From: Glutamicibacter sp. PS
GTDB taxonomy: Bacteria > Actinomycetota > Actinomycetes > Actinomycetales > Micrococcaceae
Direction: 5' to 3'
DNA: 64,000 nucleotides
NCBI GenBank assembly: GCA_031317595.1
Contig: JANCMB010000001.1
Coordinates: 2,421,610-2,485,609 of the forward strand
Shown here: positions 1 through 64,000 of the stretch, in pieces
Layout of the letters: every line of letters begins with the position of its first letter
Numbering within the stretch: position 1 is the first letter of the stretch
Position numbers and translations under genes: made by a program
Notes under the pieces: model-generated
Databases searched by the model: none
What the model was told of the DNA's origin: nothing
What the model saw: the letters and a program-made list of their open reading frames with translations, nothing else

Positions 1-35
1 CGCGGCCCGCAATTCGGGCACTCAATTAGCAGCAT
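1..35 (-). CDS. soxD: Sarcosine oxidase delta subunit, 5' end only
   Basis: The last 35 bases on the minus strand hold an ATG at 35 followed by codons reading MLLIECPNCGPR, the typical start of the small zinc-binding delta subunit of heterotetrameric sarcosine oxidase, with the first CPxC zinc ligand pair visible. It lies 15 bases downstream of soxB on the same strand, the usual soxB-soxD order. The rest is outside the window. Confidence 0.8.
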   Translation of the reverse strand, partial: MLLIECPNCGP

Positions 36-49
36 TGCCTCTCCCTCGC

Positions 50-1267
50 TTAGTGGGCCACGGCCGCAGCGCCGTGCTCATCGATCAAACGTCCGGTTTC
101 GAAACGATCAAGCGCGAAAGGCTTATTCAGCGCGTGTGGCTCGTCGTTTGCGATGGTGTGGGCGTAGGTGAATCCTGCGCCCGGGGTTCCCTTGAAGCCA
201 CCGGTACCCCAACCGCAGTTGACGTACAGTCCATCGACCTCGGTCTTCGAAACGATCGGTGAGGCGTCGAAGGTGGTATCCACGATGCCGCCCCAGGTGC
301 GTAGCAGGTGGGCACGAGCGAAGATCGGGAAGAGCTCCACGGCAGCTGCCATCTGCTCCTCGATCACGTGGAAGGCTCCACGCTGTCCGTAACCGTTGTA
401 GGCGTCAATGCCGGCGCCCATGACCAGTTCGCCCTTGTGTGCCTGGGAGACGTACACATGTACGTGGTTCGACATGACGACGGTGGGGTGTACCGGTTCG
501 AAGAGCTCGGAGACCAGCGCCTGCAGCGGGTGCGACTGGATGGGCAGGCGTACCCCGGCCATCCCGGCGACCACCGAGGAGTGCCCGGCGGCGGCCAACG
601 CGACCTTTGGCGTGTGGATGGTGCCGCGGCTGGTCTGTACGCCAACGATGCGGTTACCTTCCTTGAGGATGCCGGTAACCTCGCAGTTTTGGATGATATC
701 CACACCCATTTCGTCGGCCTTGCGGGCAAAGGCCCAGGCCACGTGGTCGTGCTTGGCGATACCTGCGCGAGGCTGGTAGGTCGCACCCATGACTGGGTAG
801 CGGATGTTGTCGCCGATGTTGATGATCGGGCAAACTTCCTTGACCTGCTGCGGGTCGAGCCATTCGGCGTCGACGCCGTTGAGCTTGTTGGCCTCAACGC
901 GGCGTACCGATTCACGGACGTCGCCAAGAGTATGGGCCAGGTTCAACACACCACGCTGCGAGAACAGGAAGTCGTAGTCCAGTTCCTCGGGCAGCTGCTC
1001 CCATAGCTTCAGGGAGTGCTCGTAGATACCGGCCGACTCGTCCCACAGGTAGTTAGAACGAATAATGGTGGTGTTACGGGCCATGTTGCCGCCGGCCAAC
1101 CAGCCGCGCTCCAGCACGGCGATGTTGGTCATGCCGTGGTTCTTGGCGAGGTAGTAGGCCGTGGCTAGGCCGTGGCCACCGCCACCGACGATCACTGCAT
1201 CATAGGACGACTTCGGCTCCGGGTTCCGCCAGAGGAAGTCCGGGTGCTCTGGAAGCAGATCCGCCAT
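50..1267 (-). CDS. soxB: Sarcosine oxidase beta subunit
   Basis: 405 residues, full length for the beta subunit of heterotetrameric sarcosine oxidase, the flavoprotein that oxidatively demethylates sarcosine to glycine in the cytosol and passes the one-carbon unit to tetrahydrofolate. The N-terminal Rossmann fold for FAD is seen as [17 protein letters not shown] at about residues 26-42, and a [14 protein letters not shown] segment near residue 355 is typical of the flavin site. The ATG at 1267 follows the glyA stop by two bases and is preceded by a GGTAGGAGAG ribosome binding site; soxD follows. The GlyA-SoxB-SoxD order is the known Arthrobacter sarcosine operon, but here glyA is broken, so the normal promoter upstream of glyA may be lost. 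Confidence 0.93.
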
Positions 1268-1269
1268 GA

Positions 1270-1377
1270 TTACTCTCCTACCTTCTTCAGTTCTGGGTAC
1301 AGCGGATGCGCAGCAGCCAAAGCCTCCACACGCTCACGCAACCCCACCAACACCGACTCATCACCCTCAGCACCAGC
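1270..1377 (-). pseudogene. glyA: 3' remnant of glyA (serine hydroxymethyltransferase)
   Basis: The reading frame ending at 1270 encodes about 36 residues closing with [18 protein letters not shown], which resembles the C-terminal helix of serine hydroxymethyltransferase. In sarcosine operons glyA normally precedes soxB, and the two-base spacing to soxB fits. Upstream of 1378 the homology stops and the sequence becomes the 18-bp repeats of the neighbouring secreted protein, so roughly 90% of glyA is absent. The remnant has no start codon of its own. Its first part uses GCT/GAG/TTG-rich codons unlike soxB, so the lost glyA may have had a different origin. Alternatively an assembler joined two contigs through the repeat. 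Confidence 0.65.
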
Positions 1378-2938
1378 AAACAGTTGGTTCCGGCGAACCC
1401 GTTGGCTCAGGCGACTCCGAAGGCTCAGGCGAATCGGTCGGCTCAGGCGAATCGGTCGGCTCAGGCGAGTCGGTCGGCTCTGGGGAAACAGTTGGTTCCG
1501 GCGAACCCGTTGGCTCAGGCGACTCCGAAGGCTCAGGCGACTCCGAAGGCTCCGGCGAATCGGTCGGCTCAGGCGAACCCGTTGGCTCAGGCGAGTCGGT
1601 CGGCTCCGGCGACTCCGAAGGCTCCGGCGAATCGGTCGGCTCAGGCGACTCCGAAGGCTCCGGCGAATCGGTCGGCTCCGGCGACTCCGAAGGCTCCGGC
1701 GAATCGGTCGGCTCAGGCGAATCGGTCGGCTCTGGGGAAACAGTTGGTTCCGGCGAACCCGTTGGCTCAGGCGACTCCGAAGGCTCCGGCGAATCGGTCG
1801 GCTCAGGTTTTTCAGTCGTTTCTGGCGTTGGCGGCTCAGTGCAGGTAGATGACGGATCGCCAATAAATGGGAAGTTGTGGAACTCAGAACCTGCACGGTC
1901 CTGCAAGAGATTTCCTGCAACCCAGATACGCCCGTTTAGTCCAGCGGCAGCCATAGTGGTCGTAGCGGACGAATTAGGAACGATGACGCTACCGGGCACC
2001 TGTGCCCCTTCGAGTCGCACATCCTTCGCGTCGGGGAAAACCCAAAGAACCTGCGCGGCGAGTTGGCCGAATCGCTGAGAGTTCTCCAGGATCATGCCAT
2101 TGGCTCTGTCGAACAGCCCCTGGATATTAATGCGCGGGGATGATCCCCGGACGTTGATAATGATCGGATCGGCCGGCTCGATGTTGTCACCGATCTGCAA
2201 CGAGAACTGTGACAAGTCCTCAGCATCGATGTCGAACAAGTGGCGTGCAGCGCCCGCGGCACCATTTAGGCGTAGCGTTCCCCACGCGTTCGTGTAAGTA
2301 CCCTCGGCGTTCTGCGCATGGTTGACATTGTTCTCCGCGAATTGGCGCAGCACCGAGAAGTTGTTTTGTGGCCATCCAGCGAAATTCGGCGAGTCCAGCG
2401 CACCTTCTCGACCCAGATCTGATTCGACTGTACTGCCGGGGCCTGTCGCAGTGATTTTGCCTGCACCTTGCTGCGCACCGCCAATCGCAACATGTGCCTC
2501 AAGGAAGTCACCGCGTGAGTCAATTAGCGATGCTTCGAGCTCACCTGGTCCACCAAATACGGCCGACCCGCCTACGCGAATGACATCTGAACCAGCGATC
2601 GGCATCATCCCCGACCCAGCTCCAACTCGGCCTACCGAGTATGCGCCACTTCCAAAGTTCGCGTCGCCGTTAACAACAAGCTGCCCTTCCAACTCGGCAC
2701 CTTTGACACGCGAAAAATTGCCGCCAGCATAGACGTTTACGTTCTTGTCAATTGGTTTCGGTTGAACCGTGCCGTTGCCTGCGACAATCCCTAGGCCTCC
2801 GCTGGGCATGCACTGCCCGGTCCCTCCACTAACAGGTTCCATAACGGGGACTGCATAGCTCGGGGCTGCTGCTGTGGCTAGTGTGCTGGCCGCTACCAGC
2901 GCAGCCAAAGCACCCCCTAGCAGTTTCTTCGGGCTCAC
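1367..2938 (-). CDS. Secreted choice-of-anchor A type protein, C-terminus truncated
   Basis: 523 residues read from a GTG at 2938 with an AAGGAGTT ribosome binding site six bases upstream. Residues 1-29 form a Sec signal peptide (SPKK, hydrophobic stretch, PSYA cleavage site). Residues about 35-365 are a glycine- and valine-rich beta domain with LVVNGDANF and VIVPNSSAT segments, which I recognise as the choice-of-anchor A domain of cell-surface proteins. Residues about 371-514 are PEPTDS/PEPSES/PEPTGS hexapeptide repeats, a wall-spanning stalk. Such proteins normally end in a sorting signal; this one stops with VCWC a few codons into the glyA remnant, so it lacks any anchor and would be released if made. 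It now lies upstream of soxBD on the same strand. Confidence 0.75.
   Translation of the reverse strand: MSPKKLLGGALAALVAASTLATAAAPSYAVPVMEPVSGGTGQCMPSGGLGIVAGNGTVQPKPIDKNVNVYAGGNFSRVKGAELEGQLVVNGDANFGSGAYSVGRVGAGSGMMPIAGSDVIRVGGSAVFGGPGELEASLIDSRGDFLEAHVAIGGAQQGAGKITATGPGSTVESDLGREGALDSPNFAGWPQNNFSVLRQFAENNVNHAQNAEGTYTNAWGTLRLNGAAGAARHLFDIDAEDLSQFSLQIGDNIEPADPIIINVRGSSPRINIQGLFDRANGMILENSQRFGQLAAQVLWVFPDAKDVRLEGAQVPGSVIVPNSSATTTMAAAGLNGRIWVAGNLLQDRAGSEFHNFPFIGDPSSTCTEPPTPETTEKPEPTDSPEPSESPEPTGSPEPTVSPEPTDSPEPTDSPEPSESPEPTDSPEPSESPEPTDSPEPSESPEPTDSPEPTGSPEPTDSPEPSESPEPSESPEPTGSPEPTVSPEPTDSPEPTDSPEPTDSPEPSESPEPTGSPEPTVCWC
1378..1828 (-). repeat. Tandem 18-bp repeats encoding PEPxxS hexapeptides
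   Basis: About 24 head-to-tail 18-bp units encode PEPTDS, PEPSES, PEPTGS and PEPTVS variants. Longer blocks recur almost exactly: the stretch beginning AAACAGTTGGTTCCGGCGAA starts at 1378, near 1488 and near 1738. The repeat ends exactly where the glyA remnant begins. Such tracts vary in length by slippage and are prone to collapse in short-read assembly. Confidence 0.9.
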
Positions 2939-2973
2939 TAATTTAACTCCTTGAGAACGCTTACTTGGTAAAA

Positions 2974-2989
2974 CCTACTGATCGGTAGG
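2974..2989. promoter_or_regulatory. Operator-like palindrome (TetR type)
   Basis: CCTACTGATCGGTAGG is an inverted repeat with a nearly symmetrical centre (TACTGATCGGTA), the form of many TetR-family operators. It lies 35 bases before the GTG of the secreted protein, so a bound protein would block its transcription. No regulator gene is adjacent. Confidence 0.45.
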
Positions 2990-2995
2990 AAAGAA

Positions 2996-3012
2996 TGTTA
3001 GAAACACTAACA
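2996..3012. promoter_or_regulatory. Second operator-like inverted repeat
   Basis: TGTTAG-AAACA-CTAACA has perfect 6-bp arms and lies seven bases from the preceding palindrome. The pair suggests a repressible promoter for the secreted protein gene. The regulator is unknown. Confidence 0.4.
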
Positions 3013-3435
3013 GATCGGTTCTAGGGGATCCTGAGAGATCGCTAGTCGACCGGAATTCACTCGGGCCATTGATTAGCGTCGTTCTTTACATGCCACGAAG
3101 TCCAGCACAAAAATTTGCGGTCATCCCAAAGGGGAAACAAACGCTTGACTACTTATTTTTATTAGGAAGACGCCACTGATCTGCAACGACCGAATCGCGC
3201 TTGGAAGCGAAGAATCCAAGCAATGACTTTTGGTGCGGCCCCCACAACGTGGCCAATTACACTCAAATCGTTCGTAGAACGATAAAGAAATCAAACACGA
3301 TTAAGTCACACCTGAAGAGGACTTTCTCGCATCTTTTAAGTCTAACCGTGACCGTATTGTTACATTCGAACAATTCGGTATGCCGAATCATTGAGATGGA
3401 GTGATGGCCGTCGCGATTCAGCTGGCCGGGTAGGC
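3013..3435. other. AT-rich intergenic stretch
   Basis: No convincing gene is seen. A 67-codon frame at 3201-3404 has no ribosome binding site or recognisable protein character. A small inverted repeat, ATTCGG-TATG-CCGAAT, sits at 3373-3388. The stretch is visibly richer in A and T than its surroundings and probably holds the distal promoter region of the secreted protein gene. Confidence 0.5.
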
Positions 3436-5193
3436 TCACTTCGTGCCAGGTTTACTCTCCGGTCGAGTTGCATCGGAAGAGATAGGTACGACCTTCGAGG
3501 AGTCTTTTGGCTCGATTCGTGTGATTTTTGCACCTCGGTCTGGTTGCTCTCGCGGAACGATGGCCACGGACAGAGGCATGCCGTGTCGGACCGGCGGAAA
3601 CTCTCCAAAGTGGTCTGGATCCGCCTCGTCCCAATCTTCCTGCCAATGAACTGGTGGATCCGTAAGCAATTGCCCCGGCGTAAGCCAGTGGAAAAGGCTC
3701 GCATACGAACGCGTGTTTTGCATGTTCACGCGCCTACGCAACATACGGCTCGTCAACTGATGCGGGCTCGTCAGACCCATCGAAGCAATGATTTGCTGGG
3801 CCTCGGTGACCGTCAAGCGATGATAGTTATAGACCCGATGTCCCTTGTCGGTCACGTCCAACGCACGCATGCGACGCTTGGACTGGGTGGCCACACCCAC
3901 GGGACAATGGTTCGTATGGCAGCGCTGGGCTTGAATACATCCCGTCGCCATCATCATTGAACGCGCAGCAAAGGTGAAATCCGCTCCCTGAATGAGTCGC
4001 TTGACGATGTCCGATCCGGTAGCGACTTTCCCGGCTGCGGCCAGGCGCAGCTCGTCACGTAAGCCAGCTCCCACTAGCGCGTTGTGCACGATCATCAGCC
4101 CTTCGGTAAGTGGCGTACCGACGTGATCTTCGTATTCGAGCGGTGCAGCTCCCGTACCTCCCTCGGCACCGTCTACCGTGATGAAGTCTAAGAGGATCCC
4201 TGTTTCGATCATTGCCTTACAGATGGCCAGAACATCGGTACGTGAGCCAACGCAGAATTTCACCCCCACGGGCTTACCGCCTGACAATTCTCGAAGTCGC
4301 GCAACGAATTCCAAAAGCTCTCGAGGAGTCGAGAACTCACTATGGCTTGCGGGCGAGATACAGTCCTCGCCCATGGGCACGAGCCGGGTCTCTGCAATTT
4401 CAGCAGTCACTTTTGCGGCTGGTAGCACGCCGCCAAGACCGGGCTTGGCGCCTTGCGACATTTTGATGGTGATGCCCTTGATCTGTTCCAGCGAAGCCTT
4501 CTTGGCGAATGTCTCGGGGTCAAAACGGCCCTCTTCGGTCCGGCATCCAAAGTAGCCTGACCCGATTTCCCAGAAGAGGTCGGCATCGCTGGCAAGATGA
4601 TATTTGCTCAGACCCCCTTCACCAGTTTCTTGGACGAAGTCGCCCATCCGAGCTCCGCGGTTCATTGCGAGTACCGCGTTGGCCGAGAGTGATCCGAAAC
4701 TCATAGATGAGATGTTGAGTAGCGAAATATCGTAGGGCTCCGTGCATTGGCTAGATCCCACGCGCACCTTGAACTGACTGGAGACTGGCGCAACGGGCGC
4801 CGAAGAATGTAGTAAGTATTCGTGTCCTTCCACGTTGACCAGACGCTCGGTACCGAAAGCTTTGTGGCTGTCGACACCTTTTGCTCGCGCATAAATAAGT
4901 GAGCGTGTGTCGCGATCGAAAGGGCGACCGTCAGTGTTGCGTTCGATGAAGTACTGCTGAATTTCGGGTCGGATGAACTCCAGAAAGTAGCGCGCGTGGC
5001 CCAAAATCGGGTAATTGCGCAGGATTGAGTGGCGCTTCTGGACCATGTCATAGATTCCTACGCTGGCCAGACCCACGGTCAGCACCAGCAGTACCCACCA
5101 TGCGGCGCTTCCATATTGCGAGGCAAGCACTGCGGTTAGTATCAGGCCGGTGGCGAGGGCTGTTAGAAATAGAACTACAACTAAACGCACCAT
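3436..5193 (-). CDS. FMN-binding glutamate synthase family protein, membrane-anchored
   Basis: 585 residues. Two hydrophobic segments at about 4-26 and 31-48 anchor the N-terminus in the membrane. The remainder matches the central and FMN-binding part of the large glutamate synthase subunit: SPASHSEFSTPRELLEF, VKFCVGSRTDVLAICK, and a CX5CX4C cluster at Cys419, Cys425 and Cys430 followed by PVGVATQ, which in GltB binds a 3Fe-4S centre. The N-terminal amidotransferase domain and a GltD partner are absent, so it is not a normal glutamate synthase; members of this family are widespread and of unclear substrate. The ATG has no ribosome binding site but lies six bases after a TAGGCT box, indicating leaderless translation. 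It stands alone, 40 bases downstream of the exporter genes. Confidence 0.85.
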   Translation of the reverse strand: MVRLVVVLFLTALATGLILTAVLASQYGSAAWWVLLVLTVGLASVGIYDMVQKRHSILRNYPILGHARYFLEFIRPEIQQYFIERNTDGRPFDRDTRSLIYARAKGVDSHKAFGTERLVNVEGHEYLLHSSAPVAPVSSQFKVRVGSSQCTEPYDISLLNISSMSFGSLSANAVLAMNRGARMGDFVQETGEGGLSKYHLASDADLFWEIGSGYFGCRTEEGRFDPETFAKKASLEQIKGITIKMSQGAKPGLGGVLPAAKVTAEIAETRLVPMGEDCISPASHSEFSTPRELLEFVARLRELSGGKPVGVKFCVGSRTDVLAICKAMIETGILLDFITVDGAEGGTGAAPLEYEDHVGTPLTEGLMIVHNALVGAGLRDELRLAAAGKVATGSDIVKRLIQGADFTFAARSMMMATGCIQAQRCHTNHCPVGVATQSKRRMRALDVTDKGHRVYNYHRLTVTEAQQIIASMGLTSPHQLTSRMLRRRVNMQNTRSYASLFHWLTPGQLLTDPPVHWQEDWDEADPDHFGEFPPVRHGMPLSVAIVPREQPDRGAKITRIEPKDSSKVVPISSDATRPESKPGTK

Positions 5194-5199
5194 GGTGCG

Positions 5200-5205
5200 A
5201 GCCTA
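5200..5205 (-). promoter_or_regulatory. -10 box for leaderless gene at 5193
   Basis: TAGGCT on the minus strand is followed by six bases and the ATG at 5193, with no ribosome binding site between. This is the usual actinobacterial arrangement for transcription starting at the start codon. Confidence 0.5.
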
Positions 5206-5233
5206 ACGCGAGCACTGCGGTGAACGTAAGGGC

Positions 5234-6976
5234 TCACAGGTTTCCAGCTTCACGCTGAATCATGGCTCGCAACATCGAGTCGGAACGCGCGATAAGAGTC
5301 TGTGGTGTTGCAGTTTCGACGACGCGTCCGTCGTGTAGCACGAGCGCCGTGTCGGCATACGGCAACACCGAAAGTCGATGGCTAACCATGATGGCCGCCA
5401 TCCCGCTGTGTAGCCGGCGCTGCAGGGCTTGGAACACTAGGCTCTCGCTGTCCGCGTCGAGTGCGCTCGTGGATTCGTCGAGGATCAGCACCTGCGGTTG
5501 GCGTAGTAGCGCCCGGGCTATGCCCAACCGTTGTCGTTGCCCGCCGGAGAGCCGGCTCCCACGCTCGCCCAAGCGCGTATCGAGTCCGGACTTTTGCGCG
5601 GCGAGCCAGGAGGCCAGTCCCAGTTCCTGGAGCACCTCTCGAAGTTGCTCATCAGTTATGTCGTCTCTGCCCAGGAGCAAGTTCTCACGCACGCTGCCGC
5701 GAATAAGCACGGGTGTCTGAGCCACAAGAAGAATTCGCTCACGTAGCTGGTCCAATGGGAGAGTCCGCAGGTCGACTCCCCCAAGCTGCATCTGTCCGTC
5801 GGATTCGATGCTGCGGACCAGGGCCGCGGCAACGGTCGACTTGCCACTACCGGATCCGCCGAGAACCGCAAGCAGGCCGCCGCCTGCTACGTGAAAATCG
5901 ATATCCTGCACGACCGCGCCTTGTGCGTATCCAGCGCTGAGCTGTCGCACGATAAGGCTTGTACCCTCGACGGCAGGGGCTTCAGTACCCTCGCTGGTAG
6001 TCACCGGCGCCTTGTCAACATCGTAGAGGCGGCGCGCACTGGCCAGTGAATCTTGAAGACTCAGCACGAATCCTTCGACGGCTCGCACCGCTTCAAACGA
6101 GGGAACGCACAACACCAGTACAAGAACCAATTCCCCGGGCTGCACGCTACCAGGACCAACCGCCAAGACAACGATCGCGCTGAGCCACGGCACGATGGCC
6201 ACCAGCGCAGATCGCACACCGCTCATCCAGGCGGCTTTGGACGCGATCAGGCTATCCGGGCCGCGTTGCATGACCCGGCGTAGCATCGCTCGCTCGGCCC
6301 CATAATCAGCGATCGTCTCGGCTCCGCGCAGTGTCTCCGCCAGCGCTTGGCTCTGCGCCGTGCGCGCACGTGCGGTATCTGCTACCGCTCGTTGCACGGT
6401 GCGCAGGCCGAGTCCGGGTACGACCAAGCCCAACATGATGTACCCGGCGGCAAGGGCCGCCGCGGGTGTGGGGCCGGCAATCGACCAAACGAATAGGCTC
6501 GCACCCACACTGACCACAAGGGCCGCAACGGCCGGTGGAAGCGTGTGGGCAAAGAACACCTCGACCCGGTCGATATCGCTGGTGGCTTTCGACAGCATCG
6601 CCCCCGAGCGCCGGTTACCGCCAAAGGGTGCCTGCCGCTCATAGGCCCGGTACATCACCGAACGCAGCCGAGAGAGCGCAAGGAAGGCAACCCGGTGCCC
6701 CACGTACTGTTCTGCATAGCGCACAAGACCTTTGAGCAGGCCCAGCCCAATCAATAGCGCCGCGGACAGCACCAAAGTCGGTTGAGGAAGCCACGGGGCC
6801 ACGGACAGGCCCAGGACTCGAAGTAACCCGAGGCCCGCTATGAGATACATCGCAAGCGACACGAATCGGGTGATACACGCTAACAGGCAGGCCAGCACCA
6901 TCGCTGAGCGAAGCCCCGAAGCGACGCCGAGCAACCACCGAGTGACGCCCGGAGGGGAAGAGTGCAGTTCGCTCAC
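5234..6976 (-). CDS. ABC exporter half-transporter, CydC-like
   Basis: 580 residues: a six-helix exporter membrane domain (about 15-315) and a nucleotide-binding domain (about 340-575) with Walker A GGSGSGKST, signature LSGGQRQR, Walker B VLILDES and the H-loop histidine in MVSHRLS. The membrane domain contains RYAEQYVGHRVAF, close to the CydC pattern of cysteine/glutathione exporters. The GTG at 6976 overlaps the stop of the preceding half-transporter by four bases (GTGA), so the two are translationally coupled and form one heterodimer. No cytochrome bd genes lie nearby, so the thiol-exporter role is uncertain; a multidrug or peptide exporter is equally possible. Confidence 0.8.
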   Translation of the reverse strand: MSELHSSPPGVTRWLLGVASGLRSAMVLACLLACITRFVSLAMYLIAGLGLLRVLGLSVAPWLPQPTLVLSAALLIGLGLLKGLVRYAEQYVGHRVAFLALSRLRSVMYRAYERQAPFGGNRRSGAMLSKATSDIDRVEVFFAHTLPPAVAALVVSVGASLFVWSIAGPTPAAALAAGYIMLGLVVPGLGLRTVQRAVADTARARTAQSQALAETLRGAETIADYGAERAMLRRVMQRGPDSLIASKAAWMSGVRSALVAIVPWLSAIVVLAVGPGSVQPGELVLVLVLCVPSFEAVRAVEGFVLSLQDSLASARRLYDVDKAPVTTSEGTEAPAVEGTSLIVRQLSAGYAQGAVVQDIDFHVAGGGLLAVLGGSGSGKSTVAAALVRSIESDGQMQLGGVDLRTLPLDQLRERILLVAQTPVLIRGSVRENLLLGRDDITDEQLREVLQELGLASWLAAQKSGLDTRLGERGSRLSGGQRQRLGIARALLRQPQVLILDESTSALDADSESLVFQALQRRLHSGMAAIMVSHRLSVLPYADTALVLHDGRVVETATPQTLIARSDSMLRAMIQREAGNL

Positions 6977-8736
6977 TGTTCTCCTCCTTGGGTGCCGAGG
7001 GCGCGGTAGAGCTCGTTCGTCCTTCGCCGGTAGGCGCCCATTGCGGACTTCAAATGCCCCGGTGTCGCCAGGAGCTCTTCGCGCCTGCCGGCTTGAATAA
7101 CATGCCCGTTCTCAAGCACCACCACGTAGTCATAGTCTTGCAGAAGGCCCAGCCGGTGCGTCACGGTGACGGTGGTCAGCCCGGCCGTGACCCGACGGAT
7201 CGTGTCAAGAACCTCGGCCTCGGTGCGCACGTCGAGTGCGCTGGTAGGTTCGTCGAGGAGCAGCACCGACCGGCGAGCCAACAATGCTCGGGCCAGTGCC
7301 ATGCGCTGTGCCTGACCTCCGGATAGCCGGGCACCGGCCTCCCCGAGCTTGGTATCTAGTTTCTGAGGTTGGGCCGCGAGCCAAGGACCCATTCCCACTG
7401 CGGAGAGGACCTCGATCATCTCTTCGTCGCTCGCCTGTGGTCGGCCCAGCCCGAGGTTGTGCCGCACGCTGCTTCCAAAGAGCTCGGCGCCCTGGTCGAG
7501 TACCGCGGTGTTGGCCCGCAAGGTGGCCGGGCCTAGGGTGCGGTGTCCGTCGTGGATCGTGCCCGAGGATATTTCAAGCTGCCCCTGAAGTACTCTCAAC
7601 AGCGTGGTTTTTCCACTACCGGAGGGGCCGATAATCGCCGTGCGCGACCCAGCGGGGAAGTTGAGCGTGACCCCGCTGAGCGCCGGTAGCGCGTCCTCGT
7701 CCTGGGCGTAGTGCGCGCTGACCTCTTGAAGCTGTAGAGCGTGATCTCCCAACGACGCCCGTGCGGGATGCAGCGAGGCACGGTGGATGGGCTCACGCAG
7801 AACTTGGGTAATCTTTTCCTCCGCGGCACGCCCGGTCATCCCCACGTAGAAGAAACTGCCAACGTAGTTCACCGGTGCCAAGGTCAAGAAGCTCAGCGCG
7901 ATCAATGCCACGGCCGAGCCCGGGCTGATGGCCCCGGTGGAGGCGCGCCACCAAGCCAGCAACGCCGCGCTGGAGAGCAGCAGGACGGCAAAGCTGGAAT
8001 CAATGACCAGAAGCACCAGCTGGTTCCGCGACAACAGCTTCATTACCTGTTGCCGCACCCGCTCCGAGGCTCTGGCGATCCGTTGCCCCATCCACTGCGA
8101 GGCTCCATTGAGTTTGAGCATATCCAGCGAGCGCAGGGCCTCGAGGAAGGTTGCGGCCAAGATCCCCTGAGACCGTCGGTATTCACCGGAGGAGGCTCGG
8201 AAGCGGCGCTGGAAACCGATCACGATCAACGGCACCAAGGGTGTCAGAATCAGCAGGAGCAGGGCGCTGAGCGGGTCGATAAACACGGCGATGAACCCGA
8301 GGACGAGTAGTGGCGTGGCTACCGCGGAGAGCGCCGGACCAATAAATTCGGTCCGGTAGCGTGCCGCGCGTTCCACGGAGTCCATGGCGATGGACACCAG
8401 TTCGCCTTCGCCTAAACGGCGCAGCCGCAGCGGACCGATGGCCAGATAGTGTTGCAGGAGGTTTTCGCGTTGTTCGCGGGTGGAGATGTCCTTATCGCGA
8501 GCGATCACCACCGGCGTGAGCACGGTACTGAGCACGATCACAAGGGTTTCGGCGGCCACCGGCCAGTACCAGTGGCCGGGCAGGCTGCCGCCGGACAGGA
8601 GCAGGTCGAGACCTCGGCCAAGCATGATCGCTAATCCCGCGGTGGCCGAGGCGGCCGCAAGGCTCAGTACGATCACTAGCGTCGTCGCTACCGAGAACAA
8701 GCCGAAGAGTTTACCCACGGTATACATCGTAGTCAT
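6973..8736 (-). CDS. ABC exporter half-transporter, CydD-like
   Basis: 587 residues from the ATG at 8736, preceded by AAGGGG; longer frames reaching 8901 would run into the divergent gene and add no membrane character. Membrane helices fill about 10-310; LTPLVPLIVIGFQRRF is the CydD-type loop. The nucleotide-binding domain (about 335-570) has Walker A GPSGSGKTT, signature LSGGQAQR and Walker B VLLLDEP. It is the first gene of a two-gene operon with the CydC-like half and is divergent, 73 bases apart, from the thioesterase-TrpF fusion gene. Substrate unknown. Confidence 0.8.
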   Translation of the reverse strand: MTTMYTVGKLFGLFSVATTLVIVLSLAAASATAGLAIMLGRGLDLLLSGGSLPGHWYWPVAAETLVIVLSTVLTPVVIARDKDISTREQRENLLQHYLAIGPLRLRRLGEGELVSIAMDSVERAARYRTEFIGPALSAVATPLLVLGFIAVFIDPLSALLLLILTPLVPLIVIGFQRRFRASSGEYRRSQGILAATFLEALRSLDMLKLNGASQWMGQRIARASERVRQQVMKLLSRNQLVLLVIDSSFAVLLLSSAALLAWWRASTGAISPGSAVALIALSFLTLAPVNYVGSFFYVGMTGRAAEEKITQVLREPIHRASLHPARASLGDHALQLQEVSAHYAQDEDALPALSGVTLNFPAGSRTAIIGPSGSGKTTLLRVLQGQLEISSGTIHDGHRTLGPATLRANTAVLDQGAELFGSSVRHNLGLGRPQASDEEMIEVLSAVGMGPWLAAQPQKLDTKLGEAGARLSGGQAQRMALARALLARRSVLLLDEPTSALDVRTEAEVLDTIRRVTAGLTTVTVTHRLGLLQDYDYVVVLENGHVIQAGRREELLATPGHLKSAMGAYRRRTNELYRALGTQGGEQ

Positions 8737-8809
8737 CAGGGTGCCCCTTGCCAGCCGGGTGTACGTCGCAAAGTTTGTTTGGCCTCGCCCGCTGGCGGAG
8801 ACTAACACC

Positions 8810-10378
8810 ATGAGCACTAGTACCCGACGCGATTCGATCACCCTGCGATTTCTTGCCGCCCCCACCGATGTAGGAGTTTCCGGCACGGTTGAGGCCGGCA
8901 CCGTCTTGGAGTGGGTGGATAAGGCGGCCTATGCCGCAGCGGTGGGCTGGGCCGGGAGCTACTGCGTCACCGCTTACGTTGGCAACATCCATTTTGCCGA
9001 CCCGGTGCACTCCGGTGATCTCGTGGAAGTCACCGCTTCGGTCGTATACACCGGCACTTCCTCGATGCACATCCGAACCGAGGTGACCTTCAGCGATCCG
9101 CGCGAGCGTCGCTCGGTCACCTCGACAACCTGTTTGGTGATTTTCGTGGCCGTCGACGAGCAGGGTAAACCCACGAAAGTGCCGTCCTTCGAGCCGCGCA
9201 CGGCATGGCAGCTGGAAATGCGCGAACGGGCCATTGCACGCATTGGCATCCGCGAGAAGATCGTGGCGGCGATGAAGGATCAGGAATATACCGATGCGGG
9301 AACCGCCGAGCGCGTGGTGTTGCGCTTCCTCGCCGCGCCAACGGACGTGAACTGGGGCGGCAAGGTGCACGGCGGCATCGTGATGAAGTGGATTGACGAG
9401 GCCGCCGCGCTCTGCGCCGCACGCTATTGCCAGCGTGAGACGGTCGCAGTGTTCTCCGGTGGAGTGCGCTTCTACCGGCCCTTGTTTATCGGGGATCTGG
9501 TCGAGGTGGAGGCCCGCCTGGTTTACACCGGCACCAAGGGCATGCATGTGGCCGTGCACGTGCGCTCGGGTGACCCCAAGGGAACCGAAATGAACCTGAC
9601 CACCTACTGTCTGACGGTGATGGTGGCACGCGATGAGACGGGCACCGCGGTACCGGTACCGCCATGGGTACCGGTAAGCGCCGAGGATCGGCGGCTTAGC
9701 GAGCACGCTCGTGAACTGCTGGCCATCCGGGCCGATGCCCCGGGTGGCTACCAGCCGAAACACCTGCGTAGCCCGTTTGCGAAGATTTGCGGTTTGAGCA
9801 CCGAGTCCGAGGTGCAGGTGGCCGTCGAGCACGGTGCCCGAGCCGTGGGATTTGTGCTCACCGAAAGCCCCCGCCAGGTGAGTGTCGAACGTGCCCGGCA
9901 GCTAGCCCAGGGCCTGCCGGAGCATGTCCCCGGGGTTGCGGTCTTTCGGCATGAGGAGGTTCAGCAAGCCATTGGGCAGACCAAGGCCGCGGGGCTGACG
10001 TGGATTCAGTTACACGGCGAGCGCACCTCCACCGAGGTAGCGCAGGCACAACGAGCCGGGTTGACGGTGGTGCGTGCGGTGCGGATCTCCGATGCCGCCC
10101 AGGCCTTTGAAGATCGTGGCGAGGATTGGCTTCTGGTCGATGCCTCGGTGCCCGGCAGTGGTGAGGCGTGGGACTACGCTGCGGCGCGCCAATTGACCGC
10201 GGGGCGTTCGAATATTCTGCTGGCCGGCGGTTTGGATCCCGAGAATGTGGTGCGGGCTTTGCAGCTATCGGGTGCTGCGGGAGCCGATGTGTCTTCGGGG
10301 GTGGAACGCAGCCGTGGGGTCAAGGATCCGCAGAAGATCACGGCCTTCCTCAATGCGGTACACGCCTCGATGGTCTAG
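8810..10378 (+). CDS. Fusion: two hotdog acyl-CoA thioesterase domains plus phosphoribosylanthranilate isomerase (TrpF)
   Basis: 522 residues in one unbroken frame. Residues about 9-125 and 168-285 are two hotdog domains of the acyl-CoA thioesterase type; both have the WxDxAA helix (Asp38, Asp196), but only the second keeps the Asn of the TDVNWGG motif and the HGG turn, so probably one composite active site works, as in eukaryotic ACOT7. Residues 323-518 are a complete TrpF (beta/alpha)8 barrel: KICGLS with catalytic Cys327, GFVLTESPR, IQLHG, LLVD with catalytic Asp444, LAGGL, and SSGVERSRGVKD. TrpF isomerises phosphoribosylanthranilate in tryptophan synthesis. The ATG at 8810 follows GGAG and is chosen because the first hotdog strand begins there. 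The stop shares CTAG with the convergent gene. Confidence 0.88.
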   Translation: MSTSTRRDSITLRFLAAPTDVGVSGTVEAGTVLEWVDKAAYAAAVGWAGSYCVTAYVGNIHFADPVHSGDLVEVTASVVYTGTSSMHIRTEVTFSDPRERRSVTSTTCLVIFVAVDEQGKPTKVPSFEPRTAWQLEMRERAIARIGIREKIVAAMKDQEYTDAGTAERVVLRFLAAPTDVNWGGKVHGGIVMKWIDEAAALCAARYCQRETVAVFSGGVRFYRPLFIGDLVEVEARLVYTGTKGMHVAVHVRSGDPKGTEMNLTTYCLTVMVARDETGTAVPVPPWVPVSAEDRRLSEHARELLAIRADAPGGYQPKHLRSPFAKICGLSTESEVQVAVEHGARAVGFVLTESPRQVSVERARQLAQGLPEHVPGVAVFRHEEVQQAIGQTKAAGLTWIQLHGERTSTEVAQAQRAGLTVVRAVRISDAAQAFEDRGEDWLLVDASVPGSGEAWDYAAARQLTAGRSNILLAGGLDPENVVRALQLSGAAGADVSSGVERSRGVKDPQKITAFLNAVHASMV

Positions 10379-10929
10379 CGCCCGAGCCAGGTGTGCGGGG
10401 CGGGTTTGCGAGCTCCGGGGAGGGCACTGGCTTCGCGCCATTGACTCACCCATTCAGGTACCACCCGATCTTCGGGGACCGCTAGGCCCACGGCCTGCAT
10501 AATCTCCTCATTGGATACGGCGCCCTTGCGTCCGCGCATCCGCGTGGCGATATAGCCCTGTGCATAGATTTCCCCGTCGCAGACGATCCGCTGTTCAAAG
10601 TAGATGCACTTTTCATCCAGGCCAAGTACGCGGGTCTCTTGGGTGAATTTGGCGCCTAGTTTGACCGACTTGCGGCAGGTGATGGTCTCGGCCTGTACCA
10701 CCGGAGTCCACTTGTTCTTGCGAATCACGTCCCAGACTCCGGAACGGAACATCAGGTCGAAGCGCCCGAGATCAAAGATGGAAAAATACATGCCATTGTT
10801 GATGTGACCGGCGAAGTCGATATCCGTCAGCGTGGCGCGCATGGGTAGCGAGCCGGTGTCGAACATGGAGAGTTTCGAGGCTTTCTTGCTCCGCAGGTAG
10901 GTGAGCAGAATTCGGAAAATCATGTGCAT
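10375..10929 (-). CDS. Acyl-CoA thioesterase-like hotdog protein
   Basis: 184 residues. After about 28 residues with a short hydrophobic segment comes a 4-hydroxybenzoyl-CoA thioesterase-like hotdog: DIDFAGHINNGMYFSIFDLGRFDL with the DxxGHxNN active-site form, then VVQAETITCRKSVKLG and YIATRMRGRKG. It probably hydrolyses or binds an acyl-CoA; the substrate cannot be read. It is convergent with, and overlaps by four bases, the thioesterase-TrpF fusion gene, so two thioesterase genes face each other. The first ATG has no ribosome binding site but lies six bases after TAATGT, a leaderless arrangement. Confidence 0.8.
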   Translation of the reverse strand: MHMIFRILLTYLRSKKASKLSMFDTGSLPMRATLTDIDFAGHINNGMYFSIFDLGRFDLMFRSGVWDVIRKNKWTPVVQAETITCRKSVKLGAKFTQETRVLGLDEKCIYFEQRIVCDGEIYAQGYIATRMRGRKGAVSNEEIMQAVGLAVPEDRVVPEWVSQWREASALPGARKPAPHTWLGR

Positions 10930-10935
10930 GCCATC

Positions 10936-10941
10936 ACATTA
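10936..10941 (-). promoter_or_regulatory. -10 box for leaderless gene at 10929
   Basis: TAATGT on the minus strand ends six bases before the ATG at 10929; no ribosome binding site intervenes. Confidence 0.5.
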
Positions 10942-11066
10942 CCGGCTAGTAACTTGTGCTGCCAAGCACGGCGCTGCGCACCCACAGCGATCGCGCAGCC
11001 ACCGGTCACCGTCGAGCGGGTACAGTCGAAGACACCGAGCGTGCACCGCCGAGAAAGGACCTGCCC

Positions 11067-12437
11067 ATGAGCCGCATCGTGGACCTCGCGCACCGGCATA
11101 TGCCCTCGTTGCCGCCCAAGGACTGGGAACGACCGGTCCCTAGCCGCGTCGGACTGCGCCGCGATATCGTCGCGGCCTTGGGGTTCTTGGTGCTGGCCCT
11201 GGCCCTGCAGGAGCTCGTGCTCTCGATGGTCGAGCGCGACGAGATGGCCGATCGGCCGGTAGCCTTTGCGCTCATCGTCGCCCTGATCGTGCCGCTGATG
11301 TTTCGCCGTCGCTGGCCGGTGAGCATGATGCTGATCGGTTCGGCGGTCTTCATGCTCGGTGGGAGTCAGCCCACCGCATCGGTGCTGATGCAGTTCTGCC
11401 CGCAGGTGGCCTATTTCCTAGGCCTCTATACGGCGGTGGCTTGGGCCCGGGACCGCCGGGCGTTGTGGACCGCCATGACCCTGGTACTGCTTGCCATGGC
11501 CGTATGGCTGATCGTCTCCTTCTTCACCAGCGACCTGCTTGAAAGCATGGACGTACCCATGGTGGAGAACTCGCTGGGTTCGGTGGAGCCGCGGGTAGCC
11601 TTTCCGCTCTATACCTTCGCCATTAATATCCTCTATTTTGGCGGGGCGATCTTCCTCGGGCTAACCAGCTGGTCCAACGCCTATGCCGGCGAGCTGGTGC
11701 GAAGCCAGGCACGGCGCATCGCCGACCAAGCCGACCAATTGGCCTCCCAAGCGGTCAGCGAGGAGCGTCTGCGAATTGCCCGCGAACTACATGATGTGAT
11801 CGCCCACCATATCGCCTCGGTGGGCGTGCAAGCCTCAGCTGCCCGGATGGTTCAGGGCAGAGATCCCGATAAGGCCAGCGAGTTGATGCGTGGCATCGAG
11901 TCTTCGGCACGCAGCGCCGTTTCCGAAACCCGTGCCCTACTCGGGGTGCTACGCTCCACGGAGCATGGCCAGGACGCCAATCCGACGGACGGTGATCGGC
12001 ATCCCGAACCCTCGCTCCAACAGCTCGATCGCCTGATAGAGCAGAATGCAGATCTTGGGTTGCGCGTTGAGCTGTCCACCGCAGAACACCGTGCGCAGTA
12101 TTTCTCTGGGCTACCTTCTGGACTGTCGCTGGCGCTCTACCGTATTTGTTCGGAGGCTCTGGCCAATGTGCGCCGGCACTCCACGGCACGTAGCGCACGT
12201 CTATCTCTGCGCTCTGGCACCGATGAGCGTGGCACCTGGGTGGAGGTCGAAATCACCGACGAAGGAACGGCACGTCCCGACCGCGCTGGTGGCGGCTATG
12301 GGTTACGCGGCATCCGCGAGCGTGCGGCATTGCACCACGGTCTGGTCGAGATTGGGCCACGCACTCCGCGCGGTTGGCGCACCCGAGCGCGACTTCGCGA
12401 CGTTTCTGATAGCACACCAGATAAAGTTCAGACATGA
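11067..12437 (+). CDS. Sensor histidine kinase, NarL/DesK-type
   Basis: 456 residues from the ATG at 11067, chosen for the GAAAGGAC ribosome binding site; an upstream in-frame ATG at 10956 adds only low-complexity residues. Four or five membrane helices occupy about 35-205, with little extracytoplasmic sequence, so the signal is probably sensed within the membrane. The dimerisation/phosphoacceptor region is ARELHDVIAHHIASVGV, with the phosphorylated histidine at about 242, followed by an HATPase domain ending with GYGLRGIRERAALHHG. It overlaps the response regulator gene by four bases (ATGA) and precedes an ABC exporter, like cell-envelope stress systems that switch on an exporter. Confidence 0.92.
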   Translation: MSRIVDLAHRHMPSLPPKDWERPVPSRVGLRRDIVAALGFLVLALALQELVLSMVERDEMADRPVAFALIVALIVPLMFRRRWPVSMMLIGSAVFMLGGSQPTASVLMQFCPQVAYFLGLYTAVAWARDRRALWTAMTLVLLAMAVWLIVSFFTSDLLESMDVPMVENSLGSVEPRVAFPLYTFAINILYFGGAIFLGLTSWSNAYAGELVRSQARRIADQADQLASQAVSEERLRIARELHDVIAHHIASVGVQASAARMVQGRDPDKASELMRGIESSARSAVSETRALLGVLRSTEHGQDANPTDGDRHPEPSLQQLDRLIEQNADLGLRVELSTAEHRAQYFSGLPSGLSLALYRICSEALANVRRHSTARSARLSLRSGTDERGTWVEVEITDEGTARPDRAGGGYGLRGIRERAALHHGLVEIGPRTPRGWRTRARLRDVSDSTPDKVQT

Positions 12438-13090
12438 CCCCAATAACCGTGGTGATCTGCGATGACCAACCATTGATTCGTTCGTCGTTGCAATTGATTC
12501 TGGAAACCGACCCGCAAATTCGGGTGCTGGGGACCGCCGCCGATGGGGCCGAAGCGCTGGAGCTGGTCGAACGGCTCGATCCCTCCGTCGTACTCATGGA
12601 CATCCAAATGCCGCGCCTCGATGGCATCGCGGCCACCGCCCGGCTGACCGCGCAGAGCCCACGTAAGATCATCGTGCTCACCACCTTCGATCGCGAAGAC
12701 TACCTCTTCGAGGCGCTCGACGCCGGGGCCAGCGGATTCCTGCTGAAAAACACGGACCCCGAAACACTGATCGCCGCCGTCCACCAGGTGGCCGCTGGGT
12801 ACGGGTTGCTCTCTCCGGAAGTCACGCTGCCGCTGATTCGTCGTCATGTCGCCGAGCAGAGTAACCGCCCACGCGCCGAACAGCAGCGGCTCCTCGAAGG
12901 CCTCTCCGAGCGAGAACTGCAAGTGCTGCAGGAGCTCGCCACGGGGAAGAATAACCAGGAAATCGCCGTTGCGCTCGGCCTGAGCGAACCGACGGTGAAG
13001 ACGCACCTATCGAACCTGATGGCCAAGGCCGGACTTCGCGACCGGGTGCAGGCGGTGTTGTATGCTCACCGCGCCGGGCTCATCCAATAG
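12434..13090 (+). CDS. Response regulator, NarL/FixJ family
   Basis: 218 residues. Receiver domain 1-120 with the acidic pair Asp10-Asp11, phosphoacceptor Asp56 in VVLMDIQMP and Lys105 in GFLLKN. LuxR-type helix-turn-helix at about 152-212 (LSERELQVLQELATGKNNQEIA, then TVKTHLSNLMAK). It is translationally coupled to the kinase gene upstream and is followed 87 bases later by the ABC exporter genes, which are its likely targets. Confidence 0.95.
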   Translation: MTPITVVICDDQPLIRSSLQLILETDPQIRVLGTAADGAEALELVERLDPSVVLMDIQMPRLDGIAATARLTAQSPRKIIVLTTFDREDYLFEALDAGASGFLLKNTDPETLIAAVHQVAAGYGLLSPEVTLPLIRRHVAEQSNRPRAEQQRLLEGLSERELQVLQELATGKNNQEIAVALGLSEPTVKTHLSNLMAKAGLRDRVQAVLYAHRAGLIQ

Positions 13091-13177
13091 TTTCACTCTT
13101 AAGAGCGAGCCCACCGAGGAAAATGCTCCCTAAGCTGGTGCACAGGACATGCGACCGTCACCAGAAAGGACCTCGAG

Positions 13178-14059
13178 ATGCTTGAACTTGAGAACATCAC
13201 GCGTGCCTTCGGTGACCGCACGGTGCTCGACGAGGTCAGTTTTTCGGTGCCCGCTGGAACCCTGACCGGATTCGTCGGAGCCAACGGTGCAGGAAAAACC
13301 ACGACCATGCGCATCATCATGGGCCTGTTGGCAGCACATGGTGGCTCGGTGCGCCTGAATGGGCGCACCTTGCCGGTATCGACCCGGCCTGAGTTCGGCT
13401 ACATGCCCGAAGAACGCGGGCTGTACCCAAAACAACCGGTGTTGCGTCAGTTAATGTATCTGGGCCAACTCCATGGCCTTTCGCGCGCCGACTGCCGCGC
13501 GCGAGCCTTGGAGCTACTGGACCGGTTTGGGCTGGCCGAACGTGCCACCGCGAAACTCGAATCGCTGTCATTAGGGAATCAGCAACGCGTGCAGGTGGTC
13601 GCCGCCTTGCTACACCGCCCTAAGGTATTGGTCCTCGACGAACCGTTTAGCGGACTCGACCCCTTGGCGGTGGACGCCATGAGCTCGATCCTGCGCGACT
13701 ACGCAGCGCAGGGCGTTCCGGTGCTTTTCTCCTCGCACCAACTGGATCTGCTCGACGCGCTGGTCGACCACCTGGTGATTATCCAGGAGGGTCGCATCCT
13801 AGCCGATGCCCCGGCCGAGCAACTGCGCGCCGAGCAAGCACATCGCCACCGGCTACATTTGGGAGCCGACGCCGGGTGGCTACGCGAAGAGCCCGGAGTC
13901 GAGGTTATCGACCTCTCCGGCCCCGAGGCCCTGGTAAGTTTTGCCAGCCCCCAAGAAGCTCAACGAGTACTCGGCTGCGCGGTGCGGCGCGGGGCCGTGC
14001 ACGAATTCGCCGTGTACCGGCCGTCGCTGGCCGATATCTACCGAGAGGTTATCCAGTGA
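13178..14059 (+). CDS. ABC transporter ATP-binding protein, NatA-like
   Basis: 293 residues. Walker A GANGAGKTT (34-42), a degenerate signature LSLGNQQRVQ in place of LSGGQ, Walker B VLVLDEPFSGLDP and H-loop SSHQLDLLD. The C-terminal 80 residues are the usual regulatory tail of the NatA/drug-exporter group. An AGAAAGGACC ribosome binding site precedes the ATG. The stop overlaps the permease start (GTGA), so both are coupled. Its position behind the two-component system suggests an exporter of a toxic or envelope-active compound, or sodium as in Bacillus NatAB. Confidence 0.92.
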   Translation: MLELENITRAFGDRTVLDEVSFSVPAGTLTGFVGANGAGKTTTMRIIMGLLAAHGGSVRLNGRTLPVSTRPEFGYMPEERGLYPKQPVLRQLMYLGQLHGLSRADCRARALELLDRFGLAERATAKLESLSLGNQQRVQVVAALLHRPKVLVLDEPFSGLDPLAVDAMSSILRDYAAQGVPVLFSSHQLDLLDALVDHLVIIQEGRILADAPAEQLRAEQAHRHRLHLGADAGWLREEPGVEVIDLSGPEALVSFASPQEAQRVLGCAVRRGAVHEFAVYRPSLADIYREVIQ

Positions 14060-15222
14060 ACCCACGCACCGGGTGGCGCATCGTGGCGCTTCGCGAAATC
14101 GAAACCAAGGTACGAGATAGGGCCTTCGTGCTCACCACGCTGGGCACCCTCGCGCTGATTATCGGCTCGATCGTAGTCGCCGGAATGCTATCGGCCCGGA
14201 CCGCAAGCTATTTGGTGATCGCCACCGACGAAACCAGTTTCCAGGTGCTCGCCGAAGCCCGAGATACCCCGCCGGAGGGGATTGACCTCTCCATTCTTCG
14301 CATGGCGCAGTCAGCTGCCGAGCAGCGACTCGAGCAGGAGCAGGTCACGGCGTTTCTCGGCACTGATGACCAAGGGCGCTTTACGCTCACGGGCAAGGAC
14401 ACGGTACCCGGCGAGCTACGCAAACTCATTGGCGATTCGCTGAGCACCGTACTGACCGAGCAACTACTCCAACAGCAGGGCGTTGCGGATGCCGAGTTGC
14501 CGCGCGCCTCGGACCTACGGGTTGCACAACTTGATGGTGATGCCGACCGTAGCTCGATGGTGCGCGCCATGGCGCTCATATTCTCCTTCCTGTTCTATAT
14601 GGCCTCGCTGATGTTTGGTATGCCCATCGCCAATTCGGTGATCGAAGAGAAACAGAACCGTGTGGTGGAAATCCTCGCCAGCGCGATCCCATTACGCCAG
14701 CTATTGGCCGGGAAAATCCTCGGGAACGTGGTCTTGGCGTTGCTGCAACTATTGTTGTTCCTCGCCATCGGACTCGCGGCGGCCTACCTCTCCCCCATCG
14801 AGCTACCGTTCCTTGGCGTGGTCTCGCAGGTAGCCGGCTGGTTCGTGGTGTTTTTCCTTGGTGGGTTCCTGTTGCTGGCCGGTGTGTGGGCCGCACTGGG
14901 ATCCTTGGCCACGCGCACCGAAGATCTTCAGCAGTCCTCCGGTCCGATCATTGCGGTGCTGATGGCGGTGCTGTTCCTTGGACTGTACGCCTCGGGGCAG
15001 TTGTTAGTGGTTGCCTCCTATATCCCCATCGCCTCGTCGGTGGCCATGCCAATTCGCTTGCTCTCCGGGGAGGTTCCGTGGTGGGAACCGGCCCTCTCGT
15101 TGGGGATCATGGCGCTAAGCTGCTGGGTCGTTTTGCGTTTCGCCGAGCGCATCTACCGTCGCGCGGTGATGCATACCGAAGGCACCCTGTCGATTAAGAA
15201 GGCCCTGCAAATACAGCTCTAA
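14056..15222 (+). CDS. ABC-2 type permease, NatB-like
   Basis: 388 residues from a GTG at 14056 overlapping the upstream stop codon; the longer frame from 13876 is a shadow of the ATPase gene. One helix at about 25-45, an extracytoplasmic domain of about 150 residues, then five or six helices from about 175 to 365, the ABC-2 layout. The NSVIEEKQNRVVEILASAIP segment before the second helix cluster is characteristic of NatB/YhaP-type permeases. It completes the exporter of the preceding ATPase. Confidence 0.9.
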   Translation: MNPRTGWRIVALREIETKVRDRAFVLTTLGTLALIIGSIVVAGMLSARTASYLVIATDETSFQVLAEARDTPPEGIDLSILRMAQSAAEQRLEQEQVTAFLGTDDQGRFTLTGKDTVPGELRKLIGDSLSTVLTEQLLQQQGVADAELPRASDLRVAQLDGDADRSSMVRAMALIFSFLFYMASLMFGMPIANSVIEEKQNRVVEILASAIPLRQLLAGKILGNVVLALLQLLLFLAIGLAAAYLSPIELPFLGVVSQVAGWFVVFFLGGFLLLAGVWAALGSLATRTEDLQQSSGPIIAVLMAVLFLGLYASGQLLVVASYIPIASSVAMPIRLLSGEVPWWEPALSLGIMALSCWVVLRFAERIYRRAVMHTEGTLSIKKALQIQL

Positions 15223-15233
15223 GGAATACTGGC

Positions 15234-15239
15234 TAAACT
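15234..15239 (+). promoter_or_regulatory. -10 box for leaderless membrane protein gene
   Basis: TAAACT is followed by six bases and the GTG at 15246; there is no ribosome binding site. An in-frame GTG at 15243 would leave only three bases. Confidence 0.45.
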
Positions 15240-15245
15240 TCTGTG

Positions 15246-15845
15246 GTGACCGAAAGCCGTAATCGCATTAACCTGCCCGCAGCGACCGTCATCGTCTGGC
15301 TCGCGACATTGGTTGGGTTAGCTGGCTCAACCATGCTCGCCATGGCCCACATCGTCTTTGGCCCGAGCCCACTGATCATCGCTTCCCTCTGGACGGTGCG
15401 CTGCCTAACCTTGGCCGCCATGTGGCTCTTACCTGCCAGCCGTACCCAGAAAATCGCCGGCACCGGTCTGATCCTGCTGTCGTTGCTGCTCGATATCGCG
15501 CTGAAGGCACCAGTGCTTGGCACTGTGGAATATGGTGACTGGTTTGTGGCCGCGGCCTTGGATCTTTCGGGACTCTACGGCGGCTACTTCACCACCTGGG
15601 GCCTGTTGCTTCCACTGCTGAGCTTAACCGGATGGTTCATTGTGCGTGGACGATCGCTGGCCGGGTGGCTCACGGGCTTAGCCAGTGGACTGGGTATGGG
15701 GTTCGTTGCGCTGGCGCTGACCGCTTCGGCCGGAATGTCCTTGAGCACCTTCACGCTGATCACGATGGCTCGTTACATCCTGCCGGCGCTACTGGCCGGG
15801 TTGGCTGACGCGCTGGTACGTCGCCGGAGCGCCGTGCAAGAGTAG
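15246..15845 (+). CDS. Integral membrane protein of unknown function
   Basis: 199 residues with about six membrane helices, roughly at 14-36, 45-62, 70-85, 105-125, 140-160 and 165-185, and a short basic C-terminus. I recognise no family. It follows the exporter permease by 23 bases but appears to have its own leaderless promoter, so it may be transcribed separately. The GTG at 15246 is preferred over 15243 because of its six-base spacing from the TAAACT box; the difference is one residue. Confidence 0.7.
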   Translation: MTESRNRINLPAATVIVWLATLVGLAGSTMLAMAHIVFGPSPLIIASLWTVRCLTLAAMWLLPASRTQKIAGTGLILLSLLLDIALKAPVLGTVEYGDWFVAAALDLSGLYGGYFTTWGLLLPLLSLTGWFIVRGRSLAGWLTGLASGLGMGFVALALTASAGMSLSTFTLITMARYILPALLAGLADALVRRRSAVQE

Positions 15846-15853
15846 CCCGCCGG

Positions 15854-16105
15854 TTACCGTCCGACCCGGTTCTCCGGTCCTAGGTTGGGTTCATTGGCGC
15901 TGTAGGCAACCTTTTTCCATCCGCAGGTCGGGCAGCTCCACAGCATCTCACGCATCGTTACACGCAGATCTTGACGCTGTTCGGCGTCGTGCTGAGCATG
16001 TTGATCCCAGCGCTGGTCTTGGTTCTCGTCGTCAATATAGCGTCGGGTTTCGGTTTCAACGATTGGCTGTCGGTAACAGCGCGGGCACTGGGTGGGCTTG
16101 TCCAT
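15854..16105 (-). CDS. Small zinc-ribbon protein, hypothetical
   Basis: 83 residues with a CPRC pair near residue 7 and a CPTC pair near residue 58, spaced as in a zinc ribbon with a long, charged, Asp/Gln-rich insert (about 25-50). The ATG is preceded by AAGAAGGAACC. No catalytic domain is visible; zinc ribbons of this size usually bind nucleic acid or protein. It is convergent with the preceding membrane protein gene, eight bases apart. Confidence 0.6.
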   Translation of the reverse strand: MDKPTQCPRCYRQPIVETETRRYIDDENQDQRWDQHAQHDAEQRQDLRVTMREMLWSCPTCGWKKVAYSANEPNLGPENRVGR

Positions 16106-16351
16106 GGTTCCTTCTTCATCGCGGCGGCGTTCACCGTGGCCACGCGAGTGACGGACTCATCGGTGCCCGGCGTGCGCCGCTGGCCCAACAGATCATCCAG
16201 TCGCCAGCCGTCGAATACGGTTCACGGAACGAAAATAGTGGTCGGTGTGGTCGGTCCAGCACGACCATCCCTTCTTCAAGGCCGGTGGAACCACCTAGTC
16301 GAAGTGTACGCCCGTTACCCGCTAAAAGATGTAGGGCGTGGGCAGAAGTCA
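16106..16351. other. Intergenic, no gene recognised
   Basis: Between the zinc-ribbon gene and the putA terminator. Frames exist on both strands but none has a ribosome binding site, a recognisable domain or supportive codon use. A promoter for the zinc-ribbon gene should lie at its left end. Confidence 0.4.
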
Positions 16352-16396
16352 AAAGCCGATCTCCGGCCGGTTCGTAACCGGCCGGAGATCGGCTTT
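16352..16396 (-). terminator. Rho-independent terminator of putA, possibly bidirectional
   Basis: Perfect 21-bp stem (16352-16372 with 16376-16396) and a three-base CGT loop; on the minus strand the stem is followed by TTTTGAC. It ends 33 bases after the putA stop. The stem itself begins AAA and ends TTT, so it could act on both strands. Confidence 0.9.
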
Positions 16397-16428
16397 CTGA
16401 GTTTGCGCGCGATGCGCAGTAAGGGAAC

Positions 16429-19400
16429 CTAGATCAGCTCATCGCTAAGGTGGTTCGGGGTACCGAAGCGGTGCGCGGTGATGGATACGGCCTGCTCATG
16501 CAGGAACGGAAGCATTTCCACGCGGCCCGACCCGGTGACCGGCGAAGCGTAGACGGCCACATCTGGCTTGCCGTCGGTCGCCTCGGCCACCGCCGCGGCG
16601 GAGCCACCGATGAGACGGATCCGGGCGGCGGAGTCCGGTCCGGTCTTCGCGGCAAGGCCGGCGGCGCGGGCGGCGAATGCCTCGGCATCCTCGATCACCA
16701 CGGTCACCGAATGCTCACTCAACAGGTTACGTACCGTGCCCGGTAGCTCGGTGGAGCTGGAGAGCACGACCTGGGAACCTGCCTGCACACCGGCGGCGGT
16801 AACACGCAGAGCCTCGGCGATACCGTGCTCGCTGCTGGGCTGTTCGTAACGCACGGTGACGTCCATCGGGCGGTAGCGGAAGACGTTGCGTTCGGCCAAT
16901 AGTCCGGAACGGTCCTTCGCGGTATTGAACTCTTCGGCCCACCACTTGGCATCGCTGCCCATAGCGGCACGCAGCCAGGCTTCGTCCTCGGCCGGCAGTG
17001 CGGCGACCTCGAGCAGACGCTGGGCGAAGCCGGAGAGGGCGGCGGTTTCGGTCACCTCGGCATCGCGCCAGCTACCCATACCGATCAGGTAGTTCGGGCC
17101 ACCGGCCTTGGTACCGGCGCCAATGGCCGACTTCTTCCAGCCACCGAAGGGCTGACGCTGCACGATGGCCCCGGTGATTCCGCGGTTCACGTAGAGGTTA
17201 CCGGCGTGGATGTGCTCCAGCCAGTAGCCGATCTCATCGGCGTCCAGCGAGTGCAGGCCACTGGTCAGGCCGAAGTCGACCTCGTTGACCATCTCCACGG
17301 CTTCTTCCAGGGTCTCGGCGGTCATCACACCAAGGATCGGTCCGAAGTACTCGGTCAGGTGGTATTCGCTACCGCGCTTGACTCCATAGCGCACGCCCGG
17401 GGAGTACAACTTGCCCGAATCATCCAGGGCGCGAGGCTTCAGTTCCCAGCGCTCCCCCTCACCGAGGGTAGTCAGCCCGCGCATCAGCTTCTCGCCCGGC
17501 TTGTCGATAACCGGGCCCATCTGGGTTTCCGGATTCCACGGGTAACCGACCTTCAGCGACTTGACCGCGTCGATGAGCTGGCTGTTGAAACGGCGCGAGT
17601 CGGCCACGGAGCCAACGAGGATTACCAGCGAGGCGGCCGAGCACTTCTGTCCGGCGTGGCCGAAGGCAGATTGCACCACGTCCTTGGCGGCGAGATCCAG
17701 GTCGGCGTTCGGGGTCACGATCAGCGCGTTCTTGCCCGAGGTTTCCGCCAACAGCGGCAGATCCTTGCGGAAGGAGCGGAAGAGTTCCGCGGTCTCGTAG
17801 CCACCGGTGAGGATCAGGCGATCCACGCGCTCATCGGCTACGAGCTGCTTGCCCAGGTCGCGGTTGGCCACGAAGACCAGCTGCAGCACGTCCTTAGGGA
17901 CACCGGCATCCCACAGTGCCTGCACCATCATGGCGCCGATACGGGCCGCCTGGCTGGCCGGCTTGATGATCACGGCGGATCCGGCGGCCAGCGCGGAGAG
18001 CGTGGAACCGGCCGGGATCGCCATCGGGAAGTTCCACGGCGGAGTCACCAGGGTCAGCTTCGAGGGCACAAAGGTAGCACCGTCGACCTGCTCAAGTTCG
18101 CGGCCACGCTCGGCGTAGTAGTGCGCGAAGTCGATGGCCTCGGAAACTTCCGGGTCACCCTGGTCGATGGTCTTGCCGCACTCGGATCCCATGACCTCGA
18201 GCATCAACGCACGACGCTGCTCGAAGATGCGTCCGGCGTTGTGCAGGATTTCGGCGCGGCGATGCGCACCGAGCTCCTGCCAGGCTGCCGAAGCGTCCAC
18301 ACCCATGGCGATGGCTTCATCCAGTTCGCCGGCGCTGTCCAAGGTGTTGGCCTTGACCAGGTCGGCACCGAGGGTGGAGTTTTCCATCTTGGCGAGGATT
18401 TCGCGGCCCCAGGCACGGTTCGCGGCCAAATCCGGGTCGGTGTCCGGGGTGTTGAAGAAGGCACCTTCGCCGGCGGCCAAGGCGTCGACCTTAGCCTCGA
18501 TGATCTCGTCGCGGGCGCTGCGGTTCTGCACGCGGTTGGAGCTCGGCACCCGAGTGGTCAGCGCGGCCAGCGAGGAGCGGAAGCGGTTCTTCTCGCGCTC
18601 GAACAGGGCCTCGTTCTTTTCCAGTTCGAACACGGCCGACATGAAGTTCTCCTGGCTGGCGCCTTCCTCGAGGCGGCGAATCAGGTAGGCGATAGCCACG
18701 TCGAACTCGTTCGGGTGCACAACCGGGGTGTAGAGCAGGAGCTCACCGACGTCGCGGCGCACGGCTTCGGCCTGGCCGGTAGCCATACCGAGGAGCATTT
18801 CGAATTCGATGCCGTGTTGCACCCCGCGAGCCTTGGCCAGCAGCCAAGCCAACGCAATGTCGAACAGGTTGTGACCGGCAACGCCGATGCGAACGTTCTC
18901 CACGTGGCCCGGACGCAGCGAGTATTCAAGCACGGCCTTGTAGCTGGTGTCGGAATCCTGTTTGGTGCCCCAGGTGGCCAACGGCCAACCGTGGACGTCG
19001 GCTTCCATGGTTTCCATCGGCAGGTTGGCGCCCTTGACCACGCGGACCTTGATCGGGGCTCCTCCATCGGCCACGCGGGCGGCGGAGAATTCCTGCAGCT
19101 GGATCATCGCGCCCAGCGCGTCGGGCAGGTAGGCCTGCAGCACGATGCCGGCGGAGAGGTTCTTGAACTCCGGCAGCGAAAGGATCTTGGTGAATACGGC
19201 GATGGTGAGTTCAAGGTCCTTGAACTCTTCCATGTCCAGGTTGATGAACTTCTTCTTCGGGTGGTTGTTGGCCAGCTCGTAGAGCGGGCGCAACTTCTGA
19301 ACGATGTGCTCCACGGCTTCGTCGAAGGCCCAGTGATTATGCGGGGCCACGGTGGAGGAAACCTTGATGGAGACGTAATCCACGTCGTCACGCGCGAGCA

Positions 19401-19950
19401 GCTTCTTGGTGCCCTCTAGGCGGCGGGAAGCTTCGCCCTGGCCCAGAATGGCTTCGCCGAGCAGGTTCACGTTCAGGTTCACGCCCTCGCGCTTGATCTT
19501 GGCGATGGACTTGCCAAGCTTTGCGTCCGAGGCGTCAATGATCAGGTGCCCGACCATTTCGCGCAGCACCTTGCGGGCGATCGGTACGACCACGCCGGGC
19601 ATGATCGGCGCCATGGCGCCTCCCAACGCCACGGCCTTACGCATGTACCACGGCAGGAAGCCCGGTACCTTCGGAGCCAGAGCCTTCAGGTTGGCCGCGG
19701 CCACCTGTAGGTCCTCCGGGCGAATGACCCCATCGACGAAGCCGACGGTGAAGTCCAGTCCATTCGGGTCCTTCAGCACGCCAGCCAACCGGGCGCCCGA
19801 GGCGTCGGCGGGGATCTTGGCGGCTTCGGTGAGCCAATGGCGAACCAGTGCGATGGCCTCATCGGCCAACTCGGCGGGAGCGGTCAATGGGTTACCCTCG
19901 GCGTCGAGGGCCGGGGGAACGCTCTGGTTCTCAGCGGAGGTCGCGGACAA
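16429..19950 (-). CDS. putA: Bifunctional proline dehydrogenase / glutamate-semialdehyde dehydrogenase
   Basis: 1173 residues. Oxidises proline to glutamate in two steps. The FAD-dependent proline dehydrogenase barrel spans about 90-440 (RVVKGANLPMETMEA near 300, with SLRPGHVENVRIGVAGHN after it). The aldehyde dehydrogenase domain spans about 530-960, with the general-base Glu at about 736 (LAETSGKNALIV) and nucleophile Cys at about 770 (GHAGQKCSAAS). About 200 C-terminal residues form the extra domain of long PutA proteins. There is no N-terminal ribbon-helix-helix, so it does not regulate itself like E. coli PutA. Start is a TTG at 19950 with AAAGGTAGG seven bases before; no ATG is available in frame. 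A LysR regulator and putP lie divergently. Confidence 0.95.
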   Translation of the reverse strand: MSATSAENQSVPPALDAEGNPLTAPAELADEAIALVRHWLTEAAKIPADASGARLAGVLKDPNGLDFTVGFVDGVIRPEDLQVAAANLKALAPKVPGFLPWYMRKAVALGGAMAPIMPGVVVPIARKVLREMVGHLIIDASDAKLGKSIAKIKREGVNLNVNLLGEAILGQGEASRRLEGTKKLLARDDVDYVSIKVSSTVAPHNHWAFDEAVEHIVQKLRPLYELANNHPKKKFINLDMEEFKDLELTIAVFTKILSLPEFKNLSAGIVLQAYLPDALGAMIQLQEFSAARVADGGAPIKVRVVKGANLPMETMEADVHGWPLATWGTKQDSDTSYKAVLEYSLRPGHVENVRIGVAGHNLFDIALAWLLAKARGVQHGIEFEMLLGMATGQAEAVRRDVGELLLYTPVVHPNEFDVAIAYLIRRLEEGASQENFMSAVFELEKNEALFEREKNRFRSSLAALTTRVPSSNRVQNRSARDEIIEAKVDALAAGEGAFFNTPDTDPDLAANRAWGREILAKMENSTLGADLVKANTLDSAGELDEAIAMGVDASAAWQELGAHRRAEILHNAGRIFEQRRALMLEVMGSECGKTIDQGDPEVSEAIDFAHYYAERGRELEQVDGATFVPSKLTLVTPPWNFPMAIPAGSTLSALAAGSAVIIKPASQAARIGAMMVQALWDAGVPKDVLQLVFVANRDLGKQLVADERVDRLILTGGYETAELFRSFRKDLPLLAETSGKNALIVTPNADLDLAAKDVVQSAFGHAGQKCSAASLVILVGSVADSRRFNSQLIDAVKSLKVGYPWNPETQMGPVIDKPGEKLMRGLTTLGEGERWELKPRALDDSGKLYSPGVRYGVKRGSEYHLTEYFGPILGVMTAETLEEAVEMVNEVDFGLTSGLHSLDADEIGYWLEHIHAGNLYVNRGITGAIVQRQPFGGWKKSAIGAGTKAGGPNYLIGMGSWRDAEVTETAALSGFAQRLLEVAALPAEDEAWLRAAMGSDAKWWAEEFNTAKDRSGLLAERNVFRYRPMDVTVRYEQPSSEHGIAEALRVTAAGVQAGSQVVLSSSTELPGTVRNLLSEHSVTVVIEDAEAFAARAAGLAAKTGPDSAARIRLIGGSAAAVAEATDGKPDVAVYASPVTGSGRVEMLPFLHEQAVSITAHRFGTPNHLSDELI

Positions 19951-20288
19951 TTATGCGCCTACCTTTCTTTGCGTATTCGGGATCTGTGGCACCGGGGGCG
20001 TCTTGCGTGACTGGCGGGTTTCGATTGCCGTGCATGTGCCGTGCTGATGACCGGTATCCATCGTGGGCATCCCGGTTTTTCCTTGGCCATCAACTGCAAA
20101 GAAGCTGTGTGCTGATAAGAGTATGAACCCCATGCTAGGTTTAGGAAAAGTGAACAAACCTGAACGATTTCGTTCGGGATTGCTAAAGTGTTTGACCTAG
20201 GCGTGTTGCCCCGCGAAACTACGCCAAATTCGCGCTGTCGAAGCGCTAATTTTTGCCGGTCCGACTAGTAAAAAGAGGTATAGATCAC
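19951..20288. promoter_or_regulatory. Divergent putA / lysR control region
   Basis: 338 bases without a gene. At 20159-20178 lies an inverted repeat centred on GAACGA-TT-TCGTTC, flanked by CC and GG, a plausible LysR-type or other operator. At 20232-20246 a small hairpin GCGCT-GTCGA-AGCGC is followed by TAATTTTT, which looks like a weak terminator or attenuator ahead of the regulator gene. Both are inferred from sequence form only. Confidence 0.45.
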
Positions 20289-21197
20289 ATGCTGGAGTTA
20301 AGACGCCTCCGCCTCCTGCAGGAGCTGAGTGTCCGCGGAACTATTTCCGAGGTGGCGGACGTGCTGAGCTACTCACCCTCCTCGGTCTCGCAACAACTGA
20401 GTCTGCTCGAGGCCGAAGCCGGTGTTCCGCTTCTGCGTCGCGCCGGACGCACTCTGCAGTTAACCCCGCAAGCGCAGGTACTCGTGGCGCACACCGAACA
20501 GCTGCTGGATTCCATGGAACGCGCCGAGTCGGATCTGGCTGCCACCCTCTCTTCGGTGGCCGGAACGGTACGCCTCGCGGCCTTCCAGACCGCCATGCTG
20601 GCCATCATGCCTCCGGTCCTGACCCAACTGGCGATCGACCACCCCAATCTGCGAATAGAAATGACTCACCACGAGCCAGCCAAGGCAATGCGCGAAACCA
20701 GCGCGCGAAATTTCGACCTGGTGATCGCCGAGCAGTACCCCGCCCATGCCGCACCGCATTTCGAGAATCTGGATCGACGCACCCTGACTCACGACCCCTT
20801 GCGCCTGGCCCTGCCACCACAGGCCTCGGCGGCCAAGATCACCTCGCTCGCCCAGGCCTCCGGCATGCACTGGGTCATGGAGCCACGTGGCACCTCGAGC
20901 CGACACTTCGCCGAAGAGGCGTGCCGCACCGCAGGTTTCGAACCCGAGGTGCGGTATGAAACGGCCGATCTACAGGCACACGTACAGCTTGTCGAGTCGG
21001 GGCTGGCTGCCGCCTTCCTGCCCGACCTACTGACCGCGCACCGGCCCGAAGCAGTGGGTCGACGCCCGGCGCGGCTCGTGGATTTGCCCGGGGCACCGGT
21101 GCGTACGATCTTCACCGCAATGCGCCATTCCTCGGAGCGCTCCCCCGCCATCCAGGCGGTACGCGAAGAGATCCACAATCAGGTCACGAAATGGTAA
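20289..21197 (+). CDS. LysR-family transcriptional regulator, probable proline regulator
   Basis: 302 residues from the ATG at 20289, with GAGG ten bases before; an upstream frame start at 20253 has no ribosome binding site. N-terminal winged helix at 1-60 (LRLLQELSVRGTISEVADVL, SSVSQQLSLLEAEAGVPLLRR) and a periplasmic-binding-protein-like effector domain at about 88-295. Lying between putA and putP, it is the obvious candidate to control proline use, with proline or an intermediate as effector; this is inferred from position. Confidence 0.9.
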   Translation: MLELRRLRLLQELSVRGTISEVADVLSYSPSSVSQQLSLLEAEAGVPLLRRAGRTLQLTPQAQVLVAHTEQLLDSMERAESDLAATLSSVAGTVRLAAFQTAMLAIMPPVLTQLAIDHPNLRIEMTHHEPAKAMRETSARNFDLVIAEQYPAHAAPHFENLDRRTLTHDPLRLALPPQASAAKITSLAQASGMHWVMEPRGTSSRHFAEEACRTAGFEPEVRYETADLQAHVQLVESGLAAAFLPDLLTAHRPEAVGRRPARLVDLPGAPVRTIFTAMRHSSERSPAIQAVREEIHNQVTKW

Positions 21198-21299
21198 CGA
21201 AGTATCTCCCTCGGCGAGACATTCGCTGTGATTGGTGCCATAGTAGGTTCTCGCACACTTTTGCGGCGTGCCTCACGCTATCCGCCAACAGAGGGAATC

Positions 21300-22805
21300 A
21301 TGTCCGACTCCACATTCCAGATGATTGCGATTGTCATCTACATGGCCGCAATGCTCGGCATCGGCTACATCGCGTATAAGCGCACCAACGACATCGACGA
21401 CTACATGCTCGCCGGCCGTGGGCTCAAACCGTCGGTCGCGGCGCTGTCCGCCGGCGCCTCCGATATGTCCGGCTGGTTGCTCATGGGGCTACCCGGCGCC
21501 GTTTACCTCGGCGGCATGCACGCCGCCTGGATCGCCATCGGCCTGATCATCGGTGCCTGGCTGAACTGGAAGTTCGTCGCCCCACGGCTACGGTCCTACA
21601 CAGCGATCGCTCAAGAAGCCATTACGATTCCGAGCTACTTCGAAAAGCGTTTGAAGGACCGCTCGCACCTTTTGCGCATCACGTCCTCGCTGGTCATCTT
21701 GGCTTTCTTCACCTTCTATGTCTCTTCCGGCATGGTTGCGGCGGGCAAGTTCTTCGAATCCACCTTCGCGTGGCCGTATCTGTCGGGTCTGTTCTTCGTC
21801 GCCGGCATCACCTTGCTCTACACGCTCTTCGGAGGCTTCCTCGGTGCTTCGCTCACCGACATGGTCCAGGGCATTTTGATGTTCGCCGCATTGATTGCCG
21901 TGCCCGTTGTTGCGGCCTTCCGTGTTGGAGATATCTCCACATTGGGTCAACGCATCACCGATGCAAACCCGATCGCCTTCGATCTGTTTTCTTCCTTCCA
22001 CGATGCCAACGCATTCCTGGCCATCGTGGCCATCTTCTCCACCGCGGCCTGGGGATTCGGCTACTTTGGCCAGCCGCATATTCTGGTGCGCTTCATGGCG
22101 CTACGTACCCCAGGCGAAGCTAAAACCGCGCGCCGCATCGGTATCGGCTGGATGTTCCTGACCACGGTCGGCGCCGTGGTGACCGCCCTGGTGGGCATTG
22201 CGTACTTCGCGGACAAGCCGTTGGATAAGAGCAGCAGTGAAACCGTCTTCCTGTTGCTCTCGCAGGTCTTCTTCCACCCGTTCGTGGCCGGCCTGGTGTT
22301 GGCCGCGGTGCTCGCGGCCATTATGTCCACCATGTCCTCGCAGCTCGTGGTCTGTTCTTCGGCACTGGTCGAGGATCTGTACAACATTGCCGGTCGCAAG
22401 GCGAGCCAGAAGACTCTGGTGCTCATGGGCCGCGCGTGCGTGCTGATCATTGCGATTATCGCCGCGCTGCTCGCCTTGGACTCGAGTTCCTCCATCCTGA
22501 AGCTCGTGTCCTTTGCCTGGGCCGGATTCGGCGCCGCCTTCGGACCGATCGTGTTGCTGAGCCTCTACTGGCGTAAGCTCAGCGCCGTGGGCGCCTTCGC
22601 CGGCATGCTCACCGGCGCCGTAGTGGTCTTTGTGTGGGGCAATATTCCCGCACTGTCCGGGGCCATGTACGAAATTGTTCCGGGCTTCGCGCTGAACCTG
22701 CTGGTCACCTGGCTGGTCTCCAAGGCCACCTGGCGTGAAAACGCGACCATCGACGAGGAGTTCTCGGCTATGGAACGCGAAGTCAACGGGTCCGTGCGTG
22801 TCTAG
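21300..22805 (+). CDS. putP: Sodium/proline symporter
   Basis: 501 residues from the ATG at 21300 (AGAGGG before it). Thirteen membrane helices of the sodium:solute symporter fold. The YMLAGRGLKPSVAALSAGAS and DMSGWLLMGLPGA segments after helix 1 are the PutP signature, including the sodium-site serines; FGYFGQPHILVRFMA is also typical. Imports proline for PutA. It follows the LysR gene by about 100 bases on the same strand and ends at a strong terminator. Confidence 0.95.
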   Translation: MSDSTFQMIAIVIYMAAMLGIGYIAYKRTNDIDDYMLAGRGLKPSVAALSAGASDMSGWLLMGLPGAVYLGGMHAAWIAIGLIIGAWLNWKFVAPRLRSYTAIAQEAITIPSYFEKRLKDRSHLLRITSSLVILAFFTFYVSSGMVAAGKFFESTFAWPYLSGLFFVAGITLLYTLFGGFLGASLTDMVQGILMFAALIAVPVVAAFRVGDISTLGQRITDANPIAFDLFSSFHDANAFLAIVAIFSTAAWGFGYFGQPHILVRFMALRTPGEAKTARRIGIGWMFLTTVGAVVTALVGIAYFADKPLDKSSSETVFLLLSQVFFHPFVAGLVLAAVLAAIMSTMSSQLVVCSSALVEDLYNIAGRKASQKTLVLMGRACVLIIAIIAALLALDSSSSILKLVSFAWAGFGAAFGPIVLLSLYWRKLSAVGAFAGMLTGAVVVFVWGNIPALSGAMYEIVPGFALNLLVTWLVSKATWRENATIDEEFSAMEREVNGSVRV

Positions 22806-22829
22806 TTCGTAACGCACACCGCAACGATT

Positions 22830-22860
22830 CGGCCTCGGGGAGCAATCCCCGGGGCCGTTT
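22830..22860 (+). terminator. Rho-independent terminator of putP
   Basis: An 11-bp stem (22830-22840 with 22847-22857, one U-G pair) with a six-base AGCAAT loop is followed by TTT, 24 bases after the putP stop. Confidence 0.85.
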
Positions 22861-22911
22861 CGGTTCGTGCACAGTAGGCTAGGCAGTGGACCTACGATGA
22901 GGGATGGTGAC

Positions 22912-24330
22912 ATGCGATACCAGCTACCCGAGGCGCTGAATTCCTTCACGCGCACCGCTACACAATTTGTCGCGCTCGAACCCGATGCGGTTTTCGCCGT
23001 TGTCGGGGACCTGGCGCGCACCGGTGATTGGATGAAGAGCTTCAATGGCTTCGTGGTCCATGACGCCGGACATCTGGCCGGCAACAAGGTCGACCTCCTT
23101 CCCCCGGGACGCCTTTTTGGTCCACTCCACACCGCGACCGCCCCGTCCGGGTCGATTACCCGGCGCAACGAGCGCGAACGATTAGTGGAATTTACCCAGC
23201 CGCAGCCCGGCGGTCGAATGATCTTACGCTGGCAGGTGGCCGAGGAGTCCGGTGGAGCACGGTTATCCTTCACCGTGACGCTGTCCGGTCCAGGAACCAG
23301 CGTCTTCAAACTCACCGTGGCCAACGCCCTGTGCCGCGACTTCTCCGTGGCGGCCGCACGACTCTATCGGCTGTTGCCCTCCGCGGCTCGAACCTCAACC
23401 GGTGGCGAACACGTGGTCATTGCCGGGGGTCGTGGTTTCCTCGGGCGCAATCTTGCGGCCGATCTCCTCTGCCGCGGACACCAGGTTCGAGTACTCACCC
23501 GAAGCCTTGAGGAACACTTCCCAGCCGAGCAACTTCCCTGGGACGGTGCCCACTTAGGTCCGTGGGCTCATGCGCTCCACGGTGGAGTACACCTCATAAA
23601 TCTCGCCGGTGCCCGCGTGGATGTGGCCAATACGGCGGAGAATCTCGAACTTTTGCGCAACTCGCGGGTGCGCGCCACACACATTCTGGCCGAGGCAGCC
23701 GCTGCCGCGGAGCAGCCCTTGCGCACCTGGGTGCAGGCCAGCACCACCGCGATCTTCGGCGACGGGAAACAAAACCGCTACACCGAGCGGTCGACCCCAC
23801 CGCGCACGGCGGCCGAAGGTGCCCTCGACGAGATGACCGAAGTGGCCCGCGATTGGGAAGCGGCCTTCAACGATGCACGGATCAACGCCGAATCAAAGCA
23901 TATTGTGCGTACCTCGCTGGTGATGCACCCCGATGCCCCGCTACTGACCCCGTTGCAGACCCTAGTGCACACCGGAATGGGAGGTGCGCTCGGTAGCGGA
24001 GAACAGTGGATGAGTTGGATCAGCCTGCCAGACTGGCTGCGTCTTGTTCGCGCCCTGCTTGGGTTGGAGACTACGCACATCGAGGCCGAGCTGATTCATG
24101 CCGCCGCACCGCAACCGGTACGCAACGAGCAACTCATGCGGGTACTGCGCGAAGCCGCCGGATTGCCAGGACTTCCGGTCCCCGCCGCTCTCGCCACGCT
24201 AGGGGCCAAGGTTTTGGGCACCAACCCGCGTATCGCCCTCACCGGGCGTTACGTCACCAGTGAAGTGCTTACCCCCTCCGATTTCGCCGATACCACCTTG
24301 GCACAGGCGCTCGGGCTTGCGGCGAATTAG
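22912..24330 (+). CDS. TIGR01777-type NAD-dependent epimerase with N-terminal SRPBCC domain
   Basis: 472 residues from the ATG at 22912, preceded by GAGGGA; ATGs further upstream lack a ribosome binding site. Residues about 5-165 form an SRPBCC-like lipid/aromatic-binding domain. From about 172 a Rossmann-fold SDR begins with VVIAGGRGFLGRNLAADLL; QASTTAIFGDG and RTSLVMHPDAPLL follow the yfcH/DUF1731 pattern, and PVPAALATLGAKVLG near the C-terminus is the DUF1731 region. The fusion of cyclase-like and SDR domains is common in actinobacteria; the substrate is unknown. Its stop overlaps the convergent Lrp gene by four bases (TTAG). Confidence 0.85.
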   Translation: MRYQLPEALNSFTRTATQFVALEPDAVFAVVGDLARTGDWMKSFNGFVVHDAGHLAGNKVDLLPPGRLFGPLHTATAPSGSITRRNERERLVEFTQPQPGGRMILRWQVAEESGGARLSFTVTLSGPGTSVFKLTVANALCRDFSVAAARLYRLLPSAARTSTGGEHVVIAGGRGFLGRNLAADLLCRGHQVRVLTRSLEEHFPAEQLPWDGAHLGPWAHALHGGVHLINLAGARVDVANTAENLELLRNSRVRATHILAEAAAAAEQPLRTWVQASTTAIFGDGKQNRYTERSTPPRTAAEGALDEMTEVARDWEAAFNDARINAESKHIVRTSLVMHPDAPLLTPLQTLVHTGMGGALGSGEQWMSWISLPDWLRLVRALLGLETTHIEAELIHAAAPQPVRNEQLMRVLREAAGLPGLPVPAALATLGAKVLGTNPRIALTGRYVTSEVLTPSDFADTTLAQALGLAAN

Positions 24331-25280
24331 GCCAGTTTCCGACCACCGCGTTTGCGAGCCTGAACCACCATCGAGGTCTTCACCTGAGCGAGTTGATCGC
24401 CCCAGGTGGCGTGCGAAATGAAGCGATAGAGATCCGCCTGCGAACGCACCGTGACGTCGACGATGAGCTGGCAGTCGCCGGCCACGGCCGCGGCATAGCG
24501 CACCTCAGGGAGCGTGGCCAAGCGTTGCCCGAGTTCCTCGAGGTGGCGTGGTGAGGTCTGCACCCACAACAACGCCTCAACGGGGCGTTCCAGTAAGGCT
24601 GGTTCAACCAGCGCGCGGATACTCAGGTATTCGCTACGCAATAGCCACTCGAGGCGCCGTGAAACGGTGGATTCGCCGAGTTTGACCTGACGGGCAATGG
24701 ATTCAATGCTCGCCCGTCCATCCTGTGCGAGTGCCGCGATAATTTGTTCGTCCGTGCTGGAGAGCTCGTCGAAATCGTGCAAGGTGCGCGGGTCTCCGGT
24801 AAGTTCCGGAGCTAAGGCTTGGCGTTGAGCCTCGGTGAGATTCCCGGCCGTCCAGCCACGAATAGTTTTGAAGAACTTGAGGACCGGATAGGCCACATAC
24901 TGCCTCACCCCGGGGGTGGCCGGTAGCTGCAGGGTCAGCGTTTCGGTGATATCCCCGTCGTAACGCAGCTCGGCCACCACATCATTTTGACCGGTGACCA
25001 TGTAGCTGTAGCTTGTGTCGGCGCGTTGGGCTAGCGCCTCACAGGCTAACTGGGCTGTGCCTGGGGCGCATTTAAAGGCCACGATCATCGCAGAGGAGTG
25101 GTGCTGCAAGGCCGCGACGATCACCTTGCGATCGGCAAGCAGACTCGAGCCGTAGCGGGCCACGGTACGTTCGGGTTCACCGAGTACCGTGGCAATCTTG
25201 CGCCAGGTGGCCCGGCCATCGACCTGTAGCGCCGCAATAATATTGCGTTGCAGGTCATTCAGTTCCGGCTCCCGGGACAT
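24327..25280 (-). CDS. Tandem-domain Lrp/AsnC transcriptional regulator
   Basis: 317 residues from the ATG at 25280, which has AAAGG eight bases upstream; a GTG at 25289 would fall on that ribosome binding site. Two Lrp modules in one chain: helix-turn-helix at about 5-55 (LNDLQRNIIAALQVDGRATWRKIA) with a RAM/AsnC domain to about 145, then a second at about 172-315 (STDEQIIAALAQDGRASIESIA). Single-chain pseudodimers of this kind are common in actinobacteria. It lies 28 bases after the carboxyltransferase gene and probably ends that operon, so it is the likely regulator sensing an amino acid or acyl compound from the pathway. Confidence 0.9.
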   Translation of the reverse strand: MSREPELNDLQRNIIAALQVDGRATWRKIATVLGEPERTVARYGSSLLADRKVIVAALQHHSSAMIVAFKCAPGTAQLACEALAQRADTSYSYMVTGQNDVVAELRYDGDITETLTLQLPATPGVRQYVAYPVLKFFKTIRGWTAGNLTEAQRQALAPELTGDPRTLHDFDELSSTDEQIIAALAQDGRASIESIARQVKLGESTVSRRLEWLLRSEYLSIRALVEPALLERPVEALLWVQTSPRHLEELGQRLATLPEVRYAAAVAGDCQLIVDVTVRSQADLYRFISHATWGDQLAQVKTSMVVQARKRGGRKLA

Positions 25281-25308
25281 GCGTTTCACCTTTCACCACC
25301 ACAGCGTG

Positions 25309-26829
25309 CTATCGCACCGAAGCATACTTCAGTGCACGCGCCGGGGCCCGCATTGCCGCAGGGGTCGCTGCGGCATCGGCCAACGCTCCGGCCAGCGCGG
25401 CCCCGATGCGCTGCGCGAAGTGGCGTGGGTAGCGGGTGGCCGGTTCCGGCTCGGCAATAATGCGTTCGACGATGCCGGCCCGGCGCAGGGCGAAGGCATC
25501 CACTTTCTGTGCATGCGCCAGTTCGGCGGCATGCTCGGTGTCGCGGTAAAGGATCGCGCTGGCCCCTTCCGGCGGTAACGGGCAGAGCCAAGCGTGTTCG
25601 GCCGCGAGGGTGATATCGGCCGGAAGCACCGCCAAGGCGCCGCCGCCGGTTCCCTGCCCGAGGAGCAGGGACACGCTGGGTGTCTCGAGTCCGATCAGTG
25701 CGCTGATCGAACGGGCAATCTGCCCGGCAAGCCCTTCTTCCTCGGCTTGCTTGGATAGCGCCGCACCCTCGGTGTCAATCACGGTCAGCAGCGGTAGTCC
25801 TAACCCGCTGGCTAGTTCGGCCCCGCGGCGAGCCTCACGCAGGAAGGCGGCACCCAAGGGTGCGGCGGTGCACGGGTCACGATCCTGCGCCACCAACACA
25901 CAAGGTTGCCCATCGAAGCGGGCGAGCCCCAAATACATCCGGGCATCGTGCTTTCCCTGCCCGGTGCCCGAGAGTTGCAAGGCGTCGCTGGCGGCGTACT
26001 TGATGACATGGCGCACGCCCGGTCGTCGCGGATGGCGGGTGTGTCCGACGCTGCGCCACACGGCGTCCTGGTCCAGCTCCCGGTCCACGGAGTCGTCAAT
26101 CAGCAGGTCCGCCGGGTCCTGCCCGCTGCGGGCCGTGGCCGGGGCGAGAATGCGTAGGATTCCGCGCACGATCTCGGCCAACTGCTCGACCGGGAGCACC
26201 GCGTCGATGAGCCCCTGTGCGTAGAGATTCTCGGCCTGCTGCACACCGCTCGGGAATGGCTCATGGTAGATGGTTTCGTACACGCGCGGGCCGAGGAAGC
26301 CCAGCAACGCCCCGGGCTGGGCCACGGTGATATGCCCCAGGGTGCCCCAGGAGGCCATCGCCCCGCCGGTGGTCGGATCCCGCAGATACACGAGGTAGGG
26401 CAACGAGGCCTGCTTATGGGCACGCACGGCCGCGCAGATACGCACCATCGCGACAAAGGCCGGGGTGCCCTCCTGCATCCGGGTGCCACCCGAGGCCGGC
26501 GAGGCCAGCACCGGCAGACCCAGCGCAGTGGCCTTGTGCAATGCCGCGACGATCCGATCCGCGGCGGCGTTGCCGATCGAACCTGCTAAGAAGTCAAAGA
26601 CGCTGAGCACGACGGCTACCTGCTGCCCGGCGATACGCCCGGTGCCGGTGATGACCGATTCGTCGTGCCCGCTTTTGGCGGCGGCCGCAGCCAGCTGGCT
26701 GGCGTACTGACTATCCGCGTAGGAATAATCCGCGGGAGTATCCCAGCTTTCAAAGGACCCGGGGTCGAGCACCGCGTCGATCATGTCCCGGGCGCTAATC
26801 CGCTGGATACGCTGGCTGGTTGCGTTCAT
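25309..26829 (-). CDS. Fused AccD-AccA type carboxyltransferase
   Basis: 506 residues. The N-terminal half (about 60-235) is AccD-like: ITGTGRIAGQQVAVV, SPASGGTRMQEGTPAF, DPTTGGAMASWGTLG, then a PGALLGFLGPRVYET loop. The C-terminal half (about 300-480) is AccA-like, with LPLLTVIDTEGA and GQGTGGGALAV. It would transfer carboxyl from carboxybiotin to an acyl-CoA. The zinc ribbon that normally precedes AccD (four cysteines) is absent, and no biotin carboxylase or biotin carrier gene is in the window, so it must borrow these or do something else, such as decarboxylation. Its start overlaps the CoA-transferase stop (ATGA). Confidence 0.85.
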   Translation of the reverse strand: MNATSQRIQRISARDMIDAVLDPGSFESWDTPADYSYADSQYASQLAAAAAKSGHDESVITGTGRIAGQQVAVVLSVFDFLAGSIGNAAADRIVAALHKATALGLPVLASPASGGTRMQEGTPAFVAMVRICAAVRAHKQASLPYLVYLRDPTTGGAMASWGTLGHITVAQPGALLGFLGPRVYETIYHEPFPSGVQQAENLYAQGLIDAVLPVEQLAEIVRGILRILAPATARSGQDPADLLIDDSVDRELDQDAVWRSVGHTRHPRRPGVRHVIKYAASDALQLSGTGQGKHDARMYLGLARFDGQPCVLVAQDRDPCTAAPLGAAFLREARRGAELASGLGLPLLTVIDTEGAALSKQAEEEGLAGQIARSISALIGLETPSVSLLLGQGTGGGALAVLPADITLAAEHAWLCPLPPEGASAILYRDTEHAAELAHAQKVDAFALRRAGIVERIIAEPEPATRYPRHFAQRIGAALAGALADAAATPAAMRAPARALKYASVR

Positions 26830-28037
26830 GCTTGCTCCCCCGGCCGGTCCCCGACCGCCGCGGTGTCAGCGAGCCACTGTTGGATCTGGGCGGCATGTTC
26901 GTTCAGCCCGGGAGGTGGCGTGTGCTCACGACGAGTTTGCTCTTCGCCGTCGCGGAAGAAACGCAGTGGTGGGCCCGGCAGCTGCACCTGTCCGAGAACC
27001 GGGTGGGCCACATCCAGCAGCAATCCCTGGCTGCGGACCTGATCCCAGGCGTAGACCTCATCGAGGCTACGCACGATTCCGGCGGGAATGCCCGCGGCGC
27101 CCAGCCGTTCGAGCAGCGTCGCGGTATCGAGGGTCATGAAGACCGCTTCCACCGCCTGAATCAGCTCAGCACGCCGTGCTACGCGGTCGGCGTTGGTTTC
27201 GAACCCGGCGGTAGGGATCTGGAATTCGGTGGCGAAGGCCGCCCACAGTTTTTCGCTACCCACCGAGATCTGCACGAACCCATCGGCGCTGCGGAATAGT
27301 CCGTAGGGTGCGATGGAGGGGTGATGATTACCCTGCGCGGCCGGGACTTCACCGGCCACCGTGGCCCGCGTGCCTTGGAAGGCGTGGACACCGACAACGG
27401 CGGCCAGCAGCGAGGTGCGCACCACCTGCCCGCGCCCGCTGCGTTCGCGCTCGAGTAGCGCGGCGAGCACACCGAAGGCACCATACATGCCGGCCAGCAG
27501 GTCGGCGATGGGTACGCCCACGCGTTGCGGGTCCTCGGGTGCGGAACCGGTCAGTGACATCAAACCGGCCTCACCTTGCAAGATCTGGTCGTAACCACTT
27601 CGCCAGGCCTCGGGCCCGTCGTGGCCAAAGCCGCTGATGGAGAGCACCACGAGGCTCGGGTTCAGCTCGGTGAGGCGTTGCTCGGTGAAGCCGAGCCGGT
27701 CCAACACCCCGGGACGGAAGTTCTCCAACAGTACGTCGGCGCGGCGCACCAACTCGGCCAACTGCTCGCTGCCCTCGGGTGACTTCAGGTCGAGGGTGAT
27801 CGAACGCTTATTGCGGTTACAGGACATGAAGTAGGTTGAGATGCGCTCATCCTCGGGCCCGACGAAGGGCGGACCCCAACCTCGGGTGTCATCGCCGGTG
27901 GCCGATTCGACCTTGATGACATCGGCGCCGAGGTCTCCGAGCATCATCCCGGCATGCGGTCCGGCCAGCGCCCGGGTCAGATCGATGACGGTGTACCCGC
28001 TCAGTGGCCCGCTGTTGTTGGTCTTCTCCGGGTTCAT
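26826..28037 (-). CDS. CaiB/BaiF family (class III) CoA-transferase
   Basis: 403 residues. Opens with the family motif VIDLTRALAGPHAGMMLGDLGADVIKVE; catalytic Asp at about 150 (SGYDQILQGEAGLMSLTG). Moves CoA from an acyl-CoA donor to a free carboxylic acid, thus activating the acid that an amidase would release. It is coupled by four-base ATGA overlaps to the amidase upstream and the carboxyltransferase downstream, so the three should be made together. Substrate not readable. Confidence 0.92.
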   Translation of the reverse strand: MNPEKTNNSGPLSGYTVIDLTRALAGPHAGMMLGDLGADVIKVESATGDDTRGWGPPFVGPEDERISTYFMSCNRNKRSITLDLKSPEGSEQLAELVRRADVLLENFRPGVLDRLGFTEQRLTELNPSLVVLSISGFGHDGPEAWRSGYDQILQGEAGLMSLTGSAPEDPQRVGVPIADLLAGMYGAFGVLAALLERERSGRGQVVRTSLLAAVVGVHAFQGTRATVAGEVPAAQGNHHPSIAPYGLFRSADGFVQISVGSEKLWAAFATEFQIPTAGFETNADRVARRAELIQAVEAVFMTLDTATLLERLGAAGIPAGIVRSLDEVYAWDQVRSQGLLLDVAHPVLGQVQLPGPPLRFFRDGEEQTRREHTPPPGLNEHAAQIQQWLADTAAVGDRPGEQA

Positions 28038-29464
28038 TGGGCGGCCTCCGTATCGAGCTGGGCCAGCGCCGGGGCACGATCGGCAAAGTGAGTGGCTTCT
28101 TCATAACCGGCGGCGGCATTGAGCAGTTCGACATCGCGGTAGTGGTTTGCGGCCAACTGCCAGCCCACCGGCAAACCGGAGGCCGTGAAACCACCGGGCA
28201 TGGCGATCACCGGCAGGCTCGTGGCCGAGAGCAGGCAGGCCGAGCGCATCCAATCCAGATAAGTCTCGGACGGAACTCCGGCAACCTGCTCGGGATAACG
28301 CCATGTCGCATCGAAGGGCAACACCTGGGCGGCCGGTGAGAGGAAGAAATCGAAGCGTTCGAAGTAGCTGTCCACCGCCTCACCCAACCGGGTGCGAGCC
28401 GCGGCGGCGCTGATCATGGCATCGGCATCCAATGCCAGCCCCTTGTTGACGTTCCAAATCACCTCGGGCTTGACCAGCTCCGGATGCTCGCGCACCAAGC
28501 CGCCCAACCCGGTGGCAAAGTCGAAGGCGCGGGTGACCGAGAAAACCTCGTCGGCATCGCTGAAATCGATGGTGGCTTCCTCAAGGATGGCCCCGGCTTG
28601 CTCGAAGACGGCCAGTTGGCCACGCAGCACCTCGATGACTTCCGGCTCCACCGGGACGTTGAGCCCGAAGTCGAAGCAGTACCCGATCCGCGCACCCTTG
28701 AGTTCGGGGTGAAGTGACGCAAAATCTTGACCACTGAGGGTATTGCCAGTGTGGATCTTGTCGTTACCGGCGCTAGCTTGCATGAACAGTGCCACGTCGG
28801 CGACCGTGCGGGCCATAGGGCCGGAGCGAGCCAACCAGGCATGTGCATTGCCCGCCGAGCCTAACGGGATCACGCCATAGGAGGGGCGGAAGCCGAAGAC
28901 GTTACAGAAACTACCGGGGATGCGCAGCGAACCGCCCATGTCCGAGCCATCGCCTAGCGGCTGAATACGTGCGGCAATGGCGGCCGCCACACCTCCGGAG
29001 GAACCGCCGGCCGACTTGTCGGTGGCGTAAGGGTTGGTGGTCGTGCCGAATACCTCGTTGAAGGTGTGCGATCCGGCGCCGAACTCCGGAACGTTGGTTT
29101 TACCCGTGCGGATAGCGCCCGCCGCCTTGAGTCGGGCGATCTGCAGGTCATCGTGTTCCGGCACGTTCTCGGCAAAGGCGGGAGAGCCCTGAGTACTGCG
29201 CAGACCCGCGGTGTTGAAGGTGTCCTTGTGGGTCATGGGTAGCCCGTGGAGGAGACCGAGTTCTGCGCCCTGCGCCTGAGCCTCATCGGCTGCGGTAGCG
29301 GCCTCGGCGGCACGCTCGAAGTCCGTGATGACCACAGCGTTGATCGATTCGTTGACCTTCTGGATCTGGTCAATATGGCTGGCCAATGCTTCTCGGGCCG
29401 AAAGCTGGCCGGAGCGAATCAGCGAGGTTATTTCCACTGCGCTTAGCGCCTGAAGCTGGGACAC
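28034..29464 (-). CDS. Amidase, amidase-signature family
   Basis: 476 residues from a GTG at 29464 preceded by AGGAGG; a longer frame reaching 29839 crosses the divergent gene and has no family character. Ser-cisSer-Lys triad: Lys80 (MTHKDTF), Ser155 in SAGGSSGG and nucleophile Ser179 in GSDMGGSLRIPGSFC. Hydrolyses an amide to acid and ammonia or amine. First gene of the leftward operon amidase, CoA-transferase, carboxyltransferase, Lrp regulator. The GTG lies close (four bases) to the ribosome binding site, so expression could be modest. Confidence 0.93.
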   Translation of the reverse strand: MSQLQALSAVEITSLIRSGQLSAREALASHIDQIQKVNESINAVVITDFERAAEAATAADEAQAQGAELGLLHGLPMTHKDTFNTAGLRSTQGSPAFAENVPEHDDLQIARLKAAGAIRTGKTNVPEFGAGSHTFNEVFGTTTNPYATDKSAGGSSGGVAAAIAARIQPLGDGSDMGGSLRIPGSFCNVFGFRPSYGVIPLGSAGNAHAWLARSGPMARTVADVALFMQASAGNDKIHTGNTLSGQDFASLHPELKGARIGYCFDFGLNVPVEPEVIEVLRGQLAVFEQAGAILEEATIDFSDADEVFSVTRAFDFATGLGGLVREHPELVKPEVIWNVNKGLALDADAMISAAAARTRLGEAVDSYFERFDFFLSPAAQVLPFDATWRYPEQVAGVPSETYLDWMRSACLLSATSLPVIAMPGGFTASGLPVGWQLAANHYRDVELLNAAAGYEEATHFADRAPALAQLDTEAAQ

Positions 29465-29629
29465 GATGCCTCCTGTGGTCTGTGGGTTGTCCCACCATCG
29501 TGAACCCGAGTGACCACAAATGGAATAAGAAGCGAGGAAAACGCTCTTTTTGGTGGATCTAGCCAATTTTTTGTCCAGAACCACCATTCCTTGCCGTTTT
29601 CCCGCGGATGAATCATCGTAGATACACGT

Positions 29630-29645
29630 AGTGATCCATCTCACA
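29630..29645 (+). promoter_or_regulatory. CRP/GlxR-like binding site
   Basis: AGTGA-TCCATC-TCACA matches the CRP/GlxR form TGTGA-N6-TCACA at nine of ten conserved bases. It is 38 bases upstream of the ATG at 29683, in the divergent region with the amidase operon, so it could couple both directions to carbon status. The remaining divergent region (29465-29629) has AT-rich promoter-like sequence but no clear box. Confidence 0.5.
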
Positions 29646-29682
29646 CCGCAACCATCGATCCTCACGTTCAGGAGCATCCGAC

Positions 29683-30429
29683 ATGCAGACGCCATCGATA
29701 CTGGCGCAGGCCAACCCGTCTTCCACAGACATCTGGGCCATCGCCAACTCCCCCTTCCTCTGGATCTGCGCGCTGGGCGTTTTCGCCACCATCTTCGTTC
29801 AGACCGTCCTCTACGTGCGGGCCGCCAAGGCGGCAGCACCGCATGTCGATATGCCGCTTCGTGAGGTCAAGGAATCCTTCCGCGCCGGCGCAGTGGCATC
29901 CATCGGCCCGTCGCTCGCCGTGGTGCTGGTAGCCATCGCACTGCTAGCCCTGTTCGGTACCCCAGCAGTCCTGGTACGCATCGGCTTGATTGGTTCGGCC
30001 TCCACGGAGACCGCTTCGGCGAGTATCGCCGCCCAATCCATGGGTTCAACCCTGGGCGGCGACGACTACACACAGCAGGTTTTCGCGGTCGCCTTCATGG
30101 CCATGACACTCTCGGGCGGCATGTGGATGCTGGCCACGCTGATTCTGACCCCAATCCTCAAGCGCGGCGGCAAGTCGCTGGCCAAGCGCAACCCGGCCGC
30201 CATGGCATTGATTCCCACTGCGGCCCTGCTCGGCGCCTTCAGCATGCTCACCGTGGCCGAGATGCCTAAGTCCCAGATCCACCTGATCCTGGTGCTGACC
30301 TCGGCCGGTGTGATGGCCCTGTGCCTACTACTGGCCAAGATCCTGCACGCTCACTGGCTCAAGGAATGGGCCCTGGGTTTTGCCATCGTCATTTCCATCA
30401 CCGTCGGCTACCTGCTGCACACGGCCTAA
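29683..30429 (+). CDS. DUF5058 family membrane protein, probable transporter subunit
   Basis: 248 residues with six or seven helices, roughly at 17-37, 63-85, 125-150, 165-185, 195-212 and 222-245. I recognise it as the DUF5058 family by its fold and by the company it keeps: a second small membrane protein directly downstream and then an M20 amidohydrolase, an arrangement seen in other bacteria. GPSLAVVLVAIALLALFGTP and IGSASTETASASIAAQS are the conserved central parts. AGGAG precedes the ATG. Likely one half of a two-component carrier for the substrate of the neighbouring hydrolases; function is inferred. Confidence 0.75.
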   Translation: MQTPSILAQANPSSTDIWAIANSPFLWICALGVFATIFVQTVLYVRAAKAAAPHVDMPLREVKESFRAGAVASIGPSLAVVLVAIALLALFGTPAVLVRIGLIGSASTETASASIAAQSMGSTLGGDDYTQQVFAVAFMAMTLSGGMWMLATLILTPILKRGGKSLAKRNPAAMALIPTAALLGAFSMLTVAEMPKSQIHLILVLTSAGVMALCLLLAKILHAHWLKEWALGFAIVISITVGYLLHTA

Positions 30430-30447
30430 GCACCACGGGAGATCACC

Positions 30448-31197
30448 ATGAACACCCACACACCAGTCACCAGCAATTCCGACGCCTCAATGGCACGCTT
30501 CGAAAAGCAGACCACGCGCTACGGTTCGGCCACCATGGCCGCCGGACTTCTCTTCTCATTACTGGGCCCGCTCTACCTCTTCTTCTTCACCGACCTAGAA
30601 CTCACCGGGGATATGATCTGGGTGGCCTTCTTGGCCGTGGCCGCGACCTTCGGCGTCTTCTGGGTCGTTGAACCGCTAACCTACTTCCCGATTCTCGGCT
30701 CGGCGGCCATGTATCAGGCCTTCATGATCGGCAATATCTCCAATAAGCTGCTGCCAGCCGCGATCGTCGCCCAGTCCTCCATCAACGCCAAGCCGGGCAC
30801 CAAGCGCGGAGATATCGCCGCGGTGATGGCCATCTGTGGTGCCGCGACCGTTCACCTAAGTAGCCTGTTGATCTTCGTCGGCCTCTTTGGGTCCTGGCTT
30901 GTGGCCCGAATCCCAATGGAGGTCATCGAGGTAGCCCGCCTGTATATCCTGCCCTCCCTGATGGGGGCGGTGCTCGTTCAAGCCATCGTGGCCATGAAGC
31001 AGCTGCGTACCACGATCGTGGCCATCGCTCTGGCACTGGTCATGTACTTCTTGATCATTCCCGTTGCCCCGTCCCTGGCCCTGTACAGCACCGCCCTGGT
31101 CGTGGTGGGATCGATCATCATCTCCTGGTTGGTCCGGGACCGTAAAGCGCACGTCGCCGAGGAGCCGGCCACCGAGAACAACATCGAGTCCAACTAG
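30448..31197 (+). CDS. Membrane protein partner of the DUF5058 protein
   Basis: 249 residues, about seven helices; GSAAMYQAFMIGNISNKLLPAA near residues 87-108 looks like a substrate-cavity loop. Members have at times been labelled small-conductance mechanosensitive channels, but no MscS beta domain is present here. It lies 18 bases after the DUF5058 gene (GGGAG ribosome binding site) and 30 bases before the amidohydrolase gene. Taken together the two proteins resemble a heteromeric secondary carrier; no experimental function is known to me. Confidence 0.7.
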   Translation: MNTHTPVTSNSDASMARFEKQTTRYGSATMAAGLLFSLLGPLYLFFFTDLELTGDMIWVAFLAVAATFGVFWVVEPLTYFPILGSAAMYQAFMIGNISNKLLPAAIVAQSSINAKPGTKRGDIAAVMAICGAATVHLSSLLIFVGLFGSWLVARIPMEVIEVARLYILPSLMGAVLVQAIVAMKQLRTTIVAIALALVMYFLIIPVAPSLALYSTALVVVGSIIISWLVRDRKAHVAEEPATENNIESN

Positions 31198-31227
31198 TTC
31201 CGCCCAGTAGCCCCAAAGGAGCCGAGC

Positions 31228-32433
31228 ATGGTCACCACCACCTTGAACGACCACCAGACAGAACGCCTACACGCCACCTACAAGCACCTGCACACACACC
31301 CGGAACTATCCATGCAGGAGCACCAGACGGCCGCCTTTATTGAGGCGAGACTGGATGAGTTGGGGCTCGAGCACTTCCGGTGCGGCGGAACCGGTGTCGT
31401 CGCGCTACAGCGTAACGGTGAGGGACCAGTGATCGCCTTCCGGGCCGACACCGACGGTTTGCCGATCGCCGAAGACACCGGGGCCGACTACTCTTCCACG
31501 GCTACCGGGAAGCTTCCCGATGGCACCGAGGTTCCGGTCATGCACGGCTGTGGGCATGATACCCATGTGGCGGCGGCGCTGGCCGCCATCGAGGCTCTCG
31601 CCGGACAGCCCAGCGCATGGGCCGGTACCATCGTGTGGATTTTCCAGCCTGGCGAAGAGACCAGTCAGGGCGCGGCGGCCATGGTCGAGGACGGTCTATG
31701 GGACCGAGCCCCACGCCCTGAGGTCGTCTTCGGGCAGCATGTTTTCCCCTTCCTCTCCGGGGCGTTGGCCTTCACCTCCGGCAATGCCATGGCCATGGCG
31801 GACTCGTTGAAACTGACTCTCTACGGCAAGCAATCCCATGGATCGCAACCGCAAGATTCGGTGGATCCGATCGTGCTGGGTTCGCACATCGTGACCCGCC
31901 TACAGAGCATCGTCTCGCGCGAGGTCTCCCCGCTGAGTAGTGCGGTGGTCACCTGCGGTAGCTTCCATGCGGGCCTGAAGGAAAACATCATTCCTGACCG
32001 AGCCGAGCTGACATTGAATGTACGCACGTTGACCCCCGAGGTGCGCCAACAGGTATTGGCCGCGATCACCCGCATCGTCAATGCGGAGGCCGCTGCTTCT
32101 GGTGCTCCGCAGCCGCTGATAGAGGAGCTCTACACGTTCCCCCAGCTGTATAACGACCCAGAGCACACCGAGGTTGTCGCCAGGGTGCTTCGCGAAGAGC
32201 TTGGCGAAGCGCAGATCCACGAGGTGCCCCCGGCCATGGGTTCGGAGGATTTCGGTGCGCTCGCTTCGGCCATTTCGGTGCCCAGCGTGTATTGGTTCTT
32301 CGGAGGCACCGCCGCCGACGATCCAGCTCCGGCGGTCAATCACTCCCCGCATTTCCTTCCCACCCTTGAGCCCACGCTAAGCACCGGCGTGCGAGCCATC
32401 CTCGGTGTCCTGGGGCACTATGTCGGGAAATAA
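31228..32433 (+). CDS. M20 family amidohydrolase (aminoacylase/hippurate hydrolase type)
   Basis: 401 residues with the dinuclear metal site of the M20D group: MHGCGHDTHVAAAL near residue 105, catalytic Glu pair in FQPGEETSQGAA near 140, histidine in EVVFGQHVFPF near 170 and the distal His in NHSPHFLP near 372. The dimerisation domain lies at about 185-300. Cleaves N-acyl amino acids or related amides in the cytosol. AAAGGAG precedes the ATG. Last gene of the rightward transporter operon; ends at a strong terminator. Confidence 0.92.
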   Translation: MVTTTLNDHQTERLHATYKHLHTHPELSMQEHQTAAFIEARLDELGLEHFRCGGTGVVALQRNGEGPVIAFRADTDGLPIAEDTGADYSSTATGKLPDGTEVPVMHGCGHDTHVAAALAAIEALAGQPSAWAGTIVWIFQPGEETSQGAAAMVEDGLWDRAPRPEVVFGQHVFPFLSGALAFTSGNAMAMADSLKLTLYGKQSHGSQPQDSVDPIVLGSHIVTRLQSIVSREVSPLSSAVVTCGSFHAGLKENIIPDRAELTLNVRTLTPEVRQQVLAAITRIVNAEAAASGAPQPLIEELYTFPQLYNDPEHTEVVARVLREELGEAQIHEVPPAMGSEDFGALASAISVPSVYWFFGGTAADDPAPAVNHSPHFLPTLEPTLSTGVRAILGVLGHYVGK

Positions 32434-32492
32434 CTAAACCTGCGAACCGGAGCTTACGCACGAGTATCGCGTACCAGGTGCCTACTCATTAC

Positions 32493-32530
32493 GACCGGCG
32501 GGAACCACGCTCAGCGTGGCCCCGCCGGTC
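32493..32530 (+). terminator. Terminator after the M20 gene
   Basis: Two-part hairpin: GACCGGCGGG pairs with CCCGCCGGTC (10 bp), an AA/C internal loop, then CCACG pairs with CGTGG. GCTCTTTG follows on the plus strand. About 60 bases after the M20 stop. Confidence 0.75.
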
Positions 32531-32601
32531 GCTCTTTGTCAGACGCAACAACGCTCGGATGACGAAACTTCGACTCGACAAGTATTCCCACACAAAAACA
32601 G

Positions 32602-32618
32602 ATCAAATACGATTTGAT
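32602..32618 (+). promoter_or_regulatory. Operator-like inverted repeat overlapping a -10 box
   Basis: ATCAAAT-ACG-ATTTGAT is a perfect inverted repeat with 7-bp arms. Its right arm overlaps GATAAT (32616-32621), a good -10 box, which lies 26 bases before the strong ribosome binding site of the 31-codon ORF. The layout is that of a repressed promoter. Confidence 0.5.
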
Positions 32619-32663
32619 AATCTCATTATTTGTCGAAAAATTTCACAAGGAGGAGCAATCTCG

Positions 32664-32759
32664 ATGACACCTCAATTACCGTCGAGTATCTATGTGCTTT
32701 TACACGAAATCCTCCTAGAATTCACATCCCTCGAGCTACTTCTCGTCATGTGCAATTAA
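32664..32759 (+). CDS. Small hydrophobic 31-residue peptide, novel candidate
   Basis: ATG with a near-ideal AAGGAGGAG ribosome binding site (32647-32655) ten bases upstream, in an AT-rich islet of about 200 bases. The peptide starts MTPQLPSS and continues as a leucine-rich amphipathic helix (IYVLLHEILLEF, SLELLLVMCN) with a penultimate cysteine. No relative is recognised. It is preceded by an operator-like repeat and -10 box and followed 258 bases later by an ATP-grasp enzyme gene. It could be a precursor or signalling peptide, a membrane-active peptide, or a leader ORF; the ribosome binding site and promoter are the only evidence that it is real. Confidence 0.45.
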   Translation: MTPQLPSSIYVLLHEILLEFTSLELLLVMCN

Positions 32760-32817
32760 CTGTCGCAACATTCGTCCATGGATGTGGATTTATTGTCCGC
32801 GGCTCATATGATCGATG

Positions 32818-32833
32818 CGTGAGCTAGATCACT
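32818..32833 (+). promoter_or_regulatory. CRP/GlxR-like site upstream of the ATP-grasp gene
   Basis: CGTGA-GCTAGA-TCACT fits the GTGA-NNTANN-TCAC core, including the central TA. It is 185 bases before the ATG at 33018. The remaining 32834-33017 holds no gene that I can support. Confidence 0.45.
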
Positions 32834-33017
32834 CGGTCGCGGACTGCTCGTGCTTGTCGTGCAGCACCGGTCGTTTGAAAAATGTTCACAGCGCGTTCAA
32901 GTCGCCTTGATGGCTACCTCACCGGCAAGAGCGACGATGGTTCGGGGCGAAAATCGCACCGACTCGTCAGCACGCGACAGACCGAATATTTTGAGTATTT
33001 TCCGTGAGGGTTGAACA

Positions 33018-34646
33018 ATGGCCAAGACTGTGGAATCCATAAAGAAACCAACAAACCGCATACCGAAACCCAGTGACCTAAATCCTCGCCGCGCGGCGAA
33101 GGCCGAACTGGAGGATATGACGGCCAACGGGGCCATTGACGCCGCCTACAATGACGAAGACGACGTCGATACCAACAACACGCGACGCGTCGACTTTACC
33201 GGTCAGGGTCCGCTGAAGAATATGAGCGAGGTGCGCCATTTCTTCCGCACCAATTCGACCCCCATCTACTTCTTTGGCGCCACCCCTGTGAACCTGCTGG
33301 GCTTGGACCGCTGGGTTCGTAAATTCAGTTACATCAGTTACTACGACGGCTGGGACGGGCACCACCCGCGTGTCTTCACCCCTAGCGAGAAGCCATACAT
33401 CGAGTTCCAGTCGGCCGAAGAGATCAACAACTGGTTGCTAGAAAACCCCGAGGTACGCGAGTACATCGATGCGCGACGCATTCCCGGTGGACCGCGCCCC
33501 AAGGTCGCCATGGTGTTTTTCGACGAGGAAACCGAGGCGATCTGCGAGGAGCTTGGCTACGACCTCATCCTGCCGCCAGCATCCTTGCGCACCCACCTAG
33601 ACTCGAAGATCGTCACCACGGAGCTTGGCAACGCAGCCGGCGCCCCATCCGTTCCCAATGTGCTGGGCACCGCCGATAGCTATGCGGAACTGCAGAAGCT
33701 CGCCGACGGGGCCGGACTTGGCGACGACCTTGTGGTACAGACTCCCTATGGTGATTCGGGTAAAACGACCTTCTTTATCACCAACGAGTCCGACTGGAAT
33801 CAATACGCCAAGAACATCATTGGCGAACAGCTCAAGGTGATGAAGCGGATCAACAACCTGCCGGTGGCCGTCGAAGCCGTGCTCACGCGTTGCGGCACGG
33901 TGGTGGGTCCGATCCTGACCGAGTTGGCCGGCTACAAGCAGCTCACGCCATACAAGGGTGGCTGGTGCGGCAATGAAATGCATCCCGAGGTAGTCACAGA
34001 GACGCAGCGGCACCGCGCCATCGAGCTCGTCAAGGCCGTCGGCGACGGTCTGAACCAGGCCGGGTACCGAGGCTTCTTCGAAGTAGACGTACTCATCGAC
34101 ACCGACACCGACGAGGTGTATCTCGGCGAACTGAATCCGCGCATCTCGGGTGCCAGCGCGATCACCAATGTGACCGCCGGAGCCTATGCCGACGTGCCGC
34201 TGTTCCTCTTCCACCTGCTCGAATACCTCGATGTTGACTTCAAACTCGATGTCGACGAGATCAACGAGCGTTGGGAGCGACTGAGCGGGGTCGACATCTG
34301 GAGCCACATGATCATCAAGGAAACCGATGACATCGTGCAGTACATCACCCACGCCCCGCGCACCGGTAACTACTATCTCGATGCTCGTGGCAAGCTGCAG
34401 TTCTCCCGTAACGCCCTAGACTGGCACCAACTGCAGAACCACAAGGAAGTGTTCTTCCTGCGAATCTATGGTGCCGAGGACTACCGGTGGAAGGGTGCCG
34501 ACTTGGGCGTACTCGTCACGAAGGCGAAGCTACAGTACGAGTCCAAGGGCAAGAAGCGCCTGTCCATCGATGCTCGGCACTTCATCTCTTCCATTCGCGC
34601 ACTCTACAAGGGCATTGACGTGCCCCCTGCGAGCTCGGGCGAATAG
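33018..34646 (+). CDS. ATP-grasp protein of unknown substrate (biotin carboxylase-like)
   Basis: 542 residues. A basic and acidic leader (1-60), an N-terminal domain to about 190, then an ATP-grasp fold: DLVVQTPYGDSGKTTFFI as the glycine-rich ATP loop near 240, and FFEVDVLIDTDTDEVYLGELNPRISGAS near 355-380 carrying the metal-binding Glu and NPR motif. ATP-grasp enzymes join a carboxylate to an amine, thiol or carbonate through an acyl phosphate. There is no biotin carrier domain, and FFGATPVNLLGLDRWVRKFSY is not from true biotin carboxylases, so carboxylation is doubtful. GAGGG precedes the ATG. A NylB-type amide hydrolase follows on the same strand, suggesting an amide made and cut by the pair; that is inference. 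Confidence 0.7.
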   Translation: MAKTVESIKKPTNRIPKPSDLNPRRAAKAELEDMTANGAIDAAYNDEDDVDTNNTRRVDFTGQGPLKNMSEVRHFFRTNSTPIYFFGATPVNLLGLDRWVRKFSYISYYDGWDGHHPRVFTPSEKPYIEFQSAEEINNWLLENPEVREYIDARRIPGGPRPKVAMVFFDEETEAICEELGYDLILPPASLRTHLDSKIVTTELGNAAGAPSVPNVLGTADSYAELQKLADGAGLGDDLVVQTPYGDSGKTTFFITNESDWNQYAKNIIGEQLKVMKRINNLPVAVEAVLTRCGTVVGPILTELAGYKQLTPYKGGWCGNEMHPEVVTETQRHRAIELVKAVGDGLNQAGYRGFFEVDVLIDTDTDEVYLGELNPRISGASAITNVTAGAYADVPLFLFHLLEYLDVDFKLDVDEINERWERLSGVDIWSHMIIKETDDIVQYITHAPRTGNYYLDARGKLQFSRNALDWHQLQNHKEVFFLRIYGAEDYRWKGADLGVLVTKAKLQYESKGKKRLSIDARHFISSIRALYKGIDVPPASSGE

Positions 34647-34653
34647 CACGAGA

Positions 34654-34702
34654 TCAGGGATGCTCAATTGAATGGTATTCTCCATACTTTGAGCATCCCT
34701 GA
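34654..34702 (+). promoter_or_regulatory. Long hairpin between the ATP-grasp and NylB-like genes
   Basis: A perfect 14-bp stem (34654-34667 with 34689-34702) surrounds a 21-base loop that itself contains ATGG/CCAT. The loop is too long and the T run missing for a typical terminator; it lies 26 bases before the next ATG and its 3' arm ends just ahead of the GAGGAGA ribosome binding site. It may be an attenuator, an RNA-processing site or a partial terminator. Confidence 0.55.
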
Positions 34703-34728
34703 CTTCATCTCTCGAGGAGACCCCGTCC

Positions 34729-35916
34729 ATGAACAGTGAGCAACCGGTAGCCGCCATTACGGCAGCGAACTGGCAGTTACCCGAAAACATTCGGTACAGC
34801 TTCCAGAACCTCGCCGAAGTTCTGCCCACTGTGAAGGTCTCCCGCGGCGACGACCACATCGCGAAGCTACCGCGCACCGAGATGGACCTAGGCTCGATTC
34901 AGCTACCGCGCAGCATGGGCGAGCCATCAATGACGGTGCGTGGTGTCATGAATTCCACGGATACGGATGCCTGGCTCGTAATGCAAGACGGACGGATCCT
35001 GACCGAGAAATATCTCGAGCCGATGACCGCGCTGACCGATCATCTGCTGATGAGCGTAAGCAAAACTCTTGTCGGCACCGTCGCCGGCACCTTGGTTGAT
35101 GCCGGGAAGCTCGACGTCAATGCGCCGGTCACCGACTACGTCCCGGCCCTCTCGCGCAGCGGCTACAACGGGGCCACGGTGCGTCACCTGTTAGATATGC
35201 GTTCCGGCATCAGGTACTCCGAGGAGTACTTGGATCCCACCGCCGAGGTGCGCCTGCTCGAGCAGGCCATCGGATGGGCCGAGCTCGAGGGCGATATGAA
35301 GCCCATCGGTCTCTACGACTTCCTGCTCACGCTCAAGGCCGAAGGTCCCCATGGCGGGCCCTTTGACTACCGCTCCTGTGAAACCGATGTCCTCGGCTGG
35401 GTCTGCGAGGCCGCCGGCGGAGCTCGGATGCAGCAACTGCTATCGGAGAACGTCTGGGCAAAGATCGGCGCCCAACAGGACCTGGTCATGGGTGTCGACC
35501 AATTCGACACCGGCATGTTCGACGGTGGCTTCAACTCGACGTTGCGCGACTTGGCCCGCTTTGGTCACCTGTTCATCAACAACGGTATTTCGCTCACCGG
35601 CGAGCGCGTGGTCTCGGAGGCCTGGCTGGCCGATGTCTTCACCGAGGATGAGGAACTTGTCGAGGCCTTTGCGGCCTCACCGGGAGACAACATGATGCCC
35701 GGTGGCCACTACCGCAATCAGATCTGGTTCCCCTACCCGGGCACTGGCGTCGCCCTAGCCCTGGGTATTCACGGTCAGATGATCTACATGAACCGTGCGA
35801 CCGGCATGGTCGGAGTGAAGCTCTCCTCATGGCCACTGCCGCAGGACGCGGGGAAATTATTCCCTACCATCCGGGCCTTCGACGCCATTGCCAATCATTT
35901 AGCAGATGTGGACTAG
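34729..35916 (+). CDS. NylB-like serine hydrolase (6-aminohexanoate-dimer hydrolase family)
   Basis: 395 residues with class C beta-lactamase fold and no signal peptide, hence cytosolic. It follows NylB of Arthrobacter closely in form: HLLMSVSKTLVGTVAGTLVD carries the Ser-x-x-Lys pair, YRSCETDVLGWVCE the Tyr of the catalytic triad (YCSANTD in NylB), and GIHGQMIYMNRATG with KLSSWP the C-terminal core. NylB hydrolyses the linear nylon dimer, but chromosomal relatives are esterases or amide hydrolases with unknown natural substrates. GAGGAGA precedes the ATG. It sits 82 bases after the ATP-grasp gene, across a long hairpin. Confidence 0.85.
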   Translation: MNSEQPVAAITAANWQLPENIRYSFQNLAEVLPTVKVSRGDDHIAKLPRTEMDLGSIQLPRSMGEPSMTVRGVMNSTDTDAWLVMQDGRILTEKYLEPMTALTDHLLMSVSKTLVGTVAGTLVDAGKLDVNAPVTDYVPALSRSGYNGATVRHLLDMRSGIRYSEEYLDPTAEVRLLEQAIGWAELEGDMKPIGLYDFLLTLKAEGPHGGPFDYRSCETDVLGWVCEAAGGARMQQLLSENVWAKIGAQQDLVMGVDQFDTGMFDGGFNSTLRDLARFGHLFINNGISLTGERVVSEAWLADVFTEDEELVEAFAASPGDNMMPGGHYRNQIWFPYPGTGVALALGIHGQMIYMNRATGMVGVKLSSWPLPQDAGKLFPTIRAFDAIANHLADVD

Positions 35917-35971
35917 AGGCACCCCGGCGGGGCTAATGCATTGCGGCGTAACCGACCTGGATTTAATGCGC

Positions 35972-36169
35972 GACTAATATAGTTGACGCATACATGAACC
36001 CACCAAAGCACATCTGTTTCCTATCCTTTGGACACTGGACCCCGCACCCCACCTCAGCGACCCGCTCGGCCTCCAACGTCCTGCTACAAAGTATCGATCT
36101 GGCGGTGGCGGCCGAAGAACTAGGCGCCGATGGAGCCTACTTCCGAGTCCACCATTTTGGCCGCCAGCT
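35972..36169 (+). repeat. 198-bp direct repeat, left copy
   Basis: About 94% identical (some 12 differences) to 37431-37628, at a constant offset of 1459. It covers the promoter region and first 58 codons of the luciferase-like gene. Seven of the differences are A here against G in the right copy, as expected of a copy no longer under selection and drifting towards A/T. Confidence 0.95.
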
Positions 36170-36239
36170 ACTCCAGAAAGTCGAAACTGAGGCGATCTTG
36201 CCGCTCCAAATTGGGCGGAGCATCATGTGTGACGCATAA
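35994..36239 (+). pseudogene. Truncated duplicate of the luciferase-like monooxygenase gene
   Basis: The ATG and the following 58 codons match the intact gene at 37453, including FLSFGHWTPHP and AAEELGADGAYFRVHHF; after 36169 the sequence is unrelated and the frame stops at 36239. The TATAGT box ten bases before the ATG is kept. The product would be an 81-residue fragment without the barrel and is unlikely to act. Confidence 0.9.
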
Positions 36240-36392
36240 GCGCCCAGAGAGGTGACCTCGAGCGAACCAGTGGTACAGCGTATAGACACGTATTCGAAGT
36301 GTCGGTGACCGTAAGTAATGTTCCAAACATGAGGACACCCACAGCACAGCACCATCGGACGACAAGAAACACCTTCGGAGGCGAAAACCATC

Positions 36393-37022
36393 ATGGGCGT
36401 TGAATTTGTGGAGCGCTTCTTTAGGCTCACATTGGACAACGTGTATCGTTTTGCGTGCAGCCTAATGTTTGCGGTAGCGCTAGTGGCGATCACCAATCAG
36501 ACTCTCCCTCTAACGCAGCTCGCTGGACTACTCGACTGGTTGGCGGTACCGTCTTCTTGGCTCGTTCCGGTGAGCGATTGGCTGGCGGAACGACAGGTGG
36601 TTGTTGACTGGGTTGCATTCCTGACATTGATAGTGGCCGTCACGTTCTCCCTCGCCAATGACTGGCGCAGTCGATCTGGGTCGACGGCTCTCCTGGCGAC
36701 GGCGATTCTGTTTCAGGGCGAGTTTGGCTGGCGGACATTCGCTGCGGCGATCATTTGTCTTGTAGCCCTCATGCTGGTCACTGGCCTCGCGCACGCCTTG
36801 ACAAGCCGTCTGGGAATAGCAACGCCAGGGTGGACGCGCTCTGCTTGGAGTAAGGTCGGGAATGCGGTGATGACGCTGGCCTTCGCGGTACTTTATCTCC
36901 TTTCTCCACTTGGTTGGCTCATTTCTCAAGAGCCTCATAATTCACGGGGAACTCGATGGAACCCGCTCTACATTGAACAGGTAGAGCGGTCTGTTCCTAG
37001 TGGCGCTATTTCCCCGCGATAG
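36393..37022 (+). CDS. Orphan integral membrane protein inside the repeat-bounded insert
   Basis: 209 residues, about four or five helices (roughly 15-37, 65-90, 95-130 and 150-178) and a polar 30-residue C-terminal tail. A GGAGG lies 11 bases before the ATG. No family recognised. Base use is visibly less GC-rich than in the flanking genes. It is the only supportable gene in the 1.26-kb segment between the two copies of the luciferase-like 5' end, so it may be foreign cargo or the remains of an inserted segment. Confidence 0.55.
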   Translation: MGVEFVERFFRLTLDNVYRFACSLMFAVALVAITNQTLPLTQLAGLLDWLAVPSSWLVPVSDWLAERQVVVDWVAFLTLIVAVTFSLANDWRSRSGSTALLATAILFQGEFGWRTFAAAIICLVALMLVTGLAHALTSRLGIATPGWTRSAWSKVGNAVMTLAFAVLYLLSPLGWLISQEPHNSRGTRWNPLYIEQVERSVPSGAISPR

Positions 37023-37430
37023 TCGATAGTGCGATTGGGCACACCGGCTCTTCTGCCCATACTCACTTTCAGACTGGCACCACAGCAGGGCAAGACCACA
37101 CTAGTATTCGGCGCTTTGAGAGCATAGGCGCGGTCCTCTACATGGCATCTGACAACCCGCTCCTTCGGGGACAAGCACCGCTTGACACACTCCGCCATCC
37201 ATCACTCCTGTATAGAGAAAATCAGCCCGTGGCTCGCGACAACAGACCGATTACGACCACATTACTGCCACCGATTCGCGGCCATGGGCTCTTTAATCTT
37301 TACGACGCCCCTGAACACCCAGACGAGTCCGCTGGCACTGCATATCGTGTCGCGATTACGACCATCAACACGATCTCGAATCACATCGAGGCATCCGCCA
37401 GCTACCTGACTGACTCGGGAATAAGTCCCT
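37023..37430. other. Intergenic part of the insert, no gene recognised
   Basis: Short frames are present but none has a ribosome binding site or recognisable protein. No inverted repeats at the insert ends, no transposase or integrase remnant visible. Confidence 0.45.
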
Positions 37431-37628
37431 GACCGATATAGTTGACGCGTACATGAACTCACCCAAGCGCATCGGTTTCCTGTCCTTTGGACACTGGACC
37501 CCGCACCCCACCTCAGCGACCCGCTCGGCCTCCGACGTCCTGCTGCAAAGTATCGATCTGGCGGTGGCGGCCGAAGAACTAGGCGCCGATGGGGCCTACT
37601 TCCGAGTCCACCATTTTGCCCGCCAGCT
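37431..37628 (+). repeat. 198-bp direct repeat, right copy
   Basis: Right-hand copy of the duplication described at 35972; this copy belongs to the intact gene. The similarity begins at GAC (37431) just before the TATAGT box and ends within codon 59. Confidence 0.95.
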
Positions 37629-38484
37629 CGGTTCTCCATTCCCGCTGCTCTCCGCGGTTGGTGCGAAAACCGACCGCATTGAAATTGGCACCGGCGTCAT
37701 TGACATGCGCTACGTCAATCCCATGACCTTCGCCGAAGACGCCGGAGCCTCGGACCTGATCTCCGCAGGTCGCCTGCAGCTCGGTGTTTCGCGAGGTTCG
37801 CCCGAACAGGTCATAGACGGCTGGAAGCACTTCGGGCAGGCCCCCTCCGCCGGACAGAGCGACGCCGATATGGCACGTCAGATCACCACGCAGGCTTTGG
37901 AGCTGATCTCCGGGAAAAAGTTTGCTCAGCCCAACCCGCGGCCGATGTTCCCAAATCCCCCGGGGCTTCTGGGGCTCGAACCTCAGTCGCCGGGTCTGCG
38001 CGAGCGCATCTGGTGGGGAGCCGGTTCGGATGCCACCGCGATCTGGGCGGCCCAGCATGGCATGAACCTCATGTCTTCGACCCTGAAGAACGACGAGTCC
38101 GGTGAACCGCTGCATATCCAGCAGCGTAAGCAGATCGAGGCATTCCGTGCCGAGTGGGCCAAACACGATCATGGCTTCACCCCGCGCGTTTCCGTCTCAC
38201 GTTCCATCATGCCGATCGTCAACGATCTGGACCGCCGGTACTTCCTAGGCAGTGGGGAACGACGCGATCAATTCGGAAATATCGACGAAACCACCCGTGC
38301 CGTTTTCGGACGTAGTTACGCCGATGAACCCGACGCCCTGATCGAACAGCTTGCCGCCGACGAAGCCATCGCCGCGGCCGACACGATCCTGCTCACCGTG
38401 CCGAACCAACTAGGCGTCGATTACAACGCGCATTTGTTGCATTCGATCCTCACCCACGTGGCCCCGGGTCTCGGCTGGCGCTAG
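37453..38484 (+). CDS. LLM class (luciferase-like) flavin-dependent monooxygenase
   Basis: 343 residues, a full (beta/alpha)8 barrel of the bacterial luciferase family: FLSFGHWTP at strand 1, AYFRVHHFARQLGSPFPLLSAVG with the conserved HHF, IEIGTGVIDMRYVNP, and GRLQLGVSRGSPEQV. Uses FMNH2 or F420 to oxidise a small organic molecule; the substrate is unknown. TATAGT lies ten bases before the ATG and no ribosome binding site is present, so the mRNA leader is very short. Its 5' end exists twice; this copy is intact. A nitroreductase gene converges from the right. Confidence 0.92.
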   Translation: MNSPKRIGFLSFGHWTPHPTSATRSASDVLLQSIDLAVAAEELGADGAYFRVHHFARQLGSPFPLLSAVGAKTDRIEIGTGVIDMRYVNPMTFAEDAGASDLISAGRLQLGVSRGSPEQVIDGWKHFGQAPSAGQSDADMARQITTQALELISGKKFAQPNPRPMFPNPPGLLGLEPQSPGLRERIWWGAGSDATAIWAAQHGMNLMSSTLKNDESGEPLHIQQRKQIEAFRAEWAKHDHGFTPRVSVSRSIMPIVNDLDRRYFLGSGERRDQFGNIDETTRAVFGRSYADEPDALIEQLAADEAIAAADTILLTVPNQLGVDYNAHLLHSILTHVAPGLGWR

Positions 38485-38537
38485 AGACTCGACGGCAGGA
38501 AGCACCTAGTGTCAGTACCCTGCGACCTAACGACGCC

Positions 38538-39113
38538 TTAGGGGTCACGACTCCAGACGAGGTCCTCGGGGCTAAGCCGTTCGCGGCTCGTCCCGGCCGA
38601 TGCTATTTGGCCGGGGCGGTGGGCCGCGATGCCGAAGGCCGTCATTGAGGTGACCTGCCAGTGTGCCGGAACGTCGAATTCCTCGGCCACTGCTTGGCGG
38701 TCAAAGGCTCGAATCTGGTGCGCATCCAAACCAAGCGCTAGGCCCTGGATGGTCATATGCGCGACGGCCTGGCCCAAATCATAGTGCGCGAATTCCGAGT
38801 ACTCCCATCCAGGCGCGTCGGCGACCTCGATTTGGGCAAGATTGACCACAAGTAGCGAAGCGTCTGGGACCCACTGAGCGGCGCTTCGTCCTAAATGGGG
38901 CAGAATCCGTGCGTGCACGCTCCCTCCGCGCTTCCCCACAATGAATCTCCACGGTTGCGAGTTACCAGCGGAAGGGGCCCGGCGGGCCGCCTCGATCAAG
39001 GTTTCCACCTGTTGCTTCGTGAGCACCGCATCGGGTTGGAACCGTACGGGGCTAAATCTTCGGCGTAGGGCAGGATGCAACAACTGGTCAGTAGGGGCCT
39101 CGCAACTTGTCAT
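38538..39113 (-). CDS. Nitroreductase family protein
   Basis: 191 residues. RRRFSPVRFQPDAVL and LIEAARRAPSAGNSQPWRFIV give the FMN-binding N-terminal motif; YDLGQAVAHMTIQGLALGL is the dimer-interface helix. FMN-dependent reduction of nitro compounds, quinones or flavins by NAD(P)H. It could supply reduced flavin to the neighbouring luciferase-like enzyme, though the genes converge rather than share an operon. No ribosome binding site; CATAAT lies six bases before the ATG. Confidence 0.9.
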   Translation of the reverse strand: MTSCEAPTDQLLHPALRRRFSPVRFQPDAVLTKQQVETLIEAARRAPSAGNSQPWRFIVGKRGGSVHARILPHLGRSAAQWVPDASLLVVNLAQIEVADAPGWEYSEFAHYDLGQAVAHMTIQGLALGLDAHQIRAFDRQAVAEEFDVPAHWQVTSMTAFGIAAHRPGQIASAGTSRERLSPEDLVWSRDP

Positions 39114-39119
39114 AAACCC

Positions 39120-39125
39120 ATTATG
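39120..39125 (-). promoter_or_regulatory. -10 box for leaderless nitroreductase gene
   Basis: CATAAT on the minus strand, five of six matches to TATAAT, is followed by GGGTTT and the ATG at 39113. Confidence 0.45.
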
Positions 39126-39206
39126 GGCTGGTGCACGGTAGGGACGCGGTTCGCTCCGATCTTGGGGCTGGCCTGTGCTCGCACTACCCTATGAGAGGAT
39201 TCACCC

Positions 39207-40157
39207 ATGAAAACCGTGCAACTGGGCCCCACCGAAATCAAAGTCCCCAACGTCATTTCCGGCATGATGCGCATTGCCGATGCCAGTGACGCCAAGATTC
39301 GCGAGCTCTATGACACCGCCCGCTCCTCCGGAATAGACTACTTTGACCATGCCGACCTCTACGGCTTCAATCATCCCGGCGGCGGGACCCACTGGTGCGA
39401 ACACCGCTTCGCCCAGGCCTTGGGGCTCTCGACTTCGGAGCGCGAGCAGATCATGCTGCAGTCCAAAACCGGAATCACCACCGACCCGCTCAGCTACGAC
39501 CAGTCCTACGAGCACATCGTGTCTTCCGTTGAGGGCTCGCTGCGCGCGTTGAACACCGACTACCTCGATGTCTTGCTCCTGCACCGACCCGATGCCCTCG
39601 TGGAGCCCGAAGAAGTCGCGCGGGCCTTCGATGATCTGGAATCTCGCGGCATGGTCCGTGCTTTTGGCGTGTCAAACCATACGCCTCGACAGATCGACCT
39701 GCTCAAAACCGCGGTTCGCCAACCGCTGGTGGTGAATCAGGTACAACTCTCGCTCACCCACGCCTCACTGATCACCCAGGGCATCTCCTCGAATACGGCC
39801 GGAGCCGATAATGCGATAACTCGTGATGGCGGAGGGTTGGTGGATCATGCCCGGCTGAATAAGATCACCTTGCAGGCGTGGAGCCCCTTTCAGAGCGGCG
39901 GAACTGCCGGTGTCTTCTTGGATTCATCAGACTTCCCCGAGCTCAACGCCGAACTATCGCGCTTGGCCGACCGCTACGGGGTCACCCCGCTGGCGATTGC
40001 GGTCGGCTGGATCACCCGGCACCCGGCAGGTATGCAAGTGATTTTAGGTAGCACCACTACGCAGCGAATCGTCGACGCGAGCGCTGGCTCCGAGGTGCCA
40101 TTGACCCGTGGCGAATGGTACGGGCTGCTCCGCGCCGCCGGTCATCACATACCGTAG
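39207..40157 (+). CDS. Aldo/keto reductase, YdhF-like
   Basis: 316 residues, aldo-keto reductase barrel. Catalytic residues are seen as Asp in GIDYFDHADLYGF (Asp47-Tyr52 region), Lys in MLQSKTGI near 88 and His in LLLHRPDALV near 126; ILGSTTTQRI near 292 is the NADPH-binding segment. Reduces a carbonyl compound with NADPH; the close YdhF-like form is typical of enzymes of unsettled substrate. GAGAGG precedes the ATG by nine bases. Confidence 0.92.
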   Translation: MKTVQLGPTEIKVPNVISGMMRIADASDAKIRELYDTARSSGIDYFDHADLYGFNHPGGGTHWCEHRFAQALGLSTSEREQIMLQSKTGITTDPLSYDQSYEHIVSSVEGSLRALNTDYLDVLLLHRPDALVEPEEVARAFDDLESRGMVRAFGVSNHTPRQIDLLKTAVRQPLVVNQVQLSLTHASLITQGISSNTAGADNAITRDGGGLVDHARLNKITLQAWSPFQSGGTAGVFLDSSDFPELNAELSRLADRYGVTPLAIAVGWITRHPAGMQVILGSTTTQRIVDASAGSEVPLTRGEWYGLLRAAGHHIP

Positions 40158-40198
40158 GCGGGAACGTAAGCTCCTAGCCCTTAGATCGCTGGGTGAAT

Positions 40199-40204
40199 TA
40201 GGCT
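40199..40204 (+). promoter_or_regulatory. -10 box for leaderless gene at 40212
   Basis: TAGGCT is followed by seven bases and the GTG at 40212. The AAAGG within those bases is too close to act as a ribosome binding site. Confidence 0.5.
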
Positions 40205-40211
40205 CAAAGGC

Positions 40212-41036
40212 GTGAAACATCAGCATATTCTGGACAAGCTCGCCCTCGGTGCGATTCCCTCGTTGGTTCAAGACGAGACGCATATGCTCGCCCGACAGAG
40301 TTTCTACGAGGCCAAACACGATGGTCACCGTGGCGCCAGATATGCGGAGGTCGTTCCCCCGCTCCTTCGTCGCTGGGGTCCGCTCATGACGCATCATAGC
40401 GACCAAAGCGAGCTGATGACCGGGCACCGGGTCGCGATTGCCTTAGCAACCTGCCTACACAAGGTAGGTCTCATCGAGCCCAGTCTCACCGAGCGGGCCC
40501 TGCGTGGGATCGACGAGCTGAACGACGCAGTGTGGCTCAGTGATGAATTTGCTCGTCAGTCACCGGCCTACGCGGACCTGTTGCGTTCCACGCCGCCTGC
40601 TCTGAGCAAAGCTCCTGCGGTGCGGGAGCCGCTGACCTTCACGCGGCCCGGAGATTTGCTGGCCATCAATACCACCCGTGGTTATGTGCTGGCCCATGTA
40701 CACGGCGACACTGGCACCAACGAAGCGCCCATACTTGAGTTGTATCGACAGATCTACCCGGTTTTGCCCGCGGCCGATCAGGTAGTTGGCACTCAGGCTG
40801 CCGGCGAACAACTCGGCAACGGGCCGGTGACGAACAGTCACATCGCAGTCGTCGGTCTACGGCATATCCCCGACCCGGCGGAACAGATTTGGCTCCTTGC
40901 CAGTGGCCAGAACCGCACGCCAGATACCTCGCACCTCACCACGAAGGACTATCTGCACACTCGCATGAGCCTTTACGAGTTTCTTGACTACCTCGAATCG
41001 CCGACCTCCCGATTGACGCCCACCCCTACCGCATAG
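40212..41036 (+). CDS. Protein of unknown function, first gene of a three-gene operon
   Basis: 274 residues, soluble, no membrane helix or signal peptide. An N-terminal helical part (to about 135) contains two His-rich spots (MTHHSDQSELMTGHRVAIA), followed by a mixed beta part (LTFTRPGDLLAINTTRGYVLAHVHG) and a C-terminal helix LHTRMSLYEFLDYLE. I do not recognise a family. GTG start in a leaderless arrangement. Two further small genes follow at 8 bases and by overlap, so the three may form a complex. Confidence 0.65.
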   Translation: MKHQHILDKLALGAIPSLVQDETHMLARQSFYEAKHDGHRGARYAEVVPPLLRRWGPLMTHHSDQSELMTGHRVAIALATCLHKVGLIEPSLTERALRGIDELNDAVWLSDEFARQSPAYADLLRSTPPALSKAPAVREPLTFTRPGDLLAINTTRGYVLAHVHGDTGTNEAPILELYRQIYPVLPAADQVVGTQAAGEQLGNGPVTNSHIAVVGLRHIPDPAEQIWLLASGQNRTPDTSHLTTKDYLHTRMSLYEFLDYLESPTSRLTPTPTA

Positions 41037-41044
41037 GACAGGGC

Positions 41045-41197
41045 GTGTCGAGTACACGATCTGCCGAGCTTATCGCCGCACAACAGCGCAAGTTTCGCGA
41101 GCTATGGCGGTCAGGACCGCTGCCCGAACTAATGGGTCGGCCGTGCCAAGCACATCCCCTACCATCCGCTACGTTCGCACCGGCCAACTCGCCGTGA
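41045..41197 (+). CDS. Small hypothetical protein, 50 residues
   Basis: GTG start eight bases after the preceding stop, with AGGACAGGG before it. Reads MSSTRSAELIAAQQRKFREL and then a proline-rich tail (LPSATFAPANSP). Its TGA overlaps the next GTG as GTGA, the usual mark of coupled operon genes, which is the main reason to believe it. No family recognised. It could instead be the N-terminal part of the next gene with a frameshift. Confidence 0.4.
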   Translation: MSSTRSAELIAAQQRKFRELWRSGPLPELMGRPCQAHPLPSATFAPANSP

Positions 41198-41640
41198 GCG
41201 TCGAGGTCAGCTTCGTGAATAATCAGCGACTTATGGAGTACAGAGCTCTCTGGGCTCTTGAACTGATCGGAGAATGTCACCACAGCACCTTCGACTCGTG
41301 CCTAGCGTCGTTGAATCGCGAGCTTGGCCCGGCCTGCACGGCAGAGGAGCAACCGGTGCTTTTCCGTGAGGCCTCGCGCCACGATCTGCAGTTCATACCG
41401 CCCTTGCGCCGCGATGGAACCCTGAGCTTCGTCGCGGACAGTGACATCGCCGCAGCGCATGCTCAAGTTCTCACCTGCCTGACTCAGCAGGTGCTTCCAC
41501 TTCTCACCCGGCCGCGCTGGGCTGAGTCGGATGCCATCGAGGACATCTTGGGCCGCGGCGGGCAGGGATATCAGACCCCGGCGCGACTCCTTGCAGCACT
41601 GTGTGCACAGGCTGGCACCCGGACCGCTTCGGCGAATTAG
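41194..41640 (+). CDS. Hypothetical protein, third gene of the unknown operon
   Basis: 148 residues from the GTG at 41194, chosen for the GTGA overlap; a frame start at 41104 is possible but lies inside the small gene. SVEVSFVNNQRLMEYRALWALE looks like a beta hairpin and helix; the C-terminal third is helical (HAQVLTCLTQQVLPLLTRP). No family recognised, no membrane segment. Confidence 0.5.
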   Translation: MSVEVSFVNNQRLMEYRALWALELIGECHHSTFDSCLASLNRELGPACTAEEQPVLFREASRHDLQFIPPLRRDGTLSFVADSDIAAAHAQVLTCLTQQVLPLLTRPRWAESDAIEDILGRGGQGYQTPARLLAALCAQAGTRTASAN

Positions 41641-41746
41641 CCGCAAGTGGATGTCTGAAGAAACTGGCGCGGCGTGAAGACACCTCGGTAGCGAGGCTAC
41701 GCGACTGGGTACATGCGTACTGCGCCTAGCCGCCGACTAGCAGGCC

Positions 41747-42559
41747 CTAATGCGCCAGTAGCGCGCGGTGGGCAGCGCCCAGCACACCGGCAGCGTTGTT
41801 GTTCTCGGCCGGGATAATCTTCGCTCGCAGCTCTAGGCCGGGCAGGAATTTCTCATGCTCCACCGAGATCGCCCCGCCAATGATGATCAGATCCGGGCTG
41901 CATAGGAACTCGACATGGGACAGGTAGCGCTGTAAACGCTCGGTGTACTGTTCCCAAGTCAGATTTTCTTCGCGGATCACGCGGGCTGCGGCAGCCAGTT
42001 CGGCAGACTGCCCATCCATGATGAGGTGGCCGAACTCCACGTTGGGGAAAAGCACCCCGTCACGGAACATCGCCGAACCGATTCCGGTACCCAACGTCAA
42101 CACCAGGGTGCTCCCCGGCGCCGGTAGCCCGTCTGTGCCTCGCCCTGCCCCGGCATAGACTTCGGCGATACCGGCGGCGTCGGCGTCGTTGAGCACATGC
42201 ACCGGGCGTCCGAGGATTTCGGTGAGCAAAGCTTCGGCGTTGAGCCCACGCCACTGCGGATCAATATTTGCCGCGGAGTGCACCACACCGTTGGTTACGA
42301 TGCCGGGCACTGTGACGCCTACTGCCGCGCCGTCCAGTGCCGACCCAAATTGCTCGGTCAGGGTGGCGAGAATGCCCGCCATGGCCTTGGCGACCGCCTG
42401 GGGCTGAGCGCCCTCTGGGGTGGGCACCTGTCCAAAGGACGACTCGATCAGGGCCCCGGATGCGTCGATAACACCGAATTTAATGGCAGATCCGCCCAGA
42501 TCCATGCCAATGGCTTGCGGATTGGTGGCACCGGGCGTGTCAGTGATGTTAGCGAGCAT
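41747..42559 (-). CDS. ppgK: Polyphosphate glucokinase
   Basis: 270 residues from the ATG at 42559 (AGGGG before it); a frame start at 42592 has none. ROK-fold sugar kinase: phosphate-binding AIGMDLGGSAIKFGVID at the start, catalytic Asp in HVLNDADAAGIAEVYAGAG and LVLTLGTGIGSAMF, which with the 270-residue length identifies the actinobacterial polyphosphate/ATP glucokinase rather than a larger ROK kinase. Phosphorylates glucose using polyphosphate or ATP. It follows the ROK regulator gene by about 100 bases on the same strand. Confidence 0.9.
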   Translation of the reverse strand: MLANITDTPGATNPQAIGMDLGGSAIKFGVIDASGALIESSFGQVPTPEGAQPQAVAKAMAGILATLTEQFGSALDGAAVGVTVPGIVTNGVVHSAANIDPQWRGLNAEALLTEILGRPVHVLNDADAAGIAEVYAGAGRGTDGLPAPGSTLVLTLGTGIGSAMFRDGVLFPNVEFGHLIMDGQSAELAAAARVIREENLTWEQYTERLQRYLSHVEFLCSPDLIIIGGAISVEHEKFLPGLELRAKIIPAENNNAAGVLGAAHRALLAH

Positions 42560-42662
42560 GATTCCCCTGAAGCTCAGCGTTCTTGGCACCATCGCGTGGA
42601 CAGCGCGACAGAACGCACATTAATTTAGGATTCTTTACGATAACTTTTGCGGGTGCACCCCG

Positions 42663-43820
42663 TCAATGCTGTGACGCTCCGGTGCGATACCTCTGGAAGA
42701 TCACCTCGGCCGCCGCAGAGCGGGCGGCGGCCACTGCTCCAAAGAGCTGTGCCTCATCGCCCAGTTGCGCGGCAAGGATTTCATCGGTCCCCACGCTGCG
42801 GTGAGCCGACAGCCCTGTGCGCACCTGCTCAACGAATCCAGGCACCTGCGCCACTGGCCCGCCGATAAGTATTCGTTGCGGGTCGAGGAATCCGGCGGCG
42901 TTGCCCAACACCTCGATCACCGGCGAGAGGAACTCAGCGCGCCGTGCGGCCTGCTCTTGGTTGGCTGGCTCCCCTTCGAAGAGCTCTATCACCTCGGGCA
43001 CCGCCACACGCCCCTGTCCGGGAACCGTGAATCCAACCTCCATCAAATGCTCGATGAGGTTGCTTTTGCCATAGGCCTGATAGCTCAACTCCGCCGCGGT
43101 GCCACGATATCCGCGGTACACGGCGCCATCGAGCACTAGACCGGCGCCAATGCCCGGCCCGAAATAAACCAGCAAGAGGCTCGAGGCCTGTTGGCCCGCA
43201 CCGGCCATATACTCACCCAACGCCATCCAGTTCACGTCGTTGTCGACCAGTAGCGGGGCGCCGGTAACCCGTTTGCAGACCGTGGCCAGGTCTGCCTGAG
43301 CCGCAGGTAAGACCGGGTTAGGTACCGTCAGCGTGCGATCACTGTCGCGCAATACCGGGGCGCTGACGCTGAGCGTCGCGTAAATGCAGCGACTACCGAC
43401 CCGCCTGATCATCTGTTGCAACTCGGTCTCGAGCAGGGCTTCGAGTTCATCGGCGGATATATCGGCGGGCAAGGGCGCGGCCGCACGCTCGAGCTTCGCT
43501 CCGGCCACATCGCTGGCTTGCAGCACCAGCGAGCCGGCATGCACGAATACCGAGAGCAGGTGCCCATACCCCGGGTTGAGCGCGTAGTACTCGGGACTGG
43601 GCCCACGCTGGGTGGGCACATCGGCCGGTGCCGGCACCACATGAACCAGCTGCGCGTCGAGCAAACGCCCCATTGCTTGCGAAGCGGTGGGTTTGGAGAG
43701 CTTCAGTTCGCGCGATAGTTCGCTACGGCTACAGGTGCCCTGCTCGAGCAAATGTTGAAAAATCAGCCGGTCGGTCATCACGGCCACGGTTTGCGGCCCC
43801 AGCGGTGCTGCGGGATTCAT
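42663..43820 (-). CDS. ROK family transcriptional regulator
   Basis: 385 residues. Winged helix at about 12-75 (TDRLIFQHLLEQGTCSRSELSRELKLSKPTASQAMGRL), then a ROK domain with LLVDNDVNWMALGEYM and LLLVYFGPGIGAGLVLDGAVYRG. The usual zinc-cysteine cluster of ROK proteins is not apparent. NagC/XylR-like repressors bind a sugar or sugar phosphate; the glucokinase gene downstream suggests glucose or a relative. Coupled by a four-base ATGA overlap to the phosphatase gene upstream. Confidence 0.9.
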   Translation of the reverse strand: MNPAAPLGPQTVAVMTDRLIFQHLLEQGTCSRSELSRELKLSKPTASQAMGRLLDAQLVHVVPAPADVPTQRGPSPEYYALNPGYGHLLSVFVHAGSLVLQASDVAGAKLERAAAPLPADISADELEALLETELQQMIRRVGSRCIYATLSVSAPVLRDSDRTLTVPNPVLPAAQADLATVCKRVTGAPLLVDNDVNWMALGEYMAGAGQQASSLLLVYFGPGIGAGLVLDGAVYRGYRGTAAELSYQAYGKSNLIEHLMEVGFTVPGQGRVAVPEVIELFEGEPANQEQAARRAEFLSPVIEVLGNAAGFLDPQRILIGGPVAQVPGFVEQVRTGLSAHRSVGTDEILAAQLGDEAQLFGAVAAARSAAAEVIFQRYRTGASQH

Positions 43821-44542
43821 CGGCTCACCAGCCTCTGCTCGAGGGATCGTAGATCCGCGGCGGATAGACCGTAGTAGCGAAGGTAGCCAACGACGCTTCC
43901 ATGTTGTCTTTCAATGCTTTCAATCGCGGTGTTCAGCCCGGCAATGGTGGTGCCCACCAGCAACTCACGCGACCGTTGCCCAAGGGTGATGCCCTGCGCC
44001 TTGGCGTTCTTGGTGACCAGACTGAACCATGCGCCGGAGAGTTCATCGGTGGACCGGGCGTAGTCGGCAAAGACGGCGTGACGGTTCGCTCCCACGGCGA
44101 GCAACAGCAAGGCAACGGCCACTCCGGTGCGGTCCTTGCCGGCGGTACAGTGCACGAGGGTCGGTCGCTCGGCGTGAGCGACATGTTCCGCGATCCGCAC
44201 CCACACCGGTCCGTGCTCGTGCACCAGGGTGAGATAAATTTCCTCGAGGCCCGGCATATCTGCCGGATTGCCGATCGCGGCCTCCAACAGCGGGATGCGC
44301 GTACGGGTGCTGTGATTCAAGGTTTGCGGAAACCCGGGAAAATGGGAGGCTTCGGATTCGCTGCGAAGATCAAAGATCTCCCCGACCCCTGCGGCGCTCA
44401 TCCAGTCGGTTAATGACTGGTCGATGTGAAAGGGCGCGGCGCTGCGGAACAATACATTGTCGCGGATGACTCCCCCTTGCACGGGTATGCCACCGGCTTG
44501 GCGCAGATTGGCGATAACCGGCATCGTGGGCAGGGGTCCCAT
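43817..44542 (-). CDS. Tyrosine-protein phosphatase (dual-specificity type)
   Basis: 241 residues from the ATG at 44542, which has AAGGAG; the longer frame to 44809 has no family character. The active-site loop is HCTAGKDRTGVAVALLL with nucleophile Cys132 and Arg138; DLRSESEASHFPG carries the N-terminal motif of the PF13350 group (MptpB-like, actinobacterial). Removes phosphate from tyrosine or from lipids such as phosphoinositides. First gene of the operon phosphatase, ROK regulator, glucokinase; why a phosphatase shares an operon with sugar control is not evident. Confidence 0.9.
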   Translation of the reverse strand: MGPLPTMPVIANLRQAGGIPVQGGVIRDNVLFRSAAPFHIDQSLTDWMSAAGVGEIFDLRSESEASHFPGFPQTLNHSTRTRIPLLEAAIGNPADMPGLEEIYLTLVHEHGPVWVRIAEHVAHAERPTLVHCTAGKDRTGVAVALLLLAVGANRHAVFADYARSTDELSGAWFSLVTKNAKAQGITLGQRSRELLVGTTIAGLNTAIESIERQHGSVVGYLRYYGLSAADLRSLEQRLVSR

Positions 44543-44680
44543 CGCACTCCTTCGCTCTAAGAATGGTCCCTTCCACATTAGTGCACCGTCGAGGTCGGCG
44601 AATATAGCCCAGCCACGGACACGCCTCGATGTCAGTGGCCCGATGTTAGAGTCACAGCAAGCCAATTTCAGGGAGTGAGC

Positions 44681-45715
44681 ATGAAAGCAACGTTTCTGCA
44701 CGGTCAGGGTGATATCCGCGTCGAAGAGGTCAAGGACGCACGGATTGTCGAACCCAGCGACGCACTGGTACGGGTGGTGCGCAGCTGCATCTGCGGCTCT
44801 GATCTGCACCCCTACCGCAGCGACCGGGCGCTAGAAAAGCCAGCGGGCATTGGGCATGAATTCATCGGTGAGGTTCTCGAAACCGGTTCCGAGGTTTCTT
44901 CCCTGCGCGCCGGGGATCTCGTTATCGGTCCCTTCATGGTCTCGTGCGGCAACTGCGAAATGTGCGCGGCCGGCCTGTTTACCTCCTGCCTGCACGGCGG
45001 AGGCTACTCGGCAATGACCGGTAACGGCTGTCAGGCCGAACTCATCCGGGTACCACTGGCCGAAGGCACATTGGTCCCGGTGGAACCCGGAATTTCGCCC
45101 GAACACTATGCCAGCTTGCTCACCCTGTCCGATGTCTACGGCACCGGTTTCCATGCCGCCCACACCGCTAAGGTGTCCGCCGGTGACACTGTGGCTGTTA
45201 TCGGTGACGGTGCCGTGGGACTCTTGGCCGTGCTGAGCGCCCAGCAGCTCGGGGCCGAACGCATCATCTTGATGGGACGTCATCAGGCGCGCACCGACTT
45301 AGGGCGCCAGTTTGGCGCCACCGATGTGGTGGCCGAGCGCGGTGCGAAGGGCATCGCCCGCGTGCGTGAGCTCGCCGGTGGTCTCGGAGTGCATAAGGTG
45401 CTCGAGGCGGTGGGTCATATGCCGGCCTTTGAACAGGCGCTCGGGATCGTGCGACCGGGCGGAACCATCAGCCGGGTCGGCGTGCCGCAGTATTCGCAGG
45501 GCCATGTGGGACGCAAATTCTTTGGCAATAACATCACGCTGACCGGTGGAGTCGCGCCGGTGCGCGGCTATGTCAAGCGCCTGCTGCCGGGCATTCTCGA
45601 TGGCTCGGTCAACCCCGGACTGGTCTTTGATGCCGAACTACCGCTGGAGCGTGCCGCGGAAGGGTATGCGGCCATGGATCAGCGTCGCGCCCTGAAAGTC
45701 ATGCTGGTGCCCTAA
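44681..45715 (+). CDS. Zinc-dependent alcohol dehydrogenase family protein
   Basis: 344 residues from the ATG at 44681 (GGGAG six bases upstream; the GTG at 44675 falls on that site). MDR fold: catalytic zinc ligands in CICGSDLH (Cys38) and GIGHEFIGE (His-Glu), a structural zinc site as CGNCEMCAAGLFTSC (four cysteines), and the nucleotide-binding VAVIGDGAVGLLAVLSA. Oxidises an alcohol or reduces an aldehyde. Divergent from the phosphatase gene. The stop is part of a small hairpin shared with the convergent stress-protein gene. Confidence 0.93.
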   Translation: MKATFLHGQGDIRVEEVKDARIVEPSDALVRVVRSCICGSDLHPYRSDRALEKPAGIGHEFIGEVLETGSEVSSLRAGDLVIGPFMVSCGNCEMCAAGLFTSCLHGGGYSAMTGNGCQAELIRVPLAEGTLVPVEPGISPEHYASLLTLSDVYGTGFHAAHTAKVSAGDTVAVIGDGAVGLLAVLSAQQLGAERIILMGRHQARTDLGRQFGATDVVAERGAKGIARVRELAGGLGVHKVLEAVGHMPAFEQALGIVRPGGTISRVGVPQYSQGHVGRKFFGNNITLTGGVAPVRGYVKRLLPGILDGSVNPGLVFDAELPLERAAEGYAAMDQRRALKVMLVP

Positions 45716-45730
45716 GCGTGCGCTCAGGGC
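45709..45730. terminator. Compact hairpin spanning two convergent stop codons
   Basis: GCCCT-A-AGCG-TG-CGCT-C-AGGGC folds back on itself and contains the TAA of the dehydrogenase gene and the TGA of the stress-protein gene. No T run follows, so a bidirectional terminator is only possible. Confidence 0.4.
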
Positions 45731-46182
45731 GCGGGGGTTACTTCCTGGGGCACGACCATTACCGGGATCGGCTGGTGGTGTGCCAGATAGACGGCCACCG
45801 AGCCGTCGAGTAGTTCGGCGAACCGGCTGCGCAGCCCCGCGTGCCGGGTACCAACCACGATCACGCGCGCGCCAACCTCTTGGGCCACGGCCGCCAGGGC
45901 TTTCCCTGCATCGCCCGAGACCATCCGAAGTTCGGTGGGTACCGAGGTCTGCTCGGTGACCGCGGTGATCCGCTGTGCCAGTTCGGCATCAAATTCCGGG
46001 GGCTCATCAAGCGGGTGCGCCGCCGGTGGGTTGACTAAACTATCGGCCACGAGCCGGCCGGTCTGCACTTGAACGCACAGCAACCGGGCGGATAGGCCCT
46101 GTGCAAGACTCAGCGCCTGCTCCAGTACAACCGGTGCTTGATCCGAGTCGATGCCCAGCAGGATGACGTCGGCGGTGTCCAT
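45724..46182 (-). CDS. Universal stress protein
   Basis: 152 residues, one UspA domain: VILLGIDSDQAPVVLEQALSLA at the start, and an ATP-binding tail in the form VIVVGTRHAGLRSRFAELLDGSVA, near the usual GxxGxxxxxxxxxGSVA loop with Gly-Thr-Arg in place of the second glycine. Binds ATP or adenylates in stress or slow growth. GTGAGGGCC precedes the ATG. It precedes nothing on its strand and stands alone. Confidence 0.88.
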   Translation of the reverse strand: MDTADVILLGIDSDQAPVVLEQALSLAQGLSARLLCVQVQTGRLVADSLVNPPAAHPLDEPPEFDAELAQRITAVTEQTSVPTELRMVSGDAGKALAAVAQEVGARVIVVGTRHAGLRSRFAELLDGSVAVYLAHHQPIPVMVVPQEVTPAP

Positions 46183-46250
46183 CTTCGGCCCTCACTTTCG
46201 CAGGCTTGGTACCTCACAGTATGGCAGACAGACACCGCCGCGCCCAGAGC

Positions 46251-47462
46251 CTAAAGGGACTCGAGATCGATCTGCGGATCGCGGAGTCGTTCGGGCTCGA
46301 TGGAGCGTCCGATCAAGCCCCGCAACGTGTCGTTGACATCCCACAGGTTCACGTTCATGGCCGCACGAATCACGCCCTCACGCAGGTAGAACACGATGAA
46401 TTCGTCCTCCCCACCGCGGAATTCCGCCTCATCGCCGGCCTCGGCCTGCCCGACGAACTCCATGCCCACATCAAACTGGTCGGTGAAGAAGTACGGGTAC
46501 CAGTCATACTCATCATCGCCGCCGGTCAATGTGCTGGCCGCCAGAGCGCCCTGGCGGGCCGCGTTATCCCAGTGTTCCACGCGCAGCTGGCGCCGCAGGG
46601 TGGTGTTGAAGGCCTGAGCCACATCGCCGATAGCCAGAACGTTCGAGTCGCTACTGCGCAACGATGCATCGACAACGATGCCGGAGTCGGTTTGGATCCC
46701 GGCCGCGGCGGCCAACTCGGTGTTGGGTACGGCACCGATGGCCAACAGAACGTGGTCGGCACGGATCGGCTCGGCGTCCGTATCGACCAGTAGTTCCCCA
46801 TGATCGGCATGGATCGAGCGAACCTTGGTCTGTAGCTTGAAGTCGACTCCCTGCGCACGGTGTATCTTCAACAAGTGCTCGCCGAAGCGCTCGCCGAGCA
46901 CGGCAGCTAGGGGTATGGCATCCGGGGTGATGACGGTGACCTTCGCACCCAGCTGGGTGGCGGAAGCGGCGACCTCCATCCCGATCCATCCCGAACCGAC
47001 AATGGCCAGGGTGCTCCCCTCGCCAAGGTTCTCACGTAGGGCCTGGGAATCTTCGATGCTCCGCAGCAGGTGCACCCCGGGGAGCTGGGCGCCTTCAATC
47101 GGAGCGGATCCCCCGGTATTCGGCCGGGCACCGGTGGCCAGCACCAACTGGTCGTAGCCGAGGCTGGTTCCGTCCGAGAGACGCACCACCCGTTCGGCCC
47201 GGTCCAAGCCGGTGACGGTGACCCCGCGCTGCAGGGTGATGTCGTGCTCGGTGTAATACTCTTCCTCGCGCACGGTGAAATCCTTGACCGCGCTCTTTCC
47301 CTGCAGAAAGTCCTTCGATAGCGGCGGACGCTCATAGGGAAGATGCTCTTCGGAGGATATGAGGGTGATTTGGCCAGCGTGGCCGCGCTTGCGTAGTTCG
47401 ATGGCGGTGGTCGCGCCGGCTAGACCGCCACCGACAATCACAATATGTTCACTGTGGCTCAT
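46251..47462 (-). CDS. NAD(P)/FAD-dependent oxidoreductase, ferredoxin reductase type
   Basis: 403 residues. FAD Rossmann motif IVIVGGGLAGATTAIELRKRG at 7-27, NAD(P) motif LAIVGSGWIGMEVAASATQLG at about 152-172, FAD-contact VLAIGDVAQAFN near 285 and a C-terminal reductase domain. It is built like ThcD/RhdA reductases that pass electrons from NADH to a ferredoxin or rubredoxin feeding a cytochrome P450 or dioxygenase. No ferredoxin or oxygenase gene is adjacent, so the partner is unknown. Confidence 0.9.
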   Translation of the reverse strand: MSHSEHIVIVGGGLAGATTAIELRKRGHAGQITLISSEEHLPYERPPLSKDFLQGKSAVKDFTVREEEYYTEHDITLQRGVTVTGLDRAERVVRLSDGTSLGYDQLVLATGARPNTGGSAPIEGAQLPGVHLLRSIEDSQALRENLGEGSTLAIVGSGWIGMEVAASATQLGAKVTVITPDAIPLAAVLGERFGEHLLKIHRAQGVDFKLQTKVRSIHADHGELLVDTDAEPIRADHVLLAIGAVPNTELAAAAGIQTDSGIVVDASLRSSDSNVLAIGDVAQAFNTTLRRQLRVEHWDNAARQGALAASTLTGGDDEYDWYPYFFTDQFDVGMEFVGQAEAGDEAEFRGGEDEFIVFYLREGVIRAAMNVNLWDVNDTLRGLIGRSIEPERLRDPQIDLESL

Positions 47463-47595
47463 GTTGCTCTACCTCCTAGTTATTGGTTCGAGGCGTCACA
47501 ATCCCGATCCAAACATCCATTGGGCCCTACTGGCAATGCCTTGGCGGCACATGACGTAGCACGAGGGCAACCTGCCTTGCCCCGAAACGAACAAA

Positions 47596-47635
47596 CGGGC
47601 CACTTGCAGCACCTCGTGGTGTTGCAAGTGGCCCG
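47596..47635 (-). terminator. Terminator of the BCCT transporter gene
   Basis: A 13-bp stem (CGGGCCACTTGCA with TGCAAGTGGCCCG) topped by CACC-TCGT-GGTG, followed on the minus strand by TTTGTTCGTTT, 18 bases after the transporter stop. Confidence 0.9.
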
Positions 47636-47652
47636 CTGACGTATCCGCAGAA

Positions 47653-49512
47653 CTACTTCGTGGGTTTCTTTCCCGAACCGGTATCGCGGCGCAGACCGCC
47701 GCGGGTGCGTGAAATGCGGTAGTCGATACGGTCATCGACGTAGCGCCGCAGTTCGGGCATGTCTTCCACGTTGTTCATCAGCTCGCCGGAGACGTGCTCG
47801 GTCAGCGCATCGAGGTGACGCCGCTGGTCGTGGTAGTCCAAGACCCGCGACTCGTAGCTCAGTCCGCGAATCGTGGCGATCGCCATCAGGATCATGATCA
47901 CGCTGAAGGGCAACGCTGTGGCCAGCGAACCGGCCTGCAGAGTACTCAGACCGCCGGCCAGCAGCAGCCCGATAGCGAGCAGACCCTCAAGGACAGCCCA
48001 CAGCACACGCGACCAGGTCGGTGGGTTCGGGTGACCACCCGAGGCGAGCATGTCCACCACCAAGGAACCGGAGTCGGAGGAGGTGATGAAGAAGATTGCA
48101 ACCAGAATGATGGCCACCACGGAGAAGATCTGCCCCAGTGGCAGGCCGTGGAGCACGGTGAACAGCGAACCCTCGGCCGACACCTCTCCGTCCTGAACCA
48201 GGTCGCCCTCGCCGAAGAACTGACGGAAGATGCCCGAACCACCCATGATGGAGAACCACAGGAAGCCTACCAGGGTCGGCACCAGAAGGACGCCGAAAAC
48301 GAACTGGCGCACGGTGCGACCACGCGAAATACGGGCGATGAAGATGCCGACGAACGGTGCCCAAGCGATCCACCAGCCCCAGTAGAACACGGTCCAGGAG
48401 GAGAACCAGCTTTCGGCCGCTTCGCTGTGCTGAAAGGCGCCAACATCGAAGGTCATGTTGAAAATGTTGGCCAGATATACGCCTAGGGACTGCACGAAGT
48501 TCTGCAGCAGGAACAGCGTCGGCCCGAGAACGAGCACCGAAATCATCAACAGACCGGCCACGGACAGGTTGATGTTCGACAGCCACTTAATGCCGGCGCC
48601 CAGACCACTGATCACCGAAAGCGTGGCGAGGAAGGTAATCACAACGATCAGAATGACCAGCAGGGTGTTATCCGCGGTCTCAACGATGCCGATGGCCTTC
48701 ATACCGGAGCTGATCTGCTGAACGCCCAGGCCCAGCGAGGTCGCCACGCCGAAGACGGTGCCGAAAATGGCTAGCACGTCGATAACGTCACCGAGCCAAC
48801 CCTTGACGCGATCGCCCAGGATTGGTTCCAACGCCCAGCGAATGGACACCGGACGACCGCGACGGTGGATGGCGTAGGCCAGGGCCAGACCGATGACGGC
48901 GTATACGGCCCACGGGTGCAGGCCCCAGTGGATGAAGGTCTGCGCCATGGCCAGACCAGTCAGTTCGGCCTGCGATCCGTCCCATCCCGGCTTCGGGTCG
49001 ACGGTGGCGTAGATCAGTGGCTCACCGACGCCGTAGAAGACCAGGCCGATGCCCATACCGGCGGCAAAGAGCATGGCAAACCAAGAGATCAGGCCAAATT
49101 CGGGTTTCTCGTGATCGTGACCGAGGGTGATCCGCCCCAGCTTGGAGAAGCCGATGACCAGCACGAGGGCCACGAACAAGCCGATAATCAGCATGTAGTA
49201 CCAGCCCAGATTCTTCACGATCCAGCTCTGGGTCGTGGAGAAGACGGTGCTGGCCCCGGTTGGGGAAAGGATGGCAAAAATTGCCACGCCCAAGATCACG
49301 AGCAAGGCAGGCCAGAAGACGGCCGGGGCGATACCGCCCTTGCCAATGCGCACACCTTGACGACGCAGCTTTGCGGTGATCTGCGCATCGCTGTCATCCT
49401 CGGCGATATGCATATGCACCGGAATTGGTGCCGTGTGTGGATGGGCAGGCTCTAGCAGTAAGCCCTGCTCATCTGCGCGGGGTTCTTCCCCGTTCGTCTC
49501 TATATTCGTCAT
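47653..49512 (-). CDS. BCCT family transporter, probable glycine betaine carrier
   Basis: 619 residues, twelve helices between about 65 and 560 with cytosolic tails of about 60 residues at both ends, as in BetP. The glycine-rich FAAGMGIGLVFYGVGEPL helix is the betaine type (GMGIG), and VFYWGWWIAWAPFVGIFIARISRGRTVRQF is the family signature with the substrate-binding tryptophans. The C-terminal tail is charged and, as in BetP, may sense osmotic stress. Imports betaine or a related ammonium compound with sodium. Given the sarcosine oxidase genes in the same window, betaine may also serve as food through sarcosine. Confidence 0.93.
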   Translation of the reverse strand: MTNIETNGEEPRADEQGLLLEPAHPHTAPIPVHMHIAEDDSDAQITAKLRRQGVRIGKGGIAPAVFWPALLVILGVAIFAILSPTGASTVFSTTQSWIVKNLGWYYMLIIGLFVALVLVIGFSKLGRITLGHDHEKPEFGLISWFAMLFAAGMGIGLVFYGVGEPLIYATVDPKPGWDGSQAELTGLAMAQTFIHWGLHPWAVYAVIGLALAYAIHRRGRPVSIRWALEPILGDRVKGWLGDVIDVLAIFGTVFGVATSLGLGVQQISSGMKAIGIVETADNTLLVILIVVITFLATLSVISGLGAGIKWLSNINLSVAGLLMISVLVLGPTLFLLQNFVQSLGVYLANIFNMTFDVGAFQHSEAAESWFSSWTVFYWGWWIAWAPFVGIFIARISRGRTVRQFVFGVLLVPTLVGFLWFSIMGGSGIFRQFFGEGDLVQDGEVSAEGSLFTVLHGLPLGQIFSVVAIILVAIFFITSSDSGSLVVDMLASGGHPNPPTWSRVLWAVLEGLLAIGLLLAGGLSTLQAGSLATALPFSVIMILMAIATIRGLSYESRVLDYHDQRRHLDALTEHVSGELMNNVEDMPELRRYVDDRIDYRISRTRGGLRRDTGSGKKPTK

Positions 49513-49989
49513 TGTTCACAATCTTTTCGTTATGACCACTCTCGTTCTTTCTTTAATAGCCTTGTCGCTCGTCGTTGATCTTTCAACCTGAGAATGCGAA
49601 AATATGGATTTTTCTAGGGTTAGAGCCGCCGGTCCGCACGAGACCAGCGCGAGCAGTTTTTTGCGCACGGCACCTCCAGTCCAAGATCGCAGAATCGACA
49701 TAACCTCAGTTCATCTGCGGTATATGAGCCGATTCGCGGCGGCTCAAGCGCTCGAGGAGTCAGCCTGCCTAGCCAACGGCAAGTCCTCCAGGTCACAAAT
49801 TGTCCCTTGAGACCTATTTCACGAAAATCGGTTGCGCCCCGCAACCATGCGAAATCCTGATACAGGGCCCCTGGCGGTTAACCCATCGGTCGCTTTAGCT
49901 TCACCAACCTGAAATCATTACAGGTCAACCTCGGGATCAAGCGACGCTTTAGAACCTGTGAAGCGAGACTTCGACCCTCGATAGGACTG
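49513..49989. promoter_or_regulatory. Divergent region between the BCCT transporter and phoA
   Basis: 477 bases without a supportable gene. At 49830-49846 is the perfect inverted repeat GGTTGCG-CCC-CGCAACC; at 49876-49883 the palindrome GGTTAACC; at 49907-49925 ACCTG-N9-CAGGT, which with CTTCACC before it recalls a PhoP-type direct/inverted element and lies 65 bases before phoA. Phosphate control of phoA is expected of the family; the exact box is inferred. Confidence 0.4.
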
Positions 49990-51444
49990 ATGATGACTGT
50001 ACGGATCCAAAAAATTCTGCCGACTACCGCGGCGCTCGCCTTGGGCCTCGGCGCACTGAGCGGATGCGCAACTACCGCGGGAAACACGGCCGCAGAGCCA
50101 GCACGATTACTCGACCGCCCGGCAGCTGGTGAACTGTCCGAACATGGAGGCGCCCGCCGCTTAGATGGCGACACCACAGATGCGGTGCGCCAGGCGGTGC
50201 AAGATTCGGGTGCCAAAAACGTCATCCTGCTCATCGGCGACGGCATGGGCGACTCGGAAATTACCGCCGCACGCAATGTGGCCAAGGGAGCCGGCGGATT
50301 CTTTGCCGGCCTCGACGCATTGCCACTGACCGGTCAGTACACCCACTATTCGCTACACAAGGACGGCAAGCCTGACTATGTCACGGACTCGGCGGCCAGT
50401 GGCAGCGCATGGGCTACGGGCACCAAAACCTACAACGGCGCCATTTCGGTGGATATCAACGGCGCAAAACAACCCACGCTCCTAGAACTAGCCAAAGAAA
50501 AGCAGCTGGCCACCGGGGTGGTCACTACCGCCGAGATTCAGGACGCGACCCCGGCCGTGCAACTGGCGCATGTCACCGAGCGCAAGTGCTACGGCCCCGA
50601 GGTCACAAGTGCAAAGTGCGCATCCAATGCCCTCGAAAACGGAGGTGAGGGTTCAATCACCGAACAGTTGCTGAACACGCGTGCCGATCTGGTCCTCGGC
50701 GGCGGTGCCGAAACCTTCGCCGAAAAGGCCAAGGCAGGGCCCTACAAGGGCCAAACGCTACGGGCACAAGCCGAGTCTCGTGGTTACACCATCGTGGATG
50801 ACACCCAAACGCTGCAGCGGACGACAGTTGCGAACCAAGAGTCCCCGGTACTGGGGCTGTTCGCGCCCGGGAACATGGAGGTGCGTTGGACCGGTGAACA
50901 CGCAACGAAGAATGGGATCGAAAAACCAGCGCAGAAGTGCACACAGAACCCGGCACGCGATGAAATCAAATCGCCGGATCTCAAGACGATGACGGCCAAA
51001 GCCATCGACTTGCTCAAGGGTAATGAGCAGGGATTCTTCTTGCAGGTCGAGGGAGCTTCCATCGATAAACAAGACCACGCGGCAAATCCCTGCGGCCAGA
51101 TTGGCGAAACCGTTGATCTAGATGAGGCAGTGCAACAGGCTCTGGACTTCGCCAAGCAGGACGGTCAGACGCTCGTCGTGGTCACCGCCGACCATGCGCA
51201 CACCAGTCAGATTGTCGCACCAGATACCGAATCCCCGGCCCTGACCTCCAAGTTGGTCACCGCTGACGGTGGGGAAATGGCGATCCTTTACGGCACGGGC
51301 GAGGAAGATGCCGCACAGGGACACACCGGCACGCAGCTTCGGATCGCCGCCTACGGGCCAGGGGCAGCCAATGTCGTTGGGCTCAGTGACCAGACCGACC
51401 TGTTCTTCACCATCCGCGACGCACTCTCCCTCAGTCAGCGCTAG
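49990..51444 (+). CDS. phoA: Alkaline phosphatase, lipoprotein
   Basis: 484 residues. A lipoprotein signal peptide ends at the lipobox LSGC near residue 26, so the enzyme is anchored outside the membrane. Metal-binding [16 protein letters not shown] near 77, phosphoserine nucleophile in [20 protein letters not shown] near 135, and distal metal ligands in [17 protein letters not shown] near 355 and [12 protein letters not shown] near 400. Releases phosphate from organic monoesters outside the cell. Two ATGs (49990, 49993) adjoin; the first is given. An inverted repeat upstream may be a phosphate-control site. Confidence 0.94.
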
Positions 51445-51572
51445 TCGGCAGGTGTGCTCCGCCGTCATCAGTAAACAGAAGGCGGAGTCCACCGCACCCA
51501 GCCCTCATAATGGACGGTAGCGGCGAACTGAATCTCATTCGACCGCTCAACCGACCTCCGAGGAGTACCTTC

Positions 51573-52469
51573 GTGCCCGAGACCGCCCGCGGCACCTCAA
51601 TTGGTGTGGCCCTGTCATTGGGTGCTTCGGCGCTATTCGGTCTGATCTTCCTTTTCTCCGGCTGGGTGCACGCCCCGGCGGAAGTCGTCCTAGCCTGGCG
51701 CGTGGTAATCACTTTCGGTTGTTATGCGCTCCTGTTGCTCGGCCAACCGGGCCGAAGGGCCCTGACCGAGTACTCGAGTGTTGTGCGCTCGATACGCGGC
51801 GGACCACTACTGGTAATTGCCCTGGCGCTGATGGTCTCCAGCCAGTTGTGGGTATTCGTCTGGGCCCCTGCCCATGGCATGGCGCTGGATGCTTCGCTTG
51901 GCTTTCTGCTATTGCCGATCACCCTGGCGCTCGGTGGACGGTTCATCTTCCACGAACCGATCTCTCGGGTGCAGTGGGTGGCCATCGTCGTGGCTTGTCT
52001 TGCGGTGACCCTCAAGGTACTGCTCGTGGCCGAGTTTTCATGGGTCACCGCGCTGATCTGCTTCGGGTATCCGGTCTACTTCATGACCCGTCGCCACACT
52101 GGCCTCGGTCACCGGGCAGGCTTCGGTGTAGAAATGGCGCTGCTCACGCCGGTAATGGTGTTGTTGCTTCTCACGACCCCGGCAGGGAGCCCTGCACTGG
52201 CAACCATTGCCGGTGTTGGCATCATTGCTTTCTCTGGGGCGGCCGCGATGGCAGCCTACCTCGGAGCTTCGACCCGACTGTCGCTCCCGGTCTTCGGTTT
52301 GCTTTCCTATGTCGAGCCATTGTTGCTCGTGGCAGTTTCGCTGTTGCTGGGCGAGTCACTGACCGCAAGCGACTACTGGATCTACGGCCTCTTGGCAGTT
52401 TCGCTGGGCATTCTTGGGATGGATGCGATGCGCGCCGTGTGGCACTCGCGTGGTTTACGAAATACGTAG
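51573..52469 (+). CDS. EamA family permease, RarD-like
   Basis: 298 residues from the GTG at 51573 with GAGGAG eight bases upstream; an in-frame ATG at 51510 adds a polar leader without a ribosome binding site. Ten helices in two five-helix EamA halves. GVALSLGASALFGLIFLFSGWV, AWRVVITF, FVWAPAHGMALDASLGFLL and LLSYVEPLLLVAVSLLLGE are the RarD pattern. Exports or imports a small metabolite; RarD proteins confer no proven substrate here. Confidence 0.9.
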   Translation: MPETARGTSIGVALSLGASALFGLIFLFSGWVHAPAEVVLAWRVVITFGCYALLLLGQPGRRALTEYSSVVRSIRGGPLLVIALALMVSSQLWVFVWAPAHGMALDASLGFLLLPITLALGGRFIFHEPISRVQWVAIVVACLAVTLKVLLVAEFSWVTALICFGYPVYFMTRRHTGLGHRAGFGVEMALLTPVMVLLLLTTPAGSPALATIAGVGIIAFSGAAAMAAYLGASTRLSLPVFGLLSYVEPLLLVAVSLLLGESLTASDYWIYGLLAVSLGILGMDAMRAVWHSRGLRNT

Positions 52470-52550
52470 ACGCGCCTGCGGCCCGGCGATAGTGTCGGTA
52501 CTACTTCATACACTGGCACCACAAAGTGAAGCCGTTCGAAGGAGCAAGCG

Positions 52551-53696
52551 ATGTACCAGCCAAATACTCTGCACACGACCGAAGCCAGTAGCAATCGCTT
52601 TGTGGTGCTGTTCGATACAACCGACGACGAGCAACGCAATGTTTACGCCCCGCGCCTGCTCAGCGCGCAGGGTTTCACCACGGACACCTATTTTCCGCGG
52701 TTGGGAATCGGCGTTGTCGACGGTGAGCCCACGCAACTGCAGGCGCTTCAAGTACGCGCCAGCGACGAACGCGCCGCGCTACGTTTCGTTCCCGAACTGA
52801 CCTACCATGTGCTTTCGGAAGCGCCCTCGACCTCCTTCGCGGATACCGACGAGGCAACATGGGGCCTACAGGCCGTGCGGGCCCTCGATTCCGACCTGAG
52901 CGGCAAGGGCATCAGGGTCGCGGTGCTAGACACCGGTTTTGATGCCGCGCATCCAGATTTCGCCGACCGTTCGGTGACGACCAAATCCTTCGTTTCCGGT
53001 GAGGACGCCAGCGACGGACACGGCCATGGAACGCATTGCATCGGTAGCGCTTGTGGACCGCGAACTCCACAGACCGGTCCGGGCTACGGCGTGGCCTATG
53101 AGGCAGATATTTTCGCTGGAAAGGTGCTGGGGACGAATGGATCGGGTACCGATACCTCGATCCTCGCCGGAATCGACTGGGCAATTGAAAACGACTGCCA
53201 CGTTATTTCGATGTCCTTAGGCGCCGACGTCCGCGACGTCCATCCCCCTTATGTACAGGCCGGTAGGCGCGCCCTGGATCAGGGTTCACTCATTGTCGCC
53301 GCGGCAGGCAACAACGCGCGTAGGGCCCAAGGGGATCCAGGTTTCGTCGGCACCCCGGCCAATAGCCCCTACGTTATGGCTGTCGCCGCGCTGGACAGCG
53401 ACCTACAGATCGCGGATTTCTCGGCCCAGTCACTGGCTGCCCGGGGCGGGCAGATCGATATGGCAGCCCCGGGGGTCAACGTATATTCCTCTTGGCCCGG
53501 CCAGAAACGCTACAACACCATTAGCGGCACCTCGATGGCGACACCGCATGTGGCCGGCCTCGCCGCGCTACTGGCCCAAGGCACCGGTTCGCGCGGTCGG
53601 GCGCTGTGGGCCGAGCTAGTTCAGGAGGCCCAACGAGTCCAACTATCCTCGCTCGATGCCGGTACCGGGCTAGGTATCGTCGCGGCCAAGCTCTAG
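52551..53696 (+). CDS. S8 family serine peptidase (subtilase) without signal peptide
   Basis: 381 residues. Catalytic triad Asp127 (VAVLDTGFDAAHPDF), His159 (DGHGHGTHCIGS) and Ser328 (ISGTSMATPHVAGLAALLA), with the oxyanion Asn in VAAAGNN. The first 100 residues are a small alpha-beta prodomain-like part (NRFVVLFDTTDDEQ) but there is no signal peptide, so the protein is cytosolic or leaves by another route. AAGGAG precedes the ATG. Two genes downstream lies a small protein with inhibitor-I9 form that may be its partner. Confidence 0.92.
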   Translation: MYQPNTLHTTEASSNRFVVLFDTTDDEQRNVYAPRLLSAQGFTTDTYFPRLGIGVVDGEPTQLQALQVRASDERAALRFVPELTYHVLSEAPSTSFADTDEATWGLQAVRALDSDLSGKGIRVAVLDTGFDAAHPDFADRSVTTKSFVSGEDASDGHGHGTHCIGSACGPRTPQTGPGYGVAYEADIFAGKVLGTNGSGTDTSILAGIDWAIENDCHVISMSLGADVRDVHPPYVQAGRRALDQGSLIVAAAGNNARRAQGDPGFVGTPANSPYVMAVAALDSDLQIADFSAQSLAARGGQIDMAAPGVNVYSSWPGQKRYNTISGTSMATPHVAGLAALLAQGTGSRGRALWAELVQEAQRVQLSSLDAGTGLGIVAAKL

Positions 53697-53704
53697 GTCG
53701 AACC

Positions 53705-54298
53705 ATGGCGGTGATCGCAGACATCTCAGTGTCACTGGACGGCTTCGTCACCGGACCAAACCCCGGTCTCGAGAACGGTCTTGGTGATGGAGGCAGCGCA
53801 TTGCACCGCTGGGCCTTCTCCGATAACCCACAGGAACAACAGCTTGTGGCCCGGGCGACCGAACGCTCAGGGGCCGTGGTGCTGGGCCGCAAGCTCTTCG
53901 ATATCGTCGATGGTCCAGGCGGCTGGAACGAGGAGGTTGGCTATGGAGCCTCGCTGGCGGCCACCCCACCATTTGTGGTGGTGACCTCCCAGCCCCCTCG
54001 GTCGGTACGTTTATCCCAACTTGATTGGACCTTTTCCACCGGCGGTCTCGCCGAGGCGATATCCATGGCCGCCTCCCGCGTTAAGGATCCGGCACAGGAT
54101 GTGGTGTTAATGGGCGGCGGACTGCTCATCGGCACGGCACTTCAGGCGGGGCTCATCGATCAGTTACACCTGCACGTAGCGCCCGTACTACTCGGGGCGG
54201 GCACCCCGTTGTTCCGCGACGGCGGACTGCAGCACTTTGCCCAACGTGAAGTACTGGCGACCGAGAATGCGACCCATTTGGTCTACGAGCCGGCCTAG
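53705..54298 (+). CDS. Dihydrofolate reductase family (RibD C-terminal type) protein
   Basis: 197 residues from the ATG at 53705, nine bases after the protease stop. MAVIADISVSLDGFVTGPN and AVVLGRKLFDIVDGPGGW are the start of the RibD C-terminal/YyaP domain, and VVLMGGGLLIGTALQAGLIDQLHLHVAPVLLG the second nucleotide-binding half. NADPH-dependent reductase of unknown substrate; not true folate DHFR. No ribosome binding site is evident, so it may be translated by readthrough from the protease gene. Confidence 0.9.
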   Translation: MAVIADISVSLDGFVTGPNPGLENGLGDGGSALHRWAFSDNPQEQQLVARATERSGAVVLGRKLFDIVDGPGGWNEEVGYGASLAATPPFVVVTSQPPRSVRLSQLDWTFSTGGLAEAISMAASRVKDPAQDVVLMGGGLLIGTALQAGLIDQLHLHVAPVLLGAGTPLFRDGGLQHFAQREVLATENATHLVYEPA

Positions 54299-54308
54299 AC
54301 AAGCGGCG

Positions 54309-54314
54309 TATGCT
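54309..54314 (+). promoter_or_regulatory. -10 box for the I9-like gene
   Basis: TATGCT is followed by six bases and the ATG at 54321; leaderless arrangement. Confidence 0.5.
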
Positions 54315-54320
54315 GGGCAT

Positions 54321-54572
54321 ATGGAACACGAAGCTGGACTAGTGACGTGGATCGTAACCGTTGAGGAACAAAAAATCGAAGTCATCGACGCGGTGGCAGC
54401 CGAACTAGGATCGCAAGGATTGCATGTGCAATCGATCTTGCGATCTCTCGGGCAGGTCTGCGGTCAAGGCTCGTCAGACTGCCGGGCCCGGCTGGCCGCG
54501 GTCGATGGCGTGCAGTCAGTGGACGCCGAACGCGAGTTCCGAGTTCCACCCCCGCACAGCGATATTCAGTAA
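54321..54572 (+). CDS. Small protein with subtilisin-prodomain / inhibitor I9-like form
   Basis: 83 residues. The predicted order is strand (VTWIVTVEE), helix (EVIDAVAAELGSQG), strand (LHVQSILRSLGQVCG), helix (CRARLAAVDGVQSV), strand (DAEREFRVPPP). The phrase L-x-x-V-D-G-V-Q-S-V-D-A-E strongly recalls the I9 prodomain ending in which a gly-val-x-x-val-glu step leads to the strand that blocks the protease cleft. Standalone I9 proteins act as inhibitors or chaperones of subtilases in trans. A leaderless subtilase gene lies two genes upstream. Two cysteines near the middle could pair. The assignment is by eye and needs a profile search. Confidence 0.55.
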   Translation: MEHEAGLVTWIVTVEEQKIEVIDAVAAELGSQGLHVQSILRSLGQVCGQGSSDCRARLAAVDGVQSVDAEREFRVPPPHSDIQ

Positions 54573-54577
54573 AGCTG

Positions 54578-54967
54578 TTACTCTTTGGTTTCGATCAACT
54601 GAATAAGATTTCCACAGGTGTCATCGAGCACGGCGATAAGCGCCGTGCCGATGTCGGTTGGCGGTTGCGTGAAACTCACTCCAAGACCAGTCAGGCGCTC
54701 ATGCTCGGCAGCCAAGTCGGTCACCTCAAACTGAGCCAGCGGAATTCCGTCGGCCATAAGCGCGTCACGATACGGTTTGACTGCTGGATGATTCGACGGC
54801 TCCAACAACAGTTCCGGCCCGTCGGGCACTTCCGGTGAAGTAACTGTCATCCAGAAAAATTCGCCAAGTGGGATGTTGTGTTTGGGCTGGAACCCCAAGA
54901 CCTCTGTATAGAAGCGCAGTGCCGTCTGCTGGTCGTCGACAAATAGCGAAAGCATGTTAATTTTCAT
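54578..54967 (-). CDS. VOC family protein (glyoxalase/bleomycin resistance fold)
   Basis: 129 residues, one VOC domain: MKINMLSLFVDDQQTALRFYTEVLGF, the central GPELLLEP and the final VLDDTCGNLIQLIE with the metal-binding Glu. Substrate unknown; related small VOC proteins bind or modify drugs and aldehydes. Its ATG overlaps the ArsR stop by four bases, so both are coupled and the VOC protein is presumably the induced effector of that regulator. Confidence 0.9.
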   Translation of the reverse strand: MKINMLSLFVDDQQTALRFYTEVLGFQPKHNIPLGEFFWMTVTSPEVPDGPELLLEPSNHPAVKPYRDALMADGIPLAQFEVTDLAAEHERLTGLGVSFTQPPTDIGTALIAVLDDTCGNLIQLIETKE

Positions 54968-55251
54968 GCCTGATCTCCTTCAATTGCTAGCGGCCAACGC
55001 CGCGTAATTTCAGCCAACGGCCCGGGAGTGAAGTAATGTAATTTCACCCGACCTGCACGTTCGACCCGTATCAGACCCGCTTCTTCAAGTAGCGACAGGT
55101 GTTGCGAAATTGATTGTCTCGATTGGCTGACGCCATGGTGCATGGTCAACATTCCGCACAGCTCAAAGAGCGACTGGCCGTCTCGTTCGGACAGCACATC
55201 AAGAATTTTCCGTCGCGTTGCATCATCCAACGCCCGGTAAATATCGGTCAC
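54964..55251 (-). CDS. ArsR-family transcriptional repressor
   Basis: 95 residues, a winged helix starting TDIYRALDDATRRKILDVLSERDGQSLFELC, recognition helix SQSRQSISQHLSLLEEAGLIRVERAGR, wing KLHYFTPGPL. No cysteine metal site of the ArsR or SmtB type is visible (one Cys in LCGML), so a small organic effector is more likely. GTG start, leaderless, six bases after a TATTAT box that adjoins a clear operator. Represses itself and the VOC gene; inferred from the operator position. Confidence 0.92.
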   Translation of the reverse strand: MTDIYRALDDATRRKILDVLSERDGQSLFELCGMLTMHHGVSQSRQSISQHLSLLEEAGLIRVERAGRVKLHYFTPGPLAEITRRWPLAIEGDQA

Positions 55252-55257
55252 AGGACC

Positions 55258-55263
55258 ATAATA
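55258..55263 (-). promoter_or_regulatory. -10 box of the ArsR-VOC operon
   Basis: TATTAT on the minus strand, then GGTCCT, then the GTG at 55251. It overlaps the outer arm of the operator at 55261-55284. Confidence 0.65.
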
Positions 55264-55284
55264 GGCAAGTGAGCACTTGCATAT
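55261..55284. promoter_or_regulatory. ArsR-type operator
   Basis: Inverted repeat with 11-base arms (one mismatch) and a two-base AG centre; the core is GCAAGTG-AG-CACTTGC. The 11-2-11 form and location over the -10 box of the arsR-like gene fit an autoregulatory ArsR operator. Confidence 0.7.
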
Positions 55285-55354
55285 CTAGAGGTATTGACGG
55301 AAAGTTCTGAAAATTTTGCAGTCTGTTCCGAAATCAGTAGGCTGAGGTGTATTC

Positions 55355-55427
55355 GGGGCTATAGCTCAGTTGGTAGAGCGTTTCGTTCGCAATGAAAAGG
55401 TCAGGAGTTCGATTCTCCTTAGCTCCA
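55355..55427 (+). tRNA. tRNA-Ala (anticodon CGC)
   Basis: 73 bases without encoded CCA. Acceptor GGGGCTA/TAGCTCC with the G3-U70 pair that marks alanine tRNA, D arm GCTC/GAGC, anticodon stem TTTCG/TGAAA with loop TTCGCAA (anticodon CGC, reads GCG), T arm AGGAG-TTCGATT-CTCCT. The downstream 55428-55715 holds no gene I can support. Confidence 0.95.
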
Positions 55428-55715
55428 CAAAATCTACCGAGCGGATCAACCGTCTCGCCTTGCCGCCTCAAACGCGCTTGGACCCACGGATTGGCTTCCG
55501 CCTGCGGATTGCCCCAGCCACTCAACCTTTATCCCGTATTGCAGTCTGAGCCTTGTCAGGTTGTCCCGCAGGATTCGTACACCATAGATCCTCGAACGGC
55601 TTACCCCGTAGCCGGAGAGTCTCGGCAGCGCTCGGAGAAAATGCGACGCCATCCGGCCCACCGAGCAGAACCCAACGAAGGTACACTCAGAACATCCCGG
55701 GGAAAGGCCGCTGAC

Positions 55716-56153
55716 ATGATCTCGCGTAGCTTACTCGGCGTCAGTAGCGCACTTTTGCTGACCGCGTTGGCCGGTTGTGCTCCAGTCAGCGTCGAAGAAC
55801 CGCAAGAGACTGCCCCCGCGAGTGAGCCTAGCGTCTCGAGCGCCGAAGACTGGCAACCATGGGCCGATAGCGTCATGGAACCTTACCTACGCCAGAATCC
55901 CGATCTTTCTCGCATGACGACGCCCAACGCCCCACACCGGCAAATCCTTGGATGGGGCGCCCTCGCGCACGGCGAGCTGCAGGTCATCGTCTCCGGCGAG
56001 CGCTGGCAAGACGGAGCGGATCTCGACGCGGTTGCCATGGGGATCCTGGCAGATCTCGAGGGAAATCGCTCGGTCGTTTCGGTCGAGGTGTGGACCATTG
56101 CCCGGGACGCCAAGGGGAAGGCCTCGGGAGCGGACGCCCAAAGCACGGCCTAG
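55716..56153 (+). CDS. Small secreted lipoprotein, hypothetical
   Basis: 145 residues from the ATG at 55716 (GGAAAGG upstream); the frame starting at 55392 runs through the tRNA and is a shadow. Signal peptide with lipobox LAGC (Cys at 21), then an acidic Ser/Pro/Glu-rich linker to about 42. The remainder forms one alpha-beta domain (GELQVIVSGERWQDGADLDAVAMGILADLEG). No family recognised. The C-terminal tail is low in hydrophobic residues. Confidence 0.75.
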   Translation: MISRSLLGVSSALLLTALAGCAPVSVEEPQETAPASEPSVSSAEDWQPWADSVMEPYLRQNPDLSRMTTPNAPHRQILGWGALAHGELQVIVSGERWQDGADLDAVAMGILADLEGNRSVVSVEVWTIARDAKGKASGADAQSTA

Positions 56154-56344
56154 CCGACAACTGCCGCAGATTCTCCCTTCGAGAACGACATCCGGAGTCG
56201 TTGCGAAGCGGATCTGCGCGCCCTACAGATACTGCACCTCTACCGTTTATGTGGGCGTACTGAACTAATCGTGCCTCCATAAGGTCGAGGCCTCGAATCG
56301 GAGAGCTGTCGCTTTGGGCCTAGCTGTGCGTACATCGGTCGTGT

Positions 56345-56350
56345 TAAGGT
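56345..56350 (+). promoter_or_regulatory. -10 box for leaderless gene at 56357
   Basis: TAAGGT is followed by CTCGGC and the ATG at 56357. The rest of 56154-56344 shows nothing notable. Confidence 0.5.
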
Positions 56351-56356
56351 CTCGGC

Positions 56357-57457
56357 ATGACCTCCGATTTACAGCGCGTCATAGACCGCCACGTTGCACA
56401 GGGCACGGCTCCAGGAATTGTGGTTGCGACGGGCAGCACGGAGGAGCCTACACGCTTTCTGCAGGCCGGCGACTTGTCGATTGATGCCATCGCCCGAATC
56501 CAGTCGATGACTAAACCCGTCTTGGCCGTAGCCACCCTGCGGTTGATCCAGAGCGGAATGCTGACCCTCGATGATCCGGTTGAACACTGGGTCCCCGAGT
56601 TGGCCAACCGGCGCGTCTTGCGTAGCCCCGACGGGCCTCTTGAAGATACGATTCCAGCGGAACGACCCATCACGGTACGTCACCTCCTGACCAATACCTC
56701 GGGCTACGGCATGATGACCAGCGATTGCCCACTGCAACGTGCGATGATCGCAAACCAGACTCAAGCCGGCCAGGAGCCGGTCGCCTTGGGCGCGCAAGAC
56801 TGGGTAGCGGCACTGTCCGACTTACCTCTGGCATTCCAGCCGGGCACTGGGTGGCGTTACCACCATTCCTTTGGCCTGCTCGGGATACTACTTTCTCGCT
56901 TGGTAGGCGGAGATCTCGAGAGACACCTACGTGAAATCATTTTCGCGCCCTTGGGGATGCACGACACCGGCTACACCGTGCCTACTGCTCAGGCTCACCG
57001 TTTGCCGGCGGCCTATCGCCACCTGCCCGATGGGCCACTAGTCGAAGTCGAACCGGCGGCGTCGGGCTTCTACGTTGCGCCGGCAGACTTCGATCTGAGC
57101 CACGCGGAGTTGGTCTCCACGGTTAGCGACTATGCCGCCTTTGCCCGAATGCTAGCCGCATCCGGATGGCATGATGGGCAGCGTCTGCTCGAACCAGAGT
57201 TGCTAGAGCTAATGCGTAGTGACCAGATTCCGGAGGAGCTCAAAACCGCGGACAGTTTCTTCCCGGGCTTCTGGAACGAGACCGGATGGGGTTTCGGCGT
57301 GGCGGTACAAACCTCCGGTGCGCAAGCTGGCCGATACGGTTGGTCTGGAGGCCTCGGAACCAATGTGCACATCGATCTCGATGGTTCGTTTCAGGTGTTG
57401 TTTACCCAAGTAGAGATGGGGCCTCAGCTCATGGGCCTGTTGGCCGAGGTGCAATAG
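56357..57457 (+). CDS. Serine hydrolase, class C beta-lactamase fold
   Basis: 366 residues, no signal peptide. Ser-x-x-Lys in IQSMTKPVLAVATLRL near 50, Tyr-x-x-Ser (YHHS) near 175 as the second motif, and GWSGGLGTNVHID near 335 in place of the KTG box. Members include esterases, D-aminopeptidases and EstB-type enzymes; a role in beta-lactam resistance is unlikely without secretion. TVRHLLTNTSGYG is typical of the group. Leaderless start. Confidence 0.9.
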   Translation: MTSDLQRVIDRHVAQGTAPGIVVATGSTEEPTRFLQAGDLSIDAIARIQSMTKPVLAVATLRLIQSGMLTLDDPVEHWVPELANRRVLRSPDGPLEDTIPAERPITVRHLLTNTSGYGMMTSDCPLQRAMIANQTQAGQEPVALGAQDWVAALSDLPLAFQPGTGWRYHHSFGLLGILLSRLVGGDLERHLREIIFAPLGMHDTGYTVPTAQAHRLPAAYRHLPDGPLVEVEPAASGFYVAPADFDLSHAELVSTVSDYAAFARMLAASGWHDGQRLLEPELLELMRSDQIPEELKTADSFFPGFWNETGWGFGVAVQTSGAQAGRYGWSGGLGTNVHIDLDGSFQVLFTQVEMGPQLMGLLAEVQ

Positions 57458-57666
57458 AACCGCCAGTAAGCCAAGCCCAAGAGTGACTAACCACCACTCT
57501 TTCTTGTCCGGTCCGTTCAGTTTTTGAGTCCTGGTATTTAGAGACTGCGAGAACTCACCTATAAGCAAGCCGCTCCTAGTGGGCGCTTCGACGTTATGAG
57601 AGACCAGCGTTCCCCAGACCCGAACCGCATGACTGCGTTGCGGGCAGTACATGTTGGTCATACGCA

Positions 57667-57705
57667 AAAATCCCGAAGCATCAATAATCGATGCTTCGGG
57701 ATTTT
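57667..57705 (-). terminator. Terminator of the tRNA-Ala(GGC) transcript
   Basis: Perfect 16-bp stem (57667-57682 with 57690-57705) around a seven-base loop; on the minus strand it is followed by TTTTTGCG. It lies six bases after the tRNA 3' end. The region 57458-57666 shows no gene. Confidence 0.92.
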
Positions 57706-57711
57706 AATCTG

Positions 57712-57784
57712 TGGAGGTAAGGGGATTCGAACCCCTGACCTTCTGCATGCCATGCAGACGCGCTACCAACTGCGCCATACCCCC
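57712..57784 (-). tRNA. tRNA-Ala (anticodon GGC)
   Basis: 73 bases without encoded CCA on the minus strand. Acceptor GGGGGTA/TACCTCC with the alanine G3-U70 pair, D arm GCGC/GCGC, anticodon stem TCTGC/GCAGA with loop ATGGCAT (anticodon GGC, reads GCC and GCT), T arm AGGGG-TTCGAAT-CCCCT. Confidence 0.97.
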
Positions 57785-57977
57785 AGATGAAGGTTTGGTT
57801 TAGGGCTTCTTTCGTTCCCCTGAACCGAGATAAAACTCTACACGAGGGTTGTCGGAAAAAGCTAATCGACAAGGGGGTGACTCTGTTCACACAGGCTCTT
57901 CCATTGTGTCGGTTCATGCTGGAACAATGCGACGTGGGCCCACTTCAAGCCCGCGAACCCTAGAAAGGTGATCGACA

Positions 57978-58403
57978 ATGGCTATTGGTTTGACCCCATA
58001 CTTACGCTTTGCCGGTGTAGCCCGCGAAGCAATGGAGTACTACCACTCCCTGCTGGGCGGCGAGTACAGCGCCATGACATTCCGTGAGGGCGCCGGAGAG
58101 GAAAATCCTCAGTTCGCCGACAACATCATGCATGCTTCGCTCTTCGTGGAACGTGGCGTGCATTTCATGGCCTCCGACGTACCACCTACGATGAACGCGA
58201 CGCCCAACGGCGTCATTGCGTTGAGCAACGATGGCAATGGTGACGGCGCGGCCGATGCAGACACCCTGCGGGGATGGTGGGATAAGTTCGCCGACGACTC
58301 GACGATCGACATTCCGCTGGAAACCGCCCCATGGGGCGATTCGTTCGGCCAGCTCACCGACCGCTACGGCGTCACCTGGATGTTCAACATCGGCGCACAG
58401 TAG
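57978..58403 (+). CDS. VOC family protein, PhnB/YjdN-like
   Basis: 141 residues. LTPYLRFAGVAREAMEYYHSLLGGE at the start and GDSFGQLTDRYGVTWMFNI at the end are the PhnB/YjdN (3-demethylubiquinone-methyltransferase-like) form of the VOC fold. Function unknown. AGAAAGGTGATCGAC precedes the ATG. Confidence 0.9.
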   Translation: MAIGLTPYLRFAGVAREAMEYYHSLLGGEYSAMTFREGAGEENPQFADNIMHASLFVERGVHFMASDVPPTMNATPNGVIALSNDGNGDGAADADTLRGWWDKFADDSTIDIPLETAPWGDSFGQLTDRYGVTWMFNIGAQ

Positions 58404-58564
58404 TTCGTACAAAGAGATCTTGCGGTCCCGGCAGCGGTGACGATTTCCGTTCGCCGGGCATCGCTCTGCGTAGCCAGCCAGAGACAGTCATTCCCAGCGC
58501 CGCATCGCCGGCAGGGAGCGGCCTGCCCGCAAAAACTGCCAAGCCATAGTCCTCGAGCTGCTAG

Positions 58565-58570
58565 TAGCCT
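58565..58570 (+). promoter_or_regulatory. -10 box for leaderless gene at 58578
   Basis: TAGCCT is followed by seven bases and the ATG at 58578. Confidence 0.45.
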
Positions 58571-58577
58571 AAGTTCC

Positions 58578-59174
58578 ATGACAACCATTGAGCAGATTCA
58601 GATTCGCACCGACGATGCCGAACAGGCCATGACCTTCTACAGCTCGGTATTCGGTGAAGAGTTCCCCGTCGTCGCCATCTCTGGAGGAGTACATCCCCAA
58701 GGGTTCGACGGATTTGCGCTGTCTGCTCTCACTGCCCAACCAGGGGATGTCGATCTAGTGATCGCCCATGCCGCAAACAGTGGGGCCACAGTTCTAAAGC
58801 CAGCCAAGAAATCCTTGTGGGGATATGGTGGAACGCTCAGCGCGCCAGATGGCACCATCATCCATGTTGCCTCCGAAGCGAAGAAAGACAGCTCGCCCGC
58901 GCGCCGGAATATCACCGCGCTAGTTTTACAGCTTGGTGTCGCGGATGTGCCTGCCAGCAAGAACTTCTATATTGAGCAGGGACTGGATCTGAGTAAGAGC
59001 TACGGAAAACGATATGCGGAGTTCGCGACACAGAACGTGAGCGTCATCCTCAATCGACGAAGCGACGCCGCCAAACAGGCCGGAGTGCCCGACGTTGCAC
59101 CACAAACGCATCGCCTCGTCGTTTGCTCCGATGCAGGTAGCTTCACCGACCCCGACGGTAATGAGTGGCGTTAG
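58578..59174 (+). CDS. Two-domain VOC protein
   Basis: 198 residues from the ATG at 58578; a frame start at 58437 lacks any support. Two VOC-like repeats, about 1-100 (IEQIQIRTDDAEQAMTFYSSVFGEE ... GTLSAPDGTIIHVAS) and 108-198 (ALVLQLGVADVPASKNFYIEQGL ... SFTDPDGNEWR). The first keeps a final His, the second ends with the metal-ligand-bearing DPDGNEW. Probably a small-molecule binding or lyase-type protein. Its stop overlaps the convergent MFS gene by four bases (TTAG). Confidence 0.82.
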   Translation: MTTIEQIQIRTDDAEQAMTFYSSVFGEEFPVVAISGGVHPQGFDGFALSALTAQPGDVDLVIAHAANSGATVLKPAKKSLWGYGGTLSAPDGTIIHVASEAKKDSSPARRNITALVLQLGVADVPASKNFYIEQGLDLSKSYGKRYAEFATQNVSVILNRRSDAAKQAGVPDVAPQTHRLVVCSDAGSFTDPDGNEWR

Positions 59175-60364
59175 CCGATTTGCAACCCGGTCCGTTTCGC
59201 GTTCCATTGTGCGAGCAAGGCCAGAATCAGCCCCAAAGCGGCCAGCAAGGCACCGACGAAGGCCGGCGCCTGATAGCCAAAGCCCATGGTGATGACGGCC
59301 GCGCCTAGGGCGGCACCCAACGCGTTGGCCACGTTAAGCGCCGAATGATTAAGCGACGCCGCCAATGATTGTGCGTGAGGCGCGGAATCCATGAGGAGTG
59401 TTTGTAGCCCCGGAATGAGCAACGATCCGGTCGCACCCATCACGAACACCATAATCAACGTCGGGATGAACCATTCGGAGATCAACCCGAAGGTGAGCAT
59501 CACAACGATCATGATGGAGGTGGCCAGCTTGATCGCGCCAAATACGGACCAGTCGGCCAGTCGACCACCAATCAATGAGCCGACCACCATACCAATGCCA
59601 TAAAGTGCCAAGACCAGCGGAACGAGGTTGATATCAACACCAGTCACATCGGTTAACGTCGGGCTGATGTAGGAATACACGGCGAAAAACCCGCCAAAGC
59701 CAACAATGCCGGTCAGCATGGCAAGCCACACTGAGCCGCTACGCAGGGCCGATAGTTCGCGCCGCATGGACGCTCCCTCGGCGGCCTTATGCCATGGCAC
59801 GAAGAACGTAATCATCGCCAAGGTCAGTAACCCGATAACACCCACTACGATAAACATCGAGCGCCAGCCGAGAGATTGGCCCAGTCGGGTCACCAACGGC
59901 ACACCGGCGACGTTTGCCACCGACAGCCCCAGCATCACCCACGCGATGGCTCGTCCACGCATGGTTGCGGGCACTAGCGAACCGGCCAATACGCCGGCCA
60001 ACCCAAAGTAGGCACCGTGCGGCAGCCCGGAGAGGAAGCGGGTGAGGATCATGGATCCGTAGTCAGGGGCGAAGGCCGAAGATAGGTTCGCAATGGCGAA
60101 GAACACCATCAGATACTGCACAGCGCGCTTGCGCGGAATCTTCGCGGCCAGTGCGGTCAGCAAAGGTGCACCGACAACGACACCAATGGCATAAGCACTA
60201 ATCATCAGACCCATCGCCGAGTTTTCTACGCCAAGGTCGGCGGCGCCTTCCTGCAACAAGCCCATGATCGAAAACTCGGTAACGCCGATACCAACACCGC
60301 CCATGGCAAGGGCGATGACGGCCCAAAATAGCGCACGGCCTTCTAAGTACTTGGAGGTGCTCAT
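59171..60364 (-). CDS. MFS transporter, AraJ-like efflux (DHA1)
   Basis: 397 residues from the ATG at 60364 (AAAGG before it). Twelve helices. GVGIGVTEFSIMGLLQ in helix 1, LLTALAAKIPRKRAVQ as the inter-helix 2/3 motif, RFLSGLPHGAYFGLAGVLAG in helix 4 are the AraJ/Cml-type pattern. Proton-driven export of sugars or drugs; substrate unknown. Convergent with, and overlapping, the two-domain VOC gene. Confidence 0.92.
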   Translation of the reverse strand: MSTSKYLEGRALFWAVIALAMGGVGIGVTEFSIMGLLQEGAADLGVENSAMGLMISAYAIGVVVGAPLLTALAAKIPRKRAVQYLMVFFAIANLSSAFAPDYGSMILTRFLSGLPHGAYFGLAGVLAGSLVPATMRGRAIAWVMLGLSVANVAGVPLVTRLGQSLGWRSMFIVVGVIGLLTLAMITFFVPWHKAAEGASMRRELSALRSGSVWLAMLTGIVGFGGFFAVYSYISPTLTDVTGVDINLVPLVLALYGIGMVVGSLIGGRLADWSVFGAIKLATSIMIVVMLTFGLISEWFIPTLIMVFVMGATGSLLIPGLQTLLMDSAPHAQSLAASLNHSALNVANALGAALGAAVITMGFGYQAPAFVGALLAALGLILALLAQWNAKRTGLQIG

Positions 60365-60506
60365 GAAATCCTTTGAGGTGATGAGTGCGGAGTTAGGACG
60401 ATGCGGCGTCGCTGGCACCTTCTAAGCCTACGGTTCGAGAGTTTCCAGATAAAGGCCGTGGCACTGCCACCTTGCTCACAGGACACTGTGGCAATCTTAG
60501 AGCCTG

Positions 60507-61448
60507 ATGTCTCTAAATCCCGTTGCCCGGGTGGGCCTCGGGCGACGTATCGCCCGAGTCGTTTTCTCGCTTGCTCTGCTCGCACTCGCAGGCTTACTCA
60601 TTTTTCATCATTGGGTACCTGATGTTTTCGGGTTGGGACTGATTGCCGATAATCTCGCACCGTGGCTTGGCGTCCTCGTGTTGTTAGCCATCGTGCCGCT
60701 AGCGCTAATTCGTGGAAAACTAGCACTGCTCAGTTGGTGTGTTCCCGCCATAGCGTGGACCCTGATGTTCGGGACCGCGGTGCTCCCGGCTACTACCCCA
60801 CCGGCTGATGCCTCCCTCATCATGGCGACACAGAACGCCTATGTGACCACCAACGGGTTGCTGGAGTCCGAACTCACCCGTGGGTCGGTGGATGTGCTCT
60901 CGGTACAAGAAATCTCCCCCGACCAAGTCGACGATCTGCAGCGTGAGCTATCCGATGTTTTTCCACACTACGTCCATGTCGGCACCGTGGCGGTGTTCAG
61001 CAAGTACCCGCTGCGTAATACCCAAGCCTTGGATTTGGGCCTGGGTTGGAAGCGCGCCTTGCGCACGGATGTCATCACCAACCAAGGCCCGCTTCGTCTT
61101 TACGCGGTACACGCGGCCTCGGCCCGGCCGGCGGACCATGCCTCACGTGACCGGATGCTGGATCAACTGGAATCAACCATTGCGACGGACTCCGCTGCCC
61201 GGATTGTCGCGATGGGCGATTTCAACGCCACCTCCACGGACCGAAATATGTCAGGGCTCCTCAAATATCTGCGTGACACCCCAAGTAGTCACTGGGGGCT
61301 GGGCATGACGTGGCCGGACCGCCCCTTCCCCGTGATGCGCTTGGATCATGTACTTATTTCGGACTCGCTGACCGGCTCCTCGCGGACCATTAGCGTCAAG
61401 GGCAGCGACCATCGAGGCGTGATCGCCACCCTTGCACCTGTGGAATAG
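60507..61448 (+). CDS. Membrane-anchored endonuclease/exonuclease/phosphatase family protein
   Basis: 313 residues. Three helices at about 14-34, 42-67 and 73-95, then an EEP domain outside the membrane: ATQNAY (Asn), LSVQEISPDQVDDL (Glu), RLYAVHAASARP (His), VAMGDFNATSTDR (Asp-Asn), RLDHVLIS (Asp-His) and GSDHRGVIATL (Asp-His). All catalytic residues are present. May be an extracellular nuclease or lipid phosphodiesterase; the family does not say which. Confidence 0.9.
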   Translation: MSLNPVARVGLGRRIARVVFSLALLALAGLLIFHHWVPDVFGLGLIADNLAPWLGVLVLLAIVPLALIRGKLALLSWCVPAIAWTLMFGTAVLPATTPPADASLIMATQNAYVTTNGLLESELTRGSVDVLSVQEISPDQVDDLQRELSDVFPHYVHVGTVAVFSKYPLRNTQALDLGLGWKRALRTDVITNQGPLRLYAVHAASARPADHASRDRMLDQLESTIATDSAARIVAMGDFNATSTDRNMSGLLKYLRDTPSSHWGLGMTWPDRPFPVMRLDHVLISDSLTGSSRTISVKGSDHRGVIATLAPVE

Positions 61449-61462
61449 GCAATACTGGTGAG

Positions 61463-61933
61463 ATGGCCGTCCAATTTCAATGCGTTACGAGAACCGCACT
61501 TCCCGTCCAGGAACTCTTTGACCGGTCGCTGAGCATTGACGCGCACACCGCCTCAATGCGGCATTCGGCGGAGCGGGCCGTCGCCGGCGTCCGAAGCGGC
61601 CAAATTGGTTTGGGCGAGCAGGTCACCTGGCAGGCACGACACTTTGGCCTCCCAGTCCGAATGACGTCGCGTATCACCGCACTGACGTCCCCACGATTCT
61701 TCATAGATGAACAAGTGACCGGGCCCTTTGCTTCCTTCCACCACTTGCATGAGTTTCATGTTGAGCAAGGGCAAACCGTCATGGTGGATACGGTTAGTTT
61801 CCGCGCCCCCTTCGGAGCCTTGGGCTGGCTGGTCGAAAGACTTATTCTGGGCAAGTATCTTCGAAAACTGATCGAAATACGCAACGAACATCTGGTGTCC
61901 AATGAAGCCGTAGGCGGGAAGGAGCCCCGATGA
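61463..61933 (+). CDS. SRPBCC family protein
   Basis: 156 residues. MAVQFQCVTRTALPVQELFDRSLSIDAH is the first strand and helices of the START/SRPBCC cavity; LTSPRFFIDEQVTGPFASFHHLHEFH and the long C-terminal helix GWLVERLILGKYLRKLIEIRNEHL complete it. It resembles YndB/cyclase-like carriers of hydrophobic ligands. Coupled by ATGA overlap to the IclR gene. Confidence 0.85.
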   Translation: MAVQFQCVTRTALPVQELFDRSLSIDAHTASMRHSAERAVAGVRSGQIGLGEQVTWQARHFGLPVRMTSRITALTSPRFFIDEQVTGPFASFHHLHEFHVEQGQTVMVDTVSFRAPFGALGWLVERLILGKYLRKLIEIRNEHLVSNEAVGGKEPR

Positions 61934-62706
61934 ACGTCAAGGTGCCAGCAGCCCAACATACGCTCCGCATCCTGACCCTGCTGGCCAGCAGGAAATCGCC
62001 GACCCCAGCGGCCATGATCGCCAAACTCCTCGATATTCCACGCTCGAGCGTCTATCAGATTCTCGCCATCATGGTGGAGCAGGGCTACGTAGCGCACTAC
62101 CCCGAAGAACAGTCCTATGGACTAGGCATTTCCGCCTTCGAGCTCTCGAGCGCTTTCACTAGGCAGGAACCACTGGCACGTCACGGTGCGCCACTTCTTG
62201 CCACCTTGGTGGACCGCATTGGCGAAAGCGCACACCTGGCGGTGCTCCACGGAAATGACGTGCTCTACATTGTCGAGGAGCGCGCGAAAGGCCGTCCTTC
62301 GCTGGTTACCGACGTCGGGGTGCGTCTACCGTCTCACCTAACAGCCTCGGGCCGCGCCATTCTGGCGGCCCTGCCCAAGTCTCAGGTGCGAGCACTCTAC
62401 CCGCGTGCCTCAAGTTTCACGGTACGCGACGGGGCAACGACGTCAATGCGTAACTATGCAACGCTACGCACCGAGCTGGAGCACACCGCAACGCGCGGAT
62501 ACGCGCAGGAAACCGGGGATGTCACCCCCGATTTCCACTCGATTGCCGTGGTTGTGAAAGACACCCGAGATTGGCCCGTTGCCGCAATCGCCGTGACGTT
62601 TCTGGCTGGACGATTCACCGAGGAAAATATTCGCGAGCGTGTGATTGAGCCACTGCAAGAGACCGCCGGTGCTCTGGCGGATCGCTTTTCAGGACGTCGC
62701 CGCTAG
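61930..62706 (+). CDS. IclR-family transcriptional regulator
   Basis: 258 residues. Winged helix 5-65 (AAQHTLRILTLLASRKSPTPAAMIA, PRSSVYQILAIMVEQGY) and the GAF-like effector domain at about 80-250, with SHLTASGRAILAALP, the family hinge. Regulates catabolic or stress genes by an organic acid. Coupled to the SRPBCC gene; a terminator lies 62 bases downstream. Confidence 0.92.
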   Translation: MNVKVPAAQHTLRILTLLASRKSPTPAAMIAKLLDIPRSSVYQILAIMVEQGYVAHYPEEQSYGLGISAFELSSAFTRQEPLARHGAPLLATLVDRIGESAHLAVLHGNDVLYIVEERAKGRPSLVTDVGVRLPSHLTASGRAILAALPKSQVRALYPRASSFTVRDGATTSMRNYATLRTELEHTATRGYAQETGDVTPDFHSIAVVVKDTRDWPVAAIAVTFLAGRFTEENIRERVIEPLQETAGALADRFSGRRR

Positions 62707-62768
62707 CCCGGTCGGGCCAATAGTCCGATTTATCATGCTTGAAACATTCAAGAAACTCGGGGGCAAAG

Positions 62769-62789
62769 ACCCTTGCATAGGGTTTTTTT
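62769..62789 (+). terminator. Rho-independent terminator after the IclR gene
   Basis: ACCCT-TGCAT-AGGGT followed by six further Ts. Short stem but with the best T run in the window; it separates the IclR operon from cobA. Confidence 0.75.
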
Positions 62790-62827
62790 ATTCCCAGATT
62801 TCACGAATGAAAGCCGAGTTGGTTCCC

Positions 62828-63622
62828 ATGAGCACCGAACCCTCTAAACAAAGCCGCGGAGGTCTCCCTTCTGGGCGCGTCTCCCTCGTCGGGGGTGGCC
62901 CCGGTGCATTGGATCTACTCACCCTGCGGGCCGCGCGGGTACTGTCCGAGGCCGATGTGGTGTTCTATGACCGGCTGGGACCGGGCAAGCACCTCTCCGA
63001 ATTGGCACCTCAGGCGCGACTGGTGGATGTCGGGAAGACCCCCGGCCACCACAAGGTCTCGCAACGCGAAATCGAACAGCGAATGATTGAGGCGGCCAGC
63101 GCTGGGGCTCATGTGGTCCGTCTGAAGGGCGGTGACCCCTACGTTTTCGGCCGAGGCTACGAAGAAGTTCATGCCGCACGCGCTGCTGGGCTGGAAGTCG
63201 ACGTCATACCCGGGCTGAGCAGTTCCATCGCCGTTCCTGCCGCCGCCGGAATCCCGGTGACTTCGCGCTCCGTAACAACCTCATTCACCGTCATATCTGG
63301 GCACGACCCGTTGTCCGATGAGCAACTAACTCACCTCGCCGCGCTGGGCAGCACGATCGTGGTGCTCATGGGCATGGGTACTTTGGAGCACACCTGCGCC
63401 GGGTTGCTTCGCCGCGGTCTTGTAGCGAGCACTCCCTGCGCCATCATTGAACAAGGGTGCACCGAATCGCAACGGTCGCTCCACAGCACCCTCGGCTCGT
63501 TGGCAGCAGATGCTCGCGCACATCGCTGCGCTAATCCCGCCGTCATCGTCATCGGTGAAGTAGCAGCGCTTCCCTTAGCATTGCCAGAGATCCAGCCGGT
63601 CCCAGCCATGGAGGTGGCATGA
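62828..63622 (+). CDS. cobA: Uroporphyrinogen-III C-methyltransferase
   Basis: 264 residues from the ATG at 62828; an ATG at 62807 is an equally possible start (MKAELVP...) and neither has a strong ribosome binding site. SAM-binding tetrapyrrole methylase: VSLVGGGPGALDLLTLRAARVL, DVVFYDRLGPG, RLKGGDPYVFGRGYEEV and GIPVTSRSVTTSFTVISGHD. Methylates uroporphyrinogen III to precorrin-2 for siroheme or cobalamin. Its stop overlaps the hemD start as ATGA; the pair would supply siroheme for nitrite or sulfite reductase, often nearby. Confidence 0.93.
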   Translation: MSTEPSKQSRGGLPSGRVSLVGGGPGALDLLTLRAARVLSEADVVFYDRLGPGKHLSELAPQARLVDVGKTPGHHKVSQREIEQRMIEAASAGAHVVRLKGGDPYVFGRGYEEVHAARAAGLEVDVIPGLSSSIAVPAAAGIPVTSRSVTTSFTVISGHDPLSDEQLTHLAALGSTIVVLMGMGTLEHTCAGLLRRGLVASTPCAIIEQGCTESQRSLHSTLGSLAADARAHRCANPAVIVIGEVAALPLALPEIQPVPAMEVA

Positions 63623-64000
63623 ACGCCCCGAGTTCGCAGTCCACGCTTCAGGCGCCCCTTGCCGGCTTCCGTATCGCGGTGACCAGCGACCGACGTTCTC
63701 AGGAACTTGTCGAGGCGCTGGAACGACGCGGCGCACTGGTTGAACATACACCTCTGCTCAAGCTCGCCCCGCTCGATAACGAAGAACAGCTGCTATCCCA
63801 GACGCGACAGGTAATTGCCCAGCGACCTCACCTGCTTCTGGTAACCACCGGTTACGGCTTTCGCCGTTGGTTCGACTCAGCAGAAGCCGCCGGTCTCGGC
63901 GAATCCTTGACTCGAGTGTTGAGCGACGCGCAGATTCATGTACGCGGTGCAAAGGCGCTCGGGGCGGTGCGTGCACTGGGATTCACGGCCGCATCGGTGG
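63619..64000 (+). CDS. hemD: Uroporphyrinogen-III synthase, cut by the window end
   Basis: 127 codons visible. GFRIAVTSDRRSQELVEALERRGALVEHTPLLKLAPL is the start of the HemD fold, with LLVTTGYGFRRWFDSAEAAG as the linker motif. Makes uroporphyrinogen III, the substrate of CobA. Coupled to cobA by ATGA. In related actinobacteria the protein may carry a C-terminal winged helix; that part lies outside the window. Confidence 0.85.
   Translation, partial: MNAPSSQSTLQAPLAGFRIAVTSDRRSQELVEALERRGALVEHTPLLKLAPLDNEEQLLSQTRQVIAQRPHLLLVTTGYGFRRWFDSAEAAGLGESLTRVLSDAQIHVRGAKALGAVRALGFTAASV

Follow-up and report, generated by a model that had tools for sequence, protein, structure and literature searches.

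A divergent locus in Glutamicibacter that may import amides through a DUF5058 membrane protein pair and degrade a malonate-type product

Introduction

Malonate catabolism of the Mat type relies on the MatC carrier, a GntR-type regulator, MatA and MatB. The MdcA-MdcDE system puts malonate onto a thiol carrier and decarboxylates it with a protein of the carboxyltransferase fold. Oxalate is broken down by formyl-CoA transferase and oxalyl-CoA decarboxylase (Frc-Oxc). In E. coli, two small membrane proteins, YjiH and YjiG, are encoded beside the dipeptidase IadA. N-acyl amino acids are cleaved by M20 enzymes of the TIGR01891 type, including N-AGA/AgaA (PDB 6SLF).

Here, we analysed a locus of Glutamicibacter sp. 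PS, a soil-type bacterium. The window, that is, the whole stretch of DNA analysed, spans 64,000 nt of contig JANCMB010000001.1 (positions 2,421,610-2,485,609, forward strand). The locus resembles each of these systems in part. Its proposed chemistry follows MdcA-MdcDE, yet with CoA instead of a special ACP, a class III instead of an MdcA-type transferase, and a carboxyltransferase that is nearer to AccD and AccA. It shares with the oxalate route a class III CoA-transferase and the logic of decarboxylating a dicarboxylate, but the partner enzyme has a carboxyltransferase fold and the substrate is putative. As in the Mat system, relatives of its CoA-transferase (CaiB) and fused carboxyltransferase lie beside a MatC-type carrier and a divergent GntR/FCD regulator, whereas the window has no MatC relative. 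The likeness to YjiH-YjiG-IadA is one of arrangement: YjiG and YjiH show no sequence relation to the two membrane proteins of the locus (best probability <1% in four profile comparisons). The M20 enzyme shares with N-AGA and the TIGR01891 enzymes the zinc ligands, the catalytic Glu and the residues that hold the substrate carboxylate, but it differs from N-AGA at the glutamine side-chain residues. Most likely, the locus imports small amides, cuts them and feeds the freed acid, which is probably malonate-like, into central metabolism.

Results and Discussion

Seven genes form two tight units that diverge from a 218-bp region (29465-29682). The minus-strand unit contains an amidase-signature hydrolase (28034-29464; PF01425, 309 bits; its GTG start was set from homology), a class III (CaiB) CoA-transferase (26826-28037; PF02515, 391 bits), a carboxyltransferase that fuses an AccD-like to an AccA-like half (25309-26829; PF01039, 181 bits, and PF03255, 147 bits) and a tandem Lrp/AsnC regulator of 320 aa (24327-25289; PF13404 in two stretches, PF01037). 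These genes are spaced by -4, -4 and 19 bp, and the two 4-bp overlaps suggest translational coupling of the amidase, CaiB and the carboxyltransferase. The plus-strand unit contains a DUF5058 membrane protein of 248 aa (putative carrier subunit 1, 29683-30429; PF16481), a membrane protein of 249 aa without a Pfam family (putative carrier subunit 2, 30448-31197) and an M20 aminoacylase-type amidohydrolase with its zinc ligands (31228-32433; TIGR01891), with gaps of 18 and 30 bp. An earlier note on this DNA had described these seven genes and their families in two divergent units around a CRP/GlxR-like site. The open reading frames and family matches agree with that description, the gaps (-4 to 30 bp) are as tight as it held, and the site is present at 29630-29645.

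We give slightly more credence than doubt to a scheme that combines an amide importer, cleavage by the M20 enzyme and the amidase, a malonate-type step by CaiB and the carboxyltransferase, and control by Lrp and CRP/GlxR. DUF5058 and its partner would form a two-subunit importer of carboxylated amides, be they N-acyl-amino-acid-like or of other kinds. N-acyl amino acids bearing a free alpha-carboxylate would be cleaved in the cytosol by the M20 enzyme, and the amidase may act on a related amide or on a second amide bond. If the amidase frees malonate or a close dicarboxylate, CaiB could put CoA on it from an acetyl- or succinyl-CoA-like donor, and the fused carboxyltransferase might then remove the carboxyl group as CO2 or onto biotin. 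Acetyl-CoA would be made and the CoA donor regenerated, much as Frc-Oxc acts on oxalate and MdcA-MdcDE on malonate. Malonate cannot be the general substrate, however, because most DUF5058 loci lack CaiB and the carboxyltransferase.

What does the CaiB-carboxyltransferase pair do? Asp179 of CaiB, which we take to be the catalytic residue, aligns with an Asp in 5/5 PDB chains. CaiB scores 308 bits with the NCBIfam succinate-glutarate CoA-transferase, under the cut-off of 750, and its named relatives act on dicarboxylates (NCBIfam and PDB alignments). The fused carboxyltransferase is without the N-terminal region of AccD, which holds the zinc ribbon: its profile aligns to AccD chains from residue 52-65 onward only. 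It falls below the NCBIfam equivalog cut-offs for AccD (154 vs 317 bits) and AccA (105 vs 319 bits) and below those for MdcD (48 vs 278 bits) and MdcE (24 vs 237 bits). Scores of 146-154 bits with AccA/AccD models versus 24-48 bits with malonate decarboxylase subunits are compatible with biotin-dependent carboxylation and with decarboxylation alike. The alpha half is well conserved; according to the available excerpt of PMC5534430, this half holds carboxybiotin.

The earlier note had proposed that the released acid is activated as a CoA ester and that carboxyl transfer follows. In that order of steps, CaiB would activate a freed monocarboxylic acid, and the carboxyltransferase, together with a housekeeping biotin carboxylase and carrier, would carboxylate the acyl-CoA. 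The closeness of both halves to AccD and AccA of acetyl-CoA carboxylase and the conservation of the carboxybiotin-holding half speak for this order, but we consider it unlikely, given the dicarboxylate substrates of CaiB's named relatives and the neighbours of the pair. Among 40 regions from relatives (drawn from 40 of 67 matching genomes), 34 have CaiB ahead of the carboxyltransferase; a MatC-type dicarboxylate carrier lies beside the pair in 13 of these 40 and beside 10/10 second copies in the genus. This frequent tie argues for malonate-type breakdown rather than carboxylation of an arbitrary acid. This refines the earlier proposal of CoA-ester formation followed by carboxyl transfer. The sole gene named biotin carboxylase that was seen nearby (PRK06524, 33018-34646) does not move with the module within the genus. 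We rejected it as the missing carboxylase partner because it stays with a NylB-like gene, and the DUF5058 module is found on either side of both.

CaiB and the carboxyltransferase form a pair of their own, and we infer that a malonate-type acid would be converted by them to its CoA ester and then decarboxylated or trans-carboxylated. Malonyl-CoA decarboxylase (PF05292) was found in 0/18 genomes tested, and no control gave a match; the same search gave 2/198 genomes of the phylum. MdcD or MdcE scored over cut-off in 0/18 genomes and likewise in 0/14 controls. The available excerpts of the literature on malonate with CaiB, MatC or CoA-transferase announced no CaiB-based malonate route among the matches listed. 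The GntR-MatC-CaiB-carboxyltransferase operon of relatives would then be an alternative malonate route where the usual malonyl-CoA decarboxylase is not found. If the fused carboxyltransferases need no biotin, this could also bear on mycobacterial AccD3, which probably shares their fused architecture. AccD3 bound no partner in an interaction test, according to the available part of PMC4347857. The rsmB-, his- and trpE-type surroundings of the pair in family f6 were considered as functional context and rejected as a neutral place.

We then asked whether the seven genes belong together. The earlier note had suggested a search of relatives for the same gene set and had named scattered genes as the outcome that would count against it. 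Relatives of all seven were found together, rather than scattered, in Paeniglutamicibacter antarcticus, Leucobacter (5 loci), Kocuria polaris, Arthrobacter mobilis and one further genome of the family (L153), in partly different order and orientation, so the gene set is beyond chance. Nevertheless, the seven genes are nested modules, not one fixed set. The block of amidase, CaiB and carboxyltransferase is absent from 11/17 Lrp-bearing loci of the genus (window included), and 2/17 have the amidase alone. We therefore reject the idea of one pathway encoded by an invariable set of genes, since the core, the amidase and the CaiB-carboxyltransferase pair are gained or lost separately; of the earlier interpretation, import and hydrolysis are supported. 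The carboxyltransferase occurs in 11/35 amidase-bearing DUF5058 loci versus 0/37 amidase-free ones, counts that share kinship and amount to only 2 independent pairs. The DUF5058-linked CaiB pair takes several arrangements, always in amidase-bearing loci. The clustering of locus open reading frames was codon-scored, and some genes were missed.

Two unrelated modules might simply lie side by side, one importing and hydrolysing amides and the other of malonate type with a substrate that does not derive from them. Indeed, each module occurs alone in many genomes, and A. mobilis has a complete GntR-MatC-CaiB-carboxyltransferase operon of its own next to the locus, which need not be recruitment. We nevertheless judge such an accident improbable: in the window, CaiB overlaps both the carboxyltransferase and the amidase by 4 bp, the pair is confined to amidase-bearing loci whatever the arrangement, and 14/15 DUF5058-linked copies (window included, A. 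mobilis the exception) lack any relative of MatC within the DNA examined.

At the linked copies, it is as if DUF5058 took the place of MatC. A single origin without A. mobilis was rejected on a quick tree (AU p 0.0085) but not on a careful tree minus long rows (p 0.099) or with CaiB (p 0.083); a single recruitment of the pair is thus possible and bears on the side-by-side alternative as well. Three independent recruitments were dropped, since the whole MatC operon of A. mobilis adjoins the locus. A wider reading, which we put forward tentatively and would not yet lean on, is that the DUF5058 pair represents a new two-subunit importer family, present in at least two phyla, that takes up acylated amino acids and related amides, and that the CaiB pair is a third, purely CoA-based malonate route, attached to it in MatC's place at least once, perhaps twice. 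If so, malonyl- or malonamoyl-type conjugates would be usable as food.

The carrier pair itself is constant. The window DUF5058 protein matches PF16481 with 223.6 bits (family cut-off 28.2). Its partner has no Pfam or NCBIfam match at E 0.01, and the best Pfam E-value among 46 members of the partner family is only 0.0076. The two proteins have no sequence similarity to each other, and both are modelled as all-helical (DUF5058, pLDDT 86, pTM 0.71; partner, pLDDT 80, pTM 0.53). The partner adjoins DUF5058 in 74/74 loci, mostly actinobacterial, that had at least 4.5 kb of flank on both sides, and in 20/20 Firmicutes loci retrieved. An M20 gene lies beside the pair in 68 of the 74; the Firmicutes loci have M20 (14/20), other peptide or amide hydrolases (3/20) or none recognised (3/20). 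DUF5058 itself was found in 16/18 genomes of the genus and in 27/348 Firmicutes genomes sampled. In a fused partner-M20 reading frame of Nesterenkonia PF2B19, the linker resembles read-through of spacer DNA and is not evidence.

The constant pairing and the neighbours suggest a two-subunit importer. Our best reading of these sequences is an undescribed importer, made up of DUF5058 and its partner, for N-acyl-amino-acid-like amides, which would be hydrolysed in the cytosol. Import followed by hydrolysis, as first proposed, gains support from the fact that, in two phyla, the pair is repeatedly linked to hydrolases of several families. The earlier note had also called the system undescribed, and this holds for the carrier within the literature searched (DUF5058), where we found no published function. 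For a membrane family of unknown function, this provides an invariable partner and a role that can be tested. Could the carrier act outward or as a channel, releasing for example a hydrolysis product, while the amide enters another way? The link between carrier and hydrolase is one of neighbourhood, sequence gives no direction, and a MatC-type carrier recurs in 5/80 scanned loci, with part of the neighbours checked. However, the downstream hydrolases belong to several families, which would be expected if the imported compound is the common feature, and we regard an outward carrier as quite unlikely.

The M20 enzyme of the window scores 275 bits with TIGR01891 (cut-off 154). Its best PDB match is 6SLF (1.2e-89, next 6e-51), and the five zinc ligands and the carboxylate-binding Asn/Arg of 6SLF are kept in 73/73 DUF5058-adjacent M20 proteins. 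In the accessible text of PMC7209930, Asn191 and Asp301 hold the glutamine side chain in N-AGA, and the importer for this Corynebacterium odour enzyme is called unknown. With the numbering of that paper mapped via HMMER alignment, both residues are kept in 0/73 of these proteins; Asn stands at the Asp301 place in 4/73, and Ser193/Tyr302 replace the two in the window. On these residues, we rejected glutamine specificity of its M20 enzyme. That the locus uses N-acyl-glutamines as N-AGA does, with DUF5058 as the missing importer, is thus very improbable despite the match to 6SLF, and DUF5058 occurs in just 5 of 201 Corynebacterium genomes sampled, two of the five known beforehand. By the same count, DUF5058 is unsupported as a general odour-precursor importer of Corynebacterium.

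In the amidase, the Lys80, Ser155/156 and Ser179 motifs, presumably catalytic, are invariant in 6/6. In the PDB, the enzyme comes closest to an aryl acylamidase (200 bits); malonamidase E2, with 65 bits, is unsupported as a close relative.

How might the locus be controlled? The CRP/GlxR-like site at 29630-29645 reads AGTGATCCATCTCACA. The motif GTGA-N6-TCAC occurs 3 times in 64 kb against ~0.8 expected (base composition, hand estimate), so the site is weak on its own; in 5/5 relatives compared, TCAC and a weaker TGAGA half lie at the same aligned place. Such a site would add catabolite control. The Lrp protein (24327-25289), with two AsnC-type HTH matches and one ligand-domain match, is a probable regulator of the locus and may sense a product of the breakdown. 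Its gene is divergent from DUF5058 in loci of the genus that have the core only. A dyad in the divergent region (29547-29571; TTTTTGG...CCAATTTTT) is a candidate operator for a regulator.

Architecture of the locus

We re-found the seven ORFs of the locus in the window, with the families, order and tight spacing that the earlier note had given them. On the minus strand, an amidase (28034-29464) is followed by a CaiB-type CoA-transferase (26826-28037), a fused AccD-AccA-like carboxyltransferase (25309-26829) and a tandem Lrp regulator (24327-25289); amidase and CaiB, and likewise CaiB and carboxyltransferase, overlap by 4 bp. On the plus strand, DUF5058 (PF16481, 29683-30429) precedes a second membrane protein, its partner (30448-31197), and an M20 enzyme (TIGR01891, 31228-32433). 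A CRP/GlxR-like site (29630-29645) and a dyad (29547-29571) lie between the two divergent units, both inside stretches alignable with five relatives; we consider them candidate regulatory elements only. The earlier note had read the locus as amide import, hydrolysis, activation of the acid as CoA ester and carboxyl transfer: its observation stood, and its interpretation largely did so in spirit.

DUF5058 is present in 16 of the 18 genomes of the genus. We fetched 20 regions from the 15 other positive genomes and mapped the window proteins onto them. The Lrp-bearing loci show three arrangements: Lrp then DUF5058, partner and M20, with neither the amidase nor the CaiB-carboxyltransferase pair (11 loci); the amidase by itself between Lrp and DUF5058 (two loci); and the full set (three loci and the window). 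Four more DUF5058-partner-M20 copies have DUF5058 identities of 56-58% and no Lrp match, and in one genome a full DUF5058 locus stands in tandem with a plain one. Because the arrangements differ, the core is the carrier pair (DUF5058 and partner) with the hydrolase, and the remaining enzymes, amidase and CaiB-carboxyltransferase pair, are layers on top of it.

Among the 11 core-only loci, one has broken DUF5058 and partner frames and one has Lrp in two pieces. Both frames are broken in L137 and L037 (Arthrobacter sp. S41), where M20 and Lrp matches are still there; at L023:6989-9384 the pieces of the Lrp match lie ∼1.4 kb apart, as if the gene were interrupted by an insert. The plain and full loci of Arthrobacter sp. 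MYb229 (L074/L076) lie ∼12 kb apart on the same contig.

The putative carrier pair adjoins different hydrolases in two phyla

Scanning a single genome for each species, we obtained 108 relatives of DUF5058 and analysed the best 80. Genes were counted, with our own profiles and score thresholds set by ourselves, in the 74 of these loci with at least 4.5 kb on each side; six shorter loci were excluded, including two with the CaiB pair (L078 and L149). The partner was found in 74/74 loci, M20 in 68/74, the amidase in 36/74 and the carboxyltransferase in 12/74. Gene order and strand vary between genera. The CaiB-carboxyltransferase pair follows M20 in Leucobacter and Kocuria polaris, follows the amidase in the window and Paeniglutamicibacter antarcticus, and occupies the place where M20 would stand in one Arthrobacter MAG. 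The full set is also present in another genus of the same family (L153). A second M20-type enzyme lies near DUF5058 in 10 of the best 80 loci (L095, L097-L101, L106, L109, L112 and L123, from Arthrobacter, Cryobacterium and Nesterenkonia); the one member scanned came near N-carbamyl-L-glutamate amidohydrolase (490 bits versus a cut-off of 520). In Nesterenkonia sp. PF2B19 (L129:10804-12879), partner and M20 share a single 692-aa frame with a spacer-like linker, perhaps a draft error.

In the Firmicutes Geomicrobium, Oceanobacillus and Sinobaca, an amidase adjoins the carrier pair, as does M20 in two of the three. Of 348 Firmicutes genomes sampled, 27 have a DUF5058 match that passes the family cut-off, and the partner lies directly 3' of DUF5058 in all 20 loci fetched from these 27 (in L268 the DUF5058 ORF was under our display score, although Pfam detected it there). 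In 14/20 loci the partner is followed by an M20 enzyme, and these enzymes are closest to three different subfamilies; in two loci (L263, L265) an amidohydrolase-superfamily enzyme takes this place, and in one (L267) an aminopeptidase, which we take to be of the M42 type. No amide or peptide hydrolase follows in the other three: L254 lacks any 120-aa ORF on the strand concerned, L261 has PGA_cap and L268 has LysR. Since differing hydrolase families with related chemistry adjoin one carrier pair, the pair may import amide or peptide-like compounds, and this variety next door is the best evidence for it.

None of the papers in the collection searched mentions DUF5058. Searched against Pfam, 46 partner members gave no convincing family (best E 0.0076); DUF5058 and partner do not resemble each other, nor does either resemble E. 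coli YjiG/YjiH. AlphaFold models of both are all-helical (pLDDT 86 and pTM 0.71 for DUF5058, pLDDT 80 and pTM 0.53 for the partner). This carrier of two proteins, undescribed and linked to amide hydrolases in both phyla, is among the most valuable parts of the analysis.

The M20 enzyme probably acts on an N-acyl amino acid

The best PDB match of the window M20 is the N-alpha-acyl-glutamine aminoacylase 6SLF (1.2e-89; next match, 6e-51). According to its description (PMC7209930), zinc is held by Cys105, His107, Glu141, His168 and His370, the substrate carboxylate by Arg264 and Asn251, and the glutamine side chain, partly via water, by Asp301, Asn191, Asp340 and Glu140; the same paper reports the importer of these conjugates as unknown. 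We aligned 73 M20 proteins beside DUF5058, window included, and mapped the 6SLF numbers ourselves. The zinc ligands, Arg264, Asn251, Glu140 and Asp340 are retained in 73/73, whereas Asn191 and Asp301 are retained in none (Ser193 and Tyr302 in the window). Because the carboxylate residues are kept and Asn191 and Asp301 replaced, the substrate is likely an N-acyl amino acid whose carboxylate is free, and that amino acid is unlikely to be glutamine.

The CaiB-carboxyltransferase module resembles a malonate route

Carboxyltransferase relatives occur in 67 of 297 genomes of the order. CaiB lies directly 5' in 34 of the regions fetched from 40 of these genomes; one of the six exceptions starts close to the end of its contig. 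In 13/40 regions a MatC-type (dicarboxylate) carrier adjoins the pair, with one GntR-type family next to the carrier in 12 of the 13. Two of these carriers and one regulator were searched against Pfam: the carriers matched MatC_N (PF07158, 200 and 189 bits), the regulator GntR and FCD. Within the genus, 12 of 18 genomes have the carboxyltransferase: four copies belong to the amide locus (972-1034 bits), and 10 lie at other places (632-678 bits). Both kinds occur in two genomes, and the genome of the window has the amide-locus copy only. All 10 copies elsewhere (L206-L215) lie in a GntR-MatC-CaiB-carboxyltransferase operon, a candidate alternative malonate pathway.

We infer the substrate, transport and carboxyl chemistry of the locus. 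Named relatives of CaiB use dicarboxylates, and members of the carboxyltransferase family act on thioesters of the malonyl type. The dicarboxylate carrier, the dicarboxylate-using relatives of the CoA-transferase and the carboxyltransferase converge on malonate or a C2-substituted malonate as the suggested substrate. Malonyl-CoA decarboxylase (PF05292) was found in 0/18 genomes with the CaiB pair and in no control, the same search finding it in 2/198 genomes of the phylum; the malonate decarboxylase beta subunit, at cut-off, was found in 0/18 genomes with the pair and 0/14 controls. The resemblance of this module to an alternative malonate route also ranks among the most valuable results.

In vitro, malonyl-CoA can be decarboxylated by MdcD-MdcE, whose alpha-type subunit is described as poorly conserved because no carboxybiotin is bound (PMC5534430). 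Here, in contrast, the alpha half is as AccA-like (146 bits) as the beta half is AccD-like (154 bits), which would speak for carboxybiotin being used, in the manner of a reversed carboxylase or a trans-carboxylase, rather than for simple decarboxylation. Mycobacterial AccD3 has the fused architecture. As a counterpoint, it bound none of the partners tested (PMC4347857).

How often the modules met

On a tree of 63 carboxyltransferases (that of the window and 62 different relatives, each free of stops and covering at least 85% of the query), three changes are needed to account for the 14 DUF5058-linked rows: one clade from Micrococcaceae that includes the window, another from Leucobacter, and Arthrobacter mobilis, which is placed inside the MatC-linked rows. 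A single clade was rejected for all 14 (AU p 3.9e-5), and gave AU p 0.0085 for the 13 without A. mobilis. On a careful tree minus six long or doubtful rows, with 12 linked rows left, the one-clade p was 0.099; for CaiB it was 0.083. Since A. mobilis has its own MatC operon, one recruitment, or two, remain. We counted 15 distinct DUF5058-linked copies, that of the window among them. A MatC relative accompanies just one, in A. mobilis, where it is part of a complete operon that includes GntR; the fetched DNA of the other 14 contained none (the L149 region spans just 4.6 kb). In A. mobilis, the operon adjoins the Lrp-amidase-DUF5058 locus (L088:2227-7274), perhaps a snapshot of modules meeting.

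The carboxyltransferase was found in 11/35 loci with the amidase versus 0/37 without (72 loci; Fisher p 1.4e-4), L076 being recoded because its match belongs to its tandem neighbour. With just two independent pairs, this restriction to amidase-bearing loci is suggestive; it indicates that the acid comes from the amidase rather than from M20.

Beyond the locus, a PRK06524 'biotin carboxylase' gene (33018-34646) and the ORF at 34729-35916, presumably a NylB-like hydrolase, remain paired throughout the genus, regardless of the DUF5058 module. A direct repeat of 211 nt (35959-36169 and 37418-37628; 91% identical, spacing 1459) duplicates the start of the ORF at 37453-38484 in a short ORF at 35994-36239.
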